From positions 3,720,001 through 3,784,000 of the forward strand of contig NZ_CP130832.1 of assembly GCF_030549615.1 (NCBI RefSeq): 64,000 bases of DNA, written 5' to 3'. The position numbers were made by a program, and so were the translations under genes. The stretch comes from Stenotrophomonas sp. 610A2 (GTDB lineage Bacteria; Pseudomonadota; Gammaproteobacteria; Xanthomonadales; Xanthomonadaceae). How positions within the stretch are numbered: position 1 is the stretch's first letter; every line of letters begins with the position of its first letter. The notes beneath the pieces are model-generated. The model was given only the letters and a program-made list of their open reading frames with translations. It had not been told where the DNA came from and did no database searches. Positions 1 through 64,000 of the stretch are shown here, piece by piece.

Positions 1-199
1 CTGGCTTCCGCACCCTGTTGGCATTCCTCATCGTTTCTCACCCGTGCTGGTGACAATCGATGCGTGTATTCCACGACCTGCTTTTGTAGCTTAGGTCCAA
101 GACCTCCGTCCCGTCGCGATGGAGCAGCCCACACGAGGAACAAGGCTTACCACGGAGAACGATGCCTCCATAGCTTGGACGCCGCAGCTGAATACTGCC
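1..199. other. Left edge, no supported gene
   Basis: Open frames cross this stretch, but none has a recognisable product, a Shine-Dalgarno site or codon use like the genes further on. It lies downstream of the HicB-like gene and may include the end of a feature outside the window. I see nothing I can call. Confidence 0.4.
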
Positions 200-610
200 T
201 CATGCAATGTACGCAAACCAGCGCCTGCCAAGGACGCCGGCAACCTTCTCCAGGAACTCAAGGTCTGTCGCGCCCGAGATGTCCAGACGCTGCCTGATCA
301 ACGCAGGAGGCACACCCAGCGCAAGTGCCAGGGAATGATAGGAAGCAGCCTTTCCTATCATCTCGTTCAGAAGAATCACCTTCAGGGATTCACCAAATGA
401 CAAGCGAGCAGCAATCTCGCCGCGCGGCTTGGCACGCGGCAACGGAACAGGGCGGGACGCGGCCGTGCGCTCGCGCACAGCCAGCCTCAAGGCAGCGTTG
501 ATTTTCTCCTCCGGGCCGGAAGAACCCGTTATGCATACCTCCGGCCAGTCCGCGAGCTGGAGCTGGAAGCTGACGGGAGTTCCAACCGTCCTTACTGGGT
601 AGATAAGCAT
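200..610 (-). CDS. hicB: HicB-like antitoxin, orphan
   Basis: A 136-residue protein with the two-part layout of HicB antitoxins. The N-terminal part (about 1-60, beginning MLIYPV) is a degraded RNase-H-like fold that in the family binds and blocks the HicA mRNA interferase. The C-terminal part (about 70-136) has the helix-turn-helix pattern of long HicB proteins, with a leucine-rich helix (LKVILLNEM) followed by LALALGVPPALIRQRLD, and would bind its own operator. In the family hicA normally lies just upstream on the same strand; no 55-65-residue HicA-like frame is visible in 611-850, so this copy looks solitary. The ATG at 610 gives the HicB-type N-terminus; an in-frame ATG at 628 is an alternative. 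It may act as a regulator or be a relic. Family call fairly sure, role inferred. Confidence 0.62.
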   Translation of the reverse strand: MLIYPVRTVGTPVSFQLQLADWPEVCITGSSGPEEKINAALRLAVRERTAASRPVPLPRAKPRGEIAARLSFGESLKVILLNEMIGKAASYHSLALALGVPPALIRQRLDISGATDLEFLEKVAGVLGRRWFAYIA

Positions 611-745
611 ATGCCTCGCCACATTCATGGATACAGGTTTTCTGCTCTGAATCGACAATACCGCTGGAACCAAGGCGCCCCGACACTGACTTTCCAACCG
701 CAATAGCACACCCACACTCTGGACAAACGCGGGAAACCCGACCGG

Positions 746-1021
746 ATGACGCACCCAAGCATCGATCAACTGAAAGCCCTGAGTGACTCTTTGAACGATG
801 TTTCGCTGGACGCAAATGCTCGAATTCAAGTCCTTCAGAAGATCAGGCAATTAGCCGCCAACCTGTACATCAACGGCTTGCAGGACCCCAGCGGCTGCAG
901 CGACCAGATCGATCTGATGGTGCTTGAAGCAATTGAAGCTGCACTACTTCCGTTTGAACACGAGTGCCCAGCTCATTCCAAAAACAATGCGTTCCCCGCT
1001 ACGGAATATAGCCAGCCTTAA
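746..1021 (+). CDS. Hypothetical small acidic protein
   Basis: A 91-residue frame divergent from the HicB-like gene. It is predicted soluble and helical, with an alternating leucine/isoleucine pattern over residues 5-60 and no membrane segment or signal peptide. I do not recognise a family. The short N-terminal helical region followed by a cysteine/histidine-containing tail (ECPAH) is not diagnostic. No strong Shine-Dalgarno site precedes the ATG. Coding is plausible because the opposite strand has no better candidate here, but it is unproven. Confidence 0.35.
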   Translation: MTHPSIDQLKALSDSLNDVSLDANARIQVLQKIRQLAANLYINGLQDPSGCSDQIDLMVLEAIEAALLPFEHECPAHSKNNAFPATEYSQP

Positions 1022-1198
1022 CACCGGGATCACGCATGCTTTCTCATGAAACCGGTGATAAATGGTGAGCATCCAAACGCAACCACGCAGTATCAAAAGC
1101 CAAGCGAACCGCGTCACCTGCAACAGGAAATCGCAGCTCGAAAGCGGTGAAGGAACAGAAGCCCCCCTTGCCTAAAATGACCGAACTTTCATCCAGCC

Positions 1199-1603
1199 AT
1201 GCCGAAAAAGTCCCGTCTAGCCAACGACACGCACCTGCTCATTGACAGGATCAAACAACGACTTCCGGAAGTTCAGCAGGCAGATGCAATCACCTCGGCA
1301 CTGCTTGCAGATGTTGTTGCGCACCTGCATAGCGCTCTTGTTGCAGGCCATGCCGGGCAATCGATTGCGCCTTTGCGCGTGAGAACCCTGCACGAGCTGC
1401 AGCCTGTGCTGAAGGCGCTTAGAGAGCGCTGCATCCAGGAAGCTGCCAAAGCCACCCTGGGCGCTTCCGCAGGCCGGTGGTTGAGCGACCCGGATGCCGC
1501 AACAGGCACCAGCCGGCTGGAGGTTTCCAAGCAAAGTCGCGCGCAGCTTTTACGACTGCGCGCGGTATTGAGCAGCACCAGAGCCAGTCTCCACCGCAGT
1601 TGA
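1199..1603 (+). CDS. Hypothetical basic helical protein
   Basis: A 134-residue, mostly helical, basic protein starting MPKKSRLAND, without signal peptide or transmembrane segments. Its C-terminal third is arginine- and serine-rich. I recognise no domain. It lies alone, 177 bases after the previous frame and 111 bases before the dehydrogenase, on the same strand as both. Together with the HicB orphan it makes a small patch of genes of unknown role next to well-conserved metabolic genes, which is compatible with acquired DNA, though that is only an inference. Confidence 0.35.
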   Translation: MPKKSRLANDTHLLIDRIKQRLPEVQQADAITSALLADVVAHLHSALVAGHAGQSIAPLRVRTLHELQPVLKALRERCIQEAAKATLGASAGRWLSDPDAATGTSRLEVSKQSRAQLLRLRAVLSSTRASLHRS

Positions 1604-1714
1604 AGCAGCAGGCGAAGCCAAGCGTTCCATCTATTGCAGCGCCGCCAGGAATCGTGGGCCACCACGAATCCATACCCGAGCCGAAGCACGTCTCCAGATC
1701 AAAGGACCATCACC

Positions 1715-2488
1715 ATGACTGACCATTCCCTGAAAAACAAAGTCGCGGTCATCGCCGGCGGCGGCAAGAACCTGGGCGCCTTGGTGGCCCATCAGTTTGT
1801 AGATGCGGGAGCGCGCGGAATTGCCATTCACTACAACAGCGACTCATCGAAGAAGGAAGCGGAGAAAACCGCCGCCGAGCTGATCGCCAAGGGCGCCGAC
1901 GCCATCCTGTTCCAAGGCAACCTGGCCGTGGTGGCCAACAACGTGAAACTGTTCGAACAAGCCAGATCGCATTTCGGACAGGTCGACATTGCCATCAACA
2001 CCGCCGGTGTCGTGATCAAGAAGCCAATCGCGGAAATCACCGAGGCAGACTACGACAAGAGCTTTGACGCCAATGCCAAGGCCGCGTTCTTCTTCATCCA
2101 GCAGGCGGGCCGCGTGTTGGCTGACGGCGGGAACATCGTAACCATCGTCAGCTCGTTGCTGGCTGCATACACCCCCTTCTATGCAATCTATCCCGGCAGC
2201 AAGGCCGCGGTTGAGCATTACACACGTGCCGCTTCCAAGGAATTCGGCGAGCGGGGAATCTCGGTCAATGCGATTGGGCCGGGACCGATGGATACCCCCT
2301 TCTTCTATGGCCAGGAGCAGCCTGACGCAGTGGCCTACCACAAGTCCGCGGCCGCGCTGAGCAAATTCAGCAAGACCGGGCTTACCGATATCGAAGACAT
2401 CTCCCCCATCGTCAAATTCCTGGTAACCGACGGCTGGTGGATCACCGGCCAGACGATCTTCGCCAACGGCGGCTACACAACGCGGTAA
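1715..2488 (+). CDS. Short-chain dehydrogenase/reductase (SDR)
   Basis: A 257-residue classical SDR, an NAD(P)(H)-dependent oxidoreductase of the cytoplasm. The Rossmann glycine motif is GGGKNLG at residues 15-21, a variant of the usual TGxxxGxG. The structural motif is NTAG rather than NNAG. The catalytic set is visible as Ser146, Tyr159 and Lys163 (YPGSK). The C-terminus ends in the usual substrate-loop and dimer segment (TGQTIFANGGYTTR). The ATG at 1715 was chosen over upstream in-frame codons because AAAGGA lies 8 bases before it and the protein then begins directly at the first beta strand. The substrate cannot be read from sequence. The aldehyde dehydrogenase that follows on the same strand suggests an alcohol or aldehyde oxidation pair, which is inference. 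Confidence 0.88.
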   Translation: MTDHSLKNKVAVIAGGGKNLGALVAHQFVDAGARGIAIHYNSDSSKKEAEKTAAELIAKGADAILFQGNLAVVANNVKLFEQARSHFGQVDIAINTAGVVIKKPIAEITEADYDKSFDANAKAAFFFIQQAGRVLADGGNIVTIVSSLLAAYTPFYAIYPGSKAAVEHYTRAASKEFGERGISVNAIGPGPMDTPFFYGQEQPDAVAYHKSAAALSKFSKTGLTDIEDISPIVKFLVTDGWWITGQTIFANGGYTTR

Positions 2489-2510
2489 GTCCTTCGCCGG
2501 TGGTAGCCAT

Positions 2511-2549
2511 GGGCAGGGCGCGATTCGCTTTCGGCGTAGCGTCCTGCCC
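2511..2549. terminator. Possible hairpin after SDR gene
   Basis: GGGCAGG (2511-2517) pairs with CCTGCCC (2543-2549) around a GC-rich centre. It lies between the dehydrogenase stop and the aldehyde dehydrogenase start. There is no T tract, so it is at most a weak terminator or an mRNA-stability element. Confidence 0.25.
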
Positions 2550-2610
2550 CGCCACCGATGTTGCGACATAGGTGGATCCAGGACCCGTAACGATCTCCAG
2601 TGACACTCCC

Positions 2611-4053
2611 ATGGCCAACAGATTCCAATCCATCCTGGATGCCCAACAGCTGCATTTCCTGAGCGACGCGACCAAGTCGCGCGCCTGGCGCATTGATCAG
2701 CTTGATCGTATGGAGCGCATGCTGTGCGAACATCAGGACGCCTTCTGCGCTGCACTCCATCAGGACTTCCGCAAACCATCGTTCGAGCAACTGTTCGAGA
2801 TCACCGTGCCGCTCGGCAACATCAGCTACTACCGGGAGAACCTCACCGAGTTGATGAAGCCACGCAAGGTCGAGATTCCCTCGGGATTGCAAGCCACCGG
2901 GAACAGCGGCCTGATCCTGAAGGAGCCCTATGGCCCAACGCTGGTGATAGGTCCATTCAACGCCCCCATCCTGCTGCTGCTCGACCCGGCCATCGCAGCA
3001 TTGGCGGCGGGAAACCCGGTGGTGCTGAAGCCGGCCAACGCCACGCCGGCCACGGCCGCCCTGTTCCAGCGACTGATACCGGAATACTTCGAATCCGAGA
3101 ACGTCGCCATTGTCAGCGGCGGGCGCGAGGAGATCACGGCCTTGCTGGAACTGCCGTTCGATTTCATCTTCTTCACCGGTAGCTCCGCCGTCGGCAAAGT
3201 GGTCATGCGGGCGGCCGCCGAGAACCTTACCCCGGTGATCCTGGAACTGGGCGGACAGAATCCGACCATTGTCGACGAGACCGCCAATCTCGACATCGCC
3301 GCAGACCGGATCGCCTGGGGACACAACGCGATATCAGGCCAGTGGTGCATCGCGCCTGGATACGTCTACGTGCACGAGAGCGTGGCCGACGCATTCATCG
3401 GCAAGCTCAAGGCTTCCATCGTCAAGATGTACGGCATCGATCCGCAGCAAAGCCCGGACTTTGCCCGCATGATCAGCGAACACGAAACGCAGCGGGTGGC
3501 GTCCTACATCCTGCCCGACAAGGTGGTGCATGGCGGGCGCTCCGACATCCCGGGACGCTATCTGGAGCCGACCGTCCTCTACCCGTCGAGCTGGGACGAT
3601 CCAGCGCTGCAGCAGGAGGTCTTCGGTCCGGTCCTGCCGATCCTGCCCTATACCGAGCTGGCAGAGATCGTTGGCATCATTAAGCGCAGACCCAAGCCGC
3701 TGGCCGCTTACATCTTCAGCAAGCGCCAGGCCCATATCGACTACGTACTGGGCAGCCTCTCCTTCGGCGGCGGCTGCGTGAACCAGACCAACCTGCACTG
3801 CTGGATCGACAGCCTGCCTTTTGGCGGTGTTGGCTACAGCGGCATGGGCAAGTACTACGGCAGGGCTGGGTTCGATGCCCTGAGCAACACCAAGGCCATG
3901 CTGATCGGCAATCCCGACCTTGAGCTCGATGTGTTTCCACCGTATGGCGGCAAGGATGTCGCCGGAAATCTGAGCGTATTCTCCTCATCAGGCACGCGCA
4001 GCCAAACCGTGCCAAGCCTGGCCACGCCTGAACTCAATTCCCGGGAGAGATGA
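2611..4053 (+). CDS. Aldehyde dehydrogenase, ALDH3-like
   Basis: A 480-residue NAD(P)-dependent aldehyde dehydrogenase that oxidises aldehydes to carboxylates in the cytoplasm. The general base is Glu212 in LELGGQNP and the nucleophile is Cys246 in SGQWCIAPG, spaced 34 residues apart as in the family. The N-terminal part (DFRKP, then NISYYRENL) and the length match the ALDH3/fatty-aldehyde group rather than the roughly 500-residue betaine-aldehyde group. The usual ALDH3 SGQTC is here SGQWC. The ATG at 2611 was preferred over a GTG at 2572, which adds 13 poorly conserved residues; neither has a strong Shine-Dalgarno site. The stop overlaps or abuts the next gene, so the two are probably cotranscribed. 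Substrate unknown. Confidence 0.88.
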   Translation: MANRFQSILDAQQLHFLSDATKSRAWRIDQLDRMERMLCEHQDAFCAALHQDFRKPSFEQLFEITVPLGNISYYRENLTELMKPRKVEIPSGLQATGNSGLILKEPYGPTLVIGPFNAPILLLLDPAIAALAAGNPVVLKPANATPATAALFQRLIPEYFESENVAIVSGGREEITALLELPFDFIFFTGSSAVGKVVMRAAAENLTPVILELGGQNPTIVDETANLDIAADRIAWGHNAISGQWCIAPGYVYVHESVADAFIGKLKASIVKMYGIDPQQSPDFARMISEHETQRVASYILPDKVVHGGRSDIPGRYLEPTVLYPSSWDDPALQQEVFGPVLPILPYTELAEIVGIIKRRPKPLAAYIFSKRQAHIDYVLGSLSFGGGCVNQTNLHCWIDSLPFGGVGYSGMGKYYGRAGFDALSNTKAMLIGNPDLELDVFPPYGGKDVAGNLSVFSSSGTRSQTVPSLATPELNSRER

Positions 4054-4055
4054 GC

Positions 4056-4325
4056 ATGCACGTCGTTCTGGTAATCATTGGTGGACTGGTTCTCCTCGGC
4101 CTGTTTGTTCTGTTCGGCTGGCTGTGGGCAGCCACCACGGCCGGCATGGCAGTGGCAGCCAAGCTCTTCATCCCGGTCTGGCTGGTAATTGCAGGCATCA
4201 ATATGTGGGTTGGTATTACCCATGCCGGGTACAGCTTCCGTGAGGAGTTGCCGATCCTTGTACTTGTCTTCGCCGTACCGGCAATTGCCGCCTGCGTTGT
4301 TGCCTGGCGGTTGTCGCTGTCATGA
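4056..4325 (+). CDS. Small inner-membrane protein
   Basis: An 89-residue protein with three hydrophobic stretches (about 3-25, 30-50 and 65-85) and almost no soluble part. It is therefore an inner-membrane protein of unknown function. Two starts are possible: an ATG at 4050 that overlaps the upstream stop as ATGA, and an ATG at 4056. The latter was chosen because GGGAGAG (4043-4049) is then at normal spacing, whereas it would touch the 4050 codon. Its own stop overlaps the ltrA start by four bases, so translation of the two is coupled. A helper role for LtrA is possible but unproven. Confidence 0.7.
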   Translation: MHVVLVIIGGLVLLGLFVLFGWLWAATTAGMAVAAKLFIPVWLVIAGINMWVGITHAGYSFREELPILVLVFAVPAIAACVVAWRLSLS

Positions 4326-5530
4326 AGCCTTCGACTGGCGACATGGCTGGCGCCCAGTTCCCCGGCCATCCCCTGTTGCGCCGCCGCGACGGCCACCATG
4401 CGCGGGTGACCTATGAAGAACTGTTCTTCGACCTGGTCTACGTATTCGCGGTGACACAACTCAGCCATGAGCTGCTGCACAACCTCAGCGCTGCCGGCTT
4501 GGTTGAAACGCTGATCCTGTGGTTCGCGGTGTGGCTGGGCTGGCAGTACACCTGCTGGGTCACCAACTGGTTCGACCCGGAGACGCCGCGCATACGCGCC
4601 CTGATGTTCGTGACCATGCTGCTCGGGCTGGTGATGGCCGCCAGCATCCCCATGGCATTCGCCGATCGGGGACTGGTGTTCGCGGGCGCCTATGTGGGGA
4701 TGCAGGTAGGACGAACCGCCTTCATCGCCTTGCAACTGCCCGCAAGCCATCCGCTGGCGCCCAATTACCGGCGCATGCTTGGCTGGCTGCTGATCTCGGC
4801 GGTGTTCTGGCTCTCCGGGGCGATGGTCCAGCACGAGGCCCGCGCATTGCTATGGGTGGTCGCGATTCTTTGCGAATACGTATCGCCGATGTTCGGTTTC
4901 GCACTGCCCGGAATGGGCCGCTCACGCACACGGGAATGGACCATCGAGGGTGGTCATCTCGCCGAGCGCTGCCAGTTGTTCGTGATTGTGGCGCTGGGCG
5001 AAACCCTGCTGGCCAGCGGCGCGACACTGGCCAATGCGGCCGAATGGGACGCGCCGGTGGTGCTCGCGTTGCTGGCCACTTTCGTGGGTACCTTGGCCAT
5101 GTGGTGGCTGTACTTCGGCACATCAAGCAAGGATGCGACCAACGCGATCTTGCATTCGGACGACCCCGGCCGCATCGGCGCCTACTTCCACTACGTGCAT
5201 GCAATTCTCATCGCAGGCGTGATCGCCTCGGCAGTGGGCAACGACCTGGTACTTGCACATCCGCATGCCCATCCGGCCGCCGCGCAGGTCGCGATCCTGT
5301 TGGCAGGACCCGCCATCTACCTACTGGGCAGCGCCGCTTACAAGCGAATTGTCTACGGGACGATGCCGGTGTCCCACCTGGTTGGCGTGCTGTTGCTGCT
5401 GGCGCTCGTGCCGGTAGGACTCCGCGCCGACATGTTGATCATGGGTTGGCTGACCACGGCGGTCGTGCTGATCGTGAGCTTCTGGGAAGCACGTCTGTTT
5501 CAGGAGCGGCGCGGCAACGTACAGCAGTGA
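4322..5530 (+). CDS. ltrA: LtrA family membrane protein
   Basis: A 402-residue polytopic membrane protein of the low-temperature-requirement A family. The family signature is at the N-terminus, where the YEELFFDLVYVFAVTQLSH segment (about residues 34-52) opens the first membrane helix, followed by roughly ten hydrophobic segments. A cytoplasmic N-terminal tail with HPLLRRRDGHHAR precedes it. The biochemical function of LtrA proteins is not well established; the name comes from a cold-sensitive Listeria mutant. The start overlaps the upstream small membrane gene (ATGA). The gene ends 134 bases from a convergent L,D-transpeptidase gene. Confidence 0.9.
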   Translation: MKPSTGDMAGAQFPGHPLLRRRDGHHARVTYEELFFDLVYVFAVTQLSHELLHNLSAAGLVETLILWFAVWLGWQYTCWVTNWFDPETPRIRALMFVTMLLGLVMAASIPMAFADRGLVFAGAYVGMQVGRTAFIALQLPASHPLAPNYRRMLGWLLISAVFWLSGAMVQHEARALLWVVAILCEYVSPMFGFALPGMGRSRTREWTIEGGHLAERCQLFVIVALGETLLASGATLANAAEWDAPVVLALLATFVGTLAMWWLYFGTSSKDATNAILHSDDPGRIGAYFHYVHAILIAGVIASAVGNDLVLAHPHAHPAAAQVAILLAGPAIYLLGSAAYKRIVYGTMPVSHLVGVLLLLALVPVGLRADMLIMGWLTTAVVLIVSFWEARLFQERRGNVQQ

Positions 5531-5664
5531 AACAGCAGGAGCTCGTGCGCCGTACTTGTCCACGGCTGTCTTTTGCACAGGACACGCAGCCCCGCGCTCT
5601 GAATATGGAATCTCAGACGTTGCGCTGCTTCGCCGGCTGCGAGCAGCGAGCCCACGGATTTCCA

Positions 5665-6393
5665 TCATCGCGAAGAGCGCGCGCCGCCACCGCCGCTGCC
5701 TTTTGCAGCTTCTCGACTCTGTGCGAACTCCGGAAAGGTATCTTCCAGAGAATCCTTGTCTGGCAGGATGTAGAAGATACCGCCACGCTCGAAGGTCGAA
5801 CTGATGATCTGCTCGTAGAACCCGGGCGAGACGTTGATGCAGCCATGGGTGACGCGATTGTCATCCGGCGTAGGTGATGCAAGGCGCTCGACGCGACGCT
5901 CGGCTGGCACGCCGGTCGCGGTGGGATGGATGGAAACCGCGGACTCATAGTCCACCCACAACACACGGCCTGCATCGATGGACGGACCAAAGCCGCCTAC
6001 GAAGCGACCTGCAGGCGTGGTGCGATCACGACCGGGAATCTCGCGCAGCGCGAGTCCGGCGACGCCGGGTGCGGTGTGATCACCGGTTGCCGACCCGAAC
6101 AGACCGGGTGTAGCACCGCGCAGCTTGCCATCTCCGCCAAACACCAATATCTGTGCAGCGGCCTTGTCCATGATCGCAAACGGGTAGCCCTGGTTGTCCT
6201 TGCTCGCGACAACCCAACCGGCAAGTTCAATCACCGTGTCGGAGACCTCCTGGCCTGGCGGCAGCTCATCAACCGCGGCAGCCGGTTGCGCGACAGCATC
6301 CTCTGCGCTGGCCACGCCGATGCTCCCGAAAGCCAGCGCCATTACCAATGCGCCACAGGCGGCTCGGATTGCAGGGTTTGTATGCGTACGGAT
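5665..6393 (-). CDS. L,D-transpeptidase (YkuD), probable AUC start
   Basis: A periplasmic L,D-transpeptidase that would cross-link or edit peptidoglycan, or attach proteins to it. The catalytic segment is THGCIN with His183 and Cys185 (numbered from 6393), preceded by a nucleating YkuD fold with SIHPT. The C-terminus is a glycine/serine/arginine tail. The start is odd. The only in-frame ATG near the N-terminus (6342) leaves a 13-residue stub of a signal peptide, and a TTG at 6348 adds two residues. Fifteen codons further up, an ATC codon at 6391-6393 is preceded at seven bases by AAGGAA and gives a textbook signal peptide (RTHTNPAIR, hydrophobic core, ASA|ED). No upstream ATG exists before the in-frame stop. 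Either initiation is at AUC or an ATG has changed by one base. The enzyme family is sure, the start inferred. Confidence 0.82.
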   Translation of the reverse strand: MRTHTNPAIRAACGALVMALAFGSIGVASAEDAVAQPAAAVDELPPGQEVSDTVIELAGWVVASKDNQGYPFAIMDKAAAQILVFGGDGKLRGATPGLFGSATGDHTAPGVAGLALREIPGRDRTTPAGRFVGGFGPSIDAGRVLWVDYESAVSIHPTATGVPAERRVERLASPTPDDNRVTHGCINVSPGFYEQIISSTFERGGIFYILPDKDSLEDTFPEFAQSREAAKGSGGGGARSSR

Positions 6394-6509
6394 GGGACGG
6401 TTCCTTCAGAAGACGGTCTGACGTATGGAAACCAGTGGCCCACAAAGGCCACCGGGTTCCTTTTCAACTACTCGACTCAAGGAGTCGTTACGAAACGTGC
6501 TCGAGCGGA

Positions 6510-6779
6510 CTAACCGCGCGGCGTGCGGCGGGGAGCCCTTTCGAGTTGCTGGACGCGACCTTCAATCTGGTCCAGCCGTTGGTTGGCTTGCTGTGCGGAT
6601 TGATTGGCGGATTCGGCACTCTGGGCCGCGCCCTGAACGCGCGTGTCGAGCTGATCGAGACGTGAGTTGATCCCTGCGAATTCTTCTTTGTAGGTTGCGC
6701 AGGAAGACAGGCTTGCGGCAGCGACAATCGCAACACCGAGCGTACGAGCCATCACCATTGTTTGCTTGGTCACTAACAT
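6510..6779 (-). CDS. Lpp-like small lipoprotein
   Basis: An 89-residue outer-envelope lipoprotein. The signal peptide ends in the lipobox LSSC with the acylated Cys27. The mature part is a heptad-repeat helix (INSRLDQLDTRV, then QRLDQIEGRVQQLE) like the Braun-lipoprotein coiled coil, with an alanine/serine/glutamine-rich middle. Unlike E. coli Lpp it has no C-terminal lysine; it ends RRTPRG, so covalent attachment to peptidoglycan is not expected in the usual way. The start at 6779 has an excellent GAAGGAGGG site six to seven bases upstream. The neighbouring L,D-transpeptidase is on the same strand 117 bases downstream, and that enzyme family includes Lpp-attaching members, so a functional link is possible. 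Confidence 0.8.
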   Translation of the reverse strand: MLVTKQTMVMARTLGVAIVAAASLSSCATYKEEFAGINSRLDQLDTRVQGAAQSAESANQSAQQANQRLDQIEGRVQQLERAPRRTPRG

Positions 6780-7083
6780 TCCAATCCCTCCTTCGTGTGG
6801 GGAATCAGGAATATAACTGCGTTTCCGGTGAGGTCGTCATCCGGTTTCATGAAGCGTTGGAACAGGTGCAAGGAGCGTGAAGAAACTGCCGCCATCGCAA
6901 CCGCAGCTCGAGTCATTCGACCGGCAATGGAACCGGCTGTATAGCTGCGATTGCCTCGCCTTGCGCGCAGTCAGCTATCAAAACCGAAGTTGATTTTTTG
7001 ATCTGGAATTAACGAGAGAATCTTCAGCGCTGGATGCAATGAGAGCTTCAAATTCCCAATTCATCTACAAGCCCAGCAATGCA
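6780..7083. other. 304-base intergenic region
   Basis: No gene is supported. It is the leader of the Lpp-like lipoprotein gene and follows the small membrane gene of the iron locus; both are on the minus strand. An AT-rich patch near 6985-7020 could hold a promoter, but I cannot assign -35 and -10 elements with confidence. Confidence 0.5.
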
Positions 7084-7257
7084 TCAGCGTGCGGATCTTC
7101 TTCGCCACAAAGCAGCCGCGCCCACCAGCAATGGCAGGATCGTCAGCAGGAAGAAGAAGAGGTCCCAGCTCCCTTCAACCACCAGCATGCCGATCAGGCC
7201 AAGCATGCTCAGGATCGCCAGCAGCGTGATCGCGACAATGGTGTGCTTGCCGGTCAT
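7084..7257 (-). CDS. Small two-helix membrane protein
   Basis: A 57-residue protein, nearly all hydrophobic, with two membrane helices (about residues 6-27 and 30-50) and a basic tail (WRRRSAR) that suggests a cytoplasmic C-terminus. Its ATG overlaps the stop of the PepSY gene (ATGA), so it is the last gene of the iron-uptake unit. Short hydrophobic partners of this kind often follow PepSY membrane proteins in siderophore loci. I cannot name a family. Confidence 0.65.
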   Translation of the reverse strand: MTGKHTIVAITLLAILSMLGLIGMLVVEGSWDLFFFLLTILPLLVGAAALWRRRSAR

Positions 7258-8402
7258 GGCGCCAGCTCCCTGGTCTTGCTGCGCACGGTCACCTTGCGCT
7301 TGCGCCGTCGGTCCCACCACAGCCATGCACCATTGAGGGTGATGAACAAGGTCAACCAGGTGCAGGCGGTCCACAATATCTTCAGCGGCATGCCACCGTA
7401 GTCACCGAAGTGCAGCGGCTCGGACAGCGTGATCGCCTTCAGGTACCACGGCAGTTCGGCAGTCCCCGCCACCTCGCCATTGGCGGCATCCACCAGCACC
7501 ACCCGCACCAGACGCTCGTCGAGCCCGCTGCCGCCGATCAGAACGGTGTAATGGCGGGGCGTGGAAAAGTCTGTGCCCGGCCATAGTATCGAGCTGACCT
7601 GCCAACCTGTTGGTGCGGCAGTCAACGCCGATGCAAGCGCGTGGTCGGCATCGATGGGCGGATGACGCGGATCGACGGGCGCACCCGTATGCATGCTCTG
7701 CACGCGTGCAAGCTGCTGCTGCGACCACAAGCCGGTTGCCAGCGTGCCGAAGCCGAGCAGGAAGCCGGTAAGGCTGACGGCGAATGCCCAGCCCAGCACG
7801 ATCGCGCCGATGGTGTTGTGCAGGTCCAGTTGCCGCAGCCGCGGCCCCTTGCCCCGCCGCAACAGGCCGAATGCCACCTTCTTGGCATGCGGCCAATACA
7901 CCACCAGCCCGGACAGCAACGACACCAGCACCAGCAACGCGAAGAAGGCGCCAAGCAGCTCACCGAACGGCCCTAGGAACCACTGCGCATGCAGCTCCAG
8001 CAGGAAGCCGGTCAAGGTGGTTCCATCGCCTGCACTGGCATCGATGCGTTCGGCGGTAGCCAGGTCGGTGAACTGCAGCTTCGCCCGCTCGAAACCGCTG
8101 TCACCGTGCGGCACTGTGTTGAGGAGCAGCAAGCCCGGGTGGTGATCGGCATCAAGGCCGAGGTAGATGATTTTCTCATCCGGGCTGGCCGCCAGCACCG
8201 CATCCACCGACTCGGCCAAGGGCCGCTGCGAGGCTGACAGGCCCGGCGCGGCCGGCATCACGCCCATCGCTGCATCGATCTCTTCGTGGAAGATCAGTAC
8301 CGTGCCGGTCAGGCACAGCACGAGGAATGGCAGCGTTGCCAACAGGCTGCACCAACGGTGCAACCACAGGTTCAGACGATAGGTGCGGGAAGTGCCTGTC
8401 AC
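7254..8402 (-). CDS. PepSY-associated TM protein, iron-regulated
   Basis: A 382-residue inner-membrane protein of the PepSY_TM family. Four hydrophobic helices are visible, starting with LNLWLHRWCSLLATLPFLV near residue 10, then near 150-170, 200-225 and 340-360. A large periplasmic PepSY-like region lies between helices 1 and 2, another between 3 and 4. Conserved membrane histidines (LHRW near the start, DLHNTIGAI near 195) resemble haem- or metal-binding positions in related ferric-reductase-like proteins. In siderophore loci such proteins are thought to help reduce or release iron after uptake. It lies downstream of the TonB receptor, separated by a 76-base spacer with a strong hairpin. 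Confidence 0.85.
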   Translation of the reverse strand: MTGTSRTYRLNLWLHRWCSLLATLPFLVLCLTGTVLIFHEEIDAAMGVMPAAPGLSASQRPLAESVDAVLAASPDEKIIYLGLDADHHPGLLLLNTVPHGDSGFERAKLQFTDLATAERIDASAGDGTTLTGFLLELHAQWFLGPFGELLGAFFALLVLVSLLSGLVVYWPHAKKVAFGLLRRGKGPRLRQLDLHNTIGAIVLGWAFAVSLTGFLLGFGTLATGLWSQQQLARVQSMHTGAPVDPRHPPIDADHALASALTAAPTGWQVSSILWPGTDFSTPRHYTVLIGGSGLDERLVRVVLVDAANGEVAGTAELPWYLKAITLSEPLHFGDYGGMPLKILWTACTWLTLFITLNGAWLWWDRRRKRKVTVRSKTRELAP

Positions 8403-8441
8403 GTAGGTAGGGCTCGTTGCTGCGGGAGATCACGATGCATG

Positions 8442-8471
8442 CCGCCATCCGGCACCTCTGCCGGATGGCGG
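8442..8471 (-). terminator. Intercistronic hairpin after TonB receptor gene
   Basis: A perfect 12-base stem (8442-8453 with 8460-8471) and a six-base loop lie between the receptor stop and the PepSY start. No T run follows. It more likely acts as a partial attenuator or a 3' stabiliser of the receptor mRNA than as a full terminator. Confidence 0.5.
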
Positions 8472-8478
8472 TGCGCAG

Positions 8479-11001
8479 TCAGAACGTATAGCGGACGTTG
8501 ACGGTGGCGTTGCGCGGCGCCTGCCAGAACAACTGCATGCCGTCATCGGTCGGCGCGAAGTAGGCCTTGTTCAACGCATTGCCGATGTTGAGCTGCGCCG
8601 ACCATTGCGGGCTGAACTGATAACGCGCCATCAGGTCGACGACGGCGTAGGACGGCTGTTCCAATGCCGGAATGCCCAGCGCCTGGGCCGCCGGCTGCCA
8701 GGCAAAGGTGCTGCTCTGCCAACGCACGCCGCCGCCCACGGTCAGCCCCTGCAATGCGCCCTGCAGCTGGTAGCTGGTGAACAGGTTGAACTGCTTGCGC
8801 GGGATCACTGTGTTCACATCGCTGCCATTGGCCTGCTCAGCCTTGAAGCGGCTGTAGCCGGCGCTGAGCTGCCAGCCTTCGAGGATCTCGCCGACCACTT
8901 CGGCTTCAAAGCCCTTGCTGACCGTGCCGTCGATACCGACATAGCTCGAGCGCATCGGGCCGCTTGGGTTGGACGGATCTTCCGGCACCTGCCCGGCGTA
9001 CTTGGCGACGTTCTCCTGCTGCATGCGATACAGCGCCAGCGTGGCGCTGAGGCGGCCATCCAGGAAGGCGCTCTTCAAGCCGACTTCGTAGGTATTGCCT
9101 TCGATCGGCGACAGCAGGCGGTTGCCTGCATCGCGGTAGTTCTGCGGTTGGAACACGCTGGTGTAGCTGGCATAAGCGGAGAGCTGGCGATTGATGTCGT
9201 AGACCAACCCTGCATAGGGCACGACTTCGTTGTCCAGCGAATAGCTGTTGGCCGGCGTCTTCAGGTCGACTACCTTGTAATCGATCATGCGCGCGCCGAG
9301 GATCAGCTTGAGCGGATCGGCCAGCGAGAAGCGACCCACCGCGTACACCGCGTTCTGCGTGACCTCGCGCTTGTTGTAGTTCTGGCGGGCGATGAAGCTC
9401 GGCAACGGTGCGCTGCCGTTGTAGTCGTAGACGTTCGGCGTGGTGGCGATGGTGACACTGCCCGGCGCACCGTCGGCCACTACCCGCTCCTTCCAATGGT
9501 CGTAGCCGACCAGTACTTCGTGGTGACGACCGAACAGGTCGAAGCCGCCATCGACGCGTGCACTGGCGGCATCCTTGTCGCTATCCACCCAATAGACACC
9601 CGCATAGCCAGGTACCGGGAACTTGTAGACGAAGCCCGGCATCAGCTCCATCGCCATCACCGATTTGCCGTTGCTCGGGTCGATCGGGTACGGATAGAAC
9701 AGCGCCAGCCTGGATTCGGATTCACGCTGGCCACGACTGACGCGCACGCTGGCCTTCCAGTCGGCGTTGAAACTGTGCTCGGCATCGATGAACCAGTTGC
9801 GGTAGCTGCTGTCCCAGTACGACCAGTCCGGCGAAGTGTTGAGGCCGCGATGCAAGCCACTGATGCGCTCGACCTTGTCATCGGCGCCCAGCGCCCAGGC
9901 AGGCGCACCGCCCCAGCTCGGGCTGTCGGTATGGTTGTCCTGCTGGCTGATGCCGGCCGCGATCAGCGTGTTGTCGCCGATGTCCTGTTCTAGCGTGGCG
10001 TACACCACATGGCTGCGGTTGCGCAGGCGGTCGATGTGGCTGTCGCCCTCGTCGTAGTCGGCAGCCACGCGCATGCGGGTAGAGCCACTGGGCGACAGCG
10101 GCCCGCCAAGGTCGACGGTCACGCCGCGCTTGTCCCAGCGGGCGTACTCGACGGCGGCATTGCCGGTGAACTCACGGCTGTCGGCCTTCTTGCGGATCAG
10201 GTTGATCACCGCCGATGGGCTGCCGGTGCCGACCATCAGGCCGTCAGAGCCGCGCAGCACCTCGGCGCGATCGTAGATGGCGGTATTGCTGAGGATCTCG
10301 CCGGCGCTCCACTGCTCGTCGATGGTGGTGGGCACGCCGTCGATCAGGTAGCTCTCGATCTTGGAGCCGCGCGAGAACATGCTGCCGCGGTTGCTTTCGT
10401 AGCGGCTGATCGACAGGCCGGTGGTGTGCTCGACGATGTCGGCCAGGTTCTCGATCCTGCGGTCTTCCATCATCGCCGAGGTGATCACGCTGACCGACTG
10501 CGGGGTTTCGCGCAGGTCCAGGTTCAAGCCGGTGGCGGTGCTGTTGCGGGCCAGGTAGGTGCCGTTGACCTGCAGCGCTGCCAGCGTCGAGGTCTGCGGC
10601 GAAGCGGTGGCTGCCGGTGCGGCGGTGCTGCCAGCAGGCGCGGCTGCACGCCGCTGCAGAGTGACGCGGTCACCTTCGATACGCCAGTCCAGTTCGCTGC
10701 CTTCCAGCAGCGCATCCAACGCTTGCGGCACGCTGTAGCTGCCGTTCAACCCCGGACTGCGCTTGCCAGCGGTCAGTTCGCCGGCGGCAGACAGGAAGAT
10801 GCCCGCCTCGCCCGCGAAGCGGTTCAGCGTGCTGGTCAGCGGCCCGGCCGGGATCGCGTACGACCTGGCCTGCTGCAGGCTGGTCGAGGCCTGCTGCGCG
10901 CTTGCCTGCTGCGGGGCGAGGGTGGCGACGGCAAGGCCAAGGCAGACCGCCAGTGTCAGCTGTCGGCGGATCGGCGCCAGGGAGTGATGGAGGCGATGCA
11001 T
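8479..11001 (-). CDS. TonB-dependent siderophore receptor with STN domain
   Basis: An 840-residue outer-membrane receptor for a ferric siderophore. In order it has a signal peptide (cleavage after ASA near residue 36), an STN signalling domain (about 45-115) of the type that contacts a FecR anti-sigma factor, a plug domain (about 160-265, with DLRETPQSVSVIT), and a 22-strand-type barrel ending in the aromatic VNVRYTF. The STN domain marks it as a transducer that reports ligand binding to the FecR/FecI pair encoded just upstream. The ATG at 11001 (MHRLHHS) was chosen over a start at 11079 because it gives a clean signal peptide and has GAGAAA upstream. The siderophore cannot be named; FhuE/FpvA-like receptors are the closest in architecture. 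Confidence 0.93.
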   Translation of the reverse strand: MHRLHHSLAPIRRQLTLAVCLGLAVATLAPQQASAQQASTSLQQARSYAIPAGPLTSTLNRFAGEAGIFLSAAGELTAGKRSPGLNGSYSVPQALDALLEGSELDWRIEGDRVTLQRRAAAPAGSTAAPAATASPQTSTLAALQVNGTYLARNSTATGLNLDLRETPQSVSVITSAMMEDRRIENLADIVEHTTGLSISRYESNRGSMFSRGSKIESYLIDGVPTTIDEQWSAGEILSNTAIYDRAEVLRGSDGLMVGTGSPSAVINLIRKKADSREFTGNAAVEYARWDKRGVTVDLGGPLSPSGSTRMRVAADYDEGDSHIDRLRNRSHVVYATLEQDIGDNTLIAAGISQQDNHTDSPSWGGAPAWALGADDKVERISGLHRGLNTSPDWSYWDSSYRNWFIDAEHSFNADWKASVRVSRGQRESESRLALFYPYPIDPSNGKSVMAMELMPGFVYKFPVPGYAGVYWVDSDKDAASARVDGGFDLFGRHHEVLVGYDHWKERVVADGAPGSVTIATTPNVYDYNGSAPLPSFIARQNYNKREVTQNAVYAVGRFSLADPLKLILGARMIDYKVVDLKTPANSYSLDNEVVPYAGLVYDINRQLSAYASYTSVFQPQNYRDAGNRLLSPIEGNTYEVGLKSAFLDGRLSATLALYRMQQENVAKYAGQVPEDPSNPSGPMRSSYVGIDGTVSKGFEAEVVGEILEGWQLSAGYSRFKAEQANGSDVNTVIPRKQFNLFTSYQLQGALQGLTVGGGVRWQSSTFAWQPAAQALGIPALEQPSYAVVDLMARYQFSPQWSAQLNIGNALNKAYFAPTDDGMQLFWQAPRNATVNVRYTF

Positions 11002-11138
11002 GGATTTTTCTCGAACGTGGGGACAGGAAATGGAGTGCTTTCCCTGTTGATCGGACGAGGGCGGAAAAAGGGGAACCACTTTCTGAAAAAAAATCGTCCC
11101 CGGCTCGCCCCGGCATCAGCACGCCGCCGCAGCCGGTA

Positions 11139-12107
11139 TCAGTGCCGCGGTTGCAGCGTCGTCCACCACGGCAAGCTGCGGCTTACGCGCACCGGCAGGC
11201 TGCGTTCGAGCATGGCCAGGGCAGCATCCGGGTCATGCAGCGGGAACACGCCTGCTACTGGCAAGCCGGCGATCTCCGGCGCAACGCCCAGATGGCCGGG
11301 CCGGTAACGCGACAGCTCGGCAACCAGTTCGGCAAGCGGCATCTGGTCGGCCATCAGGATGCCGCGAGTCCATGCATCGATGCCCGGGTCGGCGAATTGC
11401 GTCGGGCCGATGCCGGCAGCATCGACGCGCAGCCGTTGCCCGGCCTCGACCACGCTGACCAGACCCGCCGCGCTTACCTTCACCGCGCCTTCAAGCACGG
11501 CCAAGTGCAGCGCCTGCGCCTGCAGACGCACGTTGAAGCGCGTGCCCAGCGCACGCAGCCGGGCCACGGCGGTTTCGACCACGAAGCCGCGCCGCGCGTC
11601 GGCTGCGGTCTGCACAAGGATCTCGCCTTCATGCAGCTGCAAGCGACGCAGCTCGGGGCTGTAGTCCACGTCCAGCGCACTGCCAGGGGCAAGCCAGACA
11701 CGGCTGCCGTCGGCGAGGCCGGTGTCGCGGATCTCGCCGGTAGCGGTGCGGTAGTCCGCGGTGCGCGCCGACCATTCGTGGCGGATGCGCGGGTATTGCC
11801 AACCGATGACGCCAAGCGTGGCCAACGATGCCAGCCCCGACAAAACGCGACGACGGCTGCTGCTCACCCGACGCGCCGCCTTCAGACCCGCATCGGCTGC
11901 CCCGCGCTGATGCTCGCCGCGCAGGGGCGCGAACTGGCGGCTGACCGCTTCCACCTGCGCCCAGGCGCGGGCATGGCTGGGTTCCTGCAGCCATTGCCGC
12001 CAGCGTGCCTGCTGCTCGGCATCGTCCTCGGCATCAAGCAGGGTGGCGTACCACCAGGCAGCCTGCTCCAGCGCGGCGTGATCGGCAGCGGCGGAAGGCG
12101 ATGGCAT
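11139..12107 (-). CDS. fecR: FecR-like anti-sigma factor
   Basis: A 322-residue inner-membrane sigma regulator. The N-terminal cytoplasmic DUF4880 segment (about 10-55, with AAWWYATLLDAEDD and WLQEP) binds the sigma factor. One hydrophobic segment follows a poly-arginine stretch (SSSRRRVLSG, then LASLATLGVIGW, about 85-105). A periplasmic FecR domain (about 125-220, with LADGSRVWLAPGSALDVDY) and a C-terminal STN-contacting part (about 240-322) follow. It would relay ligand occupancy of the receptor to FecI. It starts four bases after the fecI stop, on the same strand. A run of eight A/T pairs at 11086-11093 lies between it and the receptor gene, without a convincing stem. Confidence 0.9.
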   Translation of the reverse strand: MPSPSAAADHAALEQAAWWYATLLDAEDDAEQQARWRQWLQEPSHARAWAQVEAVSRQFAPLRGEHQRGAADAGLKAARRVSSSRRRVLSGLASLATLGVIGWQYPRIRHEWSARTADYRTATGEIRDTGLADGSRVWLAPGSALDVDYSPELRRLQLHEGEILVQTAADARRGFVVETAVARLRALGTRFNVRLQAQALHLAVLEGAVKVSAAGLVSVVEAGQRLRVDAAGIGPTQFADPGIDAWTRGILMADQMPLAELVAELSRYRPGHLGVAPEIAGLPVAGVFPLHDPDAALAMLERSLPVRVSRSLPWWTTLQPRH

Positions 12108-12110
12108 GCC

Positions 12111-12632
12111 TCAGCAACCGTTGCCGGCTTCGAGCAGCACACAATGCAACATTGCCCGCGCCATGTATTTCTTCACCATGCGCTCGGACACCTGCAGGCG
12201 CTCGGCGATCTCGCGATAGCGCAGGCCATGCAGCTGCGACAGCACAAAGGCAGAGGCAACCTTTTCCGGCAAGCGCTCCAACATCGCACTGACCCTGCAC
12301 AGGGTTTCGATGACGATGGCGCGGTCCTCGGCGGACGGCTCCACTGCTTCTGGATGCGCGGCCAGGGCGTCCAGCCACGCCTCCTCCACCTCGCGCCGCC
12401 GCCACAGGTCGATGCACATGCCGTTGGCCATCGTTCGCAGGTACTGGCGCGCCTGTGGCGCGCTGGCCAGCGGCACCGGCCGCGTCAGCAGGCGTACGAA
12501 GGCGTCCTGGGCGAGATCGGCAGCATCGGCGGCATTGCCCAGCCGACGCCGAAGCCAACTGCTCAGCCAGCCATGATGGTCGGCATACAGGCTTTCAATC
12601 TGTCGATGTGCGGTGAACTCGATTGCAGCCAC
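12111..12632 (-). CDS. fecI: FecI-like ECF sigma factor
   Basis: A 173-residue extracytoplasmic-function sigma factor. Sigma region 2 is at about 10-75 (DHHGWLSSWLRRRLGN, then DLAQDAFVRLL), and region 4 at about 110-165 (VASAFVLSQLHGLRYREIAERL, then VSERMVKKYMARA). It would direct RNA polymerase to the receptor promoter when FecR signals. It is first in the cassette and its leader carries a Fur-box-like palindrome at 12681-12702, so iron repletion should keep it off. Confidence 0.93.
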   Translation of the reverse strand: MAAIEFTAHRQIESLYADHHGWLSSWLRRRLGNAADAADLAQDAFVRLLTRPVPLASAPQARQYLRTMANGMCIDLWRRREVEEAWLDALAAHPEAVEPSAEDRAIVIETLCRVSAMLERLPEKVASAFVLSQLHGLRYREIAERLQVSERMVKKYMARAMLHCVLLEAGNGC

Positions 12633-12680
12633 GGACCCCTGCCCGGCACACGGAATTCCTCTGTGACGAGGCCGTTCCGT

Positions 12681-12702
12681 TAATGAGAATGGTTCGCATT
12701 AT
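12681..12702. promoter_or_regulatory. Fur-box-like site upstream of fecI
   Basis: TAATGAGAATGG followed by TTCGCATTAT is a near-palindrome resembling the Fur 19-mer consensus (alternating GATAAT/AATGAGAAT half sites). It lies about 50 bases upstream of the fecI start. Position and neighbours support iron control by Fur; binding is inferred. Confidence 0.72.
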
Positions 12703-12860
12703 GGACAAGCCAAGGACTTGGCGCAAATCGCCGCTGCTGACCAGCAGACGTTCTTCGGGGCGTAGATCCGGCCTCAATCATTGCCGCATCGGAGTGCCGC
12801 GAGGACAGCTGGCCTGAGCCACTTCTGCTTGCCAGCGCCCGCACAGCCGAACGCAACCCT

Positions 12861-13445
12861 CTATCGCTGGGTCAACCCGCGCAGCATCAGCTCCAATGCG
12901 CCCGTGCATTTGCGCAGCCGCACGTCGCCGTCCGTACCTTCGGCGATCCAGAACGCCGCCTCGGCAAGGCTGCCGTAGATCAGCGATGCCAGGGCCTGCG
13001 CATCCACCTCGTCGATTACGCCCTGGCGAACGAGGTCTTCGATCAGTCGCTGCATCGAATCCACGCAATGCCGCTGCGAATCCAGCGTCGCTCCGCCCAG
13101 CACCGCACGCGCGTCACGCAGGACGATGCGCTGGATTTCCGGCTCCAGCACCATGTCCAGGTAGGCGCGGCAGCGCTGCTGGAAGCCCAGCCAGGGATCG
13201 GTGGCGGCGTTGCTGATGGCCTGCAGCCGGGCATCCGTCTCTGCATCGATCTGCTCGACCACGGCTGCCAGCAAGCCTTTCTTGTCGCCGAAATGGTGAT
13301 ACAGCGCGCCACGGGTCAGGCCGGCCTGGGCGGTGAGATCGTCCATCGATGTATCCGCATAGCCGCGTTCGGCGAACACTCGACGGGCTGTGGCCAGCAA
13401 TGAGGCGCGGGTGGCCTCCATTTCAACGCGGGTACGACGGACCAA
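12861..13445 (-). CDS. TetR-family repressor
   Basis: A 194-residue TetR/AcrR repressor. The N-terminal helix-turn-helix (about 10-55) carries the AERGYADTSMDDLTAQAGLTRG segment and the signature YHHFGDKKGLL. The C-terminal ligand domain is helical (about 60-190) and its DxxA-rich helices resemble AcrR-type efflux regulators. The start is a TTG at 13445: AAGGAG lies six bases upstream, and the resulting MVRRTR N-terminus is typical for the group. It is divergent from two MFS exporters with twin operator-like palindromes in between, so it most likely represses both itself and the exporters until a ligand binds. Confidence 0.92.
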   Translation of the reverse strand: MVRRTRVEMEATRASLLATARRVFAERGYADTSMDDLTAQAGLTRGALYHHFGDKKGLLAAVVEQIDAETDARLQAISNAATDPWLGFQQRCRAYLDMVLEPEIQRIVLRDARAVLGGATLDSQRHCVDSMQRLIEDLVRQGVIDEVDAQALASLIYGSLAEAAFWIAEGTDGDVRLRKCTGALELMLRGLTQR

Positions 13446-13479
13446 AGCGGACTCCTTTCATACGAATCGTACGTTTATT

Positions 13480-13498
13480 TACATTCACTGCGTATGTA
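13480..13498. promoter_or_regulatory. TetR operator-like palindrome 1
   Basis: TACATTC-ACTGC-GTATGTA is a 19-base inverted repeat with one mismatch in seven-base arms. It lies 34 bases upstream of the tetR start and 30 bases (about three helical turns) from the second copy. The arms resemble AcrR-type operators. Binding by the adjacent TetR protein is inferred from position. Confidence 0.68.
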
Positions 13499-13509
13499 TG
13501 TAGGCTTTT

Positions 13510-13528
13510 TACATACACCTCGTATGTA
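13510..13528. promoter_or_regulatory. TetR operator-like palindrome 2
   Basis: TACATAC-ACCTC-GTATGTA is a perfect inverted repeat with seven-base arms. It sits 52 bases upstream of the first exporter's ATG and probably overlaps its promoter. With the first copy it makes a tandem operator in the divergent region. Confidence 0.72.
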
Positions 13529-13580
13529 TTGTTGCGGCCTGCCTCTGCCTTGGCAAGCCGCAGCCTTTTGGAGACCCCCA

Positions 13581-14786
13581 ATGGCCAGCGCCTACCGCAC
13601 GCTCTTTTCTGCACCCGGCTCCGCCGCCTTCACCCTCGCCGGGCTGCTGGCTCGCCTGCCACTGCCGATGACCGGTATCGGCATCATCACCTTGTTGGCA
13701 CAGCTGCGCGGCAGCTATGCCTTGGCCGGCGCGGTGTCGGCGACCTTCGTCCTGAGCTATGCGCTGGCATCGCCGCGCGTCTCGCGCTGGGTCGATCGCC
13801 ATGGCCAGGCAAAGGTCTTGCCGCTGGCATCGGCGGCAAGTGCTGTGGGCATGCTGCTGATCGTCCTCGCCAGCCATTGGCAGGCACCGGATTGGTTGCT
13901 GTTCGCCGGGGCTGTGCTGGCCGGATGCATGCCGAGTATGTCGGCGATGATCAGGGCCCGTTGGACCGCCCTTTACCGTGGGCAAGCGCAGTTGCAGACG
14001 GCGTACTCGCTGGAAACGGTACTTGATGAGGTGAGTTTCATCGCAGGGCCGCCTTTGGCTATTGGCTTGTGCGTTGCCTTGTGCCCGCAGGCCGGCGTGC
14101 TGTGTGCCGCGGTGCTGCTGGCGATTGGCACAGCAATGCTTGCCTTGCAGCGGACAACCCAGCCGCAGCCCGATGCGCTTCCTGCAAACAGCGTTTCCCA
14201 ATCGGTGATCGCAATCACCGAGGTGCGACTGCTTGCACTGCTGATGGTGGCAATGGGCGTGATCGTTGGCACCATAGACATCACCAGCGTGGCCTTCGCC
14301 GAACAGCACGGTCAACCCTTTGCCGCCAGTCTCGTACTGTCTGCCTACGCAGTAGGTTCCTGTGCGGCTGGGCTGGCGTTCGGCGCGCTGAAACTGAAAG
14401 CGCCCCTGCATCAACTGCTGCTTCTGGGGGGCGCGGCGACAGCACTTACCACCCTGCCCTTGCTGTTGGTAACGAGCCTGTCCACGCTCGCAACAAGCGT
14501 GTTGCTGGCTGGCGTGTTCTTTGCGCCCACGATGATCGTGGTGATGTCGCTGGTCGAGCGCAGCGTGCCGCCGCAGCAGCTCACCGAAGGCATGACCTGG
14601 CTGCTGGCCGGACTGAATGTTGGCGTTGCGCTCGGCGCCGCAGCAACCGGGCAACGCGTGGACGCTGCAGGTGCCGAGGCGGGCTTCGCCGTGAGCGCAG
14701 TCGCTGGTGCAGCGGTGCTGCTGTTGTCGATCTGCGCTGCCCGACGCCTGCATCCCTGCCTGCAGCAATCCACCAACGCCTGCTGA
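13581..14786 (+). CDS. MFS exporter
   Basis: A 401-residue major facilitator with about twelve membrane segments, a proton-coupled inner-membrane exporter. The loop after the second helix carries a DRHGQ sequence in the place of the family's DRxGRR motif (RVSRWVDRHGQAKVLP, about 65-80). The N-terminus (MASAYRTLFSAPG) resembles the small-molecule exporter group often found with TetR regulators. The ATG at 13581 has GGAG seven bases upstream; an ATG at 13494 in the same frame lies inside the operator and is rejected. It is divergent from the TetR gene and 33 bases ahead of a second MFS gene. Substrate unknown. Confidence 0.87.
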   Translation: MASAYRTLFSAPGSAAFTLAGLLARLPLPMTGIGIITLLAQLRGSYALAGAVSATFVLSYALASPRVSRWVDRHGQAKVLPLASAASAVGMLLIVLASHWQAPDWLLFAGAVLAGCMPSMSAMIRARWTALYRGQAQLQTAYSLETVLDEVSFIAGPPLAIGLCVALCPQAGVLCAAVLLAIGTAMLALQRTTQPQPDALPANSVSQSVIAITEVRLLALLMVAMGVIVGTIDITSVAFAEQHGQPFAASLVLSAYAVGSCAAGLAFGALKLKAPLHQLLLLGGAATALTTLPLLLVTSLSTLATSVLLAGVFFAPTMIVVMSLVERSVPPQQLTEGMTWLLAGLNVGVALGAAATGQRVDAAGAEAGFAVSAVAGAAVLLLSICAARRLHPCLQQSTNAC

Positions 14787-14819
14787 CGGCAGACCGACCT
14801 TTTCAATCTGGAACTCATC

Positions 14820-16052
14820 ATGCAAACCCACTCTTCCACGGCAACGGCCGTGGCCCATCCGTGGCTGGCAGTTGTAGCTGTCGCGCTTGCGACCTTCTCG
14901 GTTGTGACCACGGAAATGTTGCCGGTCGGCCTGCTCACTCCAATTGCCCAGGATCTTGCTATCAGCGCCGGCAATGCAGGCCTGCTGATCTCCGCGCCAG
15001 CGTTGCTGGCGGCACTGTTCGCACCGATGGTGGTGATCGCCGCCGGCGGTATCAACCGACGCAGGATCCTGTGCGGTTTGCTGATGCTGCTGGTAGTGGC
15101 CAATGCCGCATCCGCACTGGCGCCGAACATGGCGTGGATGCTTGCAGCCAGGTTGCTGGTTGGCGTGTGCATGGGCGGGATCTGGGCGATTGCAGGCGGT
15201 TTGGCGATACGACTGGTCGTCGCGCAACGCGTGGGATTGGCCACCGCCATCATTTTTGGTGGCGTTGCAGCAGCCTCGGTGCTGGGCGTGCCGCTGGGCG
15301 CGTGGATCGGTGAATTGTTTGGATGGCGTCAGGCATTCGCCGGCATGGCATTGCTGAGCACGCTGGTGTTGCTGCTGCATGTTGCGGTGATTCCTTCGCT
15401 TCCCGTCATCGCATCGATACAGCTGCGTCATTTCGCGGGGCAACTGCGCAATCGCCAGGTGTTGCTCGGGCTGGGTTTGACGCTATTGCTGGTTACCGGT
15501 CACTTCGCGGCGTTCACTTACGTGCGACCGCTGCTGGAACTGGTCTCGGGAGTGGACACCGCCTGGATTGGCGGCCTGCTGCTGGCCTATGGCATCGCCG
15601 GCATCGTCGGCAACTTCCTGGTCGGTCTGATTGCCCCGCGCAATGTATCGGCAGCGGTGATCACCATTGCAGCAGGCCTGCTTGCCACCTCGATCCTGCT
15701 TCTCTCCGTCGGCGATGCGCCCCTGCACGGAGGCCTGCTGCTCCTGCTATGGGGCCTAGCCTACGGCGGTGTATCGGTTGGACTGATGACCTGGATGATG
15801 CAGGCAGCAGCAAAACCGGGGTCAGAGTCGGGTTTCGTTCCGAAACCCGACTCTGACCCCGGTTTAGCCATAGAAGTGAACAGCGCGCTGTACGTGGGCG
15901 CCTTCAATGTCGGCATAGCGCTGGGCGCATGGGCAGGAGGTCGTCTGCTCGACCAGGCTGGCCTGGGCGGGAATCTGTCGGCTACGGCAGTGCTTGCAGC
16001 GACCGCTCTGCTGTTGTGCATCGCTTCGATGGTTTGCGGTCGACGCTGTTGA
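14820..16052 (+). CDS. MFS (DHA1-type) exporter with in-frame repeat insertion
   Basis: A 410-residue DHA1-type major facilitator. The N-terminus reads TTEMLPVGLLTPIAQDL, characteristic of AraJ/PbuE-like exporters, and GGINRRRIL is the loop 2-3 motif. About twelve membrane segments are visible. Residues about 332-349 (KPGSESGFVPKPDSDPGL) are encoded by a perfect 53-base copy of the palindrome family seen between genes nearby. The reading frame stays open through it, and the normal sequence resumes at IEVNSALYVGAFNVGIALGAWAGG, the family's helix 11 region. The insertion therefore lies in the loop between helices 10 and 11. The protein may still be functional, since it falls at a loop, but this is untested. 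Probably cotranscribed with the first exporter. Confidence 0.87.
   Translation: MQTHSSTATAVAHPWLAVVAVALATFSVVTTEMLPVGLLTPIAQDLAISAGNAGLLISAPALLAALFAPMVVIAAGGINRRRILCGLLMLLVVANAASALAPNMAWMLAARLLVGVCMGGIWAIAGGLAIRLVVAQRVGLATAIIFGGVAAASVLGVPLGAWIGELFGWRQAFAGMALLSTLVLLLHVAVIPSLPVIASIQLRHFAGQLRNRQVLLGLGLTLLLVTGHFAAFTYVRPLLELVSGVDTAWIGGLLLAYGIAGIVGNFLVGLIAPRNVSAAVITIAAGLLATSILLLSVGDAPLHGGLLLLLWGLAYGGVSVGLMTWMMQAAAKPGSESGFVPKPDSDPGLAIEVNSALYVGAFNVGIALGAWAGGRLLDQAGLGGNLSATAVLAATALLLCIASMVCGRRC
15813..15865. repeat. GGGGTCAGAGT palindrome, copy A, inside MFS CDS
   Basis: Perfect 25-base arms (15813-15837 and 15841-15865) with loop TTC. It has the AGTCGGG variant of the core. It is the only one of the five copies located inside a coding sequence. 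Confidence 0.95.
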
Positions 16053-16057
16053 GGCTA

Positions 16058-16137
16058 GCCGGGGAAACCGGGGTCAGAGTGGGGTTTCGTTCCGAAACCC
16101 CACTCTGACCCCGGTTTCCCACCCCGGTTTCCCCGGC
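16058..16137. repeat. GGGGTCAGAGT palindrome, copy B, nested
   Basis: Core arms around loop TTC (16090-16092) with the AGTGGGG variant. A second, outer pair, GCCGGGGAAACCGGGG (16058-16073) with CCCCGGTTTCCCCGGC (16122-16137), can form an alternative larger stem. It starts six bases after the stop of the MFS exporter, so it may end that transcript. Confidence 0.93.
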
Positions 16138-16288
16138 TTCCCACATGACTTTCGACAGGGATGCATGGTGTTATACCTAACTATAGTATCAACACACCGA
16201 ATGAAGGCGGCACTGCATCGACGAACGATCGGCGGCTCGTCCTTCCAGTATGACCAGCCAACCCAACACAGCTTGCAGGGGACAACGA

Positions 16289-17101
16289 ATGCGCACAGGC
16301 AGATTGAAGGTGTGGGCTTTGGCGGCACTGATGATGACTGCCGCAACAGCCCAGGCAAGCGACGCAACGGTAAACCGCGGCAATTACCTGCTGAGTGCCG
16401 AGCAGTCCGGAACAGGGCCTGTCACCGTGGTGTTCGAGTCGGGCTTCGGCCAGGACAAGGACGTATGGAAAGAGGTGATCGCAGCGCTGGGCCCTGGCTA
16501 TCGCAGCATCACCTACTCCCGTGCCGGGCTTGGCAAATCGAGCAGCGATGGCAAGACCAAGGATATTGATGCCCACCTCATCGACCTTGGCGGCGTTATC
16601 GATGATCTGGGCAAGGGACAGAAGATAGTGCTGGTTGGGCATTCGTACGGAGGGCTGCTTGCCACCGAGTTCGCTCGTCGCCATCCGCAGCAGTTGCGCG
16701 CGCTTGTCCTCGTCGATCCGGCGACGATCAACCAGCGACACGCGTTCAAACAGGCTGATGCAAGCCGCGTACTCGCCGACGACGCAACGCTGCTGGGCAT
16801 GCTACCGCCGACGATGGCGGCCGACTATCGAACACTGATCTCCCAGCTCGATGCCGCCGACGTGCATACACCGCACACCATGCCGGATCTACCGGTTGCC
16901 TTGCTCACCGCCACCCAGATTGCCGATGAGCCGTTCGTCTTCGAGGAAACGGCTATGGGAAAGTCACTGTGGAAGGCGCAGCACGCTGCATTGTTCTCAG
17001 GCTTCTCCCGCGGCACCCATCGCTATTTCGCCACTGGCCACAACATCCATCGCGAGAATCCGGCTGCGGTAGCGGACGCGATCAAGGACATTGCTGACTG
17101 A
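16289..17101 (+). CDS. Secreted alpha/beta hydrolase
   Basis: A 270-residue alpha/beta-fold hydrolase with a signal peptide (MRTGRLKVWALAALMMTA, cleavage after AQA near residue 23). The nucleophile is Ser119 in GHSYGG; the oxyanion region is FESGFGQD, and a late ATGHNIH supplies the catalytic histidine. An acid is likely in the LVDPA segment or nearby. It would act on esters or amides in the periplasm; the substrate is unknown. The ATG at 16289 was preferred to 16250 because it starts the signal peptide and has GCAGGGGA upstream. It lies between two palindromic repeats and is followed by a serine hydrolase on the same strand. Confidence 0.83.
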   Translation: MRTGRLKVWALAALMMTAATAQASDATVNRGNYLLSAEQSGTGPVTVVFESGFGQDKDVWKEVIAALGPGYRSITYSRAGLGKSSSDGKTKDIDAHLIDLGGVIDDLGKGQKIVLVGHSYGGLLATEFARRHPQQLRALVLVDPATINQRHAFKQADASRVLADDATLLGMLPPTMAADYRTLISQLDAADVHTPHTMPDLPVALLTATQIADEPFVFEETAMGKSLWKAQHAALFSGFSRGTHRYFATGHNIHRENPAAVADAIKDIAD

Positions 17102-17111
17102 AGCCAAACCG

Positions 17112-17174
17112 GAGCAAAACCGGGGTCAGAGTCGGGTTTCGAAACGAAACCCGACTCTGACCCCGGTTTTGCTC
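17112..17174. repeat. GGGGTCAGAGT palindrome, copy C
   Basis: Perfect 30-base arms (17112-17141 and 17145-17174), loop AAA, flanks GAGCAAAACC and GGTTTTGCTC. It begins 10 bases after the hydrolase stop and ends nine bases before the next start codon, so as RNA it would fold directly over the next ribosome-binding region. Confidence 0.95.
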
Positions 17175-17183
17175 GCACCTTCC

Positions 17184-18278
17184 ATGGATACCCGAAAAAC
17201 GATGAAGAGACTGCTCACCATCCTGCTATGTATCCCCGTACTTGCGCTCTCACAAGGCGTTTCTTCTGCACCGGTGACATCGCAACCAATCCAGGCAAAA
17301 CGCCTTGATACCTTCCTCGATCGTATCGAGAGCAACAACGGCGGCATCGGTAGCGTGTCCATTTTCAAGGGCGGTCGCGAGATCTATGCCAGGAGCTTCG
17401 GGCAGCAGAACCTCCCCGGTGTTACCCGTGATGCGGACAGCAAATACCAGATAGCGTCAGTGACCAAGATGGTCACCGCAATCCTCGCGTCCAAGCTGAT
17501 CGAGGACGGGAGATTGAGCCTGGATGACAGCCTGTCCAGCTATTTCCCCGCTATGCCATCAGCGCAGAAAATAAGCATCGCCAACCTGCTGGGACATACA
17601 AGTGGTCTTGGGAACTTCGCGATCAGGAATGGTGAGGTCTGGGTAGTTGATCCGCAGACTCAGGATCAGATCCTGGAAGAGATAGCGACTCAAGGTATTG
17701 CATTCGAGCCGGGTCAGCGCGTTGCCTACTCCAACTCAGCCTACTTCCTGCTGCGCATGATCATCGAACAAGTCCATGGGCGTGCCTACCATGACATCGT
17801 CGCGCAGGAAATCGCAGCACCGCTCGGCCTGCGGAACTTCGCTTCCACGGGCTCCCATCCAGGCAACACCTTCAAGTCCTATGCCTTCTCCGGAGAATGG
17901 CGGGAGATCAAGGACATCGATTACTCCAACGTAATCGGTGTCGGTGATATCGCAGCCACCACACATGATCTGAATTTACTGATCTCCGGCCTGTTCGAAT
18001 ACAAGCTCGTGCACAAGGAGACGTTGCAACAGATGCAGCCAAAGTTTGGCGGCAGCGGCTGGGGACTAGGGCTGGCTGAGTTCACGTACGGAGATGACCA
18101 CTTCCTCGGTCATGGTGGAGACGTCCTCGGCTCTCATTCGCGCGTCATCTACAACCCCGAGGATGATGTGGCGATTGCGTACTCCACCAATGGGGAACGC
18201 ATTCCGACCAACGTATTTCTGGAAGCGATCGTTGATCTTGTCTACGGCCGTGAGGCGGTGTTTCCGGCTATCAAGTAG
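17184..18278 (+). CDS. Serine hydrolase, class C beta-lactamase/PBP-like
   Basis: A 364-residue periplasmic serine hydrolase with the penicillin-binding/class C fold. The motifs are SVTK (Ser92 nucleophile, Lys95), YSN in VAYSNSAYFL, and HGG in LGHGGDVLGS in place of KTG. Such proteins include esterases and D-aminopeptidases as well as beta-lactamases, and the HGG form is usual for the non-lactamase group. A signal peptide follows MKRLLTILL. Starts at 17184 and 17202 are both possible and neither has a Shine-Dalgarno site, because the preceding palindrome ends at 17174. An in-frame start at 17091 would translate the palindrome and is unlikely. Confidence 0.85.
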   Translation: MDTRKTMKRLLTILLCIPVLALSQGVSSAPVTSQPIQAKRLDTFLDRIESNNGGIGSVSIFKGGREIYARSFGQQNLPGVTRDADSKYQIASVTKMVTAILASKLIEDGRLSLDDSLSSYFPAMPSAQKISIANLLGHTSGLGNFAIRNGEVWVVDPQTQDQILEEIATQGIAFEPGQRVAYSNSAYFLLRMIIEQVHGRAYHDIVAQEIAAPLGLRNFASTGSHPGNTFKSYAFSGEWREIKDIDYSNVIGVGDIAATTHDLNLLISGLFEYKLVHKETLQQMQPKFGGSGWGLGLAEFTYGDDHFLGHGGDVLGSHSRVIYNPEDDVAIAYSTNGERIPTNVFLEAIVDLVYGREAVFPAIK

Positions 18279-18293
18279 GCGAAAAGCTGGGTC

Positions 18294-18370
18294 AAAACCT
18301 GGGCAAAACCGGGGTCAGAGTGGGGTTTCGTTCCGAAACCCCACTCTGACCCCGGTTTTGCCCAGGTTTT
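18294..18370. repeat. GGGGTCAGAGT palindrome, copy D
   Basis: The longest perfect copy: 37-base arms (18294-18330 and 18334-18370), loop TTC, with an outer CCTGGGCAAAACC / GGTTTTGCCCAGG extension. It lies between two convergent genes and is well placed to be a two-way terminator. Confidence 0.95.
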
Positions 18371-18388
18371 GCCCGGCTTTCCCAGAAC

Positions 18389-19402
18389 TCACCGCGTCGT
18401 ACTGAACCTCACCTCCACCCGCCGATTGGGCAACAGGCACTCCCGCAGCTTCGCTCCGCTCATGCCGTCGCAGGCTTGCACCTGCTCGCTGTCACCGCGC
18501 CATTCGTAGTTGATCGAGTCCGCGGCAATCCCTCTGCTGATCAGAAGCTGACGCACGGTCTGTGCACGGCGTTCTGAAAGGCCTTGGTTGTATTGATCCG
18601 TCGGCCCCTTCAGACGATCGGCATGACCGACCAGCTGCACGCCAGTGATGGTCCGCTTCTCTTCGCCGACGCGGCGTAGAACATCATCCAACCCACGCAG
18701 CGACTCGGCACGGATGTTCCGTTGCCTGTCCTTGTCGAAATCAAACACCACGTTGGCGGTAAGCACTGCTTCCTGCGGCGGGACAACCGCCAGTTCAACG
18801 ACGCACTGCCTGGCCAGCGCCTCGGCGTCGTTGGTCAGGTCTTCTGCAATCTGGATGTATGGCTTTGAGTGCCGCCATTGCTGCTGGTTGAACTCGTTGC
18901 CAGCATGCACCAGCTCCACTTCGCCACAAGCCACCGCCTGCTGCGCGCACTCAAACCCCGGGGTTCCAAGGATGACGCGCAGACGCTTCCACAGGTCCTC
19001 GCGCAAATAACGCGCATCGTTCACCAACGGGGTATCCGTTGGCAGCGGTGACACGCCCCGCTCCATGCCGTCGATCAGCTTGACCGACTCATCCAGCGCC
19101 AGTTGTGGAAAATCGCTGCGGTCATTACGGCTGTACTCGTGGAAGGACACGTCCAGCCAGCATTGCGCCTTGGACAGGTGGTAATCACGAACCGGGCGGC
19201 CGCCATCGTTGAGTGCCTGGATCCTGTCCTGCGTAGCCTGATAGCGGGAGTGATCCGCATACAGCGCCTCGTCGGTGATGCGCGCCTTCTGCGGCAACAA
19301 TTCGGTCCGTTGACCGGCATCCTGCTGCTGTGCCGCCAACGGTGCCGTGCAGGCGATGCCCAGCAGTATTCCCATCATCAGTCGCGTGCGACGAAGTGTC
19401 AT
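18389..19402 (-). CDS. OmpA-family protein partner of giant surface protein
   Basis: A 337-residue exported protein with signal peptide (TRLMMGILLGIACTAPLAAQ). The N-terminal region (about 25-210) is a helical, charged module not recognised, with a tyrosine/aspartate-rich start and two cysteine pairs (AQCW, FECAQQAVACG). The C-terminus (about 215-330) is an OmpA-like peptidoglycan-binding domain with VVFDFDKD, GHAD and LSERRAQTVRQLL. It would anchor to the cell wall. The start at 19402 has GAGGA eight bases before it and lies ten bases after the stop of the giant gene, so the two form an operon; a role in displaying or anchoring that protein is inferred. Confidence 0.82.
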   Translation of the reverse strand: MTLRRTRLMMGILLGIACTAPLAAQQQDAGQRTELLPQKARITDEALYADHSRYQATQDRIQALNDGGRPVRDYHLSKAQCWLDVSFHEYSRNDRSDFPQLALDESVKLIDGMERGVSPLPTDTPLVNDARYLREDLWKRLRVILGTPGFECAQQAVACGEVELVHAGNEFNQQQWRHSKPYIQIAEDLTNDAEALARQCVVELAVVPPQEAVLTANVVFDFDKDRQRNIRAESLRGLDDVLRRVGEEKRTITGVQLVGHADRLKGPTDQYNQGLSERRAQTVRQLLISRGIAADSINYEWRGDSEQVQACDGMSGAKLRECLLPNRRVEVRFSTTR

Positions 19403-19412
19403 GTCAGGGTCC

Positions 19413-22400
19413 TCAATGCTGCGCCGGCTTGCGGTAGCGGTTGTCGTCGCGACGGAAAATATCTTCGTCGAATTTGAAACGCAGGCGGATGAAGGCACCT
19501 TCGTCGGTGTACTCGTAGCCGGCCAGATCCGGATCGGCTTCGAAACCCACGAAGTTATAGCCGGCCGACAGCCACAGGTTCTGCCGCAGCAGCCGCCCAA
19601 TCTCCAGACCATAGGCGTATTGATTGCTGCCGTAGTCGCCGCGGAAGGTGGTGCCGAGCACGCCTACATCCCAGTTCTCGGTGATGTCGTAGACAATGCG
19701 TCCAGACAGCAGTACGCCGCGGAAGCTGTCATCCACCCGCGTCCCGTCGTTGTAGGCGAAGCGGTCCTTCTGCCACTTGGCGGCGATGCGGCCAGTGAGC
19801 CACCACGGCCGCGACGGATGCCAGTCGGCATGGGTGGAGACAATGTGCGCCGCAGTGCGGATGTCCTGCCCCATCTCCTGCAGCGAGGCACCATCAATAC
19901 CCATGCCGCTCTTGTCCGACTCCAGCTTGTATTCGTAGCGGGCCAACGCGTTGATCCGGTTCCGGTCGGTATCGCGATAGGCAACACCGAGCTGGAAGCG
20001 GTCCTGCATCACATCACCGCGCGATTTGTAGTCGGTGGCAAGCAGGTAGTTGCGCGCAAGCAGCGTCCAGTCACGGTTGAGCTTGCGGGCCCACATCAGC
20101 TGGAACAGCGTGGTGTTGAACTCCTCGTTGGTGGCTGGCGTGCTGTCCACATCGCCGGAGATGCGGTACTCCAGCCGCATCGCACCACGCCACAGCGGGT
20201 TCGCGCTGTAGTCCAGCCCCAACGCCAATGCGGTGGAATCGCCGCTGTCGCCGTCGTAGATCTTGACGTGCTCGGCGGCAGTGCTAAGACGCAGGCCTTC
20301 GCGCACGCTCCAGTCGTTGCGGATACCCGATGCCATCTGCACATCTCGCCCGGCAATGGCATCACGCAGGCGGTACTCACTGAACACCTGGGTGTCCTTG
20401 AGGTAGGTGCTGTCGACACCAAACACCAGCGCATCACTTTCGCGGTCGGTGGTGGTGATGCCATAGGCGCTGGTCAGGCCGGTCTGCTTCTCGTAACGGC
20501 CATACAGGCGATTACGCTCGCGCAGTTGGTAGTCGGCGCCCACGGCGACGCGGTTGCGGTCTTCGCCATTGACGTCCTGTTCGTACTCGGCGCCCAGCAC
20601 CAGCTTGTCGGTGACTTTGTAACCGGCACCAACATGCACGCTGTCCGACTCCAGCTTGGTGCCGACAGGCAGGCTGCTGGTAGGCACGGTGCCGCCGCTG
20701 CGGATGATCGGCAGGCCGGTCAAGGGATCCAGCGGCTGCTGGCCATAACCCAAGGCACCACCGGCTGCACCGGTGGCGAAGCCACCACTGAGACCACCAG
20801 TACTGCCGAACGGCGCCAGCGATGACCACGGCGAGTAGGCACCAATGGTCTCGCGGATGCTGCGTACCCCCAGATCCAGCGTCAGCCGCTTGGTTGCATC
20901 GATGCGTACACCTGCACCGGCTGCATCGCGGTCGCCGCCATCCGGGTTGCGGTCCTCGCTGCGCATTGCTTCCACATAGATCTGGAAGCGCTCGTTGACC
21001 GTCCAGTTCAACTCCAGGTCGTACTCACCGCGCCCGCCATACAGCGGCGAAGACGGGTTGTTGAACGCCGGATCACTGCGACCGGCAAACAAGCGTGCAT
21101 CGAAGGTCTTGCCATCATGGGCGAACTCCAGCCGATACGCATTGCCAGCAATGTCGCCGCTGAGGTTCTGCAGCCCAGGCGTTGCGTACTGGTTGATGGA
21201 GTTGGTGTTGACCTCACTTTCGGTGCGCGCGGCTTCCAGCACCATCCAGGTGTTGGCACCGAAGCGGAAGCCCAGGTTGGCGCTGCCCATCTCGAACGCG
21301 GCGAAGGGATTCTCATCCTTTACATACGACGCGCCGGCTTCGACGTATTTGTTGACCCGGAACTGCGCATCCACGCCGTACACCCAGAACTTCTCCGTGC
21401 CCTGATCCAGCTCGTAGGTCACCCGCAGTGAAATCGGGTTCAACTCACTGTCGAACGCAGGCAGGAAGCTGTTCAGCAGGATGCGCCCGGAGAACGGCTC
21501 GAAGCTGTAGTCGATCAGCCGCCCCAAACCGCGCACATTGATGATGCGGCTTGGCTGGTTGCGGTCGCGGGTGATCACCTCCACCCGCTCGCTGCCTTCC
21601 AGCACGGCGCTGTTGCGCAGCGCATACGGGCCGCTGCCCTGGCTGGGGAACTCATCGATCACCTGCCGCAATGAATCTTCCATGGCGAACACATTGCCGC
21701 GCACGCGCTTGCCTTCGAAATGCCAGCCAAAGCCGGTCGCGGTGCGGTTATAGGTGCCGAGGCTGCGCATCACCGCCTTGCCGCTGGCGCTGATGCCCGT
21801 CTGCGTGGTCAGCGTGTCACCGGTCTGGAAGTCGCCATACATTATGTAGCTACGGTTCTTGTCGACGCGCACGTACAGCCGTTCGGCCGAGCGTGCATCG
21901 AAGCCACGCAGGGAGGAGTCGCCGTAGACCGGATAGAACTCTTCCGGCTGGATGTCACGCAGCAAGCGGCCACGCACTTCCTTGTCCGAGTCATAGGCGG
22001 CGGTGAGCAGGTACTCGCCCTTGATCTTGCCCTTGACGAAGAAGGCGGTGCGGGCGGCTGCGTTGGCCTTGCCGCTGTTGAAGTTGCGTTCCCAGCGACG
22101 AATGTCACGGTCAAAGCCATCATCACGGCGTGCCGTGTCCAGGGTCGCGCCGTTGCGGAAGTTGACGATGCCTTCGACCAGGCCGGTCGCCAGCAGCTCG
22201 CGCATTTCCGGCAGGAAGCTGATCGTGTTCTCGGCGGTGACGCCGCCCGAGGTGATGCGCACCAGCACGTCCTGCGGCACGTCAGGCGCCAGCAGATCGA
22301 ACTCGGCGCTACCGTTTTCCACCGGCAGCTGGATACCCGGCGTGCCGCGATCGGCATCCAGACGTCCCGGCCCGAGCTCATCGGTACGGCCGCCGATCAA

Positions 22401-25400
22401 GCGCACCCGGCCACCGCTGTATTCGATGGTTGCGAAACGCTTGCCCGGCAACAGCTTGCCATCGGCGCCCAGCAGCTGCACACGCACATGTACCGGCGAC
22501 TGTCCATCAGCGGGCACGCCATCGCGATCCACGTCCACCCGCAGCGTATCCACATCCGAATTGACGCTGTAATCGACGGCGCCAGATTGCAGGTTGATCG
22601 TCTGCGGTTGCCCATCGGTTGAACCCAGCGACTGCGGGTTGGCAACGGTGCTGGCGCTCAAGGCTCCGTCGAAGCGATGGCTGTCTGCCAACGTCGCAAC
22701 CTCGCCGGCACTTGCGCCGACCTGCACACCGCCTGCGACCACAGCTGTCGGCGGACCGCCCTCGGCGGTGACTGCAGCCGCGTTGACGCCGCCCTGCACC
22801 ACCGAGTTACCGGCTTCGCGTTGTGCAGGTGTCAGCCGCTCGGTACCGCGCGGGGCAACGATGCCCGGCATCTGGTTTGCCGAATCGGTTGCACCAATCG
22901 GTGCGCGCAGCGGCTGTGCCTGGAAGCTCAGCGGCAGACCCGGCAGCTCGGTTTCCGGCGCGCCAACCTCGCCCTGCGTACGCCGAGCCTTGACCTGCTC
23001 CAGCACTTCGTTGGAGCCGCTGCCTTCGATGAAGTCGGCACGGTGCAGCTCGCCGTTCTTCAAATCGATGAACAGGCTGTCGGCATCACCAAGGTTACGG
23101 TTGCTGCTGGTGATCAGGCGCGAGCCGCGCGGCAGCGTGCTGGCATCCACCTTCAGCGTATGGCTCTTCGGTGGCAAGCCGCAGTAGCTGTACTTGCCTT
23201 CCGAATCGGACACCATCCAGGTGCCGTCGTTGAAATACAGGCGCACGCCCGGGATTCCGATCTCCTCGCGGTCCTGCAGGTGGTTGTTGTTGCTGTCCAC
23301 ATAGATCTTGCCGAGCACGCACGCTTCGTCGGTGAACACGCCACCCGTCACCCGCACCCGGTACTGCGCCGGGTTGGAGGTCACTCCGCCCGGATACGGA
23401 TACAAGGTGCCCGGATCAACGCAGCCACCTGCGGTGGAGCAGCCGTGCGCCTGCGCGCGATTGATGCCGTCACCCTGCATCGCACCCACGCCTATGCGTA
23501 CGCGGTAGGTCAGCAGCTTCTGCTGGCCCAGGCTGATGCTGCCAACATTGAACACCAGCCGCGGGCCCGGCTTGCCGAACGGGTCGGCAATGCCGCCGCC
23601 GTCCACCCGCGCCGTGCCGTTGATATAGGTGAAGCCCGGCGGCAGGTTGTCGATGACGTTGACCGTCTGCAGCGGCTCACCGGCTGTCTGGCGGATGCTG
23701 ATGGTGTACAGCATGGTGTCGCCGATCTCGACGACCTGCTTGTCACCGGTCTTGCTGATCACCAGGCCCGGCGCTACCGCTGGATCCAGCGGCAGGTGGT
23801 TGTGGATGATGCTGGCAGTGGCCGAACCGGCAAACAGGCCCAGGAAATACTGCGTGCCAGTGCCAACCGGTGCGGTCGGCGCGGTCGCCTGCGGCTGCAC
23901 CTTGAAGGTGGTGCCCGATATGCCTGGGGGTGACAGACTGCTGGCTTCGGCCGGAATGATCGCCGAACGGAAGGTATAGCCAGCCGGTGGCGTCACCGTC
24001 AGCTGGAACTCGCAGCGGCTGGGCGCGGCCGGCCCCAGCAGGAACTGGTAGTAGCCATCGCTGCCGACCGTCATCGAGATCTGGTTGCCGCTGATGCTGT
24101 AGCCGCCCTGCCCGCCATTGAGCACGCCGGTGGCCGGGTCGTAACCCGTGCACATGCCGACCGGCGCCAGGGTCACGATCGCGCCCTGCACCGGGTTGCG
24201 GGTCACCGCGTCGTAGACCACGCCGCTCGGGTCCACCGGCAGGCTCTGCTGCGGCAGGTTCTCGCCTGCGCGCAACACCACTTCCAGCTGGGTAATGCCG
24301 TCGCCGTCAACCCGACAGGTGCTGCTGGTGCCGTTGTTGATCGCGTTGCCGGAGTTGCACGGTGCAGGAGGCCCGGCAGCGGTCTCGCCGGTTACCGGGA
24401 AGCCCCACAGCACACCGCTCTGTGGATGCCGGAAGCGTACTTCATAGCGCGTGCCCGGCAGCAGATCGTTGAAGCGGTAGCTGCCATCGGTACCGGTGCT
24501 GGCGGTACGGATGACCTGGTTGCTGGCCGGGTCATACAGCTCCACGGTCCAGTTCGGCAGGCGTACGTCGCCGGCATCGAGCAGCGCATCATCACTGCCG
24601 ATGTCGAACCAGACCGTGCCCGACAACGACGCTGCATCCTGCACCTCGGTCATCAAGCGGCAGGCATTCTGAGTGATTGCCGGATCACAGAGCGGCAGCT
24701 GGGTGATGTCGCCATCAAAGGCCCCCTGCTCGGCGGGTGATGGTGCGTGGTCGGCGTCTTCACCACCACCGCGCACGATCACTGCGTTGTGGATCGGCGA
24801 CGCCGCCGCGGCGGCAGCACTGACGGCCACACTCACGGTGATGGCGTCGGCTGAAGTCGCACCACTGGCCAGCACCGTACTGCTGGTGCAGCTGAAGCGG
24901 TCGGCGCCTGGCGCTCCTGTGCAGCTCCAGGCGTTGCCACTCGGGGTCGCGGCCAGCGTTACACCCGTGGGCAAGCGGTCATCCACCTGATAGCTGCCCA
25001 CAGTCGGCTGCGGACCGATATTGCGCACACGCACGCTGTAAGTGGCTGCATTATTGACGGTGAAACGCGTCGGCTGCGCGCTCTTGCTGACCACAAGATC
25101 CGGTGTATCGGCTACCTCACCGAAGTTCTGTTCGATCGATATCTGACCCAAGGTCAGGGTGATCGCACTGATTGCCGACGGCACCGTGGATACCGGAGTG
25201 GCAAGCCCCATCGGCGTACCGTTGACGGTGCCAGGCGTGGTGATGCCGTTGGTGGTATCCGGTGGCTGGGTCGGCTCGGTCACCGTGTAGGTGCCCGGGC
25301 GCAGGTTGTCGAACAGATAGGCACCGTTGGCATCGGTGACCACGCTGATCGGCGCCACTGACGCTGCCTGGTCGTCGGTGCCCGTGAGTTGCAGGGTGAC

Positions 25401-28400
25401 ATTGGCAATGCCGGACTCGCCCGCGTCGATGGTGCCGTTCTTGTTGTTGTCGTAGTACACGCGGCCGGCAATCGACGAACTGGCGATCTCACCGAAATTG
25501 TTGTCGATGCTTGCCTCATCAAGATCCAGCACGATGGCACTGATCACCGACGGGGTGACGCTGACCGCTGTAGCGCTACCGCCGGTGCTGCCGGCAACCG
25601 TGATGCCGTTGCGGGTATTGGCGGGCTGGTCGGGCTCGGTGACGGTATAGGTGCCCGGCACCAGGCCGGCGAACAGATAGGCACCATTGGCGTCGGTCGA
25701 TTGGCTCAGTGCCACCGTCCTGTTGTCGCGATCGGTGCCGCTGAGTTGGATGTCGACCCCGGCGATACCGGTTTCGCCGTTGTCGATGAGACCGTTGTTG
25801 TTGGCATCCAACCAGACCTTGCCGGCCAGCGAACTGCCAACCGGTTCCTCGCCGAAGTTGAAGTTCAAGCCTTCGCTGGCACCTATGCCGAGGCTGAGGT
25901 CGATCTGGCTGATGCGATCGGTGGTAGACGGATCGCCGGCCACAGCGGTGCCGGGCACGCAGCCACTCGGGCACGCCGCACCATTGATGGTGCCGGGATT
26001 CACCGCCGTTGCGCGATTGCGGTAGGCGCCCGCAGGCAACGGTTGGCGCAGCGTGTAGCTGCGGGCGGGGTCGAGATCGATGAACTGATAGGCGCCCGTC
26101 GCGTCGGTGGTGGTGGTCCGCTCCACGGCCGAGGTGACGGCATCGAGCAGCTCGACGGTTGCGCCGGCAATCGCCGGGTCGCTGCCGACGGTGCGCAGGT
26201 TGTTGAAGTCCGCATCCACGTACACGAAGCCCGCGAGCCGCGCGTTGTTGAACTCGGGGAAGTTGTAGCGCACGCCATTGCTGTTGACCGGCACCGGAAT
26301 GGCGCTGTAACTGGAGTTCGGTGTGCCAGCCGCATAGGTGCCACCAAGCGACGGCGCCAAAGGTCCGCTGGTCGGCGGATCCACCGGGCCATTGGCAAAG
26401 CCCAGCGGCTGGGTCTGGACGATGTTGTAACCACTGGCATTCGACGGTGAAAGATCGCCGAAGCTGTAGTCGCCATTGGCATCGGTGGTGGTGTTCAGGC
26501 TGACCGCATTGCCATATTCGTCGGTGCCGGTCAGCGTCAGACTTACATTGGCGATACGCGGCTCCACTGCGGCAGCCTGCGGAACGCCGCCGTTGCCACC
26601 ACTACGGTCACGATCCTGGAACACGGTACCGGCCAGCGTGGACGCGGTGACATTGATCGGCGCGGTGGCGGTGTTGTTGCCTGCATCGGTGTCGACCTGC
26701 TCGGTGCCTACGGACACCGTATTGATCGCATTGCCACCGGGGGGGAGCACATCCCAACGCACCGGGATGATCACCCGCACGCGCCCGTGATTGGAGCCCT
26801 CGGAAGTCACGTCGCCCACGTTGCAGATGACGTTCTGCCCGTTCTGGCTGCAACTGCCCGTGCCGTTGGGCTGGTCATCCGGCAAGCTGGCAATGTCCGG
26901 CCCGATCTTGCGCCAGCTGATCGGCGTGCCGGTAACCACCATGTTCGGGGGCAAGGTGTCGGTGATCACCGTACCGGTGCCATTGAGCGGGCTGGTGCCT
27001 GTGCGGTCGCGCGACAAGCTGTTGCCCGGGCCATTGTTCTGCACATCGAACACCCAGAAGAACGGCTCGCGTATCGATACCGTGCTCAAGATCGGTGGTA
27101 GCGCAACGCTGGGATCAGGATCCGGTGGCGTGAGCCTGGATACGGCGCGTTTGCTGATGAGGAGGTCGACCTTGCTGCGGATGGTGGTGGTCTCGCCCTC
27201 GGTGTTGTTTGCCGGGTTGCGCTCCGGTTCCGCGGAGCTCGCCACCGCTACATTGTTGATCACATCGCCGCCGGCACCGGGCTGCGACAGGTACTGATAG
27301 CGCAGGTACAGGACCGAGGTGGCACCGTTTGCGATCACCCCGTTGGCATCGCTACCCGGGAAGCCTGCACCTGGCACTTCACACGCTACCGTAATCGGGC
27401 TGCCGGTACTTGGATTGCTACCCGAGGTCATCGGGCATCTGAGCATCGAGAACGGCCCGGTCGGCGATGGCGATGAGCCCAGGAACTGCACCGTCTTGTT
27501 CGCTTCCGGGGTAATGGTGTCGGTGATGGTGACGCTGCTGGCAACCGACGGCCCCAGGTTCTGCACGCTTATCTGATAGGTAATGAAGTTGCCATTGGGA
27601 TCGTTCGGGTCGTAGGGCAAGGGATCAACACCACCGGTGAATCCGGTGTCCTCCTTGTTCACCACCAGATCCACGTCACCGTCCGCCACGGTGAGGGTCG
27701 CCGTTTTCTCGTCGTCCGCCGGGGTAGCAATGGTGTTGTATTCGAAATCACCATTGGCATCGTTGCCACCGCTGGGATCCGGTGTGCCGTCCCCATCGCG
27801 ATCAAAGAAGAAGTCGGCGGTATTGGTATACACGCGCAATGGACCACCGGCGATTGGATCGTCCAACGGCCGGATCTGGACGGTCATCGTGTGTTGCTGG
27901 CCACCCGGGATATCCAGCGGTGTGCAGGTCAGGACCAGCGTACCGGCCGCGGCACCATTCGAGGTGACATTGAGCAGGCCACCGGTACCCGGCGATACCG
28001 TGACGCCGCCAGTGACTGACGGGACACACACGGTGCTGCCACCACCGCTGCGGGTGTCGTTGACCAGGGTGAAGCCCGGGTCATCGGCGCGCAGGTTGAT
28101 CACGTCACGGAACACCACGCCCGGGGCCAATGATGGTCCCTCGTTGAGGTACTCGATGCGGTAGATGCTGTCCACGCCAACACTGCCGGTGGTGCCGGTG
28201 GTGATGGTCTTGGCTTCGGTTTTCACATTGGACACGCGCGGCACCCGCACATAGTCCGAGCCGGTGTTGTTGCCCGGGTTCACCTCGCCCGCAGCACCTG
28301 GCACCGACGGATCAATGCCGGCGCCCGCGGTATTGCACCAGGAGCCTGCCGGTGCGGTGGTGGCACCGCAGGTTGCCGCAGGCCGCGAGGCGCTATCCGC

Positions 28401-30524
28401 CAAGGGACCAGTGAGGGTGACCACGATATCGGTCGGGGTATTGGCCGGCAGTGGCGTAGCCCCGGACTCGCAATGCAGGCCACCCGACGCACTGACCGAG
28501 CAGTTCCAGTTGGCCGGTGCCTGCACGGTGGCGGTGGTGCGCCCGGCCAGGAAGCCCGGCAGCGTGTCCTCAACCACCACACCGGTGGTGGCATCCGGGC
28601 CGGCGTTGCTCACGGTGATGGTGTAGCTCATGCCGGTGTAGCCGATCGGCAAGGTGTTGTCGGCCGTCCCAACGCCATTGGTACGCTTGACGATGCTCAG
28701 GTCGGCGCGCAATGGCGAGGGCATGATGCCGGCGCCGTTGCAATCGTTGCTGCTGTTCGGATCGCCAAGGCCGCTGCCGGTGCCCGGCTCGAGCGAGTTG
28801 CCGCTTCCTCCGGTGCAGGCGGTATTGGTCAGCGTGGAACCTTCGGCCTCGGGATGGGCAAAGCTCTGCAACCGCAGCGGCGCAGCACTTTGGCCCATCG
28901 CCAGCGGGTATTGGTCCGGGTTTAGGTCGCAGGTGACCACCTGCTGCGTGCCGGCAACGTAAGGCGTCGCCGTACAGGTCCAGGGTGTGGTGTTGGACGG
29001 GACGTACTCTTCGCCGATCGCCAGCGTATCAATCACCTGCACGTCGCTCAGCGCGGATGCCGGGCCCTGGTTGGTGACGTTGATCGTGGAGGTGATGATG
29101 TAGCCACTGCCGGCCGGAGGCTGGCCCGGACCAGGCCAGGTCGGCACCAACTGCGGCGCCTTGGTCTTGCCAAGGCTCAGGTCGGCACCGTTCGGCAGCA
29201 CGGTGAAGTTCGCGGTGCTGTCGTTGTTGGCGGTGTTGGCGTCGGGCAGGCTGCCGCTGACGGTTGCGGTGTTGGCCACCGGCCCACTGCTGCCCGGACC
29301 CGTCAGCGGCACGCGGGCAACTATGGTGAACGTTGCACTGGCGCCTACTGCCAACGTAGCCGGTGCGGGCAAGGAGCAGTCATGCACCGTGTTCGCGCCA
29401 TTACTTGCGCAACTCCAGCCAGGCGCACTGGTGCTGCTTTCGATCAGGAAGCCGGGCGGCATCGGATCGGTCCAGCTCACGTTTTCGGCTGGGCTCGGGC
29501 CGTTGTTGGTCACCGTCACCGTGAACGTGATCATTTCACCGGGCAGCGCAGGGATGGGTGCCGCGGTCTTGTCGATCGCGAGGTCGGCGCCCGCCGCAAT
29601 GCTTACGGCGGCATCATCGGTGTTGTTGCCGTTGTTCGGGTCAGGCGTACCAACCGCGTTGACGGTGGCGGTATTGACCACGCTGCCACTGGCGACGTCG
29701 ACCTTGCCCCTGAATGTATAGGTTGCAGTCTGGCCCACGCCGAGCGCGCCGGCATGGGTTCCGTTCTGGTTATTGAAAGTCCAACTGCCAGCAACGGCCT
29801 GCGCACTGCCCGGCACGAAACTGACACCGCTCGGCAAGGTGTCGGCGACGTTGAAATCGGTCGAGATGCTCGGGCCGTTATTGGTGACGCTGATGGTGTA
29901 AGTCACTTCACCGCCGGCGACAACAGGATCGGGCGTGGCACTCTTGGCCATGCTCAGATCGCCGGACTGGGTCAGGGTCGTGTTCTGTGTTGCGATGTTA
30001 TCGCCGGCATTGGAATCACCGGCAAAGAACGGATCAGTTGCTTGCAGACTGGCAAGCGGCGTGCCCGCGGCTGGCGCAGGTTGCCGCCCCACCGCAGCGA
30101 CGATATCAACGGTACCCGGCCCTAGCCCGGCGGTGCTCACTTGCAGGTCGATATCAAACGAATCGCCATTATCGAGCGTCTGCAGAATGGTGCAGACCAC
30201 ACGCGTGCTGACGACGGCATCGACGCTGCAGTACGGCGGCAGGTTTACCGCAGTGGTTCCCGCCGGAAGATCGAATGCAACAACTGCATCCGGCACTGCT
30301 TCAGGGCCGCCATTGGAGAAGGTCAACCTGTATTCGATGATGCCGCCTGCGGGCACCGGGTCGGCAACCTCGGAGAAAGTGTTGATCCCAAGATTCGCCG
30401 CCGCAGCCAGCGGCGCCCAAGCCAGCAGCAACAACAGGAGCATCGAACCAAGAAGATGTTTTCCCCAACGGCGCGCAGCACCATCAGGCCGTACCGGAGC
30501 AACCGCCACAAGCAACTGCGACAT
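19413..30524 (-). CDS. Giant surface protein: DUF11 and SdrD/Cna-B-like repeats plus C-terminal outer-membrane barrel
   Basis: A 3703-residue exported protein. After a basic signal peptide (cleavage after AAA near residue 40) come about eight DUF11-like modules (to about 1250), each with a hallmark such as DLSMAKS or DLAIDKT, then TVTNNGP and DTLPSG. Four SdrD/Cna-B-like modules follow (about 1295-1800), starting GTVFQDRD, GFVYVDAD, GKVWLDANNNG and GRVYYDNNKNG. Then come another DUF11 (about 1810), further Cna-B-like modules near 1968 and 2105, a DUF11 near 2255, and a last Cna-B-like module near 2405 (GKIYVDSNNN). A low-complexity linker (about 2500-2640) and an Ig-like module (about 2660-2770) lead into about 900 residues of alternating beta strands (from LLATGLVEGIVNF near 2780), ending FIRLRFKF plus a charged tail. 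That end looks like an outer-membrane barrel. The ATG at 30524 has GGAGAGG six bases before it. Probably a surface adhesin or matrix protein; function inferred. Confidence 0.88.
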   Translation of the reverse strand: MSQLLVAVAPVRPDGAARRWGKHLLGSMLLLLLLAWAPLAAAANLGINTFSEVADPVPAGGIIEYRLTFSNGGPEAVPDAVVAFDLPAGTTAVNLPPYCSVDAVVSTRVVCTILQTLDNGDSFDIDLQVSTAGLGPGTVDIVAAVGRQPAPAAGTPLASLQATDPFFAGDSNAGDNIATQNTTLTQSGDLSMAKSATPDPVVAGGEVTYTISVTNNGPSISTDFNVADTLPSGVSFVPGSAQAVAGSWTFNNQNGTHAGALGVGQTATYTFRGKVDVASGSVVNTATVNAVGTPDPNNGNNTDDAAVSIAAGADLAIDKTAAPIPALPGEMITFTVTVTNNGPSPAENVSWTDPMPPGFLIESSTSAPGWSCASNGANTVHDCSLPAPATLAVGASATFTIVARVPLTGPGSSGPVANTATVSGSLPDANTANNDSTANFTVLPNGADLSLGKTKAPQLVPTWPGPGQPPAGSGYIITSTINVTNQGPASALSDVQVIDTLAIGEEYVPSNTTPWTCTATPYVAGTQQVVTCDLNPDQYPLAMGQSAAPLRLQSFAHPEAEGSTLTNTACTGGSGNSLEPGTGSGLGDPNSSNDCNGAGIMPSPLRADLSIVKRTNGVGTADNTLPIGYTGMSYTITVSNAGPDATTGVVVEDTLPGFLAGRTTATVQAPANWNCSVSASGGLHCESGATPLPANTPTDIVVTLTGPLADSASRPAATCGATTAPAGSWCNTAGAGIDPSVPGAAGEVNPGNNTGSDYVRVPRVSNVKTEAKTITTGTTGSVGVDSIYRIEYLNEGPSLAPGVVFRDVINLRADDPGFTLVNDTRSGGGSTVCVPSVTGGVTVSPGTGGLLNVTSNGAAAGTLVLTCTPLDIPGGQQHTMTVQIRPLDDPIAGGPLRVYTNTADFFFDRDGDGTPDPSGGNDANGDFEYNTIATPADDEKTATLTVADGDVDLVVNKEDTGFTGGVDPLPYDPNDPNGNFITYQISVQNLGPSVASSVTITDTITPEANKTVQFLGSSPSPTGPFSMLRCPMTSGSNPSTGSPITVACEVPGAGFPGSDANGVIANGATSVLYLRYQYLSQPGAGGDVINNVAVASSAEPERNPANNTEGETTTIRSKVDLLISKRAVSRLTPPDPDPSVALPPILSTVSIREPFFWVFDVQNNGPGNSLSRDRTGTSPLNGTGTVITDTLPPNMVVTGTPISWRKIGPDIASLPDDQPNGTGSCSQNGQNVICNVGDVTSEGSNHGRVRVIIPVRWDVLPPGGNAINTVSVGTEQVDTDAGNNTATAPINVTASTLAGTVFQDRDRSGGNGGVPQAAAVEPRIANVSLTLTGTDEYGNAVSLNTTTDANGDYSFGDLSPSNASGYNIVQTQPLGFANGPVDPPTSGPLAPSLGGTYAAGTPNSSYSAIPVPVNSNGVRYNFPEFNNARLAGFVYVDADFNNLRTVGSDPAIAGATVELLDAVTSAVERTTTTDATGAYQFIDLDPARSYTLRQPLPAGAYRNRATAVNPGTINGAACPSGCVPGTAVAGDPSTTDRISQIDLSLGIGASEGLNFNFGEEPVGSSLAGKVWLDANNNGLIDNGETGIAGVDIQLSGTDRDNRTVALSQSTDANGAYLFAGLVPGTYTVTEPDQPANTRNGITVAGSTGGSATAVSVTPSVISAIVLDLDEASIDNNFGEIASSSIAGRVYYDNNKNGTIDAGESGIANVTLQLTGTDDQAASVAPISVVTDANGAYLFDNLRPGTYTVTEPTQPPDTTNGITTPGTVNGTPMGLATPVSTVPSAISAITLTLGQISIEQNFGEVADTPDLVVSKSAQPTRFTVNNAATYSVRVRNIGPQPTVGSYQVDDRLPTGVTLAATPSGNAWSCTGAPGADRFSCTSSTVLASGATSADAITVSVAVSAAAAAASPIHNAVIVRGGGEDADHAPSPAEQGAFDGDITQLPLCDPAITQNACRLMTEVQDAASLSGTVWFDIGSDDALLDAGDVRLPNWTVELYDPASNQVIRTASTGTDGSYRFNDLLPGTRYEVRFRHPQSGVLWGFPVTGETAAGPPAPCNSGNAINNGTSSTCRVDGDGITQLEVVLRAGENLPQQSLPVDPSGVVYDAVTRNPVQGAIVTLAPVGMCTGYDPATGVLNGGQGGYSISGNQISMTVGSDGYYQFLLGPAAPSRCEFQLTVTPPAGYTFRSAIIPAEASSLSPPGISGTTFKVQPQATAPTAPVGTGTQYFLGLFAGSATASIIHNHLPLDPAVAPGLVISKTGDKQVVEIGDTMLYTISIRQTAGEPLQTVNVIDNLPPGFTYINGTARVDGGGIADPFGKPGPRLVFNVGSISLGQQKLLTYRVRIGVGAMQGDGINRAQAHGCSTAGGCVDPGTLYPYPGGVTSNPAQYRVRVTGGVFTDEACVLGKIYVDSNNNHLQDREEIGIPGVRLYFNDGTWMVSDSEGKYSYCGLPPKSHTLKVDASTLPRGSRLITSSNRNLGDADSLFIDLKNGELHRADFIEGSGSNEVLEQVKARRTQGEVGAPETELPGLPLSFQAQPLRAPIGATDSANQMPGIVAPRGTERLTPAQREAGNSVVQGGVNAAAVTAEGGPPTAVVAGGVQVGASAGEVATLADSHRFDGALSASTVANPQSLGSTDGQPQTINLQSGAVDYSVNSDVDTLRVDVDRDGVPADGQSPVHVRVQLLGADGKLLPGKRFATIEYSGGRVRLIGGRTDELGPGRLDADRGTPGIQLPVENGSAEFDLLAPDVPQDVLVRITSGGVTAENTISFLPEMRELLATGLVEGIVNFRNGATLDTARRDDGFDRDIRRWERNFNSGKANAAARTAFFVKGKIKGEYLLTAAYDSDKEVRGRLLRDIQPEEFYPVYGDSSLRGFDARSAERLYVRVDKNRSYIMYGDFQTGDTLTTQTGISASGKAVMRSLGTYNRTATGFGWHFEGKRVRGNVFAMEDSLRQVIDEFPSQGSGPYALRNSAVLEGSERVEVITRDRNQPSRIINVRGLGRLIDYSFEPFSGRILLNSFLPAFDSELNPISLRVTYELDQGTEKFWVYGVDAQFRVNKYVEAGASYVKDENPFAAFEMGSANLGFRFGANTWMVLEAARTESEVNTNSINQYATPGLQNLSGDIAGNAYRLEFAHDGKTFDARLFAGRSDPAFNNPSSPLYGGRGEYDLELNWTVNERFQIYVEAMRSEDRNPDGGDRDAAGAGVRIDATKRLTLDLGVRSIRETIGAYSPWSSLAPFGSTGGLSGGFATGAAGGALGYGQQPLDPLTGLPIIRSGGTVPTSSLPVGTKLESDSVHVGAGYKVTDKLVLGAEYEQDVNGEDRNRVAVGADYQLRERNRLYGRYEKQTGLTSAYGITTTDRESDALVFGVDSTYLKDTQVFSEYRLRDAIAGRDVQMASGIRNDWSVREGLRLSTAAEHVKIYDGDSGDSTALALGLDYSANPLWRGAMRLEYRISGDVDSTPATNEEFNTTLFQLMWARKLNRDWTLLARNYLLATDYKSRGDVMQDRFQLGVAYRDTDRNRINALARYEYKLESDKSGMGIDGASLQEMGQDIRTAAHIVSTHADWHPSRPWWLTGRIAAKWQKDRFAYNDGTRVDDSFRGVLLSGRIVYDITENWDVGVLGTTFRGDYGSNQYAYGLEIGRLLRQNLWLSAGYNFVGFEADPDLAGYEYTDEGAFIRLRFKFDEDIFRRDDNRYRKPAQH

Positions 30525-31557
30525 CGCACCTCTCCAGAACACCCAATACACGAAGGAAGGCGCTGCCCATCACTCCCATGCAACAGCGCAAAAAGTCAGC
30601 ATTGATCTACAACGATCCACAGCGCGAAGCGATCATCGCGATGCGCGATGTCGCCTTCTCACAACTCCAAGCAACATGAATGCCCCTGCAACGAACGGTG
30701 CATGTGGATATGTGAAGCGAATGTCAAAATAAATGGCTTTTATTTTGCTGAATACACGCAGATTTGCCGTGCAATTTGGATAGGCGAGAAAAACGCGCGC
30801 GGGCAATCCCGACTCGCAGTTCTTTTCAGTTTCATTACTGAAACTTCGAATTGAAGAACCAACGCTCTCGCAGGAACTGGGGAACCCAACAACGCACTGG
30901 CACCATGGGTTGAGATGCAAATGCCTACAGCTATTTACTCAATGACACGCAGCATCGTCCTGCAAATCAACAAGCTGTTTGGATGGAGACAAACAAACCA
31001 GAGACCTCAACAAGCGACTCATAGCAATGCGACCAAGCATCGGCATCACAACCAGCCGTTCTCACCTGTGATACCGGCATTGTTTGAGCTGTTGCGGCTC
31101 GTCGCAGCTGACGCCTTCGACCAGATCTTTCCTTGGAAGCATTGCTGTCAGCACGCAACTCCCGGTTTCCGTCGCGGAGGCTTTCCTTTCTGCGCGGATC
31201 GTCGGGTGCAGCCATCGCATCGATCCTTCATTTGCGCGCGCCATGATTGCCCGGCGCCCCCGCAGGCAACCTCCCCTCCAGGGCGCATGCCAAGCTTCAA
31301 TAGCTTGGAAGGACGGAGTGCACGCCCTCTCCCGCTCGGGTTTCGCCTGTTAATCTTGGCCACCATGGATGTCCCCAGCAGCCTCCGTCCCGCCGCGCCC
31401 ACCGTCCTTGCACTGCCCATGGCAGCTGCAATACTGCGCGCTGGCGTGACCAACGCAGATGGCAGCGCACCGGAATGGCTGGCTTCCATCGCAAAGCCAA
31501 TCCTCCCCGACTTTTTGCTGCCGCGTCAGCTGCCCCGCTCGAGACAATACAGTTCAC
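30525..31557. other. 1-kb intergenic region upstream of giant gene
   Basis: No supported gene lies between the giant gene (minus) and the CadC-like regulator (plus). It holds a low-GC block at about 30690-30860 with a perfect palindrome (separate entry) and a small hairpin CCAAGCT-TCAAT-AGCTTGG at 31290-31308. Frames of 80-215 codons cross it but have no homology signal I can recognise and no good ribosome sites. Confidence 0.5.
30726..30746. promoter_or_regulatory. AT-rich perfect palindrome upstream of giant gene
   Basis: AAAATAAA-TGGCT-TTTATTTT, eight-base perfect arms in the only distinctly AT-rich stretch of this region, about 200 bases upstream of the giant gene's start. It could be a protein-binding operator or part of a promoter. 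No T-run hairpin role is obvious. Confidence 0.4.
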
Positions 31558-33219
31558 ATGTCTGACCCCCAGCCCGGTACGCCCCTGCACTACCGCCTCG
31601 ATGACCTGCGTATCGACGTAGCGCGGCAACGCGTGGTGCGCGATGACGGTCAGGTATTGGATGTCACCGGGCTCAGCTTCCGGCTGCTGCATTACCTGCT
31701 TACCCAAGGTACCCGCGTAGTCGGCTTTGATGCCCTGATCGCCAACATCTGGGCACCGGCAATCGTCAACGAGGAAACGGTGACCCAACGCGTGCGCCTG
31801 CTGCGCCAGGCCTTGGGCGACGACGGCAGGCAGGCGCGCTACTTGCGCTCCGTGCGCGGCCAGGGCTACCAGCTGTGCAGCGAGCCGGTGATTGAGGATG
31901 CGCTGGCGGCATCCACGCAGCCAACCGCATCCGCTCCGACAGCTACAAGACAGCGTCGCATCGCGATCACTGCGGGCATTGCCCTGCTTGCAGCTGCTGC
32001 CGGTCTGGTCTGGTGGCGCTGGCCTGCCCCCGCCGCGCCAGCGACTTCACCACTGCTGCAGCGCGCCGACTATTACGCGGGCATCGGTCAGCGTGAAAAC
32101 AACGAACGCGCCATGGCCTTGTACCGCCAACGCCTGCAGGAAGCGCCGGACGATGTGGCGGCAAAACTCGGGGTTGCCCGCGCCCTCGCCGCCCGCACCT
32201 GTCTGTACAACGGCAGCAGCGAAGATGCCGAGCAGGCCCAGGCTCTCGCCGAAGCCGTGATCGCCCGCCAACCGAGCTCGGCTGCCGCCTTTGCAGCGCT
32301 TGCCTACAGCCACGATTGCCGAGGCCAGATCCAGGCCGCGCTGGCTGGCTACGAGCGCGCCGTGCAGATCGATCCGAGTGCCGATTCCAGCCGTGCGTCG
32401 GCGGCCTACCTGTATGCACGTCAAGGACGTTTGAGCGACGCGCTCGCAGCCAACATGGCGGTGCGCCATCCCGAACGGGTGCGCTTCTGGGAGCTGCAGG
32501 TCGCCTCCAACCTCGACCTGCTCGGCTACACCGCGGCCGCGGAAGCCCGTTATAAACGCAGCTTCCAGTTGTACCCGGACAACGTCTTTTCCAACATCGC
32601 CTGGCCGGAGTTCCTCCACGATCACGGCCGCAGCGCTGAAGCACAGGCGGCAATGGACGAAGCAATCGCGCGCGGCACCGAACACGCCCAGCTGTATCTG
32701 CTCGCCGCCGAACTGGCACTGCAGCGCGGCGACCTCGACGCAGCGCGCAACGCGGCGCGGCAGGCACGCGCGCTCAAGCCACATGCCAGCCTGCCAATGA
32801 CAATGGCATGGATCGTGGCGGCGGAAGCAAAGCCAACAGCGCCCGAGTTGCTGGCCCGCTCGCTTGAGCTGCGTTCGGGGCTCGGCAAGGGCAGCGATGC
32901 GCAGGATGGCATCGATGCCGCGATGCTGGCCGAGCTGGCCGGCGACGGCGATGCCGCGCTGGCGGCACTGCAGGCGGCGGTTGCGGCAGGCTATCGCAAT
33001 GGCAGCTATCTGCGGGTCTCACCATTGCTGGCCGAGCTTCGCAGCGATCCAGGCTACGCACAGGTACTGCAGGCCATCGATACAGCGGTGGCCGCCGACC
33101 GGGCACGGCTCATCGCATCCGGTCAGCTGCCAGCCGATGCCCAGGCGGTTACGGCAACGCGTTTAGGATGTAGTCCTGCAGCAGCTTCTGGGTCTCCTGG
33201 TGCATCCCGCGCTGGTTGA
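31558..33219 (+). CDS. CadC-like membrane transcription regulator with TPR
   Basis: A 553-residue one-component regulator. The N-terminus (about 12-105) is an OmpR/CadC winged helix (LDDLRIDVARQRVVRDDGQ, then VTQRVRLLRQALGDD and SVRGQGYQL). A single membrane helix follows (IAITAGIALLAAAAGLVWW, about 137-157), so the DNA-binding part is cytoplasmic. The rest (about 170-520) is a periplasmic array of tetratricopeptide repeats. It is divergent from the giant surface gene across a 1-kb gap and may control it, which is inference. The frame runs 71 bases into the convergent serine hydrolase; the last 20 or so residues (from LGCSPAAA) look non-native, as if an earlier stop had been lost. Confidence 0.88.
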   Translation: MSDPQPGTPLHYRLDDLRIDVARQRVVRDDGQVLDVTGLSFRLLHYLLTQGTRVVGFDALIANIWAPAIVNEETVTQRVRLLRQALGDDGRQARYLRSVRGQGYQLCSEPVIEDALAASTQPTASAPTATRQRRIAITAGIALLAAAAGLVWWRWPAPAAPATSPLLQRADYYAGIGQRENNERAMALYRQRLQEAPDDVAAKLGVARALAARTCLYNGSSEDAEQAQALAEAVIARQPSSAAAFAALAYSHDCRGQIQAALAGYERAVQIDPSADSSRASAAYLYARQGRLSDALAANMAVRHPERVRFWELQVASNLDLLGYTAAAEARYKRSFQLYPDNVFSNIAWPEFLHDHGRSAEAQAAMDEAIARGTEHAQLYLLAAELALQRGDLDAARNAARQARALKPHASLPMTMAWIVAAEAKPTAPELLARSLELRSGLGKGSDAQDGIDAAMLAELAGDGDAALAALQAAVAAGYRNGSYLRVSPLLAELRSDPGYAQVLQAIDTAVAADRARLIASGQLPADAQAVTATRLGCSPAAASGSPGASRAG

Positions 33220-34252
33220 AGCGGGTGCGCGTGACCACGACCACGAGTTGCTTCTCCGGCACCACGAACACCGCATTGCCACCATTGCCGGACATCGCCC
33301 AGGCATGCACGGGCTTGCCGCCTGCGGTGAATGGGAAACGCCAGATCTGATAGCCGTAGTCAGCATCGAATGGAGTCTGTGCCGCGACCTGGGTCATCGC
33401 CTGCGTCCACGCAGCGGGCAGTACCTGATGACCTTTCCAGCGGCCATTGTCTATCAGCAATTGCCCCAGCTTGGCCAGGTCGCGACTACGGTATTCGGTG
33501 CCACCACCGCCCATGCCAACGCCTTCGGACGAACGGTTCCAGACCGACGCTTCAATTCCAAGTGGATGCTCCAAGGCCTCGGCAGCGAAGCGCTGCAAGG
33601 GCATATGGCTGGCACGTTCGACAATCGCCCCGAGCAGGAAGGAGTTGGCGGTGCAGTAGGCGAAGGCACGCCCGTGCGGACTATCGGCCGGCCGCTTGGT
33701 CCATGGCGCATAGCCACGCTCGGGCAGGTCAAGGGTGAAGCCGGTCCAGTCGGCGCTGACATACATGCGCTCTTCGTGCCCGGCCGAGTACTCATTGTTG
33801 TCGTCGCATTCCCACTGCGCGCTCATCGTCAGCAGGTCTTCGAGCGTGATCGCGCTCTTGAACGCACCGGGGTGCGCGGGCGTCCGCTCCGGGAAGAAGC
33901 CCAGCACCGGCGCCTTCACCCCGCTGATCATGCCGCGGTCGATGGCAGCGCCCACCAGCATCGCGGTCACGCTCTTGGTCAGCGAACGGGTGTTGTGCAG
34001 GCTGCTGCGGTCAGCGCCATTGAAGTAGGCCTCGTGGACCAGCGCCCCGCGATGCACCACCAGCACGCTGGTGGTATCGGGTGCCTGCCCGCCCTTGATC
34101 GCGGCATCCAGGGCGCTGAGCTTGCCGGCGTCCAGTCCGTGGCTGGCCGGGTCGGCGATGGGCCAATCATCGCTGGCGGGCGGGGCTGAGGCGGCCGAGC
34201 CTGACGCAAGCAACAGGGCGGCGAACAAAGGAAGGCGGATCAACAGTGACAT
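33149..34252 (-). CDS. Exported serine hydrolase (beta-lactamase/PBP fold)
   Basis: A 367-residue secreted serine hydrolase. Signal peptide MSLLIRLPLFAALLLASGSAASA. The active-site motif SLTK supplies Ser and Lys, YCTAN stands for the second motif, and SGNGGN near the C-terminus for the third. It resembles 6-aminohexanoate-dimer hydrolase and EstB-type esterases more than true beta-lactamases. The ATG at 34252 has GGAG eight bases upstream; a start at 34288 is less likely. It ends inside the convergent CadC-like gene. Palindrome copy E lies about 110 bases upstream, between it and the next gene on the same strand. Confidence 0.85.
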   Translation of the reverse strand: MSLLIRLPLFAALLLASGSAASAPPASDDWPIADPASHGLDAGKLSALDAAIKGGQAPDTTSVLVVHRGALVHEAYFNGADRSSLHNTRSLTKSVTAMLVGAAIDRGMISGVKAPVLGFFPERTPAHPGAFKSAITLEDLLTMSAQWECDDNNEYSAGHEERMYVSADWTGFTLDLPERGYAPWTKRPADSPHGRAFAYCTANSFLLGAIVERASHMPLQRFAAEALEHPLGIEASVWNRSSEGVGMGGGGTEYRSRDLAKLGQLLIDNGRWKGHQVLPAAWTQAMTQVAAQTPFDADYGYQIWRFPFTAGGKPVHAWAMSGNGGNAVFVVPEKQLVVVVTRTRFNQRGMHQETQKLLQDYILNALP

Positions 34253-34361
34253 TGGGGTGCTCCATGTGTGGAGCGCACAGCCGAACATTCGCTTGGATGA
34301 AACGCCTGATGCCTGGATGAAGATTTATGAAGTTGTTTGTAATCAGTGACTTGGCGGAAAG

Positions 34362-34420
34362 GCAAAACCGGGGTCAGAGTGGGGTTTCGGAACGAAACCC
34401 CACTCTGACCCCGGTTTTGC
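34362..34420. repeat. GGGGTCAGAGT palindrome, copy E
   Basis: Perfect 28-base arms (34362-34389 and 34393-34420), loop GAA, AGTGGGG variant, flanks GCAAAACC/GGTTTTGC. It starts about 110 bases upstream of the serine hydrolase start and ends seven bases beyond the stop of the TAP-like hydrolase, so it may end that transcript. Confidence 0.95.
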
Positions 34421-34426
34421 TCTCGC

Positions 34427-35992
34427 TTACAGCTTGGTCCTGTCAGTAACAAACACCGGCAGCGGCACATCCAGCACTTCCTCGCTCAAGCCGCGCCCAG
34501 CCAGGAAGCCGGCAATATTGTTGGCGATGTCCGGGTTGCCCAGCCACATCTCGTTGTCGTGGCTTGCCCCACGCACCAGCAGCTCCTTGCCTTGGCTGAA
34601 ACCCGGCAGCAGCGCCTGGGCATTGGCATGCGGGGTGCGCCCGTCCAGTGTGCCGCTGATGAACAGCACCGGCACATCGCTGTGCAGCGGAGCGCGGAAC
34701 GATTCGCCCAGGTCCAGCATGCCCAGGCCGTCAGCCACCTCCGGGAACGGGAAGTTCAAGGCGTCGCCGAGCAGGCTCTGGCGTGCCTGGGCGGCAGCCA
34801 ATGCGCGCCGTTGCGGACTCTGCCCGGAGGCCACGTCCATCGCCGTCGGCATGGCGCGCCAGCCGCCCAGGCCCTCACGTACCATCAGGGCGATGGCGCC
34901 GAGCAGGTCGTAGTTGCCAGCCTCGGCCTCACGCAGTGCCAGCGGCAGCATGCGCTGGGTGGAGCGGCGACCAAGTGCGATCGCTATCGCCATCTGTGCA
35001 TCGAACTCGCCGATGGTCACCTTCCTGCCGTCATGCATGGGGCTGCTGCCCTGCCCCGGCTGCTGCCGCAGTTTGGCCAGCACACGCTGCGCCGATCCCT
35101 GCAGGTCTTCGAAACCGTCCTTCTTCGCGATGACAGCGAGATCCGCCAGCAAGGCATCCGCAGCCAGCGGCAGCTTGATCGTGTCATCCGGGCCTTCGCT
35201 GCCCATCAACACCACGCGCTCCAGGCTGTCGGGGTGGCGGCGCACGGTCGCCAGCGCCAGGTGCGTGCCGTAGCTCATGCCCCACAGGCTCAGCTTGGGC
35301 AGCGCCATCGCCTTGCGCAGGTACTCGATGTCGTCGGCACTCTCGGCGGTGGTATAGGCACCCAGATCAACTCCTGCGTCCTTCCAGAAGGCAAGGCAGC
35401 TGACCAGTGATGCCTTCACTGCAACCAGCGCCGCGTCGCGCTGCAGCGGCTGGGCGTCATCGAACTTGTGCTCGTGTGGGCACTCCGGGGGCATCTCGGA
35501 GAAATCGGTGCCACGCTGATCGAGCAGCAGCACGTCGGTCTCGCGCCGGACCCGATCGAACACCGGCCAGCGCGGGCCAAGTGCGGTGCCGAAACCAGAA
35601 CCGCCCGGGCCACCGGCCAGATAGACCACCGGGGCAGCGCTGCCATTGCCCCCGGTCGCCGGCAGGCGCACAACACGCAGGCGGATGCGCGGCCCGTTCG
35701 GCTCACTGTGGCGGCGCGGTACCTCGAGAAACGCTTCCTCCGTGGCGATGGTGCCGTTGCCCTTGGTCTGCATTGCATAAGGTGCGAATTTCAACGGTGC
35801 AACCGCATCGCTCGCCAGTACCGGGGAGGTACAGGCCAGTGCCAGGCATAGCACCAGCAGGCGACCTGCTGCCGGAGCCACCCGCCGCAAGCCCCCGATG
35901 CCTGCCGCGACAGCAGGCGCACTGGAACGCGCCAATGATGACTTCAGGCAAGGACGACAAGCAGCGGAAGCGGAATGAGAGTTGCTGGACAT
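34427..35992 (-). CDS. TAP-like / S33 alpha/beta hydrolase
   Basis: A 521-residue exported alpha/beta hydrolase of the tripeptidyl aminopeptidase/proline iminopeptidase (S33) type. The oxyanion segment is GGPGGSG, the nucleophile is the Ser of GMSYGTH, the acid is in GTLDGRTP and the base in GASHDNEM. A long hydrophobic signal region (residues about 28-60) precedes the mature part. It would cleave N-terminal residues from peptides or hydrolyse esters in the periplasm. The ATG at 35992 has GGAG nine bases upstream; longer frames upstream carry no homology. It is divergent from a two-component kinase. Confidence 0.86.
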   Translation of the reverse strand: MSSNSHSASAACRPCLKSSLARSSAPAVAAGIGGLRRVAPAAGRLLVLCLALACTSPVLASDAVAPLKFAPYAMQTKGNGTIATEEAFLEVPRRHSEPNGPRIRLRVVRLPATGGNGSAAPVVYLAGGPGGSGFGTALGPRWPVFDRVRRETDVLLLDQRGTDFSEMPPECPHEHKFDDAQPLQRDAALVAVKASLVSCLAFWKDAGVDLGAYTTAESADDIEYLRKAMALPKLSLWGMSYGTHLALATVRRHPDSLERVVLMGSEGPDDTIKLPLAADALLADLAVIAKKDGFEDLQGSAQRVLAKLRQQPGQGSSPMHDGRKVTIGEFDAQMAIAIALGRRSTQRMLPLALREAEAGNYDLLGAIALMVREGLGGWRAMPTAMDVASGQSPQRRALAAAQARQSLLGDALNFPFPEVADGLGMLDLGESFRAPLHSDVPVLFISGTLDGRTPHANAQALLPGFSQGKELLVRGASHDNEMWLGNPDIANNIAGFLAGRGLSEEVLDVPLPVFVTDRTKL

Positions 35993-36170
35993 GGCGGGCT
36001 CCAAACGGGAGGAAGGGTGGGTCTGCTCGTGGTCTTGGCAGCCCGGAAACATCCCGGGTGCTTCGCCACGGAGCCAGCATCCACGCCACCACGACACTTG
36101 GGTGGCACGCGTCCGCCCAACAGCTCCAACTGACCGCCCAGCGTCTCCGTCCAGCCGATACGATAGGCCC

Positions 36171-37874
36171 ATGCCGATCCTACGAACCCTGGGTGTGCTG
36201 GCCGTACTGGTCCTCGCGGTCTCTGCGTGGCTGGCCGTGCTGATGCGTGACGTAAAGACATTCCACGTACTGAGCGGTGAGATGGCACCCGCCGCCATGT
36301 CTGCCACGTTGCCGACATCGCCACCCGGCAAGCTCGACTGGCAACCTATCAACCAGCGCAGTCTGGCCGACTGGCGCGGCCCTTACTGGCTGCGCTGGCA
36401 AGTACCCGCAAACACCACAGCCGAGCGCGACGGACAGACATTGCGCCTGTCATTGCGCGCCGCCAGCCAGGTCTATTGGAATGGCGAGCCACTCGTCAGC
36501 AACGGCAAACTCGGCTTGAACGCCGTACAGGAACGCCCAGGCCAGCTCGACATTACCCATGTGCTGCCGCGTCCCTCATCAACAGGCAACGACGAACTGC
36601 TGGTACTCGCATCCAGCCATCACCAGCAGTTCGGCCTGTACAGCGCGGATGCGCTGGCGGTGATCGCGCCAGCGGAGGTGCTGTACCAGCGCAGCATCCT
36701 GCCCTGGCTGATCGCCGCCCTCGCCACCGGCGCGCTTGCTGCAGCCTGCCTGTACTTCCTCGCGCTGCAACGCGGCCGGCCACAGATGGCCGGCGGTCGG
36801 CTGCTGCTTGCGCTGTGCATGGTCGGCATCGCGCTACCGCTGGTCGAAGGCTGGCGACCGCTGCTCGGCTACGCCTATCCGTGGCATGGTCCTCGCCTGT
36901 ACGCGCTGCTGGCGTTGCATATGGCAGCGGCGATGCTGCTCCCTGCCTACCTTGCACAGCGCTTCGAAATCGCGGTGCCAAAGGCGCTGCGCTTAGGCTA
37001 TGTGGCGGTATTGCTGGTGGTCGTAACACTGCTGCCCAGCTTCGATATCCGCTCCTCGGTGGTATTGCTGCTGAGCCTGCTCGCCTCGGCTGCGGTGTTG
37101 TTTCGCGCTGATGGTGAACGCGAAGAACGCTGGCCGATCCTGGGCCTCTTGGTTGCCGGTGTACTTGCACTGCTGTTCGCCCCGGGCGCGTTTCTTGATG
37201 GCCCCTACTTCCTGTTGCTCGCAGTGCTGGTGGGCTTCCTGCTGCTCTGCCACGCCGCGCAGGTTCGCAATCTGGATCTGCACAATGCACGCCTGCGCGA
37301 GGAGCGCGCAAACCTGTCGCTGCAGCTGCTGCAGCGGGGCATCCAGCCACATTGGCTGATGAATACCCTCACCTGCCTGCAGGAGTTGATCGAGCAGGCG
37401 CCGCCTCGCGCAAGCCGATTGGTCGAATCGCTGGCCGAACAATTCGACCGCCTGCGCGACAGCAGCAGCCGCCAGAGCGTGCCGCTGGTCGAAGAACTGG
37501 CACTTTGCCGTAACCATCTGGATATTGTCGGCCAGGCATTGGACCAGCCGATGATCCTGCAGGTCGATGCCAACGACATGCAGCTGTCGCTGCCGCCAGG
37601 CGTGCTGCATGCACAGGTTGAGAACGCGCTGACCCATGCCGGTGCCAGCGCCTGCGCGCAACGCCCGTTCCAGCTCCGTGTGCAGCGCGATGGCAATCAT
37701 TGGGTACTGGAATTGCGTAGTGCACGCGGTAGCGCGCCGCACCGTGGCCAAGGCACCGGCACCCGCTACATCGAGGCCAGTCTTGCCGCCTCCCACCCCA
37801 ACCGCTGGCACTACAGCCAAGGTGCCGATGGCGCCGACTGGTGCAGCCGGATCGAGCTTACATGCGCATCCTGA
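36171..37874 (+). CDS. LytS-type sensor histidine kinase
   Basis: A 567-residue membrane histidine kinase with one N-terminal helix (about 5-25), a periplasmic 7TMR-like segment (about 60-170, with LRLSLRAASQVYWNGEPL), then about seven membrane helices (about 180-380), and a cytoplasmic His_kinase/HATPase region (about 395-567). The phospho-acceptor histidine lies in RGIQPHWLMNTLTCLQELI; the usual LytS form is QxxPHFxFNxL, so the phenylalanine is replaced by tryptophan. The ATP lid is short (RSARGSAPHRGQGTGTRY). Its stop overlaps the regulator's start by 13 bases, so the two are coupled. Signal unknown. Confidence 0.87.
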   Translation: MPILRTLGVLAVLVLAVSAWLAVLMRDVKTFHVLSGEMAPAAMSATLPTSPPGKLDWQPINQRSLADWRGPYWLRWQVPANTTAERDGQTLRLSLRAASQVYWNGEPLVSNGKLGLNAVQERPGQLDITHVLPRPSSTGNDELLVLASSHHQQFGLYSADALAVIAPAEVLYQRSILPWLIAALATGALAAACLYFLALQRGRPQMAGGRLLLALCMVGIALPLVEGWRPLLGYAYPWHGPRLYALLALHMAAAMLLPAYLAQRFEIAVPKALRLGYVAVLLVVVTLLPSFDIRSSVVLLLSLLASAAVLFRADGEREERWPILGLLVAGVLALLFAPGAFLDGPYFLLLAVLVGFLLLCHAAQVRNLDLHNARLREERANLSLQLLQRGIQPHWLMNTLTCLQELIEQAPPRASRLVESLAEQFDRLRDSSSRQSVPLVEELALCRNHLDIVGQALDQPMILQVDANDMQLSLPPGVLHAQVENALTHAGASACAQRPFQLRVQRDGNHWVLELRSARGSAPHRGQGTGTRYIEASLAASHPNRWHYSQGADGADWCSRIELTCAS

Positions 37875-38563
37875 TTGTTGAAGACGAACCGCTGGTACGC
37901 CAGCGTCTGCTGCGCCTGTGCGCGGAAATCGCCGGCAGCCGTGCGCGCTTCGATGCCGTCGCCGATCTGGACGCGGCGGGTGATCGCCTGGAACGCAGCG
38001 TCTACGACGGTCTGCTGCTCGACCTCAACCTCGGCGGCGAAGATGGCTTCGACCTGCTGCGGCGCGCCGTCGCCGGTCGCTATCACTGCGTGGTCGTATC
38101 CGCGCACCGCGAGCGTGCACTGCAGGCCTTCGAACATGGCGTGCTGGATTTCGTGCCCAAGCCATTCTCGCGCGAGCGCCTGGGCCAGGCATTGGAACGC
38201 CTGTTGGATGTAGGCCGCTACAGTGCTGGCCGCGCCCGCTACCTCGGCATCTGGCGTGCACAGGGCACCGCGCTGGTGGAACTGGCCGACGTGCAATGGA
38301 TACGAGCCGATGGTGACTACAGCGAACTGCGCATGCGTGATGGCCGCAGCGAACTGCACGACAAATCGTTGGCCGGCCTCAGCGCGGTGCTGCCACCGGA
38401 CTTCGTACGCTGCCACCGCTCCTATCTGGTCAACCTGCGCCATGTCAGCACCCTGCACGCAGGCACCGGCAGCCGTTACTGGTTGGTACTCAATGGCGGC
38501 GGGGAACTGCCGGTTGGCCGCGCCCATGTGGCTGGCCTGCGGCAGGCACTCGCGCTTGAATGA
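37862..38563 (+). CDS. LytTR response regulator
   Basis: A 233-residue response regulator. The receiver (about 1-115) has the acidic pair Glu7/Asp8, the phospho-acceptor Asp54 in LLLDLNLGG and Lys100 in FVPKPFS. The C-terminal LytTR DNA-binding domain spans about 130-230 (ADVQWIRADGDYSELRMRDG, then FVRCHRSYLVNLRHV). It is the partner of the kinase just upstream, with which it overlaps. LytTR regulators often control surface and exopolysaccharide genes; the target here is unknown. Confidence 0.92.
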   Translation: MRILIVEDEPLVRQRLLRLCAEIAGSRARFDAVADLDAAGDRLERSVYDGLLLDLNLGGEDGFDLLRRAVAGRYHCVVVSAHRERALQAFEHGVLDFVPKPFSRERLGQALERLLDVGRYSAGRARYLGIWRAQGTALVELADVQWIRADGDYSELRMRDGRSELHDKSLAGLSAVLPPDFVRCHRSYLVNLRHVSTLHAGTGSRYWLVLNGGGELPVGRAHVAGLRQALALE

Positions 38564-38594
38564 ACCAACCGACGCATGGAATTGAGCAGGCTCT

Positions 38595-38626
38595 GTAGCC
38601 CGCCGGCCAAGCGCGGCGCACCCGGG
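38595..38626 (+). repeat. GTAG-type (SMAG-like) palindrome, copy 1
   Basis: Begins GTAGCCCG and ends GCGCACCCGGG, with an internal GCGC-rich core. It is the plus-orientation half of an inverted pair with 38707-38736. The GTAG tip is the hallmark of the Stenotrophomonas SMAG family. Confidence 0.6.
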
Positions 38627-38706
38627 AACTTGCGGAGCGTCATTAAACCACGTGCCCACGGAATCTCTGCAACAAGCACATCAGCGCCATAGCCGATTCA
38701 TCCATT

Positions 38707-38736
38707 CCCCGGGTGCGCTGCGCTTACCCGGGCTAC
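38707..38736 (-). repeat. GTAG-type (SMAG-like) palindrome, copy 2
   Basis: CCCCGGGTGCGCTGCGCTTACCCGGGCTAC is the reverse-oriented partner of the copy at 38595, which is 81 bases away. Both lie between the LytTR gene and the metallo-beta-lactamase-like gene, where the genes converge. Confidence 0.65.
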
Positions 38737-38802
38737 GGGGTTCCGCTGAAGAGCCGGGCCCGCTCGATCAAGGTGCCCGGCAATGTAATCCCCGCCGCCT
38801 GC

Positions 38803-39687
38803 TCAAGGGCTCTGGGGCGTTGAACGCGCCTTGCTCAAGGCATCCTCGAAACTCTCCTTGTGCTCGTCCACCAGCCGGGCGAGCAGGCCTGGGTCCACAA
38901 ATGCATCTTCATCGCCATCGGCGCGTTGCGCCTGCCGCTCAAGGATGCCGGTGGTATCGGGATGGCCGCTCAGGACGATGTCGGCCTGCATCGCGCCAAG
39001 CTTTGCAAACGTCGCGCGGAAGTCTTCGGCGATAGTCGGGTAGCTGCGATTCCCAACCAGCGTATTGCCGGCGACGGTAATGCTGCACAGGAACAACAGC
39101 TCGCGCGGCGTGCCGCGATCGTTCACGGTCATGCTCCAGCTGGTGCATCCGGCGGTGTGCCCCGGCGTGAGGTGCGCCGTCAGCTCGACATCACCAAGCC
39201 GCAGCTTCTGCCCATCGCTGACGATCTCATCCAGCTTGATCGGATCGAAGGGCTGGATGCCGTAGTTGTTGTCGCCCTGGTTCCTGCCGTTCTCAAGCGC
39301 CCAACGGTCGCCAGCGCTGGCAGCATAACGTGCACCGGTGTCGCGTTTGAGTGCTGCCATCGCGCCGACATGATCAGCATGGGCATGGCTGCTGAGCAAC
39401 AGCCGCACATCATGCAGCGGCACACCCAGGCTTTCGATGTTGCGCTCGATCTGATCCGCGTTGGCAGCAAGCGGAGCATCCAGCAGGATCGCACCCTGCT
39501 CCGACACGATCAGGTAGGCCGCCAGTCCCTCGCTGCCTACGTAATAGATGTTGTCGACGATGTGAAATGGTTTGATCGGTGTGGTCCAGTCCGCGGGCGG
39601 CCCAGCCCACGCTACCGACGACGCCGTTCCGGCAAGCACCATCGCCGCCACCTGCAAACTCCTGCGAATTCCCTGCTTCTGCATCAT
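38803..39687 (-). CDS. Subclass B3-like metallo-beta-lactamase
   Basis: A 294-residue exported metallo-hydrolase. Signal region IRRSLQVAAMVLAGTASSVAWA. The zinc site is HAHADH, with His101, His103, Asp105 and His106 in local numbering, then GHTAGCTSW supplying the next His and LSGHPD the last. This order and spacing (with AHLTPGH, then LFLCS) match subclass B3 metallo-beta-lactamases such as L1, THIN-B and BJP-1 rather than glyoxalase II. It differs clearly from the usual L1 protein at the N-terminus and around the zinc site. Beta-lactam hydrolysis is therefore possible but not proven; other MBL hydrolases share the fold. The ATG at 39687 has AAGGT six bases upstream. Confidence 0.83.
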   Translation of the reverse strand: MMQKQGIRRSLQVAAMVLAGTASSVAWAGPPADWTTPIKPFHIVDNIYYVGSEGLAAYLIVSEQGAILLDAPLAANADQIERNIESLGVPLHDVRLLLSSHAHADHVGAMAALKRDTGARYAASAGDRWALENGRNQGDNNYGIQPFDPIKLDEIVSDGQKLRLGDVELTAHLTPGHTAGCTSWSMTVNDRGTPRELLFLCSITVAGNTLVGNRSYPTIAEDFRATFAKLGAMQADIVLSGHPDTTGILERQAQRADGDEDAFVDPGLLARLVDEHKESFEDALSKARSTPQSP

Positions 39688-39976
39688 CTCCGCACCTTGT
39701 CCGATAAGTGCAGGAACTGTGCGCCGTAGAGGAGATTGCGACAAATGCGTAGAACTGGGCCGAGCCATGAGTTTTCCTTGGCCTTTGCCCATCTGCCGGC
39801 AGGCCGGCAGGACACGTGCCAGGCACCCCGCCATCCGGCAATAAACGGCCGGCGTTCGCCGCGCACCGTAATTGCGATTCTCCGGTCTGCAATTTTTACG
39901 GCGTTTTCATCGCTACGTATCACCACCAAGCCGAGCCCAGCAGTATCTTCGCGTCCATCCGCCCCGAGAAGCCACA

Positions 39977-41662
39977 ATGATCCGTCGATCCTTGTCCCTG
40001 CTGCTTCCGTCCCTGTTTGCGGCTGCAGCGCTGTCGGGCTGCGACGCTCCCGACAACGCAACCGCCGTTGCCGACAAGGCCCCGGCATCAGACGCCAAAG
40101 AACTCCCGTTGTTCGACACCTTCGGCGACCTGCACCGCGACATCGGCAGCAAGGTGCCACTGGCACAGCGCTACTTCGACCAAGGCCTGCGTCTGGCCTA
40201 TGGCTTCAACCATGAAGCTGCCGGACGTGCATTCGCCGAAGCCGCGCGCTTGGACCCGGCATGTGCAATGTGCATTTGGGGCCAGGCCTTGGTGCTTGGG
40301 CCAAACATCAACCTGCCGATGGATCCGGCGGCCGCCAAAGATGCCACGGCATTGGCGGCACGTGCTGCCTCCCTTGCCATCGGCGCGCGGCCTGTCGACC
40401 AAGCGCTGATCCAGGCACTGCAGAAACGCTACAGCGATTCCGCACCAGAAGACCGCAGGCAACTGGACCATGACTACGCCAACGCGATGGCAGCGGTAGT
40501 GGCGCAGTTTCCTGAAGACGATGACGCCGCCACGATGTACGCGGAGGCCTTGATGGATCTCTCGCCGTGGGCCTATTGGCAGGATGGCAAGCCCGCCGAG
40601 TTCACCCAGGCATTGGTCGGCGAGCTGGAGCGCGTGCTGGCGCGCAACCCGCGCCATATCGGCGCGATGCACTACTACATCCATGCCATGGAATCGTCTC
40701 CCGAGCCAAAGCGTGCCGAGCCCTACGCCGATGCTTTGGCTGCGCTGGCGCCGGGTTCCGGCCACCTGGTGCATATGCCCGCGCATATCTACATCCGCGT
40801 TGGCCGCTACCACGATGCAACCCTGACCAACCTGGCCGCAACCACCGCCGACAAGGATTTCCTCGCGGTCTGCCGTGGCAGCAATGGCGTCTATCCGCTG
40901 GGCTATGTGCCGCATAACTGGCACTTCGCCACGATGACCACGGGACTGACCGGCTCACGCACGCTGTCCATGCAGGCCGCCAAACAGACGGCCGATCGGG
41001 CGGACCGCGCGGCCATGGGCGAGGCGCCGATGCAGTTCATGCAGCAGTTCGTGGTGGCACCGCTGCTTACCCAGGTCCGTTTCGGTGATTGGGACGGCAT
41101 CCTCGCCGACACCAGCACTGCAGCCGAACTTCCCTATCCTGCCGCGATCCGCCATTTCGCCCGCGGCATGGCACATGCCCGCAAAGGCGCACTGGCAGAA
41201 GCAATGCGCGACGCCGAAGCCCTGCATGCCATCACCGCCGATACGGCAATGGCGCAGGTCAGCTTCTTCGACATCAACCACGCCGACGGCGTGCTGCGTG
41301 TTGCCGATGCACTCCTGCGTGGCGAACTGCTACGCGCGCAGGGAAAGCACAGCGAAGCGATTACCGCCTTGCGAGAGGCTGCAGCCGCCGAAGATGCCCT
41401 GGCCTACAACGAACCCGCCGACTGGCCGCTACCGGTGCGCCCCTATCTGGGTGCCGCGCTGCTGGAGACAGGTGATGCGAGATCCGCAGCCGAAGCCTTC
41501 AATCAGGACCTGAAGACCTATCCGGCCAATGGCTGGTCGTTGTTCGGGCTGGCGCAGGCACAACAGGTGTTGGGCCAGGCCGATGCGGCAGCCGAAACCA
41601 AACGCCAGCACACAGCAGCCTGGCAATGGGCAGATGCGGCGTTGGCAGCTGCGCGCTACTGA
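39977..41662 (+). CDS. TPR-repeat lipoprotein
   Basis: A 561-residue lipoprotein (lipobox ALSGC, Cys22) with a periplasmic tetratricopeptide array. The repeats are recognisable from about 60 (DQGLRLAYGFNHEAAGRAFAEAARLDP) to the C-terminus (ALLETGDARSAAEAFNQDLKTYP). An intervening region contains AHIYIRVGRYHDATLTN and a cysteine pair near CAMC. TPR lipoproteins usually scaffold protein complexes. It is divergent from the B3-like gene across 289 bases. It ends seven bases into the convergent nadR gene. No catalytic motif is visible. Confidence 0.8.
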   Translation: MIRRSLSLLLPSLFAAAALSGCDAPDNATAVADKAPASDAKELPLFDTFGDLHRDIGSKVPLAQRYFDQGLRLAYGFNHEAAGRAFAEAARLDPACAMCIWGQALVLGPNINLPMDPAAAKDATALAARAASLAIGARPVDQALIQALQKRYSDSAPEDRRQLDHDYANAMAAVVAQFPEDDDAATMYAEALMDLSPWAYWQDGKPAEFTQALVGELERVLARNPRHIGAMHYYIHAMESSPEPKRAEPYADALAALAPGSGHLVHMPAHIYIRVGRYHDATLTNLAATTADKDFLAVCRGSNGVYPLGYVPHNWHFATMTTGLTGSRTLSMQAAKQTADRADRAAMGEAPMQFMQQFVVAPLLTQVRFGDWDGILADTSTAAELPYPAAIRHFARGMAHARKGALAEAMRDAEALHAITADTAMAQVSFFDINHADGVLRVADALLRGELLRAQGKHSEAITALREAAAAEDALAYNEPADWPLPVRPYLGAALLETGDARSAAEAFNQDLKTYPANGWSLFGLAQAQQVLGQADAAAETKRQHTAAWQWADAALAAARY

Positions 41663-42744
41663 ACCAGCGCTGGCCGCGACCTGGCTGCATCCACATCCGG
41701 CAGCAGCTCGGCCATGGCTGCCAGCGCCGTCGCCTCTCGCTGCTGCCAATCGCCGCCCAACTGGCGGAAAGGAATCTGCCGGCTGCCAAGCTCACGCAGA
41801 TACCAGGCATGCTGCCAGCGCCGGAACGCCTCGTCGCGGCGGGTGCCGTCCTGCACGAATGGAACATCAGGGTCACACAGCAACACCAGGTCATAGCGAC
41901 GCTGCGACAATTCCAGCAAGCACGGATCGGCGCGACCAAACATCGCCTCGGCGTACAACAAGGTGGTCAACGGCGAGGTGTCGCAGACCAGCCAGCCGGT
42001 GGCGGCACCCAGCAGATCTTCCTCGCGCGCCACCTGGGTCTGGGCGATATGCAGCAGATCCGACTCCTGAAGCTGGCCATCCTGCGCCTCCCACAGCTCG
42101 CGACCATATTCGGCGGCGTAGACACTGTCGCAACGCGTGGCCAGTGTCCAGGCCAGCGTTGATTTCCCGGTGGATTCACCACCCAGCAACACCACCCGCC
42201 TGACGAAATCACGGTACACCTGCGGCGCCAGCTGCTGCCGTTGCGCATGCAGGTCCGCGCGCACTGCAGTGCCCGATACCGGTACGCTGCGCCGTGCCGG
42301 ATCGACCTCAACGTGCGCCACCGCGCGGCCGCCATGCAGCTGCTGTTGCTGCGACAGCACTGCGGCGAAACCGGGGCCGTAGTCCTCGCTGGTGAATACC
42401 AGATCCACCTCGCTCTGGATCACCTCGCGCAGCAGCCAGGCCATGAACAGGCGATGTGCCTCGTCGCTGGCATCGTTACCCGGCAGGCATCGCTGCGGCA
42501 GCCCCAAGCGCTGGCAATGTTCGGCCAAGCGCGCGTCGTCGAGCACCCAGTGGTTGGCGTCTGGATACAGCGCACGCAGCCACGTCTCTCGCCGATGCGG
42601 CGCCATGCCGGGAAACTCGGGCTTGGTGTAACTGACCACGATCAGCCGCTCGCAGGCCGCCTGTGCATGATCCAGCAGCAACTGGTGACCGCGGTGCAGC
42701 GGGCAGAACTTGCCCACCACCAGGCCGACCCGTAGCGCGCTCAC
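41656..42744 (-). CDS. nadR: NadR-like NMN adenylyltransferase/ribosylnicotinamide kinase
   Basis: A 362-residue two-domain enzyme. The N-terminal nucleotidyltransferase (about 5-170) carries GKFCPLHRGH, the class I GxFxPxHxGH motif that transfers AMP from ATP to NMN. The C-terminal kinase (about 185-362) has a P-loop GGESTGKST at 188-196 and would phosphorylate nicotinamide riboside. Together they turn nicotinamide riboside into NAD. The N-terminal helix-turn-helix of enterobacterial NadR is absent, so it is an enzyme and not a repressor. The start is GTG 42744, overlapping the pnuC stop as GTGA; upstream codons belong to pnuC in another frame. It is last in the cassette. Confidence 0.9.
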   Translation of the reverse strand: MSALRVGLVVGKFCPLHRGHQLLLDHAQAACERLIVVSYTKPEFPGMAPHRRETWLRALYPDANHWVLDDARLAEHCQRLGLPQRCLPGNDASDEAHRLFMAWLLREVIQSEVDLVFTSEDYGPGFAAVLSQQQQLHGGRAVAHVEVDPARRSVPVSGTAVRADLHAQRQQLAPQVYRDFVRRVVLLGGESTGKSTLAWTLATRCDSVYAAEYGRELWEAQDGQLQESDLLHIAQTQVAREEDLLGAATGWLVCDTSPLTTLLYAEAMFGRADPCLLELSQRRYDLVLLCDPDVPFVQDGTRRDEAFRRWQHAWYLRELGSRQIPFRQLGGDWQQREATALAAMAELLPDVDAARSRPALVQ

Positions 42745-43310
42745 GCAGCCGCGCCCTGCTCGCGCCACAGCCGGCGCCAATGCCGCCATGCCAGCCAGGC
42801 GTTGATCCAATAGGCCGCATACAACACGGACGTCAGGGTGAGACCGCGCGAGGCGTACAGCGGCACCGCGATGGTATTGACCAGCACCCACACCGGCCAG
42901 GTCTCGATGCGCCTGCACATCAGCAGCAGCTGCGCCAGCACCGACAGGCACAGCACCGAGGAATCGGCGAACGGCGCGTAGGCGTCGGTGAAGCGATGCA
43001 GTACAAGCCCGTAAGCGCCGCCAGCCAGCAGCGCTCCGGCGCCCATCAGCAGGAAGCTGCGCAACGGCGTGCGTTTGATCGGCAACGCTTCATGGCTGGC
43101 GCTGGCGTGCCAGTTCCACCAGCCGAACATGCTGGCCACGACGAAGAACACCTGCAGCAGTACATCGGCGTACAGCTGGGTATGCCAGAACAGCAGGCCG
43201 AACAGCGAGCAGCCAATGATGCCGGTCCACCATGTGTGCACGCTATTGCGCGCCGCACACAGGATGGAGGCGGTGGCGAAGGCGTTGGCGGCGATTTCCA
43301 GTGCGGTCAT
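42741..43310 (-). CDS. pnuC: PnuC nicotinamide riboside transporter
   Basis: A 189-residue inner-membrane transporter of the PnuC family, with six to seven hydrophobic helices. The hallmark is the tryptophan-rich SMFGWWNWHASASH segment near residues 60-73 and RRIETWPVWVLVNTIAVPLY near 132-151. It imports nicotinamide riboside, which the adjacent NadR phosphorylates, so uptake is driven by trapping. Start and stop overlap its neighbours on both sides (ATGA at 43307-43310 and GTGA at 42741-42744), so translation is coupled to both. Confidence 0.93.
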   Translation of the reverse strand: MTALEIAANAFATASILCAARNSVHTWWTGIIGCSLFGLLFWHTQLYADVLLQVFFVVASMFGWWNWHASASHEALPIKRTPLRSFLLMGAGALLAGGAYGLVLHRFTDAYAPFADSSVLCLSVLAQLLLMCRRIETWPVWVLVNTIAVPLYASRGLTLTSVLYAAYWINAWLAWRHWRRLWREQGAAA

Positions 43311-44680
43311 GCGCCCAGGCCTTCGGTGAGATCGGTGGTGTATTGCAGCACTTTGTCCTCCGCGTGCATCAGCACGACCTGCACCGGCAGGTCGTCCAGG
43401 GTGTGTTGCAGGGCCGCTTGCGCCTGCTGTGCGTAACCGGCCTCGGCGGCTGGCAGATGCAGGTTGACGCTGCCGTCGGCATGCTGGTGCACACGAAAAC
43501 GCGACAGCGGCAGCGCCGCCAAAGCGTGGGTCAGGTCGATGTTATTGATCCAGCGGCCACTGCGGGTGCGGTAGCGTACCGGTCGCCTGCCCTGCAGGTC
43601 GACAATCATCGGCACATCGCCGCACATCGCCAGCGCGCCACGGTCGCCGGTGCGGTAGCGCAGCAGCGGCAGGCAGAAGTTGAAACCACCGGTCAGGGTG
43701 ATCTCACCGACCTGGCCGTCGGCAACGGCACGACCGGCATCGTCCAGCACTTCCACATACATGCCCGGCTGCAGCAGCACATGGCCACCTGCGGCGGCGT
43801 CATGCACCGCCAGCGGGCCGGCTTCGTTCATCGAATAGATGTCCAGTACCGGGCAATCGAATTGCTGTTGCAGCATCTGCCGCAAACCGGGCGACAAGGC
43901 CATCGAGACCGACAGCAGCGCGCGCGGCCGGTGGCTCAGTCCCAACTCCAACAAGGTGGCGAAGGAGATCGGATCACCAGCGATCACCTCCGGCTGCAGC
44001 GCATCGATATAGCGCGCGCGGTCATCGGGGTGGCGCCACTCGTCCGGATGCAGGTTGATCTTGGCCAGCCCGGACTCGTCCATGCTCGGCGTCACCGATA
44101 CATAGGTGAAGCAGCGTTGCTGCATGCCCAGCAGCATCACGCCCATCTGCCCGCGACCGTTGCGCAGCTGTACGCCCGCGCGCGCCAGCGCACGCTTGTG
44201 GTAAGCCAGATAGCGACCGGCCACGACTGGATGCGATGGCAGCACCAGCGGGTGGCCGGTGGTACCGGTGGTGCGGAAGTTCATCATCCGCTGCAGCGGC
44301 ACCGGATCCGGCACGAACTGGGCGATGTCGGCGGCCAGGTCACCGCGATGGGTGGTAGCGATGTCCTCGAAACATGCGGCACGACCGCGCGCGCGGAAGT
44401 ACGGCACCTGCGCGATCACCTCATCGACAAGGCTCTGCAGCCACGGTGGTTGTGAGCCCGGCTGCCACTGGAAACCAGCGCCGAGGATGTCGCGTTCGTA
44501 GGCGCGCAGCTGCTGCACTTCGGCGGCGAGCAGCCGATTGCCGCTCTGGTTGCGGTAGCGCGGTGCCGCCGGATGCTCACGCATCCGCTGCAGCATCGCC
44601 CTGCCCGCTTCGCTCAGGGTGGGATAGCGCTCACCGTCGTGCGGGTCTTGATTCACTCGCGCGGTCACTCGCGCGTCCAT
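43307..44680 (-). CDS. PaaK-like adenylate-forming enzyme
   Basis: A 457-residue adenylating enzyme of the phenylacetate-CoA ligase/CapK class. The ATP-binding P-loop segment is FRTTGTTGHPL near residues 132-142; DIYSMNEAGPLAVHD and LLRYRTGDRGAL correspond to the later A5 and A8-type motifs. These enzymes activate a carboxylate as acyl-AMP and usually pass it to CoA. The substrate cannot be told. It overlaps its upstream neighbour by 16 bases and the pnuC gene by four. An adenylating enzyme in an NAD salvage and MoxR/VWA cassette is unusual and is the oddest member of the set. Confidence 0.82.
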   Translation of the reverse strand: MDARVTARVNQDPHDGERYPTLSEAGRAMLQRMREHPAAPRYRNQSGNRLLAAEVQQLRAYERDILGAGFQWQPGSQPPWLQSLVDEVIAQVPYFRARGRAACFEDIATTHRGDLAADIAQFVPDPVPLQRMMNFRTTGTTGHPLVLPSHPVVAGRYLAYHKRALARAGVQLRNGRGQMGVMLLGMQQRCFTYVSVTPSMDESGLAKINLHPDEWRHPDDRARYIDALQPEVIAGDPISFATLLELGLSHRPRALLSVSMALSPGLRQMLQQQFDCPVLDIYSMNEAGPLAVHDAAAGGHVLLQPGMYVEVLDDAGRAVADGQVGEITLTGGFNFCLPLLRYRTGDRGALAMCGDVPMIVDLQGRRPVRYRTRSGRWINNIDLTHALAALPLSRFRVHQHADGSVNLHLPAAEAGYAQQAQAALQHTLDDLPVQVVLMHAEDKVLQYTTDLTEGLGA

Positions 44681-45246
44681 TTGTCCGCCGATTCCTCGGC
44701 GGCCTTGCGTGCCAGCGCCTCGCGGATGGCACGCGCGCGCGCTTCGGCAGCGCGGCTGGCTTCCAGCAGACGACGGCGTTCGACGCTGCTGACGCTGGCC
44801 AGGCGATCGGCTGCCTGCGCCGCGGTTTCACCCGCTGGCAGCAAGCCAAGACGGGCGATGGCCGTACGCACCAGTTCCTCGCGTCGATCCGGGTCGTGCA
44901 GATAGCGGTTCACTGCGGCTTCTGCCGCCAACGCGGGCACAGCCTCGGCAAATACCGGCAGCAGCGCCTCGCGCGGGAAGCGCAGCGCGTGCCAGGCTTC
45001 ATCGGCGAGCAGCCAGGCCATCACCGCGGACAGGCTCAGCTGGTTGGCGGTGACCGCTGCCAGGTTGCCGGACAGGCTGGCCTGCAACGCAGAAGGCAAG
45101 GCGACGCCGTGCAGGGCCAGCACGTCATTGACCACGGCGGCGACCTGCAGCTGTCCTTCGCGGCCGCGCCGTGGCGGATCGAGGAAGTCCGGTGGTGTAT
45201 CGATCAGGCGACGCAGCAGGGCGTCCAGCGAGGCGCTGTTGCTCAT
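44665..45246 (-). CDS. Hypothetical helical protein of MoxR/VWA cassette
   Basis: A 193-residue, entirely helical, soluble protein with no family I recognise. Its C-terminal third (about 140-193) is a charged coiled-coil-like stretch (LEASRAAEARARAIREALARK). No signal peptide. It starts at ATG 45246, 22 bases after the VWA gene's stop, and overlaps the adenylating enzyme gene by 16 bases. It is probably an accessory subunit of the AAA/VWA machine or an adaptor to the downstream enzyme; that is inference from position only. Confidence 0.7.
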   Translation of the reverse strand: MSNSASLDALLRRLIDTPPDFLDPPRRGREGQLQVAAVVNDVLALHGVALPSALQASLSGNLAAVTANQLSLSAVMAWLLADEAWHALRFPREALLPVFAEAVPALAAEAAVNRYLHDPDRREELVRTAIARLGLLPAGETAAQAADRLASVSSVERRRLLEASRAAEARARAIREALARKAAEESADKWTRE

Positions 45247-45268
45247 GATTGGTTCCGTAAGGTGTTCT

Positions 45269-47050
45269 TCATCGGCCCGCACCGCCCAGCGACTGGTAGT
45301 GGCGTTGGCTGAAATCACGTGCGAAGGCCAGCAGATCGGTCATGTCACGTACGACGTGGATATCCCAGCCCTGCTCGCGTGCGCGCAGCAGGTCGGCGGT
45401 CCAGCCTTTGGCACCGATCAGGCTTGCCGGCAAGGGACTGTAGAGATTCAGCGCCATGGTGCCGCCAGCCCGGCCCACACGCAGCGCCTGCGCGGCGACA
45501 TCCCAGCCGCTGTTGCCGCACTCGTCCCGCTCGAACATGGTGGTGATGCCGTCATCGGAGATATGCAGGATATGTACGGCACGCGCAGCCGCCGGCCGCT
45601 GCGCGTAGGTGCTGCGCAGGCGATGGATGGGGAAAGCCGTTGCGCCACCGAAGTAACCCACCAGCACCTTGAGGATGTCGTCCTCGCTGCGCACGAAACC
45701 ATCGGTGTGCAGGCATTGCTGCTTGCCGCTCCACAAGGTGGCCTGCACGCGCGCACCCGCCCGCAATGCCGACAACGCGATCACCGCACCGGCCAAGGTC
45801 AGCCATGAGGTGACCTGCTGCGGATCGGGCATGGAGCCGGAGCTGTCCACGTACAGGTCCAGATCAATCGGTTCATTTGCAGGTTCGTTGCCCGGCGCCG
45901 GCCCCATCACCCGCTGCACGGTGGTCACCCCCGGCACCACGGTGGGCGACTGCATCAAGGTCTGCAACCAATCCACCGCATCCAGCGGATCGCCGGGCTC
46001 CCAGGCTTCCAGCCCTTCCAGTTCGAGCTCCTGTGCCTGCGGCTGCGGGCTCACCGGGAAACGGATCAGGTGCGGCAAGGCACGCTCGCGGTAGTAGCGC
46101 ACCGCGAATTGCTGCGGGTCCATGTCCAAGCCGGCCGCGCGCAGGATTTCACCGTACTCGAACGGCTCGCGGGTCTGGCCGTAGCCGGGCGCGCGGGCTG
46201 GCAATGCGTCCTCCGCCACCACGTCTACTGCACCAGTCTCTTCCTCGCCAGTGATGCGCGGATCGAGCGCCGGATGCAGCACCGGTGCGAGTTCGTCTTC
46301 TTCCAGCCGATCCAGTCCCACCGGTTGACTGCCGCGCCCGGCATGGCGGGTATCCATCAGCGCATCCACGCGCGCGTCACTGATCGTCTCCAGCAAGTGC
46401 GGCAGCAGCAAGGCACTGAAACGGCTGGCACCTTCCATCCATTCGCCGGCATAGGTGCGGATCACCCGCGCGCCCAACCAGGCATCGCCGCGCAGGCCTG
46501 CATCTTCCAGCGCTGGCCCGCCCAGGCTACCGGCCGGCTGCTGCCACAGCTGTTCGTAGATGCCCATGTACAGCTGCCACAGCGGTGAACTACCGCTGGC
46601 ACCGGTGGCAAGGCGCTGGTAGATCTCGGCCATGCGCAGGCCGCATTGGCGTTGCAGGCGGTCGTTGATCAGCAGGTCGGTATAGAGGTTGGCGACCATC
46701 GGCGCGTGCGCTTCCAATGTCGGCAATGCGCGATGGATACGCGCCAGCAGCCGCGCGTGATCGGTGGCCGTGGCCGGTGCCAGCACGTGATGGCCGATCT
46801 CGTGGGCGAGGATTTCGCGGGCGTGATCCTGCAGCCCCAAACGCTGCACCTGCGGCAGATCGATCACCACCCGCTGGTCGGCCAAGCGGATCATCGCAAA
46901 GCTGCCGGTCAGGCCCTCCTTCGCTGCCTCGACGCTGCTGTCGCACAGGCGCGGATCCTGCAAGCGGGTGAAACGGCTCCAGTCGGCCAGCGCCAATGGC
47001 CAGGCGGCGCGCCAGTTGGCCAGCAGGCTTTCCTGCTCGGTGCTGCTCAT
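45269..47050 (-). CDS. HEXXH metallopeptidase-like protein with C-terminal VWA domain
   Basis: A 593-residue cytoplasmic protein joining two parts. The N-terminal part (about 20-240) contains HEIGHH at residues 83-88, an HEXXH zinc-binding motif of metallopeptidase type in the context ILAHEIGHHVL. The C-terminal part (about 395-593) is a von Willebrand A domain whose MIDAS is DSSGS (Asp402, Ser404, Ser406), with SDDG later. VWA proteins partner MoxR AAA ATPases, encoded two genes upstream here. A middle acidic stretch (EEETGAVDVVAEDAL) separates them. The ATG at 47050 overlaps the previous stop (ATGA). Proteolysis is inferred; the third zinc ligand is not identified. Confidence 0.84.
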   Translation of the reverse strand: MSSTEQESLLANWRAAWPLALADWSRFTRLQDPRLCDSSVEAAKEGLTGSFAMIRLADQRVVIDLPQVQRLGLQDHAREILAHEIGHHVLAPATATDHARLLARIHRALPTLEAHAPMVANLYTDLLINDRLQRQCGLRMAEIYQRLATGASGSSPLWQLYMGIYEQLWQQPAGSLGGPALEDAGLRGDAWLGARVIRTYAGEWMEGASRFSALLLPHLLETISDARVDALMDTRHAGRGSQPVGLDRLEEDELAPVLHPALDPRITGEEETGAVDVVAEDALPARAPGYGQTREPFEYGEILRAAGLDMDPQQFAVRYYRERALPHLIRFPVSPQPQAQELELEGLEAWEPGDPLDAVDWLQTLMQSPTVVPGVTTVQRVMGPAPGNEPANEPIDLDLYVDSSGSMPDPQQVTSWLTLAGAVIALSALRAGARVQATLWSGKQQCLHTDGFVRSEDDILKVLVGYFGGATAFPIHRLRSTYAQRPAAARAVHILHISDDGITTMFERDECGNSGWDVAAQALRVGRAGGTMALNLYSPLPASLIGAKGWTADLLRAREQGWDIHVVRDMTDLLAFARDFSQRHYQSLGGAGR

Positions 47051-48039
47051 GCCGCGCCCGGTAGCAGGCGCACGTGGTGCGACCACGGCGAATACAGGGC
47101 GATGCCGGCGGGTCCAGTCACTGCCACAAGGCCATCAGCTGGGGCGGCGTAAACGATGGTGGTCGTGCCAATGCGCGCGCCGTGACTATCGATTGAAAGC
47201 TGTGTGGCCGGCGTGACCCGCGCGGCGGCAAACTCCGCAGCACTGGCTGGCAACACCACGCCGCCGAAGGCATCGGCAATCAGCAGGAAATGGCGGTCGC
47301 CGCTACGTGCGATGAAACCTTCCGCGCTGGCGCGCAGCTCCGGCGGTGCAGCGAATGGGCCGCCCAAGCCGGTGAAACCGCCAACCGTCTGCCCCTGCAC
47401 GCTTGCAGCTGCCCCCTGCGGGTGCCACCAACGCTCGCGGCCGAGCTGGCTCCGCAGCGACGGCCACTGCGCTACGTCGACGCCAATCGCTTCTGCCGCC
47501 AACGCAGCAGGCATGCCATCGGCCTGTGCCAATGCCGCCACACGCAAATGCGCCATGCCCGCCTGCCATGCACACAGCGCGCCGACGCTGCGCAAGGCCG
47601 CCGTGCTGTCGCAACGCGGTGCCAATGCCACCATGCGCTGCAACCATGCATCGACGCGCACGCCCGGCACCTCGTGCATGCGCACGACCGCGTTGCTGAG
47701 TGCGCCCAGTGTTTCCAGTGGTGCAGCTGCGATCAGTGCTGCGGCAGGCACTGCCAGCTGCTGCCACGCGGCATCCACCCACGGCAGGCGAGCTGCCGGC
47801 CCTGCCAGTCCCTGCGCAACCAGTTCCAGGCCCAGCTCGAAGGCCACTTCGGTAGCCGCCGGCATCGCCGCTTCGTCCACGGCGGCAACCGCCAGGCACA
47901 GGGGGTCCAGCGTCTGCGCGACGAAGACCGAGAACGCCGCGGTGTCCAGGGTGGGCCAGCGCTGCCGCGCTTCGGCGACCTGTTGGTTGAGCAAGCTGCG
48001 GCGCGAAGCCAACAGACCGGTCAGTGCGGGTGACAGCAT
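47047..48039 (-). CDS. Hypothetical protein of MoxR/VWA cassette
   Basis: A 330-residue soluble protein of unknown family. Residues 1-190 are helix- and alanine-rich; residues about 195-330 switch to short beta strands (FIARSGDRHFLLIADAFGG, then ATQLSIDSHGARIGTTTIVY). It lies between the AAA ATPase and the VWA protein, one base after the former's stop and overlapping the latter as ATGA. The third component in known MoxR-VWA sets is often a beta-rich partner; the C-terminal half could be such a domain, but I cannot confirm the fold. No catalytic motif. Confidence 0.75.
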   Translation of the reverse strand: MLSPALTGLLASRRSLLNQQVAEARQRWPTLDTAAFSVFVAQTLDPLCLAVAAVDEAAMPAATEVAFELGLELVAQGLAGPAARLPWVDAAWQQLAVPAAALIAAAPLETLGALSNAVVRMHEVPGVRVDAWLQRMVALAPRCDSTAALRSVGALCAWQAGMAHLRVAALAQADGMPAALAAEAIGVDVAQWPSLRSQLGRERWWHPQGAAASVQGQTVGGFTGLGGPFAAPPELRASAEGFIARSGDRHFLLIADAFGGVVLPASAAEFAAARVTPATQLSIDSHGARIGTTTIVYAAPADGLVAVTGPAGIALYSPWSHHVRLLPGAA

Positions 48040-48040
48040 C

Positions 48041-49636
48041 TCAGCGCGCCTGCTGCCAATGCAGGTAGTTGGTGTAGCGTTGGTGCAGGTACTTGAGCTT
48101 GAGCAGATCGTCGTACAGATGACCGTAGAGCTTGCGGCCCTTCACCCGCTCCTCCACCAGCCGTTCGATGCGCGTGAGACGCGCACGCGTCTCACGCTCG
48201 CTGACGCCGTCAAGGCCACGTGCGAACTGCGCGGACAGCTCGCCGACCGGATCGTTGCGGTCCAGGTCCAAACGGTCGTATTCGGCATTGGAACTGTCCA
48301 GCAGCCAGCGCAGCCAGCTGAGCCGATCGCTGCGATAAGCGGCGTTTTCCGGCAGCGCGAAGAACGGCGCGTCCAGATCAGGCTGCAGCTTGTCGTTGAG
48401 CACGAACGGCAACACCTGGCGCACGTCGTCCAGCGCGACCGCGGCATTGCCGCGAAACCACGCCAGCGCCTTGGCGAACATCAGCAAGGTCATCAGGTTG
48501 CGTACCGACAAACCATTGCGGGTCTGGCAACCCAGGTCCTTCATGCGATCACGGCCGGAATCGGCAGCGATGGCCTGGGCCCAGTCAACGCCAGCCAGGC
48601 GCACGGTGTCCTTGGTCAGGTACTCGAACTGTGCACCGGCGGTTTCCATCAACTCGAACTGGCTGCTGAAGAACTCAATGCGCCTGCGCACATCCTGCGG
48701 CACCTCCACCGCACGGATCTGCTGCAGCATCTGGTCGCCTTCTTCCTCGCTGAAGATGATCTCGCGCGGCACCACTTCTTCCGGACGGATGTTCTGCTCG
48801 ATGCGCAGCAGCATCTCTTCGAGGAAGCGCGGGTTGAAGGCCAGCGCCTGCACCACCACGTCGATGCGGTCGCGCAGGGCCTCGATCACCTGGTAGGTAC
48901 CGCCGCCACGGTCGTCATTGGCGGTGAGGTACCACGCCGATTCCGGGCATTCGTAGACCTGGTTGAGCACTTCGGCGTAGTTGTCCCCCATCACCGTCAG
49001 CAGCGCGCTCTGGGTGCGGGTGGGGATGCGGTTGTACTCGTCGATGATCTTGACCCGCATGCCCAACCAGCTGCGCCAGGCGATGCGGATCTGCGACATG
49101 TCCTGCGCGGCGACCAGATCGGCCGGCAACGGATTGCCGAGCAGGTCGGCGATGGTCATCTGCGGGTGACCATGCTGCATGGCGCGACGCACCTCGCGCA
49201 CCGGGTAACCGGCAAGCACGCCCATCAGGATCGCACTGGCGGTCTTGCCACGGCCGGGGCCGCCGACAAACAGGCATTTGCGGCGGGTGGCGAAGGTCAG
49301 CAGCGGCAGCAGCACGTAACTGGAATAGCTCTGCGCCGATGGCAAGGTCAGCTGGCGGCGGGTATCACCAACATTGAAGCTGGCCGACGGACCGGCGTGG
49401 TATTCGATGTCGTAATGCGGGCTGATGATGGCGTTGTTGACGATCCAGAAGTAGGCCTGGCGCAGCTTCTCGTCCAACGCCAGCGGCGCGGCATCGGCGG
49501 CGCCGGCCAGCTGCACCGGTCCTTCATACAGTTCGGCCACATCGAAGGTCCGCGCCACCGGCTCGGCCTTCGGGTTGGTTGGCGCCTGCGACAGGCGCTG
49601 GAACAGGTTGAATGGCGACACCGGGCGTCCCTTCAT
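48041..49636 (-). CDS. MoxR-like AAA+ ATPase
   Basis: A 531-residue AAA+ ATPase of MoxR type. Walker A is GGPGRGKTAS starting at residue 125 and Walker B reads VKIIDEYNR with DE; a sensor segment SAWYLTANDD and an arginine-finger-like EALRDRIDVVV follow. It is longer than the common 320-residue MoxR because of an N-terminal extension (1-110) and a C-terminal helical part (about 400-531). MoxR ATPases remodel or load metals into partners that carry VWA domains, and the VWA gene lies two genes downstream. The ATG at 49636 was chosen over GTG 49639; neither has a clear Shine-Dalgarno site. It is first in the cassette. Confidence 0.88.
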   Translation of the reverse strand: MKGRPVSPFNLFQRLSQAPTNPKAEPVARTFDVAELYEGPVQLAGAADAAPLALDEKLRQAYFWIVNNAIISPHYDIEYHAGPSASFNVGDTRRQLTLPSAQSYSSYVLLPLLTFATRRKCLFVGGPGRGKTASAILMGVLAGYPVREVRRAMQHGHPQMTIADLLGNPLPADLVAAQDMSQIRIAWRSWLGMRVKIIDEYNRIPTRTQSALLTVMGDNYAEVLNQVYECPESAWYLTANDDRGGGTYQVIEALRDRIDVVVQALAFNPRFLEEMLLRIEQNIRPEEVVPREIIFSEEEGDQMLQQIRAVEVPQDVRRRIEFFSSQFELMETAGAQFEYLTKDTVRLAGVDWAQAIAADSGRDRMKDLGCQTRNGLSVRNLMTLLMFAKALAWFRGNAAVALDDVRQVLPFVLNDKLQPDLDAPFFALPENAAYRSDRLSWLRWLLDSSNAEYDRLDLDRNDPVGELSAQFARGLDGVSERETRARLTRIERLVEERVKGRKLYGHLYDDLLKLKYLHQRYTNYLHWQQAR

Positions 49637-49682
49637 CACGGAACCCGGATTCTAACGTGGAGGCCGTGACGTCGGCCGTCGC

Positions 49683-50147
49683 TCAGTCAGTCGGCTGCGC
49701 GGACTGCTCGAACTCGAATACCTGCACGCGCTCGCCGGCGGATACGGTGGCCGTCAGCCGCCGGCCGTTGCGCTGGTAGGCGATCCGTTGCGGGAAGTCA
49801 TGTCGGGGGTTCTCGAACACCACCGACTGCGCGCCCTGCTCCACCAGCGCGAACCTGACTGGCGCGGGATTCCCTGCAACATCGGCTACGTAATACAGCT
49901 GTCCGCCTTCATCGACGATGCGCAGGCGCTCCTGAAACCGCCGCTCGCCCTGCCGATAGCTTCGGCCCTCACCTTCCAGCACATCCGCCTGCCGACGCCA
50001 GTGCTCTTCACCGCTCGTACCGGCCGCCATGCCCGTGCGTTGCCAGCTGCCCAGCAGCCAATCCAGCGACGTCAGCTCGGCCGCAGCTGCGGTCACAGCG
50101 CTGGCTGCACCGACCAGCAGGACCAACCAGAGCAGGAACCTGCGCAT
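49683..50147 (-). CDS. Secreted DUF6265-like protein
   Basis: A 154-residue exported protein. Signal peptide MRRFLLWLVLLVGAASAVTA. The mature part matches the small lipocalin-like DUF6265 group (LDWLLGSWQR near 29-38, EEHWRRQADVLEGEG, and FENPRHDFPQRIAYQR near 110-125). Function unknown; the fold may bind a small hydrophobic ligand. Its ATG overlaps the stop of the glutathione transferase gene, so the pair is coupled. Confidence 0.78.
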   Translation of the reverse strand: MRRFLLWLVLLVGAASAVTAAAAELTSLDWLLGSWQRTGMAAGTSGEEHWRRQADVLEGEGRSYRQGERRFQERLRIVDEGGQLYYVADVAGNPAPVRFALVEQGAQSVVFENPRHDFPQRIAYQRNGRRLTATVSAGERVQVFEFEQSAQPTD

Positions 50148-50785
50148 CAGCTACGCGGCGGGATCAATGCATCATCCAGGGCGCTTGCACGCTGCCAGGC
50201 CGGGCGGGCACGCAGGCGCTCGCCATACGCGGCAAACGCGTCGCGCGCCGGCATGCTCTTGAACATCTGCCCCCACAGGATCTGGCTGCCGACGTAGACG
50301 TCAGCAGCGCTGAAACGCTCGCCGAACAGCCACGGCGATGCCGACGCTGCAACCTGCTCCAGGGTATCAATGGTCTGATCGAAGCTGCCGTAGCCAACCG
50401 TGCCGGCCTTCTCCAACGGTGCAAGCAGGCCCAGCGCCTTGGCACTGACTGCTGCCTCCACCGGCCCGGCTGCGAAGAACAGCCAGCGCAGGTAGCTGCC
50501 GCGCAGCGGATCATCGACGGCGGGTGCCAGTCCTGCAGCAGGAAACGCGTCGGCCAGATAGGCGCAGATCGCGGCAGCCTCGGTCACCACCACGCCGCGG
50601 TGCACGATGGTCGGCACCTTGCCCATCGGGTTGATGGCGAGGAACTCCGAGCCTTTCATGCTCTGGCCGTATTCCAGCACCTCGGCGCGATACGGCTGGC
50701 CCAACTCCTCCAGCATCCAGCGCACGATGCGCCCGCGTGACATCGGGTTGGTATAGAAGACGATCTCTTCTGCCGTGCTGCCCAT
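50147..50785 (-). CDS. Glutathione S-transferase family protein
   Basis: A 212-residue cytoplasmic GST. The thioredoxin-like N-terminal domain (about 5-80) carries YTNPMSRGRIVRWMLEELG and the glutathione-binding FLAINPMGKVPTI with the cis-proline, then VVTEAAAICAYLAD. The C-terminal helical domain (about 90-205) has the ASPWLFGERFSAADVYVG N-capping segment. Start ATG 50785 with GGAGA about eight bases before. Likely detoxification or a stress role; substrate unknown. Confidence 0.92.
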   Translation of the reverse strand: MGSTAEEIVFYTNPMSRGRIVRWMLEELGQPYRAEVLEYGQSMKGSEFLAINPMGKVPTIVHRGVVVTEAAAICAYLADAFPAAGLAPAVDDPLRGSYLRWLFFAAGPVEAAVSAKALGLLAPLEKAGTVGYGSFDQTIDTLEQVAASASPWLFGERFSAADVYVGSQILWGQMFKSMPARDAFAAYGERLRARPAWQRASALDDALIPPRS

Positions 50786-50859
50786 GCGCCTGTCTCCGGA
50801 GGATGAGGCGGCAGTCTAGCAACTGCGCCCCAGCACCGGGACAGGTGAATGTGCAGGAC

Positions 50860-51201
50860 TCAGCCTTGCTCGCGCGGGCGCGGCGGTGGCGCCGGTGGCT
50901 CCACGCCCTTGCCCTTCAGGCAGGCGTCCATGGCTTGCCGGTCGAACCGGGGCCGGGCCGATCCGCCTTGCTCCCCAGCCGCAGCTGCAGCACCGCCGCC
51001 TTGTTCGGCCAGGCAGGCGTCAAAGGCCTTGGTGAATGCCTGATCACGCGGCGGCGAATGCGGCGGCGGACCACCGGGGCCGCCACGGTGCGCGCCGGGC
51101 GGTGGGCCATCCTGGCAGCGCCCAAGTGCAGCGCAACCGGCAAGCGACAACAGCAGCAACGAAGCCGCAAAGGGTGTGATCTTCTGCAGGGATCCATGCA
51201 T
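50860..51201 (-). CDS. Small proline-rich lipoprotein
   Basis: A 113-residue lipoprotein with signal peptide and lipobox LAGC (Cys23). The mature part is rich in Gly, Pro and Gln (GPPPGAHRGGPGGPPPHSPP) with two similar blocks ending ACLAEQ and ACLKGK, so the cysteines may pair. Start 51201 has GGAG seven bases upstream. It lies 14 bases after the sulfotransferase stop. Function unknown. Confidence 0.72.
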   Translation of the reverse strand: MHGSLQKITPFAASLLLLSLAGCAALGRCQDGPPPGAHRGGPGGPPPHSPPRDQAFTKAFDACLAEQGGGAAAAAGEQGGSARPRFDRQAMDACLKGKGVEPPAPPPRPREQG

Positions 51202-51215
51202 GGAATGCTCCAGGT

Positions 51216-52112
51216 TCAATGAGGAAAGGGACGCCGCATTGCGGCGAGCAGGTTGTCGGACAACGGGACCAGGCGCGCACGGATGTGCTCGCGTCGTGCG
51301 GCATCGAAGCAAAACTGGAATTTGCGGCGATCACGCAATGCCCCTCCCGCGCCCTGCTTCCAGGGTTCATCGCTGCGCACCAGAGCGCTCAGATCAGCTG
51401 ATCCTGCAGTCCCACAATCGACGACATCGCAACCGAGGAACGCGAATATCCGCGCCAACTCCTGCTGCGGCTGTGCGATGAGCTGCTCGTAGCGCACCCA
51501 GAGATGACGACGATCATGCAGCCACATCTCGCTTTCAGCGACGGCGCGGTTCCAGCGATCAATCGCGCGATCGACATCCGCGTAGACATGCCAGGGCCGA
51601 TAGCGCGCAGCGGCCGCATGCAACGATGCGACTACTTCTTCGCCATCACGCAGCAGATGGATCACCCGTGCATCCGGCAGATGCCTGCTGATCGAGCGCA
51701 GATAGAACAGATGGTCGGGGGTTTTCTCCAACCAGAGTTGTCCGCCGGAATCATCGCAATGCGCCGCCAGCGCATCTGCAAACGCCTGCAGCTGCACGTC
51801 GACCGGGGCGAATGCCGATGGCGATGGCGATGCAGCTGCCAGCTCGGGAACGCCGGCCCAGGCACGCCGAACCTGTCCAGCGGGAACCCAACCCAGCCAG
51901 GCCTGCAGCGAATGCCGCATGCCATGCAGCTGTTTCCAGCGCCACGCCCGCGCTGATTCGCGACGCCGGTCGCCGTAGCGCAACAGTCGCCGCAGGAAAT
52001 GCGTTTCCGGCAACGAGACGATATCCGGGTGCGTACTCAGCAAACGCTGCAGCAAGGTGGTTCCCGAGCGCGGGCACCCCACCAGGAATACCTGGCCGAT
52101 GGCTGCCTTCAT
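51216..52112 (-). CDS. PAPS-dependent sulfotransferase
   Basis: A 298-residue cytoplasmic sulfotransferase. The 5'-phosphosulfate loop is GCPRSGTTLLQ at residues 12-22, and the 3'-phosphate-binding segment is LLRDGEEVVASLHAA near 155-170, with a late RYEQL. It would transfer sulfate from PAPS to a sugar, lipid or protein; the adjacent glycosyltransferase, with which its start overlaps as ATGA, suggests a glycan. Sulfated surface glycans are rare in gammaproteobacteria outside rhizobial-like signals, so the pair is notable. Confidence 0.84.
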   Translation of the reverse strand: MKAAIGQVFLVGCPRSGTTLLQRLLSTHPDIVSLPETHFLRRLLRYGDRRRESARAWRWKQLHGMRHSLQAWLGWVPAGQVRRAWAGVPELAAASPSPSAFAPVDVQLQAFADALAAHCDDSGGQLWLEKTPDHLFYLRSISRHLPDARVIHLLRDGEEVVASLHAAAARYRPWHVYADVDRAIDRWNRAVAESEMWLHDRRHLWVRYEQLIAQPQQELARIFAFLGCDVVDCGTAGSADLSALVRSDEPWKQGAGGALRDRRKFQFCFDAARREHIRARLVPLSDNLLAAMRRPFPH

Positions 52113-53119
52113 TCCTTCACCCGCAACAGCGTTGGCACGGGCCGCCGCCGCAATGGCAGCCCTTCCGTTACCACGCGCTGGAAGCGATGGATGAAGGCAT
52201 CCTGGTTGTCCACGAAGTGCTCGCGTGCCTGCCGTGACAAATTGTTCAAAGCACTGTCGGAAAGCCGCAACGCGCGTTTCACCGCGAGTTCAATGCCAGC
52301 CGGGTCGACGTAATAGCGCCATACCAGATCGCGCTTGACCGCCTCGGCCGGCAACATCAACAGCCCACGCCGCGCACTCACCAGTTCATTCATGGGTTCG
52401 CCATCGGTGGTCAGCGTCACCGCACCCACGCTCAAGGCTTCCATCAGGTAGTGACCGTAACCTTCGGTTTCGGACGGACAGATATGGAACAGGCATTGGT
52501 TCTGCAATCTGCGTAGTTCGGCCTCATCAAGCACCGCGATGCGATGGTCGATATTGTCCGCCGTCACCTTCGGGCCGGCAGTGCGCGGGTTCTGCACCAC
52601 GATCAGCAGCGGCCATTGCGGGTGCCTGCGCCATGTTTCCAGCAACACCTGCGTGCCTTTGGCACTGCTGCGCCCGGCCAGATGGAAGAACACACGCTGG
52701 CGCTGCACATCGGGCAGCAGGCGGTCCTCGCTGGTGAAGCCGATGTAACGGGTGGTGCAACCCAAACCGGCAAAGATGCGCTCGGCGTGACGGGTCTTGC
52801 ACAGCACCGCATCAAACCGCGCCAGGTTCGGGTGCCAGCGCGGCAGGAACCACTCCGGATTGGGCAACAGGAAATTGCGTTCGGCCAAGGGCAGGCAGCG
52901 CGGGTAGACGCGCTCGGAGAATATCTGCAGCGGCACCCGCCCCTGCAGCAGACGCCGCCCCCACAGGCCAGCGACTTGCGCGCGGGTGCGGCCGGTACTG
53001 CCAAGTCCTACCCGCTCGGTTGCAAACAGCGGTGCCAACAAGCGCTGCATCAGATCCAGGTCACGGCTCAGGCCAACGCCGTTCTCGCGACTGATCAAAC
53101 GAACGCACGGAGCTGTCAT
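52109..53119 (-). CDS. GT4-like glycosyltransferase
   Basis: A 336-residue GT-B fold glycosyltransferase. The N-terminal domain is about 1-150; the C-terminal nucleotide-sugar domain (about 155-336) has VFFHLAGRSSAKGTQVLLE, the E-x7-E segment CPSETEGYGHYLMEALSVG and a GEPMNELV stretch. It would add a sugar from a nucleotide donor. ATG 53119 was chosen over GTG 53149; neither has a good ribosome site. Its stop overlaps the sulfotransferase start (ATGA). The pair is divergent from an OmpR-type regulator. Confidence 0.82.
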   Translation of the reverse strand: MTAPCVRLISRENGVGLSRDLDLMQRLLAPLFATERVGLGSTGRTRAQVAGLWGRRLLQGRVPLQIFSERVYPRCLPLAERNFLLPNPEWFLPRWHPNLARFDAVLCKTRHAERIFAGLGCTTRYIGFTSEDRLLPDVQRQRVFFHLAGRSSAKGTQVLLETWRRHPQWPLLIVVQNPRTAGPKVTADNIDHRIAVLDEAELRRLQNQCLFHICPSETEGYGHYLMEALSVGAVTLTTDGEPMNELVSARRGLLMLPAEAVKRDLVWRYYVDPAGIELAVKRALRLSDSALNNLSRQAREHFVDNQDAFIHRFQRVVTEGLPLRRRPVPTLLRVKE

Positions 53120-53205
53120 GGTGGAGGGCGCCAGAGTGGGATGGCGCACTCTAGCCAGCGGCTTTCAACCCCCGATGCTGAACCGGGCGACAGTCCGCCC
53201 GGCAC

Positions 53206-53222
53206 TGACAAACATTGACAAA
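53206..53222. promoter_or_regulatory. TGACAAA direct repeat upstream of response regulator
   Basis: TGACAAA-CAT-TGACAAA, a direct repeat with 10-base period (one helical turn), about 75 bases upstream of the response-regulator start in the divergent region. OmpR-type regulators bind such tandem repeats, so autoregulation is plausible. No clear -35/-10 pair was found. Confidence 0.4.
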
Positions 53223-53294
53223 TTGGCGCGCTATGATGCGTCGCGCGGCCCCGGATGCGGAGTCCCCCAGCACGGCCGCAGCGAAAGGAAGCCC

Positions 53295-54005
53295 ATGCCC
53301 ACCCATCTCCTGGTGGTCGACGACGATCCCGACCTGCGCAACCTGATAGCCGACTTCCTCGGCCAGCATGGTTACAGCGTGGCCACCGCCGAAAGCGCTG
53401 CACAGATGCGCCTGTCCATGAACAGCCAACGCCCTGACCTGGTGGTGTTGGACGTGATGATGCCCGGCGAAGATGGTTTGAGCGCGATGCGTCAGCTGGT
53501 CGGCGAACGCAATGCGCCGCCGGTGATCATGCTGAGCGCGCTGGGCAGCGATACCGACCGCATCATCGGCCTTGAAGTGGGCGCCGATGATTACCTGTCC
53601 AAGCCCTGCAACCCGCGCGAGTTGCTGGCGCGCATCCGTGCCCGCCTGCGGCGTGCGCAGGCCGATGCCGAGCAGACACAGAGCCCGCACCCGGTCTACG
53701 AATTCGGCGGCTGGCGGCTGGACGCGCTGCGTCGCGACCTGCGTGATCCCGATGGCGTCTACGTCACCTTGTCGGACAGCGAATTCACCCTGCTGCGCGC
53801 CTTCGTCGAGCATCCACAATGGGTATTGAGCCGGGACCAGCTACTGGACAATGCCCGCAACCGCGGTAGCGACGTCTACGACCGCGCCATCGACAGCCAG
53901 ATCAGCCGCCTGCGCCGCAAGTTGAATGAGCGCGGTCATCCAGAACTGATCCGCACCGTGCGCAACGAAGGCTATCTGCTGCTGCCACCGGTAAGACGTC
54001 TGTGA
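53295..54005 (+). CDS. OmpR-family response regulator
   Basis: A 236-residue regulator. Receiver (about 1-120) with Asp9/Asp10/Asp11, phospho-acceptor Asp53 in VVLDVMMPG and Lys103 in YLSKPCN. The C-terminal winged helix (about 140-232) has LSDSEFTLLRAFVEHPQWVLSRDQLL and RAIDSQISRLRRKL, then IRTVRNEGYLL. AAAGGAAG lies about six bases before the ATG at 53295; an in-frame start far upstream is rejected. It overlaps the kinase gene (GTGA), its partner. Confidence 0.95.
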   Translation: MPTHLLVVDDDPDLRNLIADFLGQHGYSVATAESAAQMRLSMNSQRPDLVVLDVMMPGEDGLSAMRQLVGERNAPPVIMLSALGSDTDRIIGLEVGADDYLSKPCNPRELLARIRARLRRAQADAEQTQSPHPVYEFGGWRLDALRRDLRDPDGVYVTLSDSEFTLLRAFVEHPQWVLSRDQLLDNARNRGSDVYDRAIDSQISRLRRKLNERGHPELIRTVRNEGYLLLPPVRRL

Positions 54006-55435
54006 AACGTCCGCTTTCCATTTTCACCCGCACCTTCCTGCTGTTGCTGGTTGCCCTGCTGGTGGCGTTGGCGCTTGGCATCGGCCTGCTGCTGACCCGG
54101 CCCCCGGTGCGTCCGGCAGGCGTGCCGCTGTCGGAAGTGGTGGCGCTGCTGTCCAGCGAACTGCCCTCGGCCAACAACCGCCTGACCGTCGCCGACAGCG
54201 CGCGCCAGCCCACCTGCCCTGAAGGCCATCAAGCCGACCCCTTCATGCGTGCGCGGCTGGCCGGTTGGTTGGGCGTGCCGCTGGATCAGATCCAGTACTG
54301 CGGCGGCATGCGTCGGTTGGGGCCGGATATGGGCATGCACATGCCACCACCGCGCCGTTTCGATCCATCCGCGGACGGCGGCAACGGGCCACAGCCCGAT
54401 CAGACAATGAATCGCCCGCCCCCGATGATGCAGAACGCGCCGCCTGTCGACATCGGCCGCCGCGCCAATGCACCCTTGTTCGGTGACTTCATGGTCGCCC
54501 TGCACAGGCCGGACGGCCACTGGCGCAGCGTCACCCACCGCATGCCCGGTCCACTGCCGAGTGTGGCCAATCATGTGCTGTTGCTGTTCCTGCTCGGCGC
54601 TTTGGCGATGCTGCCGTTGGCGTGGTGGTTCTCGCGTGCGCTGTCTGCGCCCATCCGCAGTTTCGCCCAGGCCGCTGATCGGCTCGGCAGCCACCCTGGC
54701 ACCGCACCGCTGGATCGCAGCGGTCCGGCCGAACTGGCCCGCGCGGCGGACTCGTTCAACACCATGCAGGCACGCATCAACCGCCTGATCGATGAGCGCA
54801 CCCGTACCATCGGCGCGATCGCCCATGATCTGCGTACACCGCTGGCGCGGCTGTCGTTCCGCCTGCAGGCCTTGCCGGAGGAATCCCGCGACAAGGCCAG
54901 CGCGGACATTGATGAGATGAGCCGCATGATCACCGCCGCGCTGGATTTCCTGCACGGCCAGTCGCAACCCGGCCCACGCGACCGCCTCGACTTCGCCAGC
55001 CTGGTGGAAAGCGCGGTCGACGACCTCGCCGATACCGGCCTGGAGGTAAGCCTTGGCAGCGCTGAACCGGCACTGCTGCTGGGCGACCCACTGGCATTGC
55101 GGCGCGCGGTATCCAACCTGATCGACAACGCGCTCAAGTACGGCGGCAGCGCGCGCCTGCAGCTGTACCGCGATGGCGAAAATGTCGTGCTTGCCGTGGA
55201 CGACGACGGTCCCGGCATTGATGCGGCACGCGAGAACGAGCTGTTCCTGCCGTTCGCGCGCGGTGATGAATCCCGCAACCGCGATACCGGCGGCATCGGC
55301 CTGGGCCTGTCGGTGGCGCATGCGGTGGTGCTGGATCACGGCGGCACCTTGCGCCTGCACAACCGCAGCGAAGGCGGCCTGCGTGCCTTGATGACGCTGC
55401 CTTGCCTGCCGGCTGATCAGGCAAGCCTTGCCTGA
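54002..55435 (+). CDS. Membrane sensor histidine kinase
   Basis: A 477-residue EnvZ-like kinase. Two membrane helices (about 9-32 and 190-210) enclose a periplasmic sensor rich in His/Met/Pro (GMRRLGPDMGMHMPPPRRFDP near 100-120), a composition typical of metal sensing. A HAMP linker (about 212-265), the phospho-acceptor His275 in AIAHDLRTPLARLSF, and a HATPase domain (NLIDNALKYGGSARL, then DDDGPGID, GGIGLGLSVAH) follow. The start is GTG 54002, overlapping the regulator stop. The Met/His-rich loop suggests copper or another metal as signal, an inference. Confidence 0.94.
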   Translation: MKRPLSIFTRTFLLLLVALLVALALGIGLLLTRPPVRPAGVPLSEVVALLSSELPSANNRLTVADSARQPTCPEGHQADPFMRARLAGWLGVPLDQIQYCGGMRRLGPDMGMHMPPPRRFDPSADGGNGPQPDQTMNRPPPMMQNAPPVDIGRRANAPLFGDFMVALHRPDGHWRSVTHRMPGPLPSVANHVLLLFLLGALAMLPLAWWFSRALSAPIRSFAQAADRLGSHPGTAPLDRSGPAELARAADSFNTMQARINRLIDERTRTIGAIAHDLRTPLARLSFRLQALPEESRDKASADIDEMSRMITAALDFLHGQSQPGPRDRLDFASLVESAVDDLADTGLEVSLGSAEPALLLGDPLALRRAVSNLIDNALKYGGSARLQLYRDGENVVLAVDDDGPGIDAARENELFLPFARGDESRNRDTGGIGLGLSVAHAVVLDHGGTLRLHNRSEGGLRALMTLPCLPADQASLA

Positions 55436-55442
55436 GACGGCG

Positions 55443-55470
55443 CGTCATTCCCGCGCAGGCGGGAATGACG
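55443..55470. terminator. Strong convergent hairpin after kinase gene
   Basis: CGTCATTCCCGC (55443-55454), loop GCAG, GCGGGAATGACG (55459-55470): a perfect 12-base stem eight bases after the kinase stop and 46 bases before the gshA stop. It probably terminates both convergent genes, though no long T run follows. GTCATTCCCGC is a sequence commonly repeated in proteobacterial genomes. Confidence 0.62.
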
Positions 55471-55515
55471 GCACAGGAGCAAAGGCGAGAACCTCGCCTC
55501 GAGCAGCCTCGTCAA

Positions 55516-56880
55516 TCAGTATGCAAACTCGCCGAACAAGGGATCGACGCTGCCATTCCAGCGTCCATGGAACAGCTCCAGCTTGCGCTCGGCTGCGGTC
55601 TTGCCCGAATCAACAATCTCCTGCAGCACATCCAGGAAGCGCGTTTCATCCTGACCATCGGCATTGAGCGCGGCACGACGACGCAGGCCGTCACGCGAAA
55701 TCGCCAAGGCTTCGCGTGCGAGATCACGCACGGTGCCATTGCGGAACGGCAGGTTCATCGCCTGCCTGGGCACGCCATCGCGCAGCACGTTGCGTTCGGC
55801 CAGGCTGAAGTCCTTGACCAGGTCCCAGGCCGCATTCAACGCGGTCTCGTCATACAACAGGCCCACCCAGAATGCGGGCAGCGCGCAGATGCGGCTCCAC
55901 GGGCCACTGTCGGCACCGCGCATTTCCAGATACTTCTTCAGCCGTACTTCCGGGAAAGCTGTCGTGGTGTGGTCCGACCAGTCACGCAGGGTCGGCAAGG
56001 CGCCCGGCAATGCCGGCAACTTGCCCTGCAGGAAATCGCGGAAGCTCTGGCCGCTGGCATCGTGGTAGATGCCGTCGCGGTAGGAGAAGTACATCGGCAC
56101 ATCCAGCAGATAGTCGACGTAGCGCTCGTAGCCGAATCCATCCTCGAACACGAAGTCGAGCATGCCGGTACGGTCCGGATCGGTATCGGTCCAGATATGC
56201 GAACGGTAGCTGAGATAACCGTTGGGCTTGCCTTCGGTGAACGGCGAATCGGCGAACAGCGCGGTGGCGATCGGCTGCAGGGCCAGCGATACGCGGAACT
56301 TCTTCACCATGTCCGCTTCACTGGCGTAATCCAGGTTGACCTGCACCGTGCAGGTGCGGGTCATCATGTCCAGGCCGAGCGAACCGACCTTGGGCATGTA
56401 GCTCTTCATGATCTGGTAGCGGCCCTTGGGCATCCACGGCATGTCAGCGCGGGTCCACTTGGGCTGGAAGCCCATGCCAAGGAAACCCAGCTGCAACTCA
56501 CCTGCCACCTGTGCCACTTCATTGAGATGGCTGCCGGTCTCCACGCAGGTCTGGTGGATGGTTTCCAGCGCCGCGCCCGAGAGCTCCAACTGACCGGCCG
56601 GTTCCAGGGTCACCGAGGCACCATCACGCAGCAGCGCGATGGTATTGCCGTTCTCCTGCACAGGTTCCCAGCCGAACCGGGTCAGCCCGTCGAGCAACGC
56701 ATTGATGCCGCGCTCGCCTTCAAAGGTGGGCGGGCGCAGGTCATCCAGGCGGAACCCGAACTTCTCGTGCTCGGTACCGATCCGCCATTGCGACTTGGGC
56801 TTTTCACCCGACGCGATGCTCTGGACCAACTGGTCGCGGTGGGTGATGGGTGTGTCAGCGACGTGGCTCGGGCTCGACAA
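55516..56880 (-). CDS. gshA: Glutamate-cysteine ligase, plant-type
   Basis: A 454-residue ligase that joins glutamate and cysteine, the first step of glutathione synthesis. It belongs to the plant-like proteobacterial group (GshA class III) with [12 protein letters not shown] near the N-terminus, [22 protein letters not shown] near 95-115, and a long [18 protein letters not shown] core. There is no good ATG; a TTG at 56880 starts [14 protein letters not shown], which matches the expected N-terminus, while the GTG at 56949 adds 23 poorly conserved residues. Neither has a strong ribosome site. It is alone on its strand, convergent with a kinase gene. Confidence 0.9.
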
Positions 56881-57083
56881 GGGCAGGCTCGCAGAATTCT
56901 GGTCAGGGCGGGAAGGTGGGGGCCAGCCCCCGCCATCGCAAGGGCGCACTATATCGTGGCGTACCTTGCCATCGTGTCACGGCAGCGGTTTTCAGCGTCC
57001 TATAAAAGCAGACTTGACCGCCGCAGGCGCTGCGCCTGCGAGTCATTCCGCGGCTGACTGGGCACTCGCCCTACACTGTATGG

Positions 57084-57782
57084 ATGAGCCGCACCCATCA
57101 TCATGAAACCCATCGTTCGGACCGTGTCGGCTGGCTGCGCGCCGCCGTGCTGGGCGCGAACGACGGCATCGTCTCGGTTGCCGGGCTGGTGGTCGGCGTC
57201 GCTGCCAGCGGCGCCAGCCCCTCGGCGATCCTGGCCACCGGCGTTGCCGGCACCGTGGCTGGCGCCATGTCGATGGCCGCTGGCGAGTATGTCTCGGTCA
57301 TGTCCCAGGCCGATGCCGAACGCGCCGATCTGGCACTGGAACGCCGCGAGCTGCATGAGGACCCGCACAGTGAGCTGCAGGAGCTGGCCGGCATCTACCG
57401 CCGCCGCGGCCTAAGCCCCGAGCTTGCCCAACAGGTTGCCGAGCAGCTGACCGCCCACGACGCCCTGGCCGCCCATGCGCGCGACGAGCTGGGGATCACC
57501 GAGGAACTGCGCGCGCGCCCGCTGCAGGCAGCGGCCGCCTCGGCCAGCGCCTTCATCGTCGGTGCCGCGCTGCCAGTGCTGACCGCGCTGCTGGCTCCGC
57601 ACGCGCTGGTGGCACAGGTGACTACCGCCGCCACCCTGGTCGGACTGTGCATCACCGGTGCGCTGGCGGCACGCGCTGGTGGCGCACCGGTGCTGCGTGG
57701 TGCATTGCGGGTAGTGTTCTGGGGCGCATTGGCAATGGCTGCCGCCGCAGCCATCGGTCACCTCTTCCAGATCACGGTGTAA
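57084..57782 (+). CDS. VIT/CCC1-family metal transporter
   Basis: A 232-residue membrane protein of the vacuolar iron transporter family, which moves Fe(II) or Mn(II) out of the cytoplasm. The signature is VGWLRAAVLGANDGIVSVAG near residues 15-34, then GAMSMAAGEYVSVMSQADAE near 60-80. A charged cytoplasmic domain (about 80-150, ELGITEELRARP) sits between helices 2 and 3, and there are five hydrophobic segments. It is three bases ahead of the AraC gene, so the pair is likely an operon. Confidence 0.92.
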   Translation: MSRTHHHETHRSDRVGWLRAAVLGANDGIVSVAGLVVGVAASGASPSAILATGVAGTVAGAMSMAAGEYVSVMSQADAERADLALERRELHEDPHSELQELAGIYRRRGLSPELAQQVAEQLTAHDALAAHARDELGITEELRARPLQAAAASASAFIVGAALPVLTALLAPHALVAQVTTAATLVGLCITGALAARAGGAPVLRGALRVVFWGALAMAAAAAIGHLFQITV

Positions 57783-57785
57783 CGC

Positions 57786-58619
57786 ATGAGCATCCACGCC
57801 GACACCACCACCAACCTGCTCGCCCAGTTGTCCTCATTGGTCGACTGCGAGCGCGCCGAGGGCTACGCCTGCATCACCGCGCGTCGCGAACACGGCGCCA
57901 GTTCGGTGGACATCCCGCAGCCACAGTTCGCCATCCTGCTGCAGGGGCGCAAACAGGCCCGCACTGCGCAGCAGTCGCTTGAATTCGGCCCCGGCGATCT
58001 GTTCCTGATCACCCGTCGCAGCCGCATCGACGTAGTCAATATTCCCGATCCGCACAGTGGTTTGTATCTCAGTGCCATCGTGCCGCTATGCCCGGAAGTA
58101 CTGGCCGCAGCGCGCGCCTTGTGGAGTGATGCCCTGCCCGATGCCGGCGACGCGCTGGCACGTCTGCCGCTGGCCGAGCACGGCACCGCCCTGCTGCAAT
58201 GGCGGCAGGCATTGCAGAACGGCCACTACACCGAAGCACGTCTGGCCCTGGCTACGCTGGTGGTGGCGTTCTGCAGGCGCGGCCATGGCAGCCTGCTGGT
58301 GGCGCCCGAGCCCGGCCTCGGCGACCGCATTCGCGACCTGGTTGCCGCGCAACCGGAACGTGACTGGCAATCGCGTGATTTCGAATCTCACCTTGGAATC
58401 AGCGGTGCCACCCTGCGCCGGCGCCTGGCCAGCGAACAACTCAGCGTACGCGAACTGGTGGTCGACACGCGGCTAGCCCATGCCATGCAATTGCTCTACA
58501 CCACCCGCCTGCCACTGAAGACCGTGGCAGCGCGCGCCGGCTATCGCTCGCTGGGCAGTTTCAACAAGCGCTTTGCCGCACGCTACGGGCTGGAGCCGGC
58601 GGCAATCGGCAACAGCTGA
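57786..58619 (+). CDS. AraC-family transcription regulator
   Basis: A 277-residue regulator with an N-terminal cupin-like ligand domain (about 25-110, with FAILLQGRKQ and PGDLFLITRRSRID) and a C-terminal AraC helix-turn-helix pair (about 175-275, with FESHLGISGATLRRRLASEQLSVRELV and LKTVAARAGYRSLGSFNKRFAARYG). The ligand is unknown. It follows the VIT-family gene by three bases. A 30-base inverted repeat (58631-58660) 11 bases after its stop may be a target or terminator. Confidence 0.92.
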   Translation: MSIHADTTTNLLAQLSSLVDCERAEGYACITARREHGASSVDIPQPQFAILLQGRKQARTAQQSLEFGPGDLFLITRRSRIDVVNIPDPHSGLYLSAIVPLCPEVLAAARALWSDALPDAGDALARLPLAEHGTALLQWRQALQNGHYTEARLALATLVVAFCRRGHGSLLVAPEPGLGDRIRDLVAAQPERDWQSRDFESHLGISGATLRRRLASEQLSVRELVVDTRLAHAMQLLYTTRLPLKTVAARAGYRSLGSFNKRFAARYGLEPAAIGNS

Positions 58620-58630
58620 TCGCGATGCGA

Positions 58631-58660
58631 GCGTTTCGCGCGCCATTGTGAGCGAAACGC
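58631..58660. promoter_or_regulatory. Inverted repeat between AraC and MBL genes
   Basis: GCGTTTCGC (58631-58639) and GCGAAACGC (58652-58660), 9-base arms with 12 bases between. It sits 60 bases upstream of the MBL-fold gene. It could be an operator for the AraC protein or a weak terminator; no T run. Confidence 0.38.
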
Positions 58661-58719
58661 GGGCACGCTCCGGCGCAGCATGAAGGCTCCACGGCATAGC
58701 CGTCCTTGCAGGAGCCCCC

Positions 58720-59697
58720 ATGCGTATCCACCCCCGACACCGTATCGCCGCCGCCTTGTTGATCCTCGCCGTCAGTTGCGGCGCACAGGCGCGCAGCGCG
58801 CATGCCCCGCAGCAGCAGGTTGCCGGTGTCTATCACCAACAGATCGGCGAACTGCAGGTCACTGCCTTGTTCGACGGCACGGTGGCATTGGGCCGGCAGG
58901 CACTGGTGGGCATTGATCCCGGCGCGGTCACCCGGCTGCTTGAGCATGGTTACGTGCCGGAAGATGGCAAAGGCCTGCAGACCGCGGTCAACGCCTATCT
59001 GGTGCAACGCGGTGACCATCTGAGCCTGATCGACACCGGCACCGCGCAATGCTTCGGCGCCGGCATCGGCCTGGGTCAGGTGCTGGGCAACCTGCGTGCC
59101 GCCGGCTACGACCCAGCCGAGGTCGATGACGTGCTGCTGACCCACGCCCACCCTGACCATATGTGCGGCCTGCTCGATGCGCAGGGCAAGGCGGCCTTCC
59201 CGAAAGCCACGGTATGGCTGTCGCAGGCCGATGCCGCGTACTGGCTGGACCCAGCCAGCGAAGCCACCGCCCCGCAGCCGCTGCGGTTCGCGTTTGCCCT
59301 GGCCCGCACTGCAGTCGCGCCTTACGCAGCCGCCGGCACGCTGCACCGCTTCGCCCCGGGCGAACGCCTGCCGACCGGCATCACCGCGCTGGACAGCCAC
59401 GGCCATACCCCCGGCCATGTCTCGTATCTGCTTGAAGGTGGCAGCGGCCAGCAGCTGCTGGTCTGGGGCGACATCGTGCATTTCCACGCGGTACAGTTCG
59501 CCCGCCCGGACGCCGCCTTCGAGGCCGACAGCGACCGCACCGCTGCGATTGCCAGCCGTCGTCGGCTGATGGCGGAGGCGTCAGATCACGGCTGGTGGGT
59601 AGCCGGCGCGCACCTGCCGTTCCCCGGCCTCGGGCATATACGTCGCGAGGGTGAGGCGTTCGCGTGGGTGCTGGGTGAGTTCTCGCCGTTGAAGTGA
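58720..59697 (+). CDS. Secreted MBL-fold hydrolase
   Basis: A 325-residue exported metallo-hydrolase. Signal peptide RHRIAAALLILAVSCGAQA. Zinc ligands are THAHPDH near 144-150, HGHTPGH near 226-232, and an Asp in WGDIVHFH near 247. The THAHPDH form with the long spacer is that of the lactonase/quorum-quenching and phosphorylcholine-esterase-like groups, not beta-lactamases. Substrate unknown. It follows the AraC gene. Confidence 0.86.
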   Translation: MRIHPRHRIAAALLILAVSCGAQARSAHAPQQQVAGVYHQQIGELQVTALFDGTVALGRQALVGIDPGAVTRLLEHGYVPEDGKGLQTAVNAYLVQRGDHLSLIDTGTAQCFGAGIGLGQVLGNLRAAGYDPAEVDDVLLTHAHPDHMCGLLDAQGKAAFPKATVWLSQADAAYWLDPASEATAPQPLRFAFALARTAVAPYAAAGTLHRFAPGERLPTGITALDSHGHTPGHVSYLLEGGSGQQLLVWGDIVHFHAVQFARPDAAFEADSDRTAAIASRRRLMAEASDHGWWVAGAHLPFPGLGHIRREGEAFAWVLGEFSPLK

Positions 59698-59715
59698 TGC
59701 TGTTGCTGTTGCTGT

Positions 59716-59741
59716 CCCCTCTCCCGTTTACGGGAGAGGGG
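59716..59741. terminator. Hairpin after MBL gene (CCCCTCTCCCG repeat)
   Basis: CCCCTCTCCCG (59716-59726), loop TTTA, CGGGAGAGGGG (59731-59741), a perfect 11-base stem 19 bases after the MBL gene stop. The sequence followed by TAGGGGTGAGGG is a widespread proteobacterial repeat. It probably helps end the transcript. Confidence 0.6.
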
Positions 59742-59805
59742 TAGGGGTGAGGGCAGCTTTGGCTTTGGCTTTGGCTCTGACACGAACCAAAAGCCACAAA
59801 ACAAG

Positions 59806-59830
59806 AACGCCGCCCTGACAAGGCGGCGTT
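59806..59830. terminator. Bidirectional terminator between MBL gene and engB
   Basis: AACGCCGCC (59806-59814), loop CTGACAA, GGCGGCGTT (59822-59830). On the minus strand the stem is followed by CTTGTTTTGTG, so it is best suited to end engB; on the plus strand TGTTGTGC follows. Confidence 0.7.
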
Positions 59831-59859
59831 TGTTGTGCAGTGGATACTGACAGAGCATC

Positions 59860-59885
59860 AGCTTCGCGGCTTACGCCGCTCCCAC
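59860..59885 (-). repeat. SMAG-like palindrome near engB, copy 1
   Basis: AGCTTCGCGG followed by CTTACGCCGCTCCCAC. Read on the minus strand it is GTGGGAGCGGCGTAAGC then CGCGAAGCT, a variant of the GTAGGAGCGGCG family. Confidence 0.8.
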
Positions 59886-59900
59886 AAGCCAGACATTGTC

Positions 59901-59926
59901 AGCTTCGCGGCTTACGCCGCTCCTAC
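59901..59926 (-). repeat. SMAG-like palindrome near engB, copy 2
   Basis: Same sequence as 59860-59885 but ending CTCCTAC, so the minus strand begins with the diagnostic GTAG. It lies 15 bases after copy 1 in the same orientation. Confidence 0.82.
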
Positions 59927-59928
59927 AA

Positions 59929-59946
59929 GGCTTACGCCGCTCCCAC
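59929..59946 (-). repeat. Truncated SMAG-like repeat overlapping engB stop
   Basis: GGCTTACGCCGCTCCCAC, the second half of the same repeat, lying at the 3' end of engB. The TAA within it (59932-59934) is the engB stop codon, so the repeat supplies the last codons and stop. Confidence 0.75.
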
Positions 59947-60573
59947 ATCCCCTGCGCCGTCCGCTGCCGGCGGGTTCAAGCCCAGCCAGCCGCCGATGAT
60001 GGCGCGCGCTTCGTCCACGCCCTGGCGCGATTCGCCGGAGAAGGTCTGTACGCTGACAGTGTCACCAAAGATCGAATGCAGCTCCTTGCGCACCTTCTGC
60101 AGGGTCTGCATCTGCTGGCCACGGCCCAGCTTGTCGGCCTTGGTCAGCAGGGCGTGCGCAGGCAAGCCGCGCTGTACCGCATAACCCAGCATCTGCCGGT
60201 CGTAGTCCTTCAGCGGATGACGGATGTCCATCACCACCACCAGGCCCTTGAGGGCATTGCGGGTGCGGAAGTACTGGTCGATGAAGGCCTGCCAATGGGC
60301 CTGCAGGTCCAGCGGCACCTTGGCGTAGCCGTAACCGGGCAGATCGACCAGGTGCGCCTCGGGGGTTACCTCGAAGAACACCAACTGCTGGGTGCGGCCG
60401 GGGGTCTTGGAGACGCGGGCCAGGGAGTTTTGGCGGGTCAGCGCGTTGAGCGCGCTGGACTTGCCGGCGTTGGAGCGACCGGCAAATGCCACTTCGGACC
60501 CCAGATCCGGCGGCAACTGCCGCGAATTGTGGGCGGAAAGGTGGTAACGGGCGCGTTCGATGAGCAATGACAT
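59932..60573 (-). CDS. engB: GTPase EngB (YihA/YsxC)
   Basis: A 213-residue GTP-binding protein needed for assembly of the large ribosomal subunit. Motifs are G1 GRSNAGKSS near residues 36-44, switch/G2 TPGRTQQL, G3 DLPGYG near 81-86, G4 TKAD near 145-148 and SGESRQG for G5. Start is ATG 60573 (or ATG 60579); neither has a Shine-Dalgarno site. The last codons (GAA) and the stop are donated by a SMAG-like repeat, so the C-terminal tail differs from relatives. It is divergent from cytochrome c4. Confidence 0.95.
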   Translation of the reverse strand: MSLLIERARYHLSAHNSRQLPPDLGSEVAFAGRSNAGKSSALNALTRQNSLARVSKTPGRTQQLVFFEVTPEAHLVDLPGYGYAKVPLDLQAHWQAFIDQYFRTRNALKGLVVVMDIRHPLKDYDRQMLGYAVQRGLPAHALLTKADKLGRGQQMQTLQKVRKELHSIFGDTVSVQTFSGESRQGVDEARAIIGGWLGLNPPAADGAGDVGAA

Positions 60574-60746
60574 ATGCATAGGATCGCATGTTGCGACGCC
60601 GCGCGTCGGCTTGGCCGCTGTCCTGGGTCCACCCGCCCTGTCGATTTTGCTGCACTGCTTCGTTGACCGTGCCGCAAAACGCCGTTGATAATCCGGGCGA
60701 TGCCGGCGGAAAGCCCCGCCCGGCCCGGTCCACACGGAGCTTCAGC

Positions 60747-61532
60747 ATGCGCCATGCTCGTGTTCTTGCCGTTGCAGCACTGGTAGTCCCCGTAATCGCC
60801 GCCGTCGCCTTTGCCCAGAGCTCGGTCATCGCCGTGCCGGACAATGCGCCCGTGCAGACCGCCTCGCTGGAGGTCGACTTCAGCAAGACCAAACCCGGTG
60901 ATGCCAAGGCCGGCGAGGCCAAAGCCGCAACCTGCGCGGCCTGCCATGGTGCCGACGGCAACTCTGCCGTGGAGATCTACCCGCGCCTGGCCGGCCAGAG
61001 CGAGCGCTATACCGCCAAGGAACTGGCCTTGATTGTCAGCGGCCAGCGCACTGAAGGCGCGGTGGCGGCGATGCTGCCGTTCGTGCAGGGCATGACCCCG
61101 CAGGACATGCGCGACATCGGCGCCTTCTTCGCCACCCAGAAATCCGGCGCCGGCGTTGCCGACGACGCCGTGGTCAGCGAGGGCCCTTATGAAGGCATGA
61201 AGTTCTTCGAAGTCGGCCAGAAGCTTTATCGCGGCGGTGACAGCGCCCGCAACATCCCGGCCTGCATCGCCTGTCACGGGCCAACCGGCGCAGGTAACCC
61301 GGGTCCGGCGTATCCGCATATCGGCGGCCAACATGCAGGCTATGTCGTCCAACGTCTGCAACGCTACCAGTCCGGCCAGACCGGAGAAGCCGATGCCGCG
61401 CAGTTCAAGATCATGGCCCAGATCAGCCACGCGCTGACCGGACAGGAGATCCAGGCGCTAGCCAGTTACATCCAAGGCCTGCATGATCGAGCCAACGATG
61501 CCACGGTAGCCAGCGCTGCCGCGCAACACTGA
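60747..61532 (+). CDS. Cytochrome c4, dihaem
   Basis: A 261-residue periplasmic dihaem cytochrome c4. Signal peptide RVLAVAALVVPVIAAVAFA. Haem 1 is CAACH at residues 63-67, haem 2 is CIACH near 170-174, and axial methionines lie in MLPFVQGM and FKIMAQ. It shuttles electrons to terminal oxidases. The ATG at 60747 has CGGAG seven bases upstream; a start at 60588 is in antisense to engB's leader and rejected. It is followed by two dsbA genes. Confidence 0.95.
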   Translation: MRHARVLAVAALVVPVIAAVAFAQSSVIAVPDNAPVQTASLEVDFSKTKPGDAKAGEAKAATCAACHGADGNSAVEIYPRLAGQSERYTAKELALIVSGQRTEGAVAAMLPFVQGMTPQDMRDIGAFFATQKSGAGVADDAVVSEGPYEGMKFFEVGQKLYRGGDSARNIPACIACHGPTGAGNPGPAYPHIGGQHAGYVVQRLQRYQSGQTGEADAAQFKIMAQISHALTGQEIQALASYIQGLHDRANDATVASAAAQH

Positions 61533-61626
61533 TACCCGCCGGTCGCTCCGGCGACCCGGCAACTGCCCCATGCAGACACGCCGGCCGCGAGGTCGGCGTC
61601 TGTTTTTCCAACGGAGACTCCCCACG

Positions 61627-62274
61627 ATGAAGTTGTTCCCCCGACTGTTGCTGATGCTGCTGGCAATAGCCCCGCTCTCGGCCTGTGCCGCCTCCCCTAC
61701 CGCGCTGGTCGAAGGCGATGACTATGAACTGATTGCCGAGCCGGGCCCGTTCGCACCGCTGGCAGGCAAGATCGAAGTAGTCGAGGTGTTTGGCTACACC
61801 TGCCCGCACTGCGCCCACTTCGAGCCGCAGCTGGAAGCCTGGGTCGCCAAGCAGCCGGCCGACGTGCGCTTCACCCCGGTGCCGGCGGCATTCGGCGGCT
61901 ACTGGGATTCCTACGCACGTGCGTTCTATGCCGCCGAACAGGTCGGTGTGCGCCAGCGCAGCCATGCCGACGTGTTCAAGGCGCTGCATGTGCAGGGCAG
62001 CCTGCCGGTGCAGAACGTCTCGCCGGATGAACTGGCCACGTTCTATGCCCAGTACGGCGTGCAGCCGCAGCGCTTTGTCGAAGCCCTGCGCAGCCCGCAG
62101 GTGGATGACAAGGTCAAGTACGCCCGCGCTTTCGCCATGCGCGCCAAGGTCACCGGCACGCCGATGCTGATCGTCAACGGCAAGTACCTGGTCAAGGGCA
62201 AGACCTTTGACGACACCCTGCGCATCGCCGGTGCGCTGGTGGCCCGCGAGCGCACTGGCGCCGGCCGCCGCTGA
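61627..62274 (+). CDS. dsbA: DsbA-like thiol:disulfide lipoprotein 1
   Basis: A 215-residue DsbA-fold oxidoreductase. Lipobox LSAC with Cys20, so it is membrane-anchored in the periplasm. The active site is CPHC at residues 59-62 (VFGYTCPHCAHF), the classic DsbA pair, and the cis-proline loop is GTPMLIVNGKY near 176-186. It would insert disulfide bonds into exported proteins. Start ATG 61627 with GGAG about ten bases before. A paralogue follows at 62404. Confidence 0.92.
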   Translation: MKLFPRLLLMLLAIAPLSACAASPTALVEGDDYELIAEPGPFAPLAGKIEVVEVFGYTCPHCAHFEPQLEAWVAKQPADVRFTPVPAAFGGYWDSYARAFYAAEQVGVRQRSHADVFKALHVQGSLPVQNVSPDELATFYAQYGVQPQRFVEALRSPQVDDKVKYARAFAMRAKVTGTPMLIVNGKYLVKGKTFDDTLRIAGALVARERTGAGRR

Positions 62275-62403
62275 AACCTCGGCTGAAGCCCGGCTGAGCC
62301 GGGTCACCTGTTCAGCCGATTACGCACATAATGCGTCCCTGCGCGCGCCGGTTGCAGCCTCACTGCCCGGCGCCCCAACACACCCTGCTGGAGATCCCTC
62401 CCG

Positions 62404-63216
62404 ATGAAGATCCGCTTCGCCCTGGCCCTGACTGCCCTGTTGCCGCTGATGGTTGCCTGCAAAGCCCAGGATGGCACCGCTGATACCACCGCTCCGGCAG
62501 CCCCGGCCGCCACCGAAGCCGCTCCGGCTGCTGCTACCCCGGCCCCGGCCGCTGATGCAGCTGCCCCGGCCGCCGCAGCTACCCCAACCGATGCGCCGGT
62601 CGCAACGCCGGTACCCGCCCAGGCCCGCCTGGTCGGCCCGGAGCCCGTTGCCGGCACCGACTATGTCGTCATCGAAGGTGGTCAGCCGTTCCAGCCGGCC
62701 ACCGGCAAGGTCGAAGTAGCTGAGATCTTCGGCTACGTCTGCCCGGCCTGTGCCCGCTTCCAGCCGCTGGTCGCCCCGTGGAAGGCTGGCCTGCCCTCCG
62801 ACGTGAGCTTCGTCTACGTGCCGGCCGCCTTCGGCGGCATCTGGGACAACTACGCCCGTGCCTTCTACGCCGCCGAAACCCTGGGCGTGCAGGAGAAAAC
62901 CCACGACGCGCTGTACACCGCCATTCACATCGAGCAGACCCTGAAGGGCGAGCGCGGTACCGATTCGGTGCAGGACATCGCCAACTTCTACGGCAAGTAT
63001 GGCGTCGATCCCAAGACCTTCGCTGACACCATGGGCAGCTTCGGCGTCGCCGCCAAGGTCAACCGTGGCAAGCAGTTCGCCCAGCGCAGCAAGATCGGCG
63101 GCACCCCGTCGGTGATCATCAACGGCAAGTACCTGGTCAAGGGCAAGAGCTTTGAAGACATGCTCCGTATTGCCGACCACCTGATCGCGCGCGAACGCGC
63201 CGCCAACGCCAAGTGA
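62404..63216 (+). CDS. DsbA-like thiol:disulfide lipoprotein 2 with Ala/Pro linker
   Basis: A 270-residue DsbA-fold lipoprotein (lipobox VAC, Cys19). Between the lipid anchor and the fold lies an Ala/Pro-rich low-complexity linker (about 30-75, APAAPAATEAAPAA). The active site is CPAC at residues 113-116 instead of CPHC, which in DsbA mutants lowers or shifts the redox potential, and the cis-proline is GTPSVIINGKY. About 55% of its fold region is the same as the neighbouring paralogue by eye. The linker suggests it reaches further from the membrane than copy 1. Confidence 0.9.
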   Translation: MKIRFALALTALLPLMVACKAQDGTADTTAPAAPAATEAAPAAATPAPAADAAAPAAAATPTDAPVATPVPAQARLVGPEPVAGTDYVVIEGGQPFQPATGKVEVAEIFGYVCPACARFQPLVAPWKAGLPSDVSFVYVPAAFGGIWDNYARAFYAAETLGVQEKTHDALYTAIHIEQTLKGERGTDSVQDIANFYGKYGVDPKTFADTMGSFGVAAKVNRGKQFAQRSKIGGTPSVIINGKYLVKGKSFEDMLRIADHLIARERAANAK

Positions 63217-63220
63217 GGTA

Positions 63221-63248
63221 TCAAGGGCCTCGGCAACGAGGCCCTTGA
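63221..63248. terminator. GNRA-loop hairpin after second dsbA
   Basis: TCAAGGGCCTCG (63221-63232), loop GCAA, CGAGGCCCTTGA (63237-63248): a perfect 12-base stem four bases after the stop and 12 bases before the next GTG start. No T run, so it may be a terminator helped by Rho, or a translational control hairpin for the next gene. Confidence 0.6.
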
Positions 63249-63260
63249 GTTCGACCCGTC

Positions 63261-64000
63261 GTGAAATCCCCCACCCAGACATTGCGATTGCTGACCGCCA
63301 ACATCCAGGCCGGTTCGAGCACCCGCCGCTACAGCGACTATGTGACCCGCAGCTGGTCACATGCGCTGCCTGCCGGCCAGAAACGCTCCAGCCTGGACGC
63401 GATCGCCAAGCTTGCCAGCGGCCGCGACATCGTCGGCCTGCAGGAAGCCGATCCGGGCAGCCTGCGCTCGGGCTTCACCAACCAGACCCATTACCTGGCC
63501 GAGCGGGCGGGCTTCAACTACTGGGCGCACCAGCCCAACCGCCGCATGGGCGGTGTTGCTTCCAGCGCCAATGGCCTGCTGAGCCGGCTGGAGCCGGTGG
63601 AAGTACAGGACCACGCCCTGCCCGGCCGCATCGGTGGCCGCGGCCTGCTGGTCGCCCGCTATGGCGATGGCGATGAAGGCCTGACCGTGGCGGTGGCGCA
63701 TCTATCGCTGGGCACCGGCTCGCGTCTGTCTCAGCTGGACTTCATTTCCGACGTACTGGCCGATCATCCCAACGCGGTATTGATGGGCGACTTCAACTGC
63801 AAGGCCGACCGCCCGGAAATGCGCGTGCTGTACCACAAGACCCGGCTGCAACCGCCGAGCTGCCTGGTGCCGACCTTCCCCAGCTGGGGCCCGGATCGCG
63901 CCATCGACCACATCCTGATTTCCGACAGCCTGAAGATGATCGATACACGCGCCGTTCCCGCCGCGCACTCGGACCATCTGGCCGTTGAAATGGAAGTCGA
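63261..64000 (+). CDS. Endonuclease/exonuclease/phosphatase-fold protein (partial)
   Basis: The first 246 or so residues, cut by the window end. The EEP fold is clear: LLTANIQAG, GLQEAD near residue 70 (metal-binding Glu), VAHLSLG, MGDFNCK and the final SDHL. Members include DNase I-like nucleases, sphingomyelinases and lipid phosphatases; the substrate is not determinable. The start is GTG 63261, 12 bases after the hairpin stem; the codon run MKSPTQTLRLLT is well behaved. No stop is seen within the window. Confidence 0.88.
   Translation, partial: MKSPTQTLRLLTANIQAGSSTRRYSDYVTRSWSHALPAGQKRSSLDAIAKLASGRDIVGLQEADPGSLRSGFTNQTHYLAERAGFNYWAHQPNRRMGGVASSANGLLSRLEPVEVQDHALPGRIGGRGLLVARYGDGDEGLTVAVAHLSLGTGSRLSQLDFISDVLADHPNAVLMGDFNCKADRPEMRVLYHKTRLQPPSCLVPTFPSWGPDRAIDHILISDSLKMIDTRAVPAAHSDHLAVEMEV

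What the first reader, a model, noticed from the sequence alone, without database searches (positions are those of the whole stretch)
41656..49636. Seven-gene cassette joining a MoxR/VWA machine to NAD precursor uptake and an adenylating enzyme
Seen: MoxR-like AAA+, unknown 330 aa, HEXXH+VWA, unknown 193 aa, PaaK-like ligase, PnuC and NadR, all minus strand. Neighbouring genes are linked by overlaps of 4, 16, 4 and 4 bases or gaps of 1 and 22 bases. Known: MoxR and VWA proteins act together; PnuC and NadR together import and trap nicotinamide riboside. Inference: translational coupling over seven genes implies one function, and NAD metabolism next to an AAA/VWA module and a possible protease suggests either a maturation system for an NAD- or acyl-dependent target, or a stress or conflict system that manages NAD. 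I know of no described system with this full set.
Basis: partly seen in the sequence, partly recalled or inferred. Interest (0 to 1): 0.82.

Follow-up and report, generated by a model that had tools for sequence, protein, structure and literature searches.

The report
Conserved NAD-linked AAA+/ligase gene cassette
Seven tightly coupled bacterial genes, an ATP-driven protein-handling machine, an adenylating enzyme and a vitamin B3 (NAD precursor) uptake pair, recur together in distantly related bacteria and look like one system that we did not find described.

Summary
The seven genes, strands, gaps and overlaps are as reported. It is not a chance join. Of 80 loci fetched by VWA similarity, 30 hold all seven genes, 27 of them in the window's order and strand; the five-gene core keeps its order in 68 of 68 loci that hold it. 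NadR lies in the fetched locus in 58 of 69 loci with room downstream. Of 13 core genomes without it there, 9 have NadR elsewhere. NadR distances track the core (r 0.89-0.92, no control gene); in one locus both PnuC and NadR have been replaced by distant relatives. A few loci sit among NAD/ADP-ribose genes (NrtR 3, ADP-ribosylglycohydrolase 4 of 80). U330 and U193 match no family and no significant fold. Ten full-text search listings showed no paper on this set. The link to NAD supply is well supported across phyla, though loose inside the genus; what the machine does is inferred.

The parts
48041..49636 (-). MoxR-like AAA+ ATPase, 531 aa; Walker A GGPGRGKT, Walker B IIDEY
   Evidence: Pfam AAA_3 29.2 bits, AAA_lid_2 31.6; Walker A in 75 of 76 and Walker B in 76 of 76 full-length family members incl. 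the window
47047..48039 (-). U330: unknown protein, predicted helical repeat (residues 4-201) plus C-terminal beta domain (about 217-326)
45269..47050 (-). HEXXH + VWA protein, 593 aa: putative metallopeptidase domain and VWA co-chaperone domain
   Evidence: HEXXH in 84 of 84, DxSxS in 84 of 84; no Pfam family even at E 10; no PDB relative by profile at E<=1
46790..46804 (-). HEIGH motif (predicted metal site)
   Evidence: HE..H in 84 of 84; position from the alignment
45833..45847 (-). DSSGS MIDAS motif of the VWA domain
   Evidence: invariant in the 16 rows; D.S.S in 84 of 84
44665..45246 (-). U193: unknown all-helical protein with an acidic last residue (-RE in the window)
   Evidence: AlphaFold2 pLDDT 92.7; no fold match; last residue E or D in 45 of 45 aligned rows; [RG][ED] at the end in 79 of 79
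43307..44680 (-). ANL adenylate-forming enzyme, distantly PaaK/DVU_1553-like
   Evidence: AMP-binding 41.3 bits; motif patterns A3 69 of 73, A5 70 of 73, A7 72 of 73; an ANL of 50% identity or more in exactly the 7 VWA holders of 61 genomes
42741..43310 (-). PnuC nicotinamide riboside transporter
   Evidence: PF04973 158 bits, TIGR01528 77 bits over cut-off 42; PDB 4qtn E 1.2e-10; WxxWxxxN in 28 of 34
41656..42744 (-). NadR-like: nicotinamide riboside kinase / NMN adenylyltransferase
   Evidence: TIGR01526 144 bits (below cut-off 341), AAA_28 108 bits; PDB NadR relatives; HxGH 57 of 61, Walker A 58 of 61

Best explanation
Shown by comparison: the cassette is one evolutionary unit associated with nicotinamide riboside (NR) salvage genes. 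Inferred from families: MoxR forms an AAA+ ring that works with the VWA protein, whose N-terminal HEXXH domain is probably a metallopeptidase; U330 and U193 are client or adaptor subunits; the acidic C-terminal tail of U193 is a candidate ligand of the VWA MIDAS metal. PnuC and NadR import NR and turn it into NAD+. Most likely function (inference): an NAD-economy maintenance system. The AAA+/VWA-peptidase machine extracts, remodels or cleaves client proteins whose state depends on NAD or ADP-ribose (NAD-consuming, or ADP-ribosylated), the ANL ligase (with the radical SAM enzyme where present) modifies the client or a small tag, and NR salvage restores the NAD+ spent.
For: Order and strand of the seven kept in 27 of the 30 loci that hold all, in 21 of my genus-level groups; of the five-gene core in 68 of 68; repeated 4-base overlaps. 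NadR distances correlate with MoxR, VWA, ANL and U193 at r 0.89-0.92 over 57 loci. In L082 VWA and ANL are 59% identical to the window's but PnuC 30% and NadR 35%, and NadR groups with a standalone NadR: a replaced pair. NadR elsewhere in 9 of 13 core genomes lacking it in the fetched locus; in the eight of those also searched for PnuC, PnuC is its neighbour. NrtR (opposite strand), NAPRTase, NadM-like and ADP-ribosylglycohydrolase genes directly upstream in L055, a related set in L048; L058 has NrtR, PARG, three ADP-ribosylglycohydrolase domains and KptA upstream. DUF4291 in L022 and L087. MoxR with metallopeptidase-vWA pairs are reported in jumbo phages (PMC7824862, passage).
Against: The NAD/ADP-ribose flanks occur in few loci (NrtR 3, ADP-ribosylglycohydrolase 4, DUF4291 2 of 80), and no ADP-ribosyltransferase was noticed as a constant member. 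No NadR was found in four core genomes, all MAGs (G067, G069, G087, G088), nor in G046 and G055. PnuC in the locus in only 33 of 80. The distance correlation has no control gene and shared descent alone could give much of it. In the L087/L089/L090/L092 group ANL, where found, is also only 34% identical, so its distant NadR may be old divergence and not replacement. Nothing fixes the ANL or radical SAM substrate. The U193 tail-MIDAS contact was not modelled.
Confidence: 0.4

Rival explanations
1. Cofactor or post-translational maturation system: ANL and the optional radical SAM enzyme build a small group or modify a residue, possibly from an NR-derived nucleotide made by NadR, and MoxR/VWA inserts it into a client enzyme, as NorQ/NorD do for iron (PMC9976466, start of abstract in a search listing).
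For: Several MoxR/VWA pairs with known function are maturation factors (recalled; NorQ/NorD seen); ANL of this kind was found only in VWA holders and the radical SAM only where the locus has it; NadR is itself a kinase plus adenylyltransferase; the radical SAM weakly resembles heme d1/heme b and peptide-maturation enzymes, far below cut-offs.
Against: No client enzyme gene was recognised as a constant neighbour: the most widespread families in the loci are the eight cassette members, other families being lineage-specific or scattered ones such as regulators; radical SAM is dispensable (28 of 80).
Confidence: 0.27
2. Anti-phage or inter-bacterial conflict system that defends NAD+ or removes hostile ADP-ribosylation.
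For: Patchy distribution (5 of 37 genus genomes incl. the window's; 3 of 398 in a phylum sample incl. the window's); ADP-ribosylglycohydrolase, PARG, KptA and NrtR near some loci; a proposed ARG-centred system with Nudix regulators and vWA chaperones (PMC9503650, section 3.8 read); a TCAD9 protein beside L025.
Against: No PADLOC match at E<=0.1; no VWA relative in 72,556 plasmid or 50,697 phage records or in the viral contigs scan; MoxR 61% identical or more in every locus where it was matched; no effector gene recognised, though flanks were only partly annotated.
Confidence: 0.15
3. Horizontally inherited operon without functional coupling: pnuC-nadR stays attached by linkage only.
For: Standalone pnuC-nadR pairs exist; in 3 of 5 genus core holders the pair is not adjacent; the distance correlation would also follow from shared descent; only one clear replacement of the pair was seen (L082).
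Against: L082, with both genes replaced, and L085, with a 34%-identical PnuC on the other strand while NadR is 52% identical; NadR elsewhere in 9 of 13 core genomes that lack it in the locus; all five genus core holders have NadR, against 13 of 32 others (hypergeometric P 0.02 if species were independent, which they are not).
Confidence: 0.13
4. Chance join in this genome.
For: None beyond loose linkage inside the genus.
Against: 27 loci with all seven in the same order and strand.
Confidence: 0.01

Closest known systems
MoxR-vWA ternary conflict systems (VMAP, iSTAND, FtsH, beta-propeller; PMC7159879, passages seen)
   Same: MoxR AAA+ plus vWA co-chaperone plus a further conserved protein
   Different: None of the named third components was recognised here; the VWA carries HEXXH, and ANL and NadR are common members. 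The 12 passages seen mention no PnuC, NadR or ANL ligase.
MoxR with metallopeptidase-vWA pair of group 2.2 jumbo phages (PMC7824862, passage seen)
   Same: MoxR next to a vWA protein with an N-terminal metallopeptidase domain
   Different: The phage pair is proposed for virion assembly; the passage names no ANL, PnuC or NadR with it; sequence relation not tested beyond no VWA hit in the phage collection
ARG-centred NAD+/ADPr systems (PMC9503650, section 3.8 read)
   Same: ADP-ribosylglycohydrolase, Nudix regulator and vWA chaperone in one neighbourhood, as near L055, L048, L058
   Different: The section names no MoxR, ANL, PnuC or NadR in them; ADP-ribosylglycohydrolase is near only 4 of our 80 loci
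PnuC-NadR nicotinamide riboside salvage pair
   Same: Both proteins resemble these families and keep key motifs
   Different: Often stand-alone; here part of a larger translationally coupled operon
NorQ/NorD, RavA/ViaA, CbbQ/CbbO, CoxD/CoxE MoxR-VWA pairs (mostly recalled; NorQ/NorD and RavA/ViaA seen in listing)
   Same: Two-protein MoxR/VWA engine
   Different: No target enzyme recognised in cis; extra ligase, optional radical SAM and NAD salvage genes
SWIM / VWA_CoxE / DUF5682 / MoxR / WGR-DUF4132 cluster (similarity to E. coli yeh/molR is recalled, not tested)
   Same: Another MoxR/VWA set, found beside or inside our cassette in 3 contigs
   Different: No U330, U193 or ANL in it

Membership tests
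MoxR AAA+ / VWA co-chaperone pair (general kind) | AAA+ of MoxR type with Walker A and B | tested here: met
   AAA_3 and AAA_lid_2 over cut-off; Walker A 75 of 76, B 76 of 76
MoxR AAA+ / VWA co-chaperone pair (general kind) | Nearby protein with MIDAS-bearing VWA domain | tested here: met
   By motif only: DxSxS 84 of 84, GGx[TS] 83 of 84; no Pfam VWA model matches
MoxR-vWA ternary conflict systems | Third component VMAP, iSTAND, FtsH or vWA-fused beta-propeller | tested here: inconclusive
   No Pfam match for U330, VWA or U193 at E<=10; partial propeller-like match of U330 is of middling Z
MoxR-vWA ternary conflict systems | Variable effector domains | tested here: inconclusive
   Flanks clustered by similarity and only partly annotated
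PADLOC-listed defence systems | Match to a PADLOC-DB model | tested here: not met
   0 of 7 proteins at E<=0.1
PnuC nicotinamide riboside transporter | TIGR01528 / PF04973 over curated cut-off | tested here: met
   77.2 over 42.45; 158.3 over 27.3
NadR NMN adenylyltransferase / NR kinase | Both catalytic domains with HxGH and Walker A motifs | tested here: met
   HRGH and GGESTGKST in the window; alignments to solved NadR
NadR NMN adenylyltransferase / NR kinase | NCBIfam TIGR01526 curated cut-off | tested here: not met
   144.3 against 341.15; so called NadR-like, by motifs and alignment
Phenylacetate-CoA ligase PaaK | TIGR02155 curated cut-off | tested here: not met
   28.1 against 646.3
DVU_1553 family CoA ligase | NF045666 curated cut-off | tested here: not met
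   77.3 against 300
ARG-centred ADP-ribose conflict system | ADP-ribosylglycohydrolase in the operon | tested here: not met
   none among the seven window proteins; in 4 of 80 related loci
Zinc metallopeptidase (VWA N-terminus) | Proteolytic activity | not testable with these tools
   HEXXH in 84 of 84; activity needs an assay

The most novel reading that the evidence does not exclude
A categorically new NAD-dependent protein-maintenance system: an AAA+/VWA metallopeptidase machine whose ligase and optional radical SAM enzyme write or erase a previously unknown modification on client proteins (perhaps at the conserved acidic C-terminus of U193), with the NAD+ or NR-derived nucleotide supplied by its own dedicated PnuC-NadR pair.
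Probability: 0.25. Interest if true: 0.88.

Novelty: new variant of a known kind. Interest (0 to 1): 0.72.

Why it matters
It links two fields that rarely meet, MoxR/VWA protein remodelling and NAD salvage, through a gene order kept over long divergence. Three of its proteins (U330, U193 and the HEXXH/VWA protein) match no Pfam or NCBIfam model over its cut-off, and the NR/NAD link gives a first functional handle for them. If the link holds, it would also give a reason why some bacteria carry a dedicated NR route.

Tried and rejected
Rejected: chance join. Mobile or phage origin: no VWA relative in plasmids, phages or viral contigs. PADLOC membership. As members of the system: the DUF6265 and GST genes upstream and the TPR gene downstream, matched only in the closest relatives among the 80 loci.

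Literature: ten full-text searches; I saw listings only, of which two were capped (15 of 20; 20 of 110), and then passages of PMC7159879, PMC9503650 (one section whole), PMC5343134 and PMC7824862. None described the set. Two papers sought by DOI (recalled as Rodionov 2008 on NrtR and a 2016 RNA-repair review) are not held and could mention parts of this.

Limits of the counts: the 80 loci are the best 80 of 123, chosen by VWA similarity and rich in Janthinobacterium and relatives; groups are my own labels typed from record titles. 'In the locus' means within the DNA held, up to 10 kb either side of VWA. Counts cover 86 loci, two of which (L010, L012) are the same contigs as L019 and L023; these two were dropped. 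Short gene calls were dropped there too (kept: VWA 83, U330 79, U193 78, MoxR 75, ANL 72, NadR 60, PnuC 33, rSAM 27, before adding the window's). Motif patterns that did less well: NadR D.P[WF][VI].D..R 40 of 61, NadR [IV]S.[ST].[IVLM]R 57 of 61, VWA SDDG 77 of 84, rSAM CxxxCxxC 25 of 27; my first Walker B pattern was mis-written (0 of 76) and was replaced. Some misses probably come from truncated gene calls. The distance correlation has no control gene; seven loci were listed as outliers by me for the 'main' set, which left out 4 of 57. The NadR tree was read by eye, midpoint-rooted, without a support test. The NrtR chance estimate (P about 3e-6) is only indicative: the 25 genomes were hand-picked and included the three loci already seen. 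L014/L015 (G055, G046) lack MoxR and U330 near the VWA gene; I did not search those genomes for MoxR.
Full report
WHAT IS IN THE WINDOW. The genome (G000, one contig of 4.68 Mb) is of the Stenotrophomonas group: the nearest named VWA relatives are from Stenotrophomonas sp.. MoxR, ANL, PnuC and NadR each reach a Pfam cut-off; NadR also aligns with solved NadR proteins but stays below the NCBIfam NadR cut-off. U330, the HEXXH/VWA protein and U193 match no Pfam family at E<=10 and no NCBIfam model over its cut-off. No PADLOC model matches.

IS IT A UNIT. A scan of one genome per species with an alignment of 16 VWA proteins gave 123 relatives, of which the best 80 were kept. tblastn of the window proteins and of one radical SAM protein finds MoxR in 76, U330 in 79, U193 in 74, ANL in 71, NadR in 63, PnuC in 33 and radical SAM in 28 of these 80. 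All seven window genes are present in 30 of 80 loci, in 24 of my genus-level groups; in 27 of the 30 (21 groups) they have the window's order and strand, the exceptions being L082 and L089 (pair divergent, upstream) and L085 (PnuC on the other strand). The five-gene core keeps order and strand in 68 of 68 loci that hold all five. Of the 69 loci with at least 3 kb downstream, NadR is in the fetched locus in 58; by group, at least one locus has it in 28 of 37 and every locus in 26 of 37. In L087 the pair lies several genes downstream. In pairwise protein distances over 57 loci, NadR correlates with VWA, MoxR, ANL and U193 at 0.89-0.92, like the core proteins among themselves at 0.89-0.94; there is no control gene, so shared descent may account for much of this.

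REPLACED PARTNERS. A NadR tree of 78 sequences (61 cassette incl. the window, 17 from other loci, one of which, L121, proved to belong to a cassette; midpoint root, read by eye) puts most cassette NadR in one clade. L082 lies far outside it, beside a standalone NadR of a Verrucomicrobiia genome. Its VWA and ANL are 59% identical to the window's but its PnuC 30% and NadR 35%: the pair was replaced. In L085 NadR is 52% but PnuC 34% identical and on the other strand. L087, L089, L090 and L092 also lie outside the main clade, but their core is distant too (VWA 48-50%, ANL 34% where found), so this may be old divergence. The standalone NadR of Stenotrophomonas-group genomes fall inside the main cassette clade.

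GENOMES WITHOUT THE PAIR NEARBY. In 61 relatives, VWA occurs in 7 and an ANL of 50% identity or more in exactly those 7. All five genus holders also have NadR; in G011, G021 and G024 it lies elsewhere. NadR also occurs in 13 of 32 genus genomes without the core. The chance of 5 of 5 is 0.02 if species were independent, which they are not. G046 and G055 have the VWA but no NadR. Of 13 more genomes with no NadR in the fetched locus (two of them with contigs that end too soon), 9 have one outside it; eight of these nine were also searched for PnuC, and in all eight PnuC is next to NadR. In two of them the pair is on the cassette's own contig: in L060/L121 behind WGR/DUF4132, MoxR, DUF5682, VWA_CoxE and SWIM genes and followed there by no gap from U193 and ANL, and in L058/L120 about 14 kb away. 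G067, G069, G087 and G088, all MAGs, have none found. All 17 Janthinobacterium, all 5 Duganella and 4 of 6 Massilia loci carry NadR without PnuC; 13 genomes of that kind each hold two PnuC genes.

AN EIGHTH GENE. Many loci carry a radical SAM protein (PF04055, 54 and 47 bits in two examples), weakly like NirJ, heme b synthase and SPASM maturases, all far below cut-off. It is in 28 of 80 loci, in 23 of them seen between VWA and U193 on the same strand; of the other five, L041 and L078 end before U193, L060 has an insertion and U193 outside the locus, and L072 and L085 have it at another place. In 21 genomes searched at E<=1e-10 a match was found only in those of L021 (the query) and L085; the other 19, the window's included, have none. 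It is an optional module.

NEIGHBOURHOOD. Most loci have unrelated flanks. Some have NAD or ADP-ribose genes. L055 (Massilia MAG) reads NrtR (opposite strand), a PncA-like gene (by eye, no Pfam match), NAPRTase, NadM-like NMNAT-Nudix, ADP-ribosylglycohydrolase, then MoxR and the seven-gene cassette; L048 (Paucimonas lemoignei) has a related set with NAD synthase, divergent. L058 (Limisphaerales MAG) has NrtR, PARG, a cREC-ADP-ribosylglycohydrolase, KptA and two more ADP-ribosylglycohydrolases upstream. Counts over 80 loci, by tblastn with single examples: NrtR 3, ADP-ribosylglycohydrolase 4, DUF4291 2. These are hints, not a rule.

PARTS AND MECHANISM. Catalytic motifs are mostly kept: HEXXH 84 of 84, MIDAS DxSxS 84 of 84, MoxR Walker A 75 of 76, three ANL motifs 69 to 72 of 73, NadR HxGH 57 of 61 and Walker A 58 of 61 (a further NadR motif 40 of 61), PnuC WxxWxxxN 28 of 34; Walker B 76 of 76. 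U193 is predicted as a well-folded helical protein (pLDDT 92.7) that ends in an acidic residue in 45 of 45 aligned rows. An acidic end beside a MIDAS protein suggests a docking tail; this is inference. U330 is predicted with pLDDT 96.2: helical repeats, then a beta domain. No trustworthy fold match was found. From these parts: a MoxR ring drives a VWA protein that probably also cuts; U193 and U330 bring or hold clients; the ligase, and radical SAM where present, modify something; PnuC and NadR make NAD+ from NR. Because the commonest extra partner is NAD supply, and some rare partners handle ADP-ribose and NAD, I take an NAD-economy maintenance system as most likely (0.4), a maturation system as next (0.27), a conflict system as third (0.15) and mere linkage as fourth (0.13).

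KNOWN OR NEW. Passages of PMC7159879, PMC7824862 and PMC5343134 and section 3.8 of PMC9503650 describe related ideas: MoxR-vWA ternary systems, metallopeptidase-vWA/MoxR pairs in jumbo phages, NAD regulons, and ADP-ribosylglycohydrolase systems with Nudix regulators and vWA chaperones. What I saw of them does not describe this set, and the listings of ten full-text searches showed no such paper. The library lacks most subscription papers. I rate it a new variant of a known kind (MoxR/VWA systems); its function could turn out to be new in kind.

PREVALENCE. Rare and patchy: 3 of 398 genomes of the window's phylum, 2 of 387 of the phylum of a Verrucomicrobiia genome, each count including the starting genome; no VWA relative in plasmids, phages or viral contigs. 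In a large protein collection the U193 profile finds 3003 proteins at E<=0.001 among 7998 scored candidates.

Noticed in passing
window 38803-39834 (-): Subclass B3 metallo-beta-lactamase (NF033105, 316 bits, cut-off 240), about 1.8 kb from the end of the cassette; below the cut-offs of the named allele families listed (L1 160 bits, cut-off 560). Described only.
   Followed up: partly
window 49683-50147 (-): DUF6265 gene 46 bases upstream of MoxR on the same strand, might be co-transcribed here; among the 80 loci matched only in the closest relative L017.
   Followed up: partly
G000:C1:1931171-1931701: Second PnuC gene in the window's own genome, 36% identical to the cassette PnuC.
   Followed up: no
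L060 14057-21589 with L121; L058 14739-21515 with L120; L029 17321-20970: Another MoxR/VWA cluster (SWIM and VWA_CoxE-like genes, and in two of the three also DUF5682-like, MoxR and DUF4132-like genes) lies beside or inside the cassette in three distant contigs. Two MoxR/VWA systems meeting repeatedly is unexplained.
   Followed up: partly
L014, L015: VWA, radical SAM and U193 (ANL beside them in L015, on another contig in the genome of L014) without MoxR or U330 in the fetched stretch and, in the same genomes, no NadR: a reduced or different version.
   Followed up: no
L033 8583-9050 and 12 other Janthinobacterium loci: Small extra gene (155 aa in L033, no NCBIfam family) between MoxR and U330, in most of them overlapping MoxR by 4 bases.
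   Followed up: no
L025 4742-7072: 776-aa protein with TCAD9 and dual-specificity phosphatase domains just upstream of the cassette in an Acidobacteria MAG.
   Followed up: no
L128 5966-7133, L129 6426-7588: In two Oxalobacteraceae-type core genomes a second PnuC sits beside a short protein that matches only the kinase half of NadR.
   Followed up: no
window 39872-41662 (+): TPR-repeat-like protein whose end overlaps the end of NadR, convergent; its Pfam TPR matches are below cut-offs.
   Followed up: no
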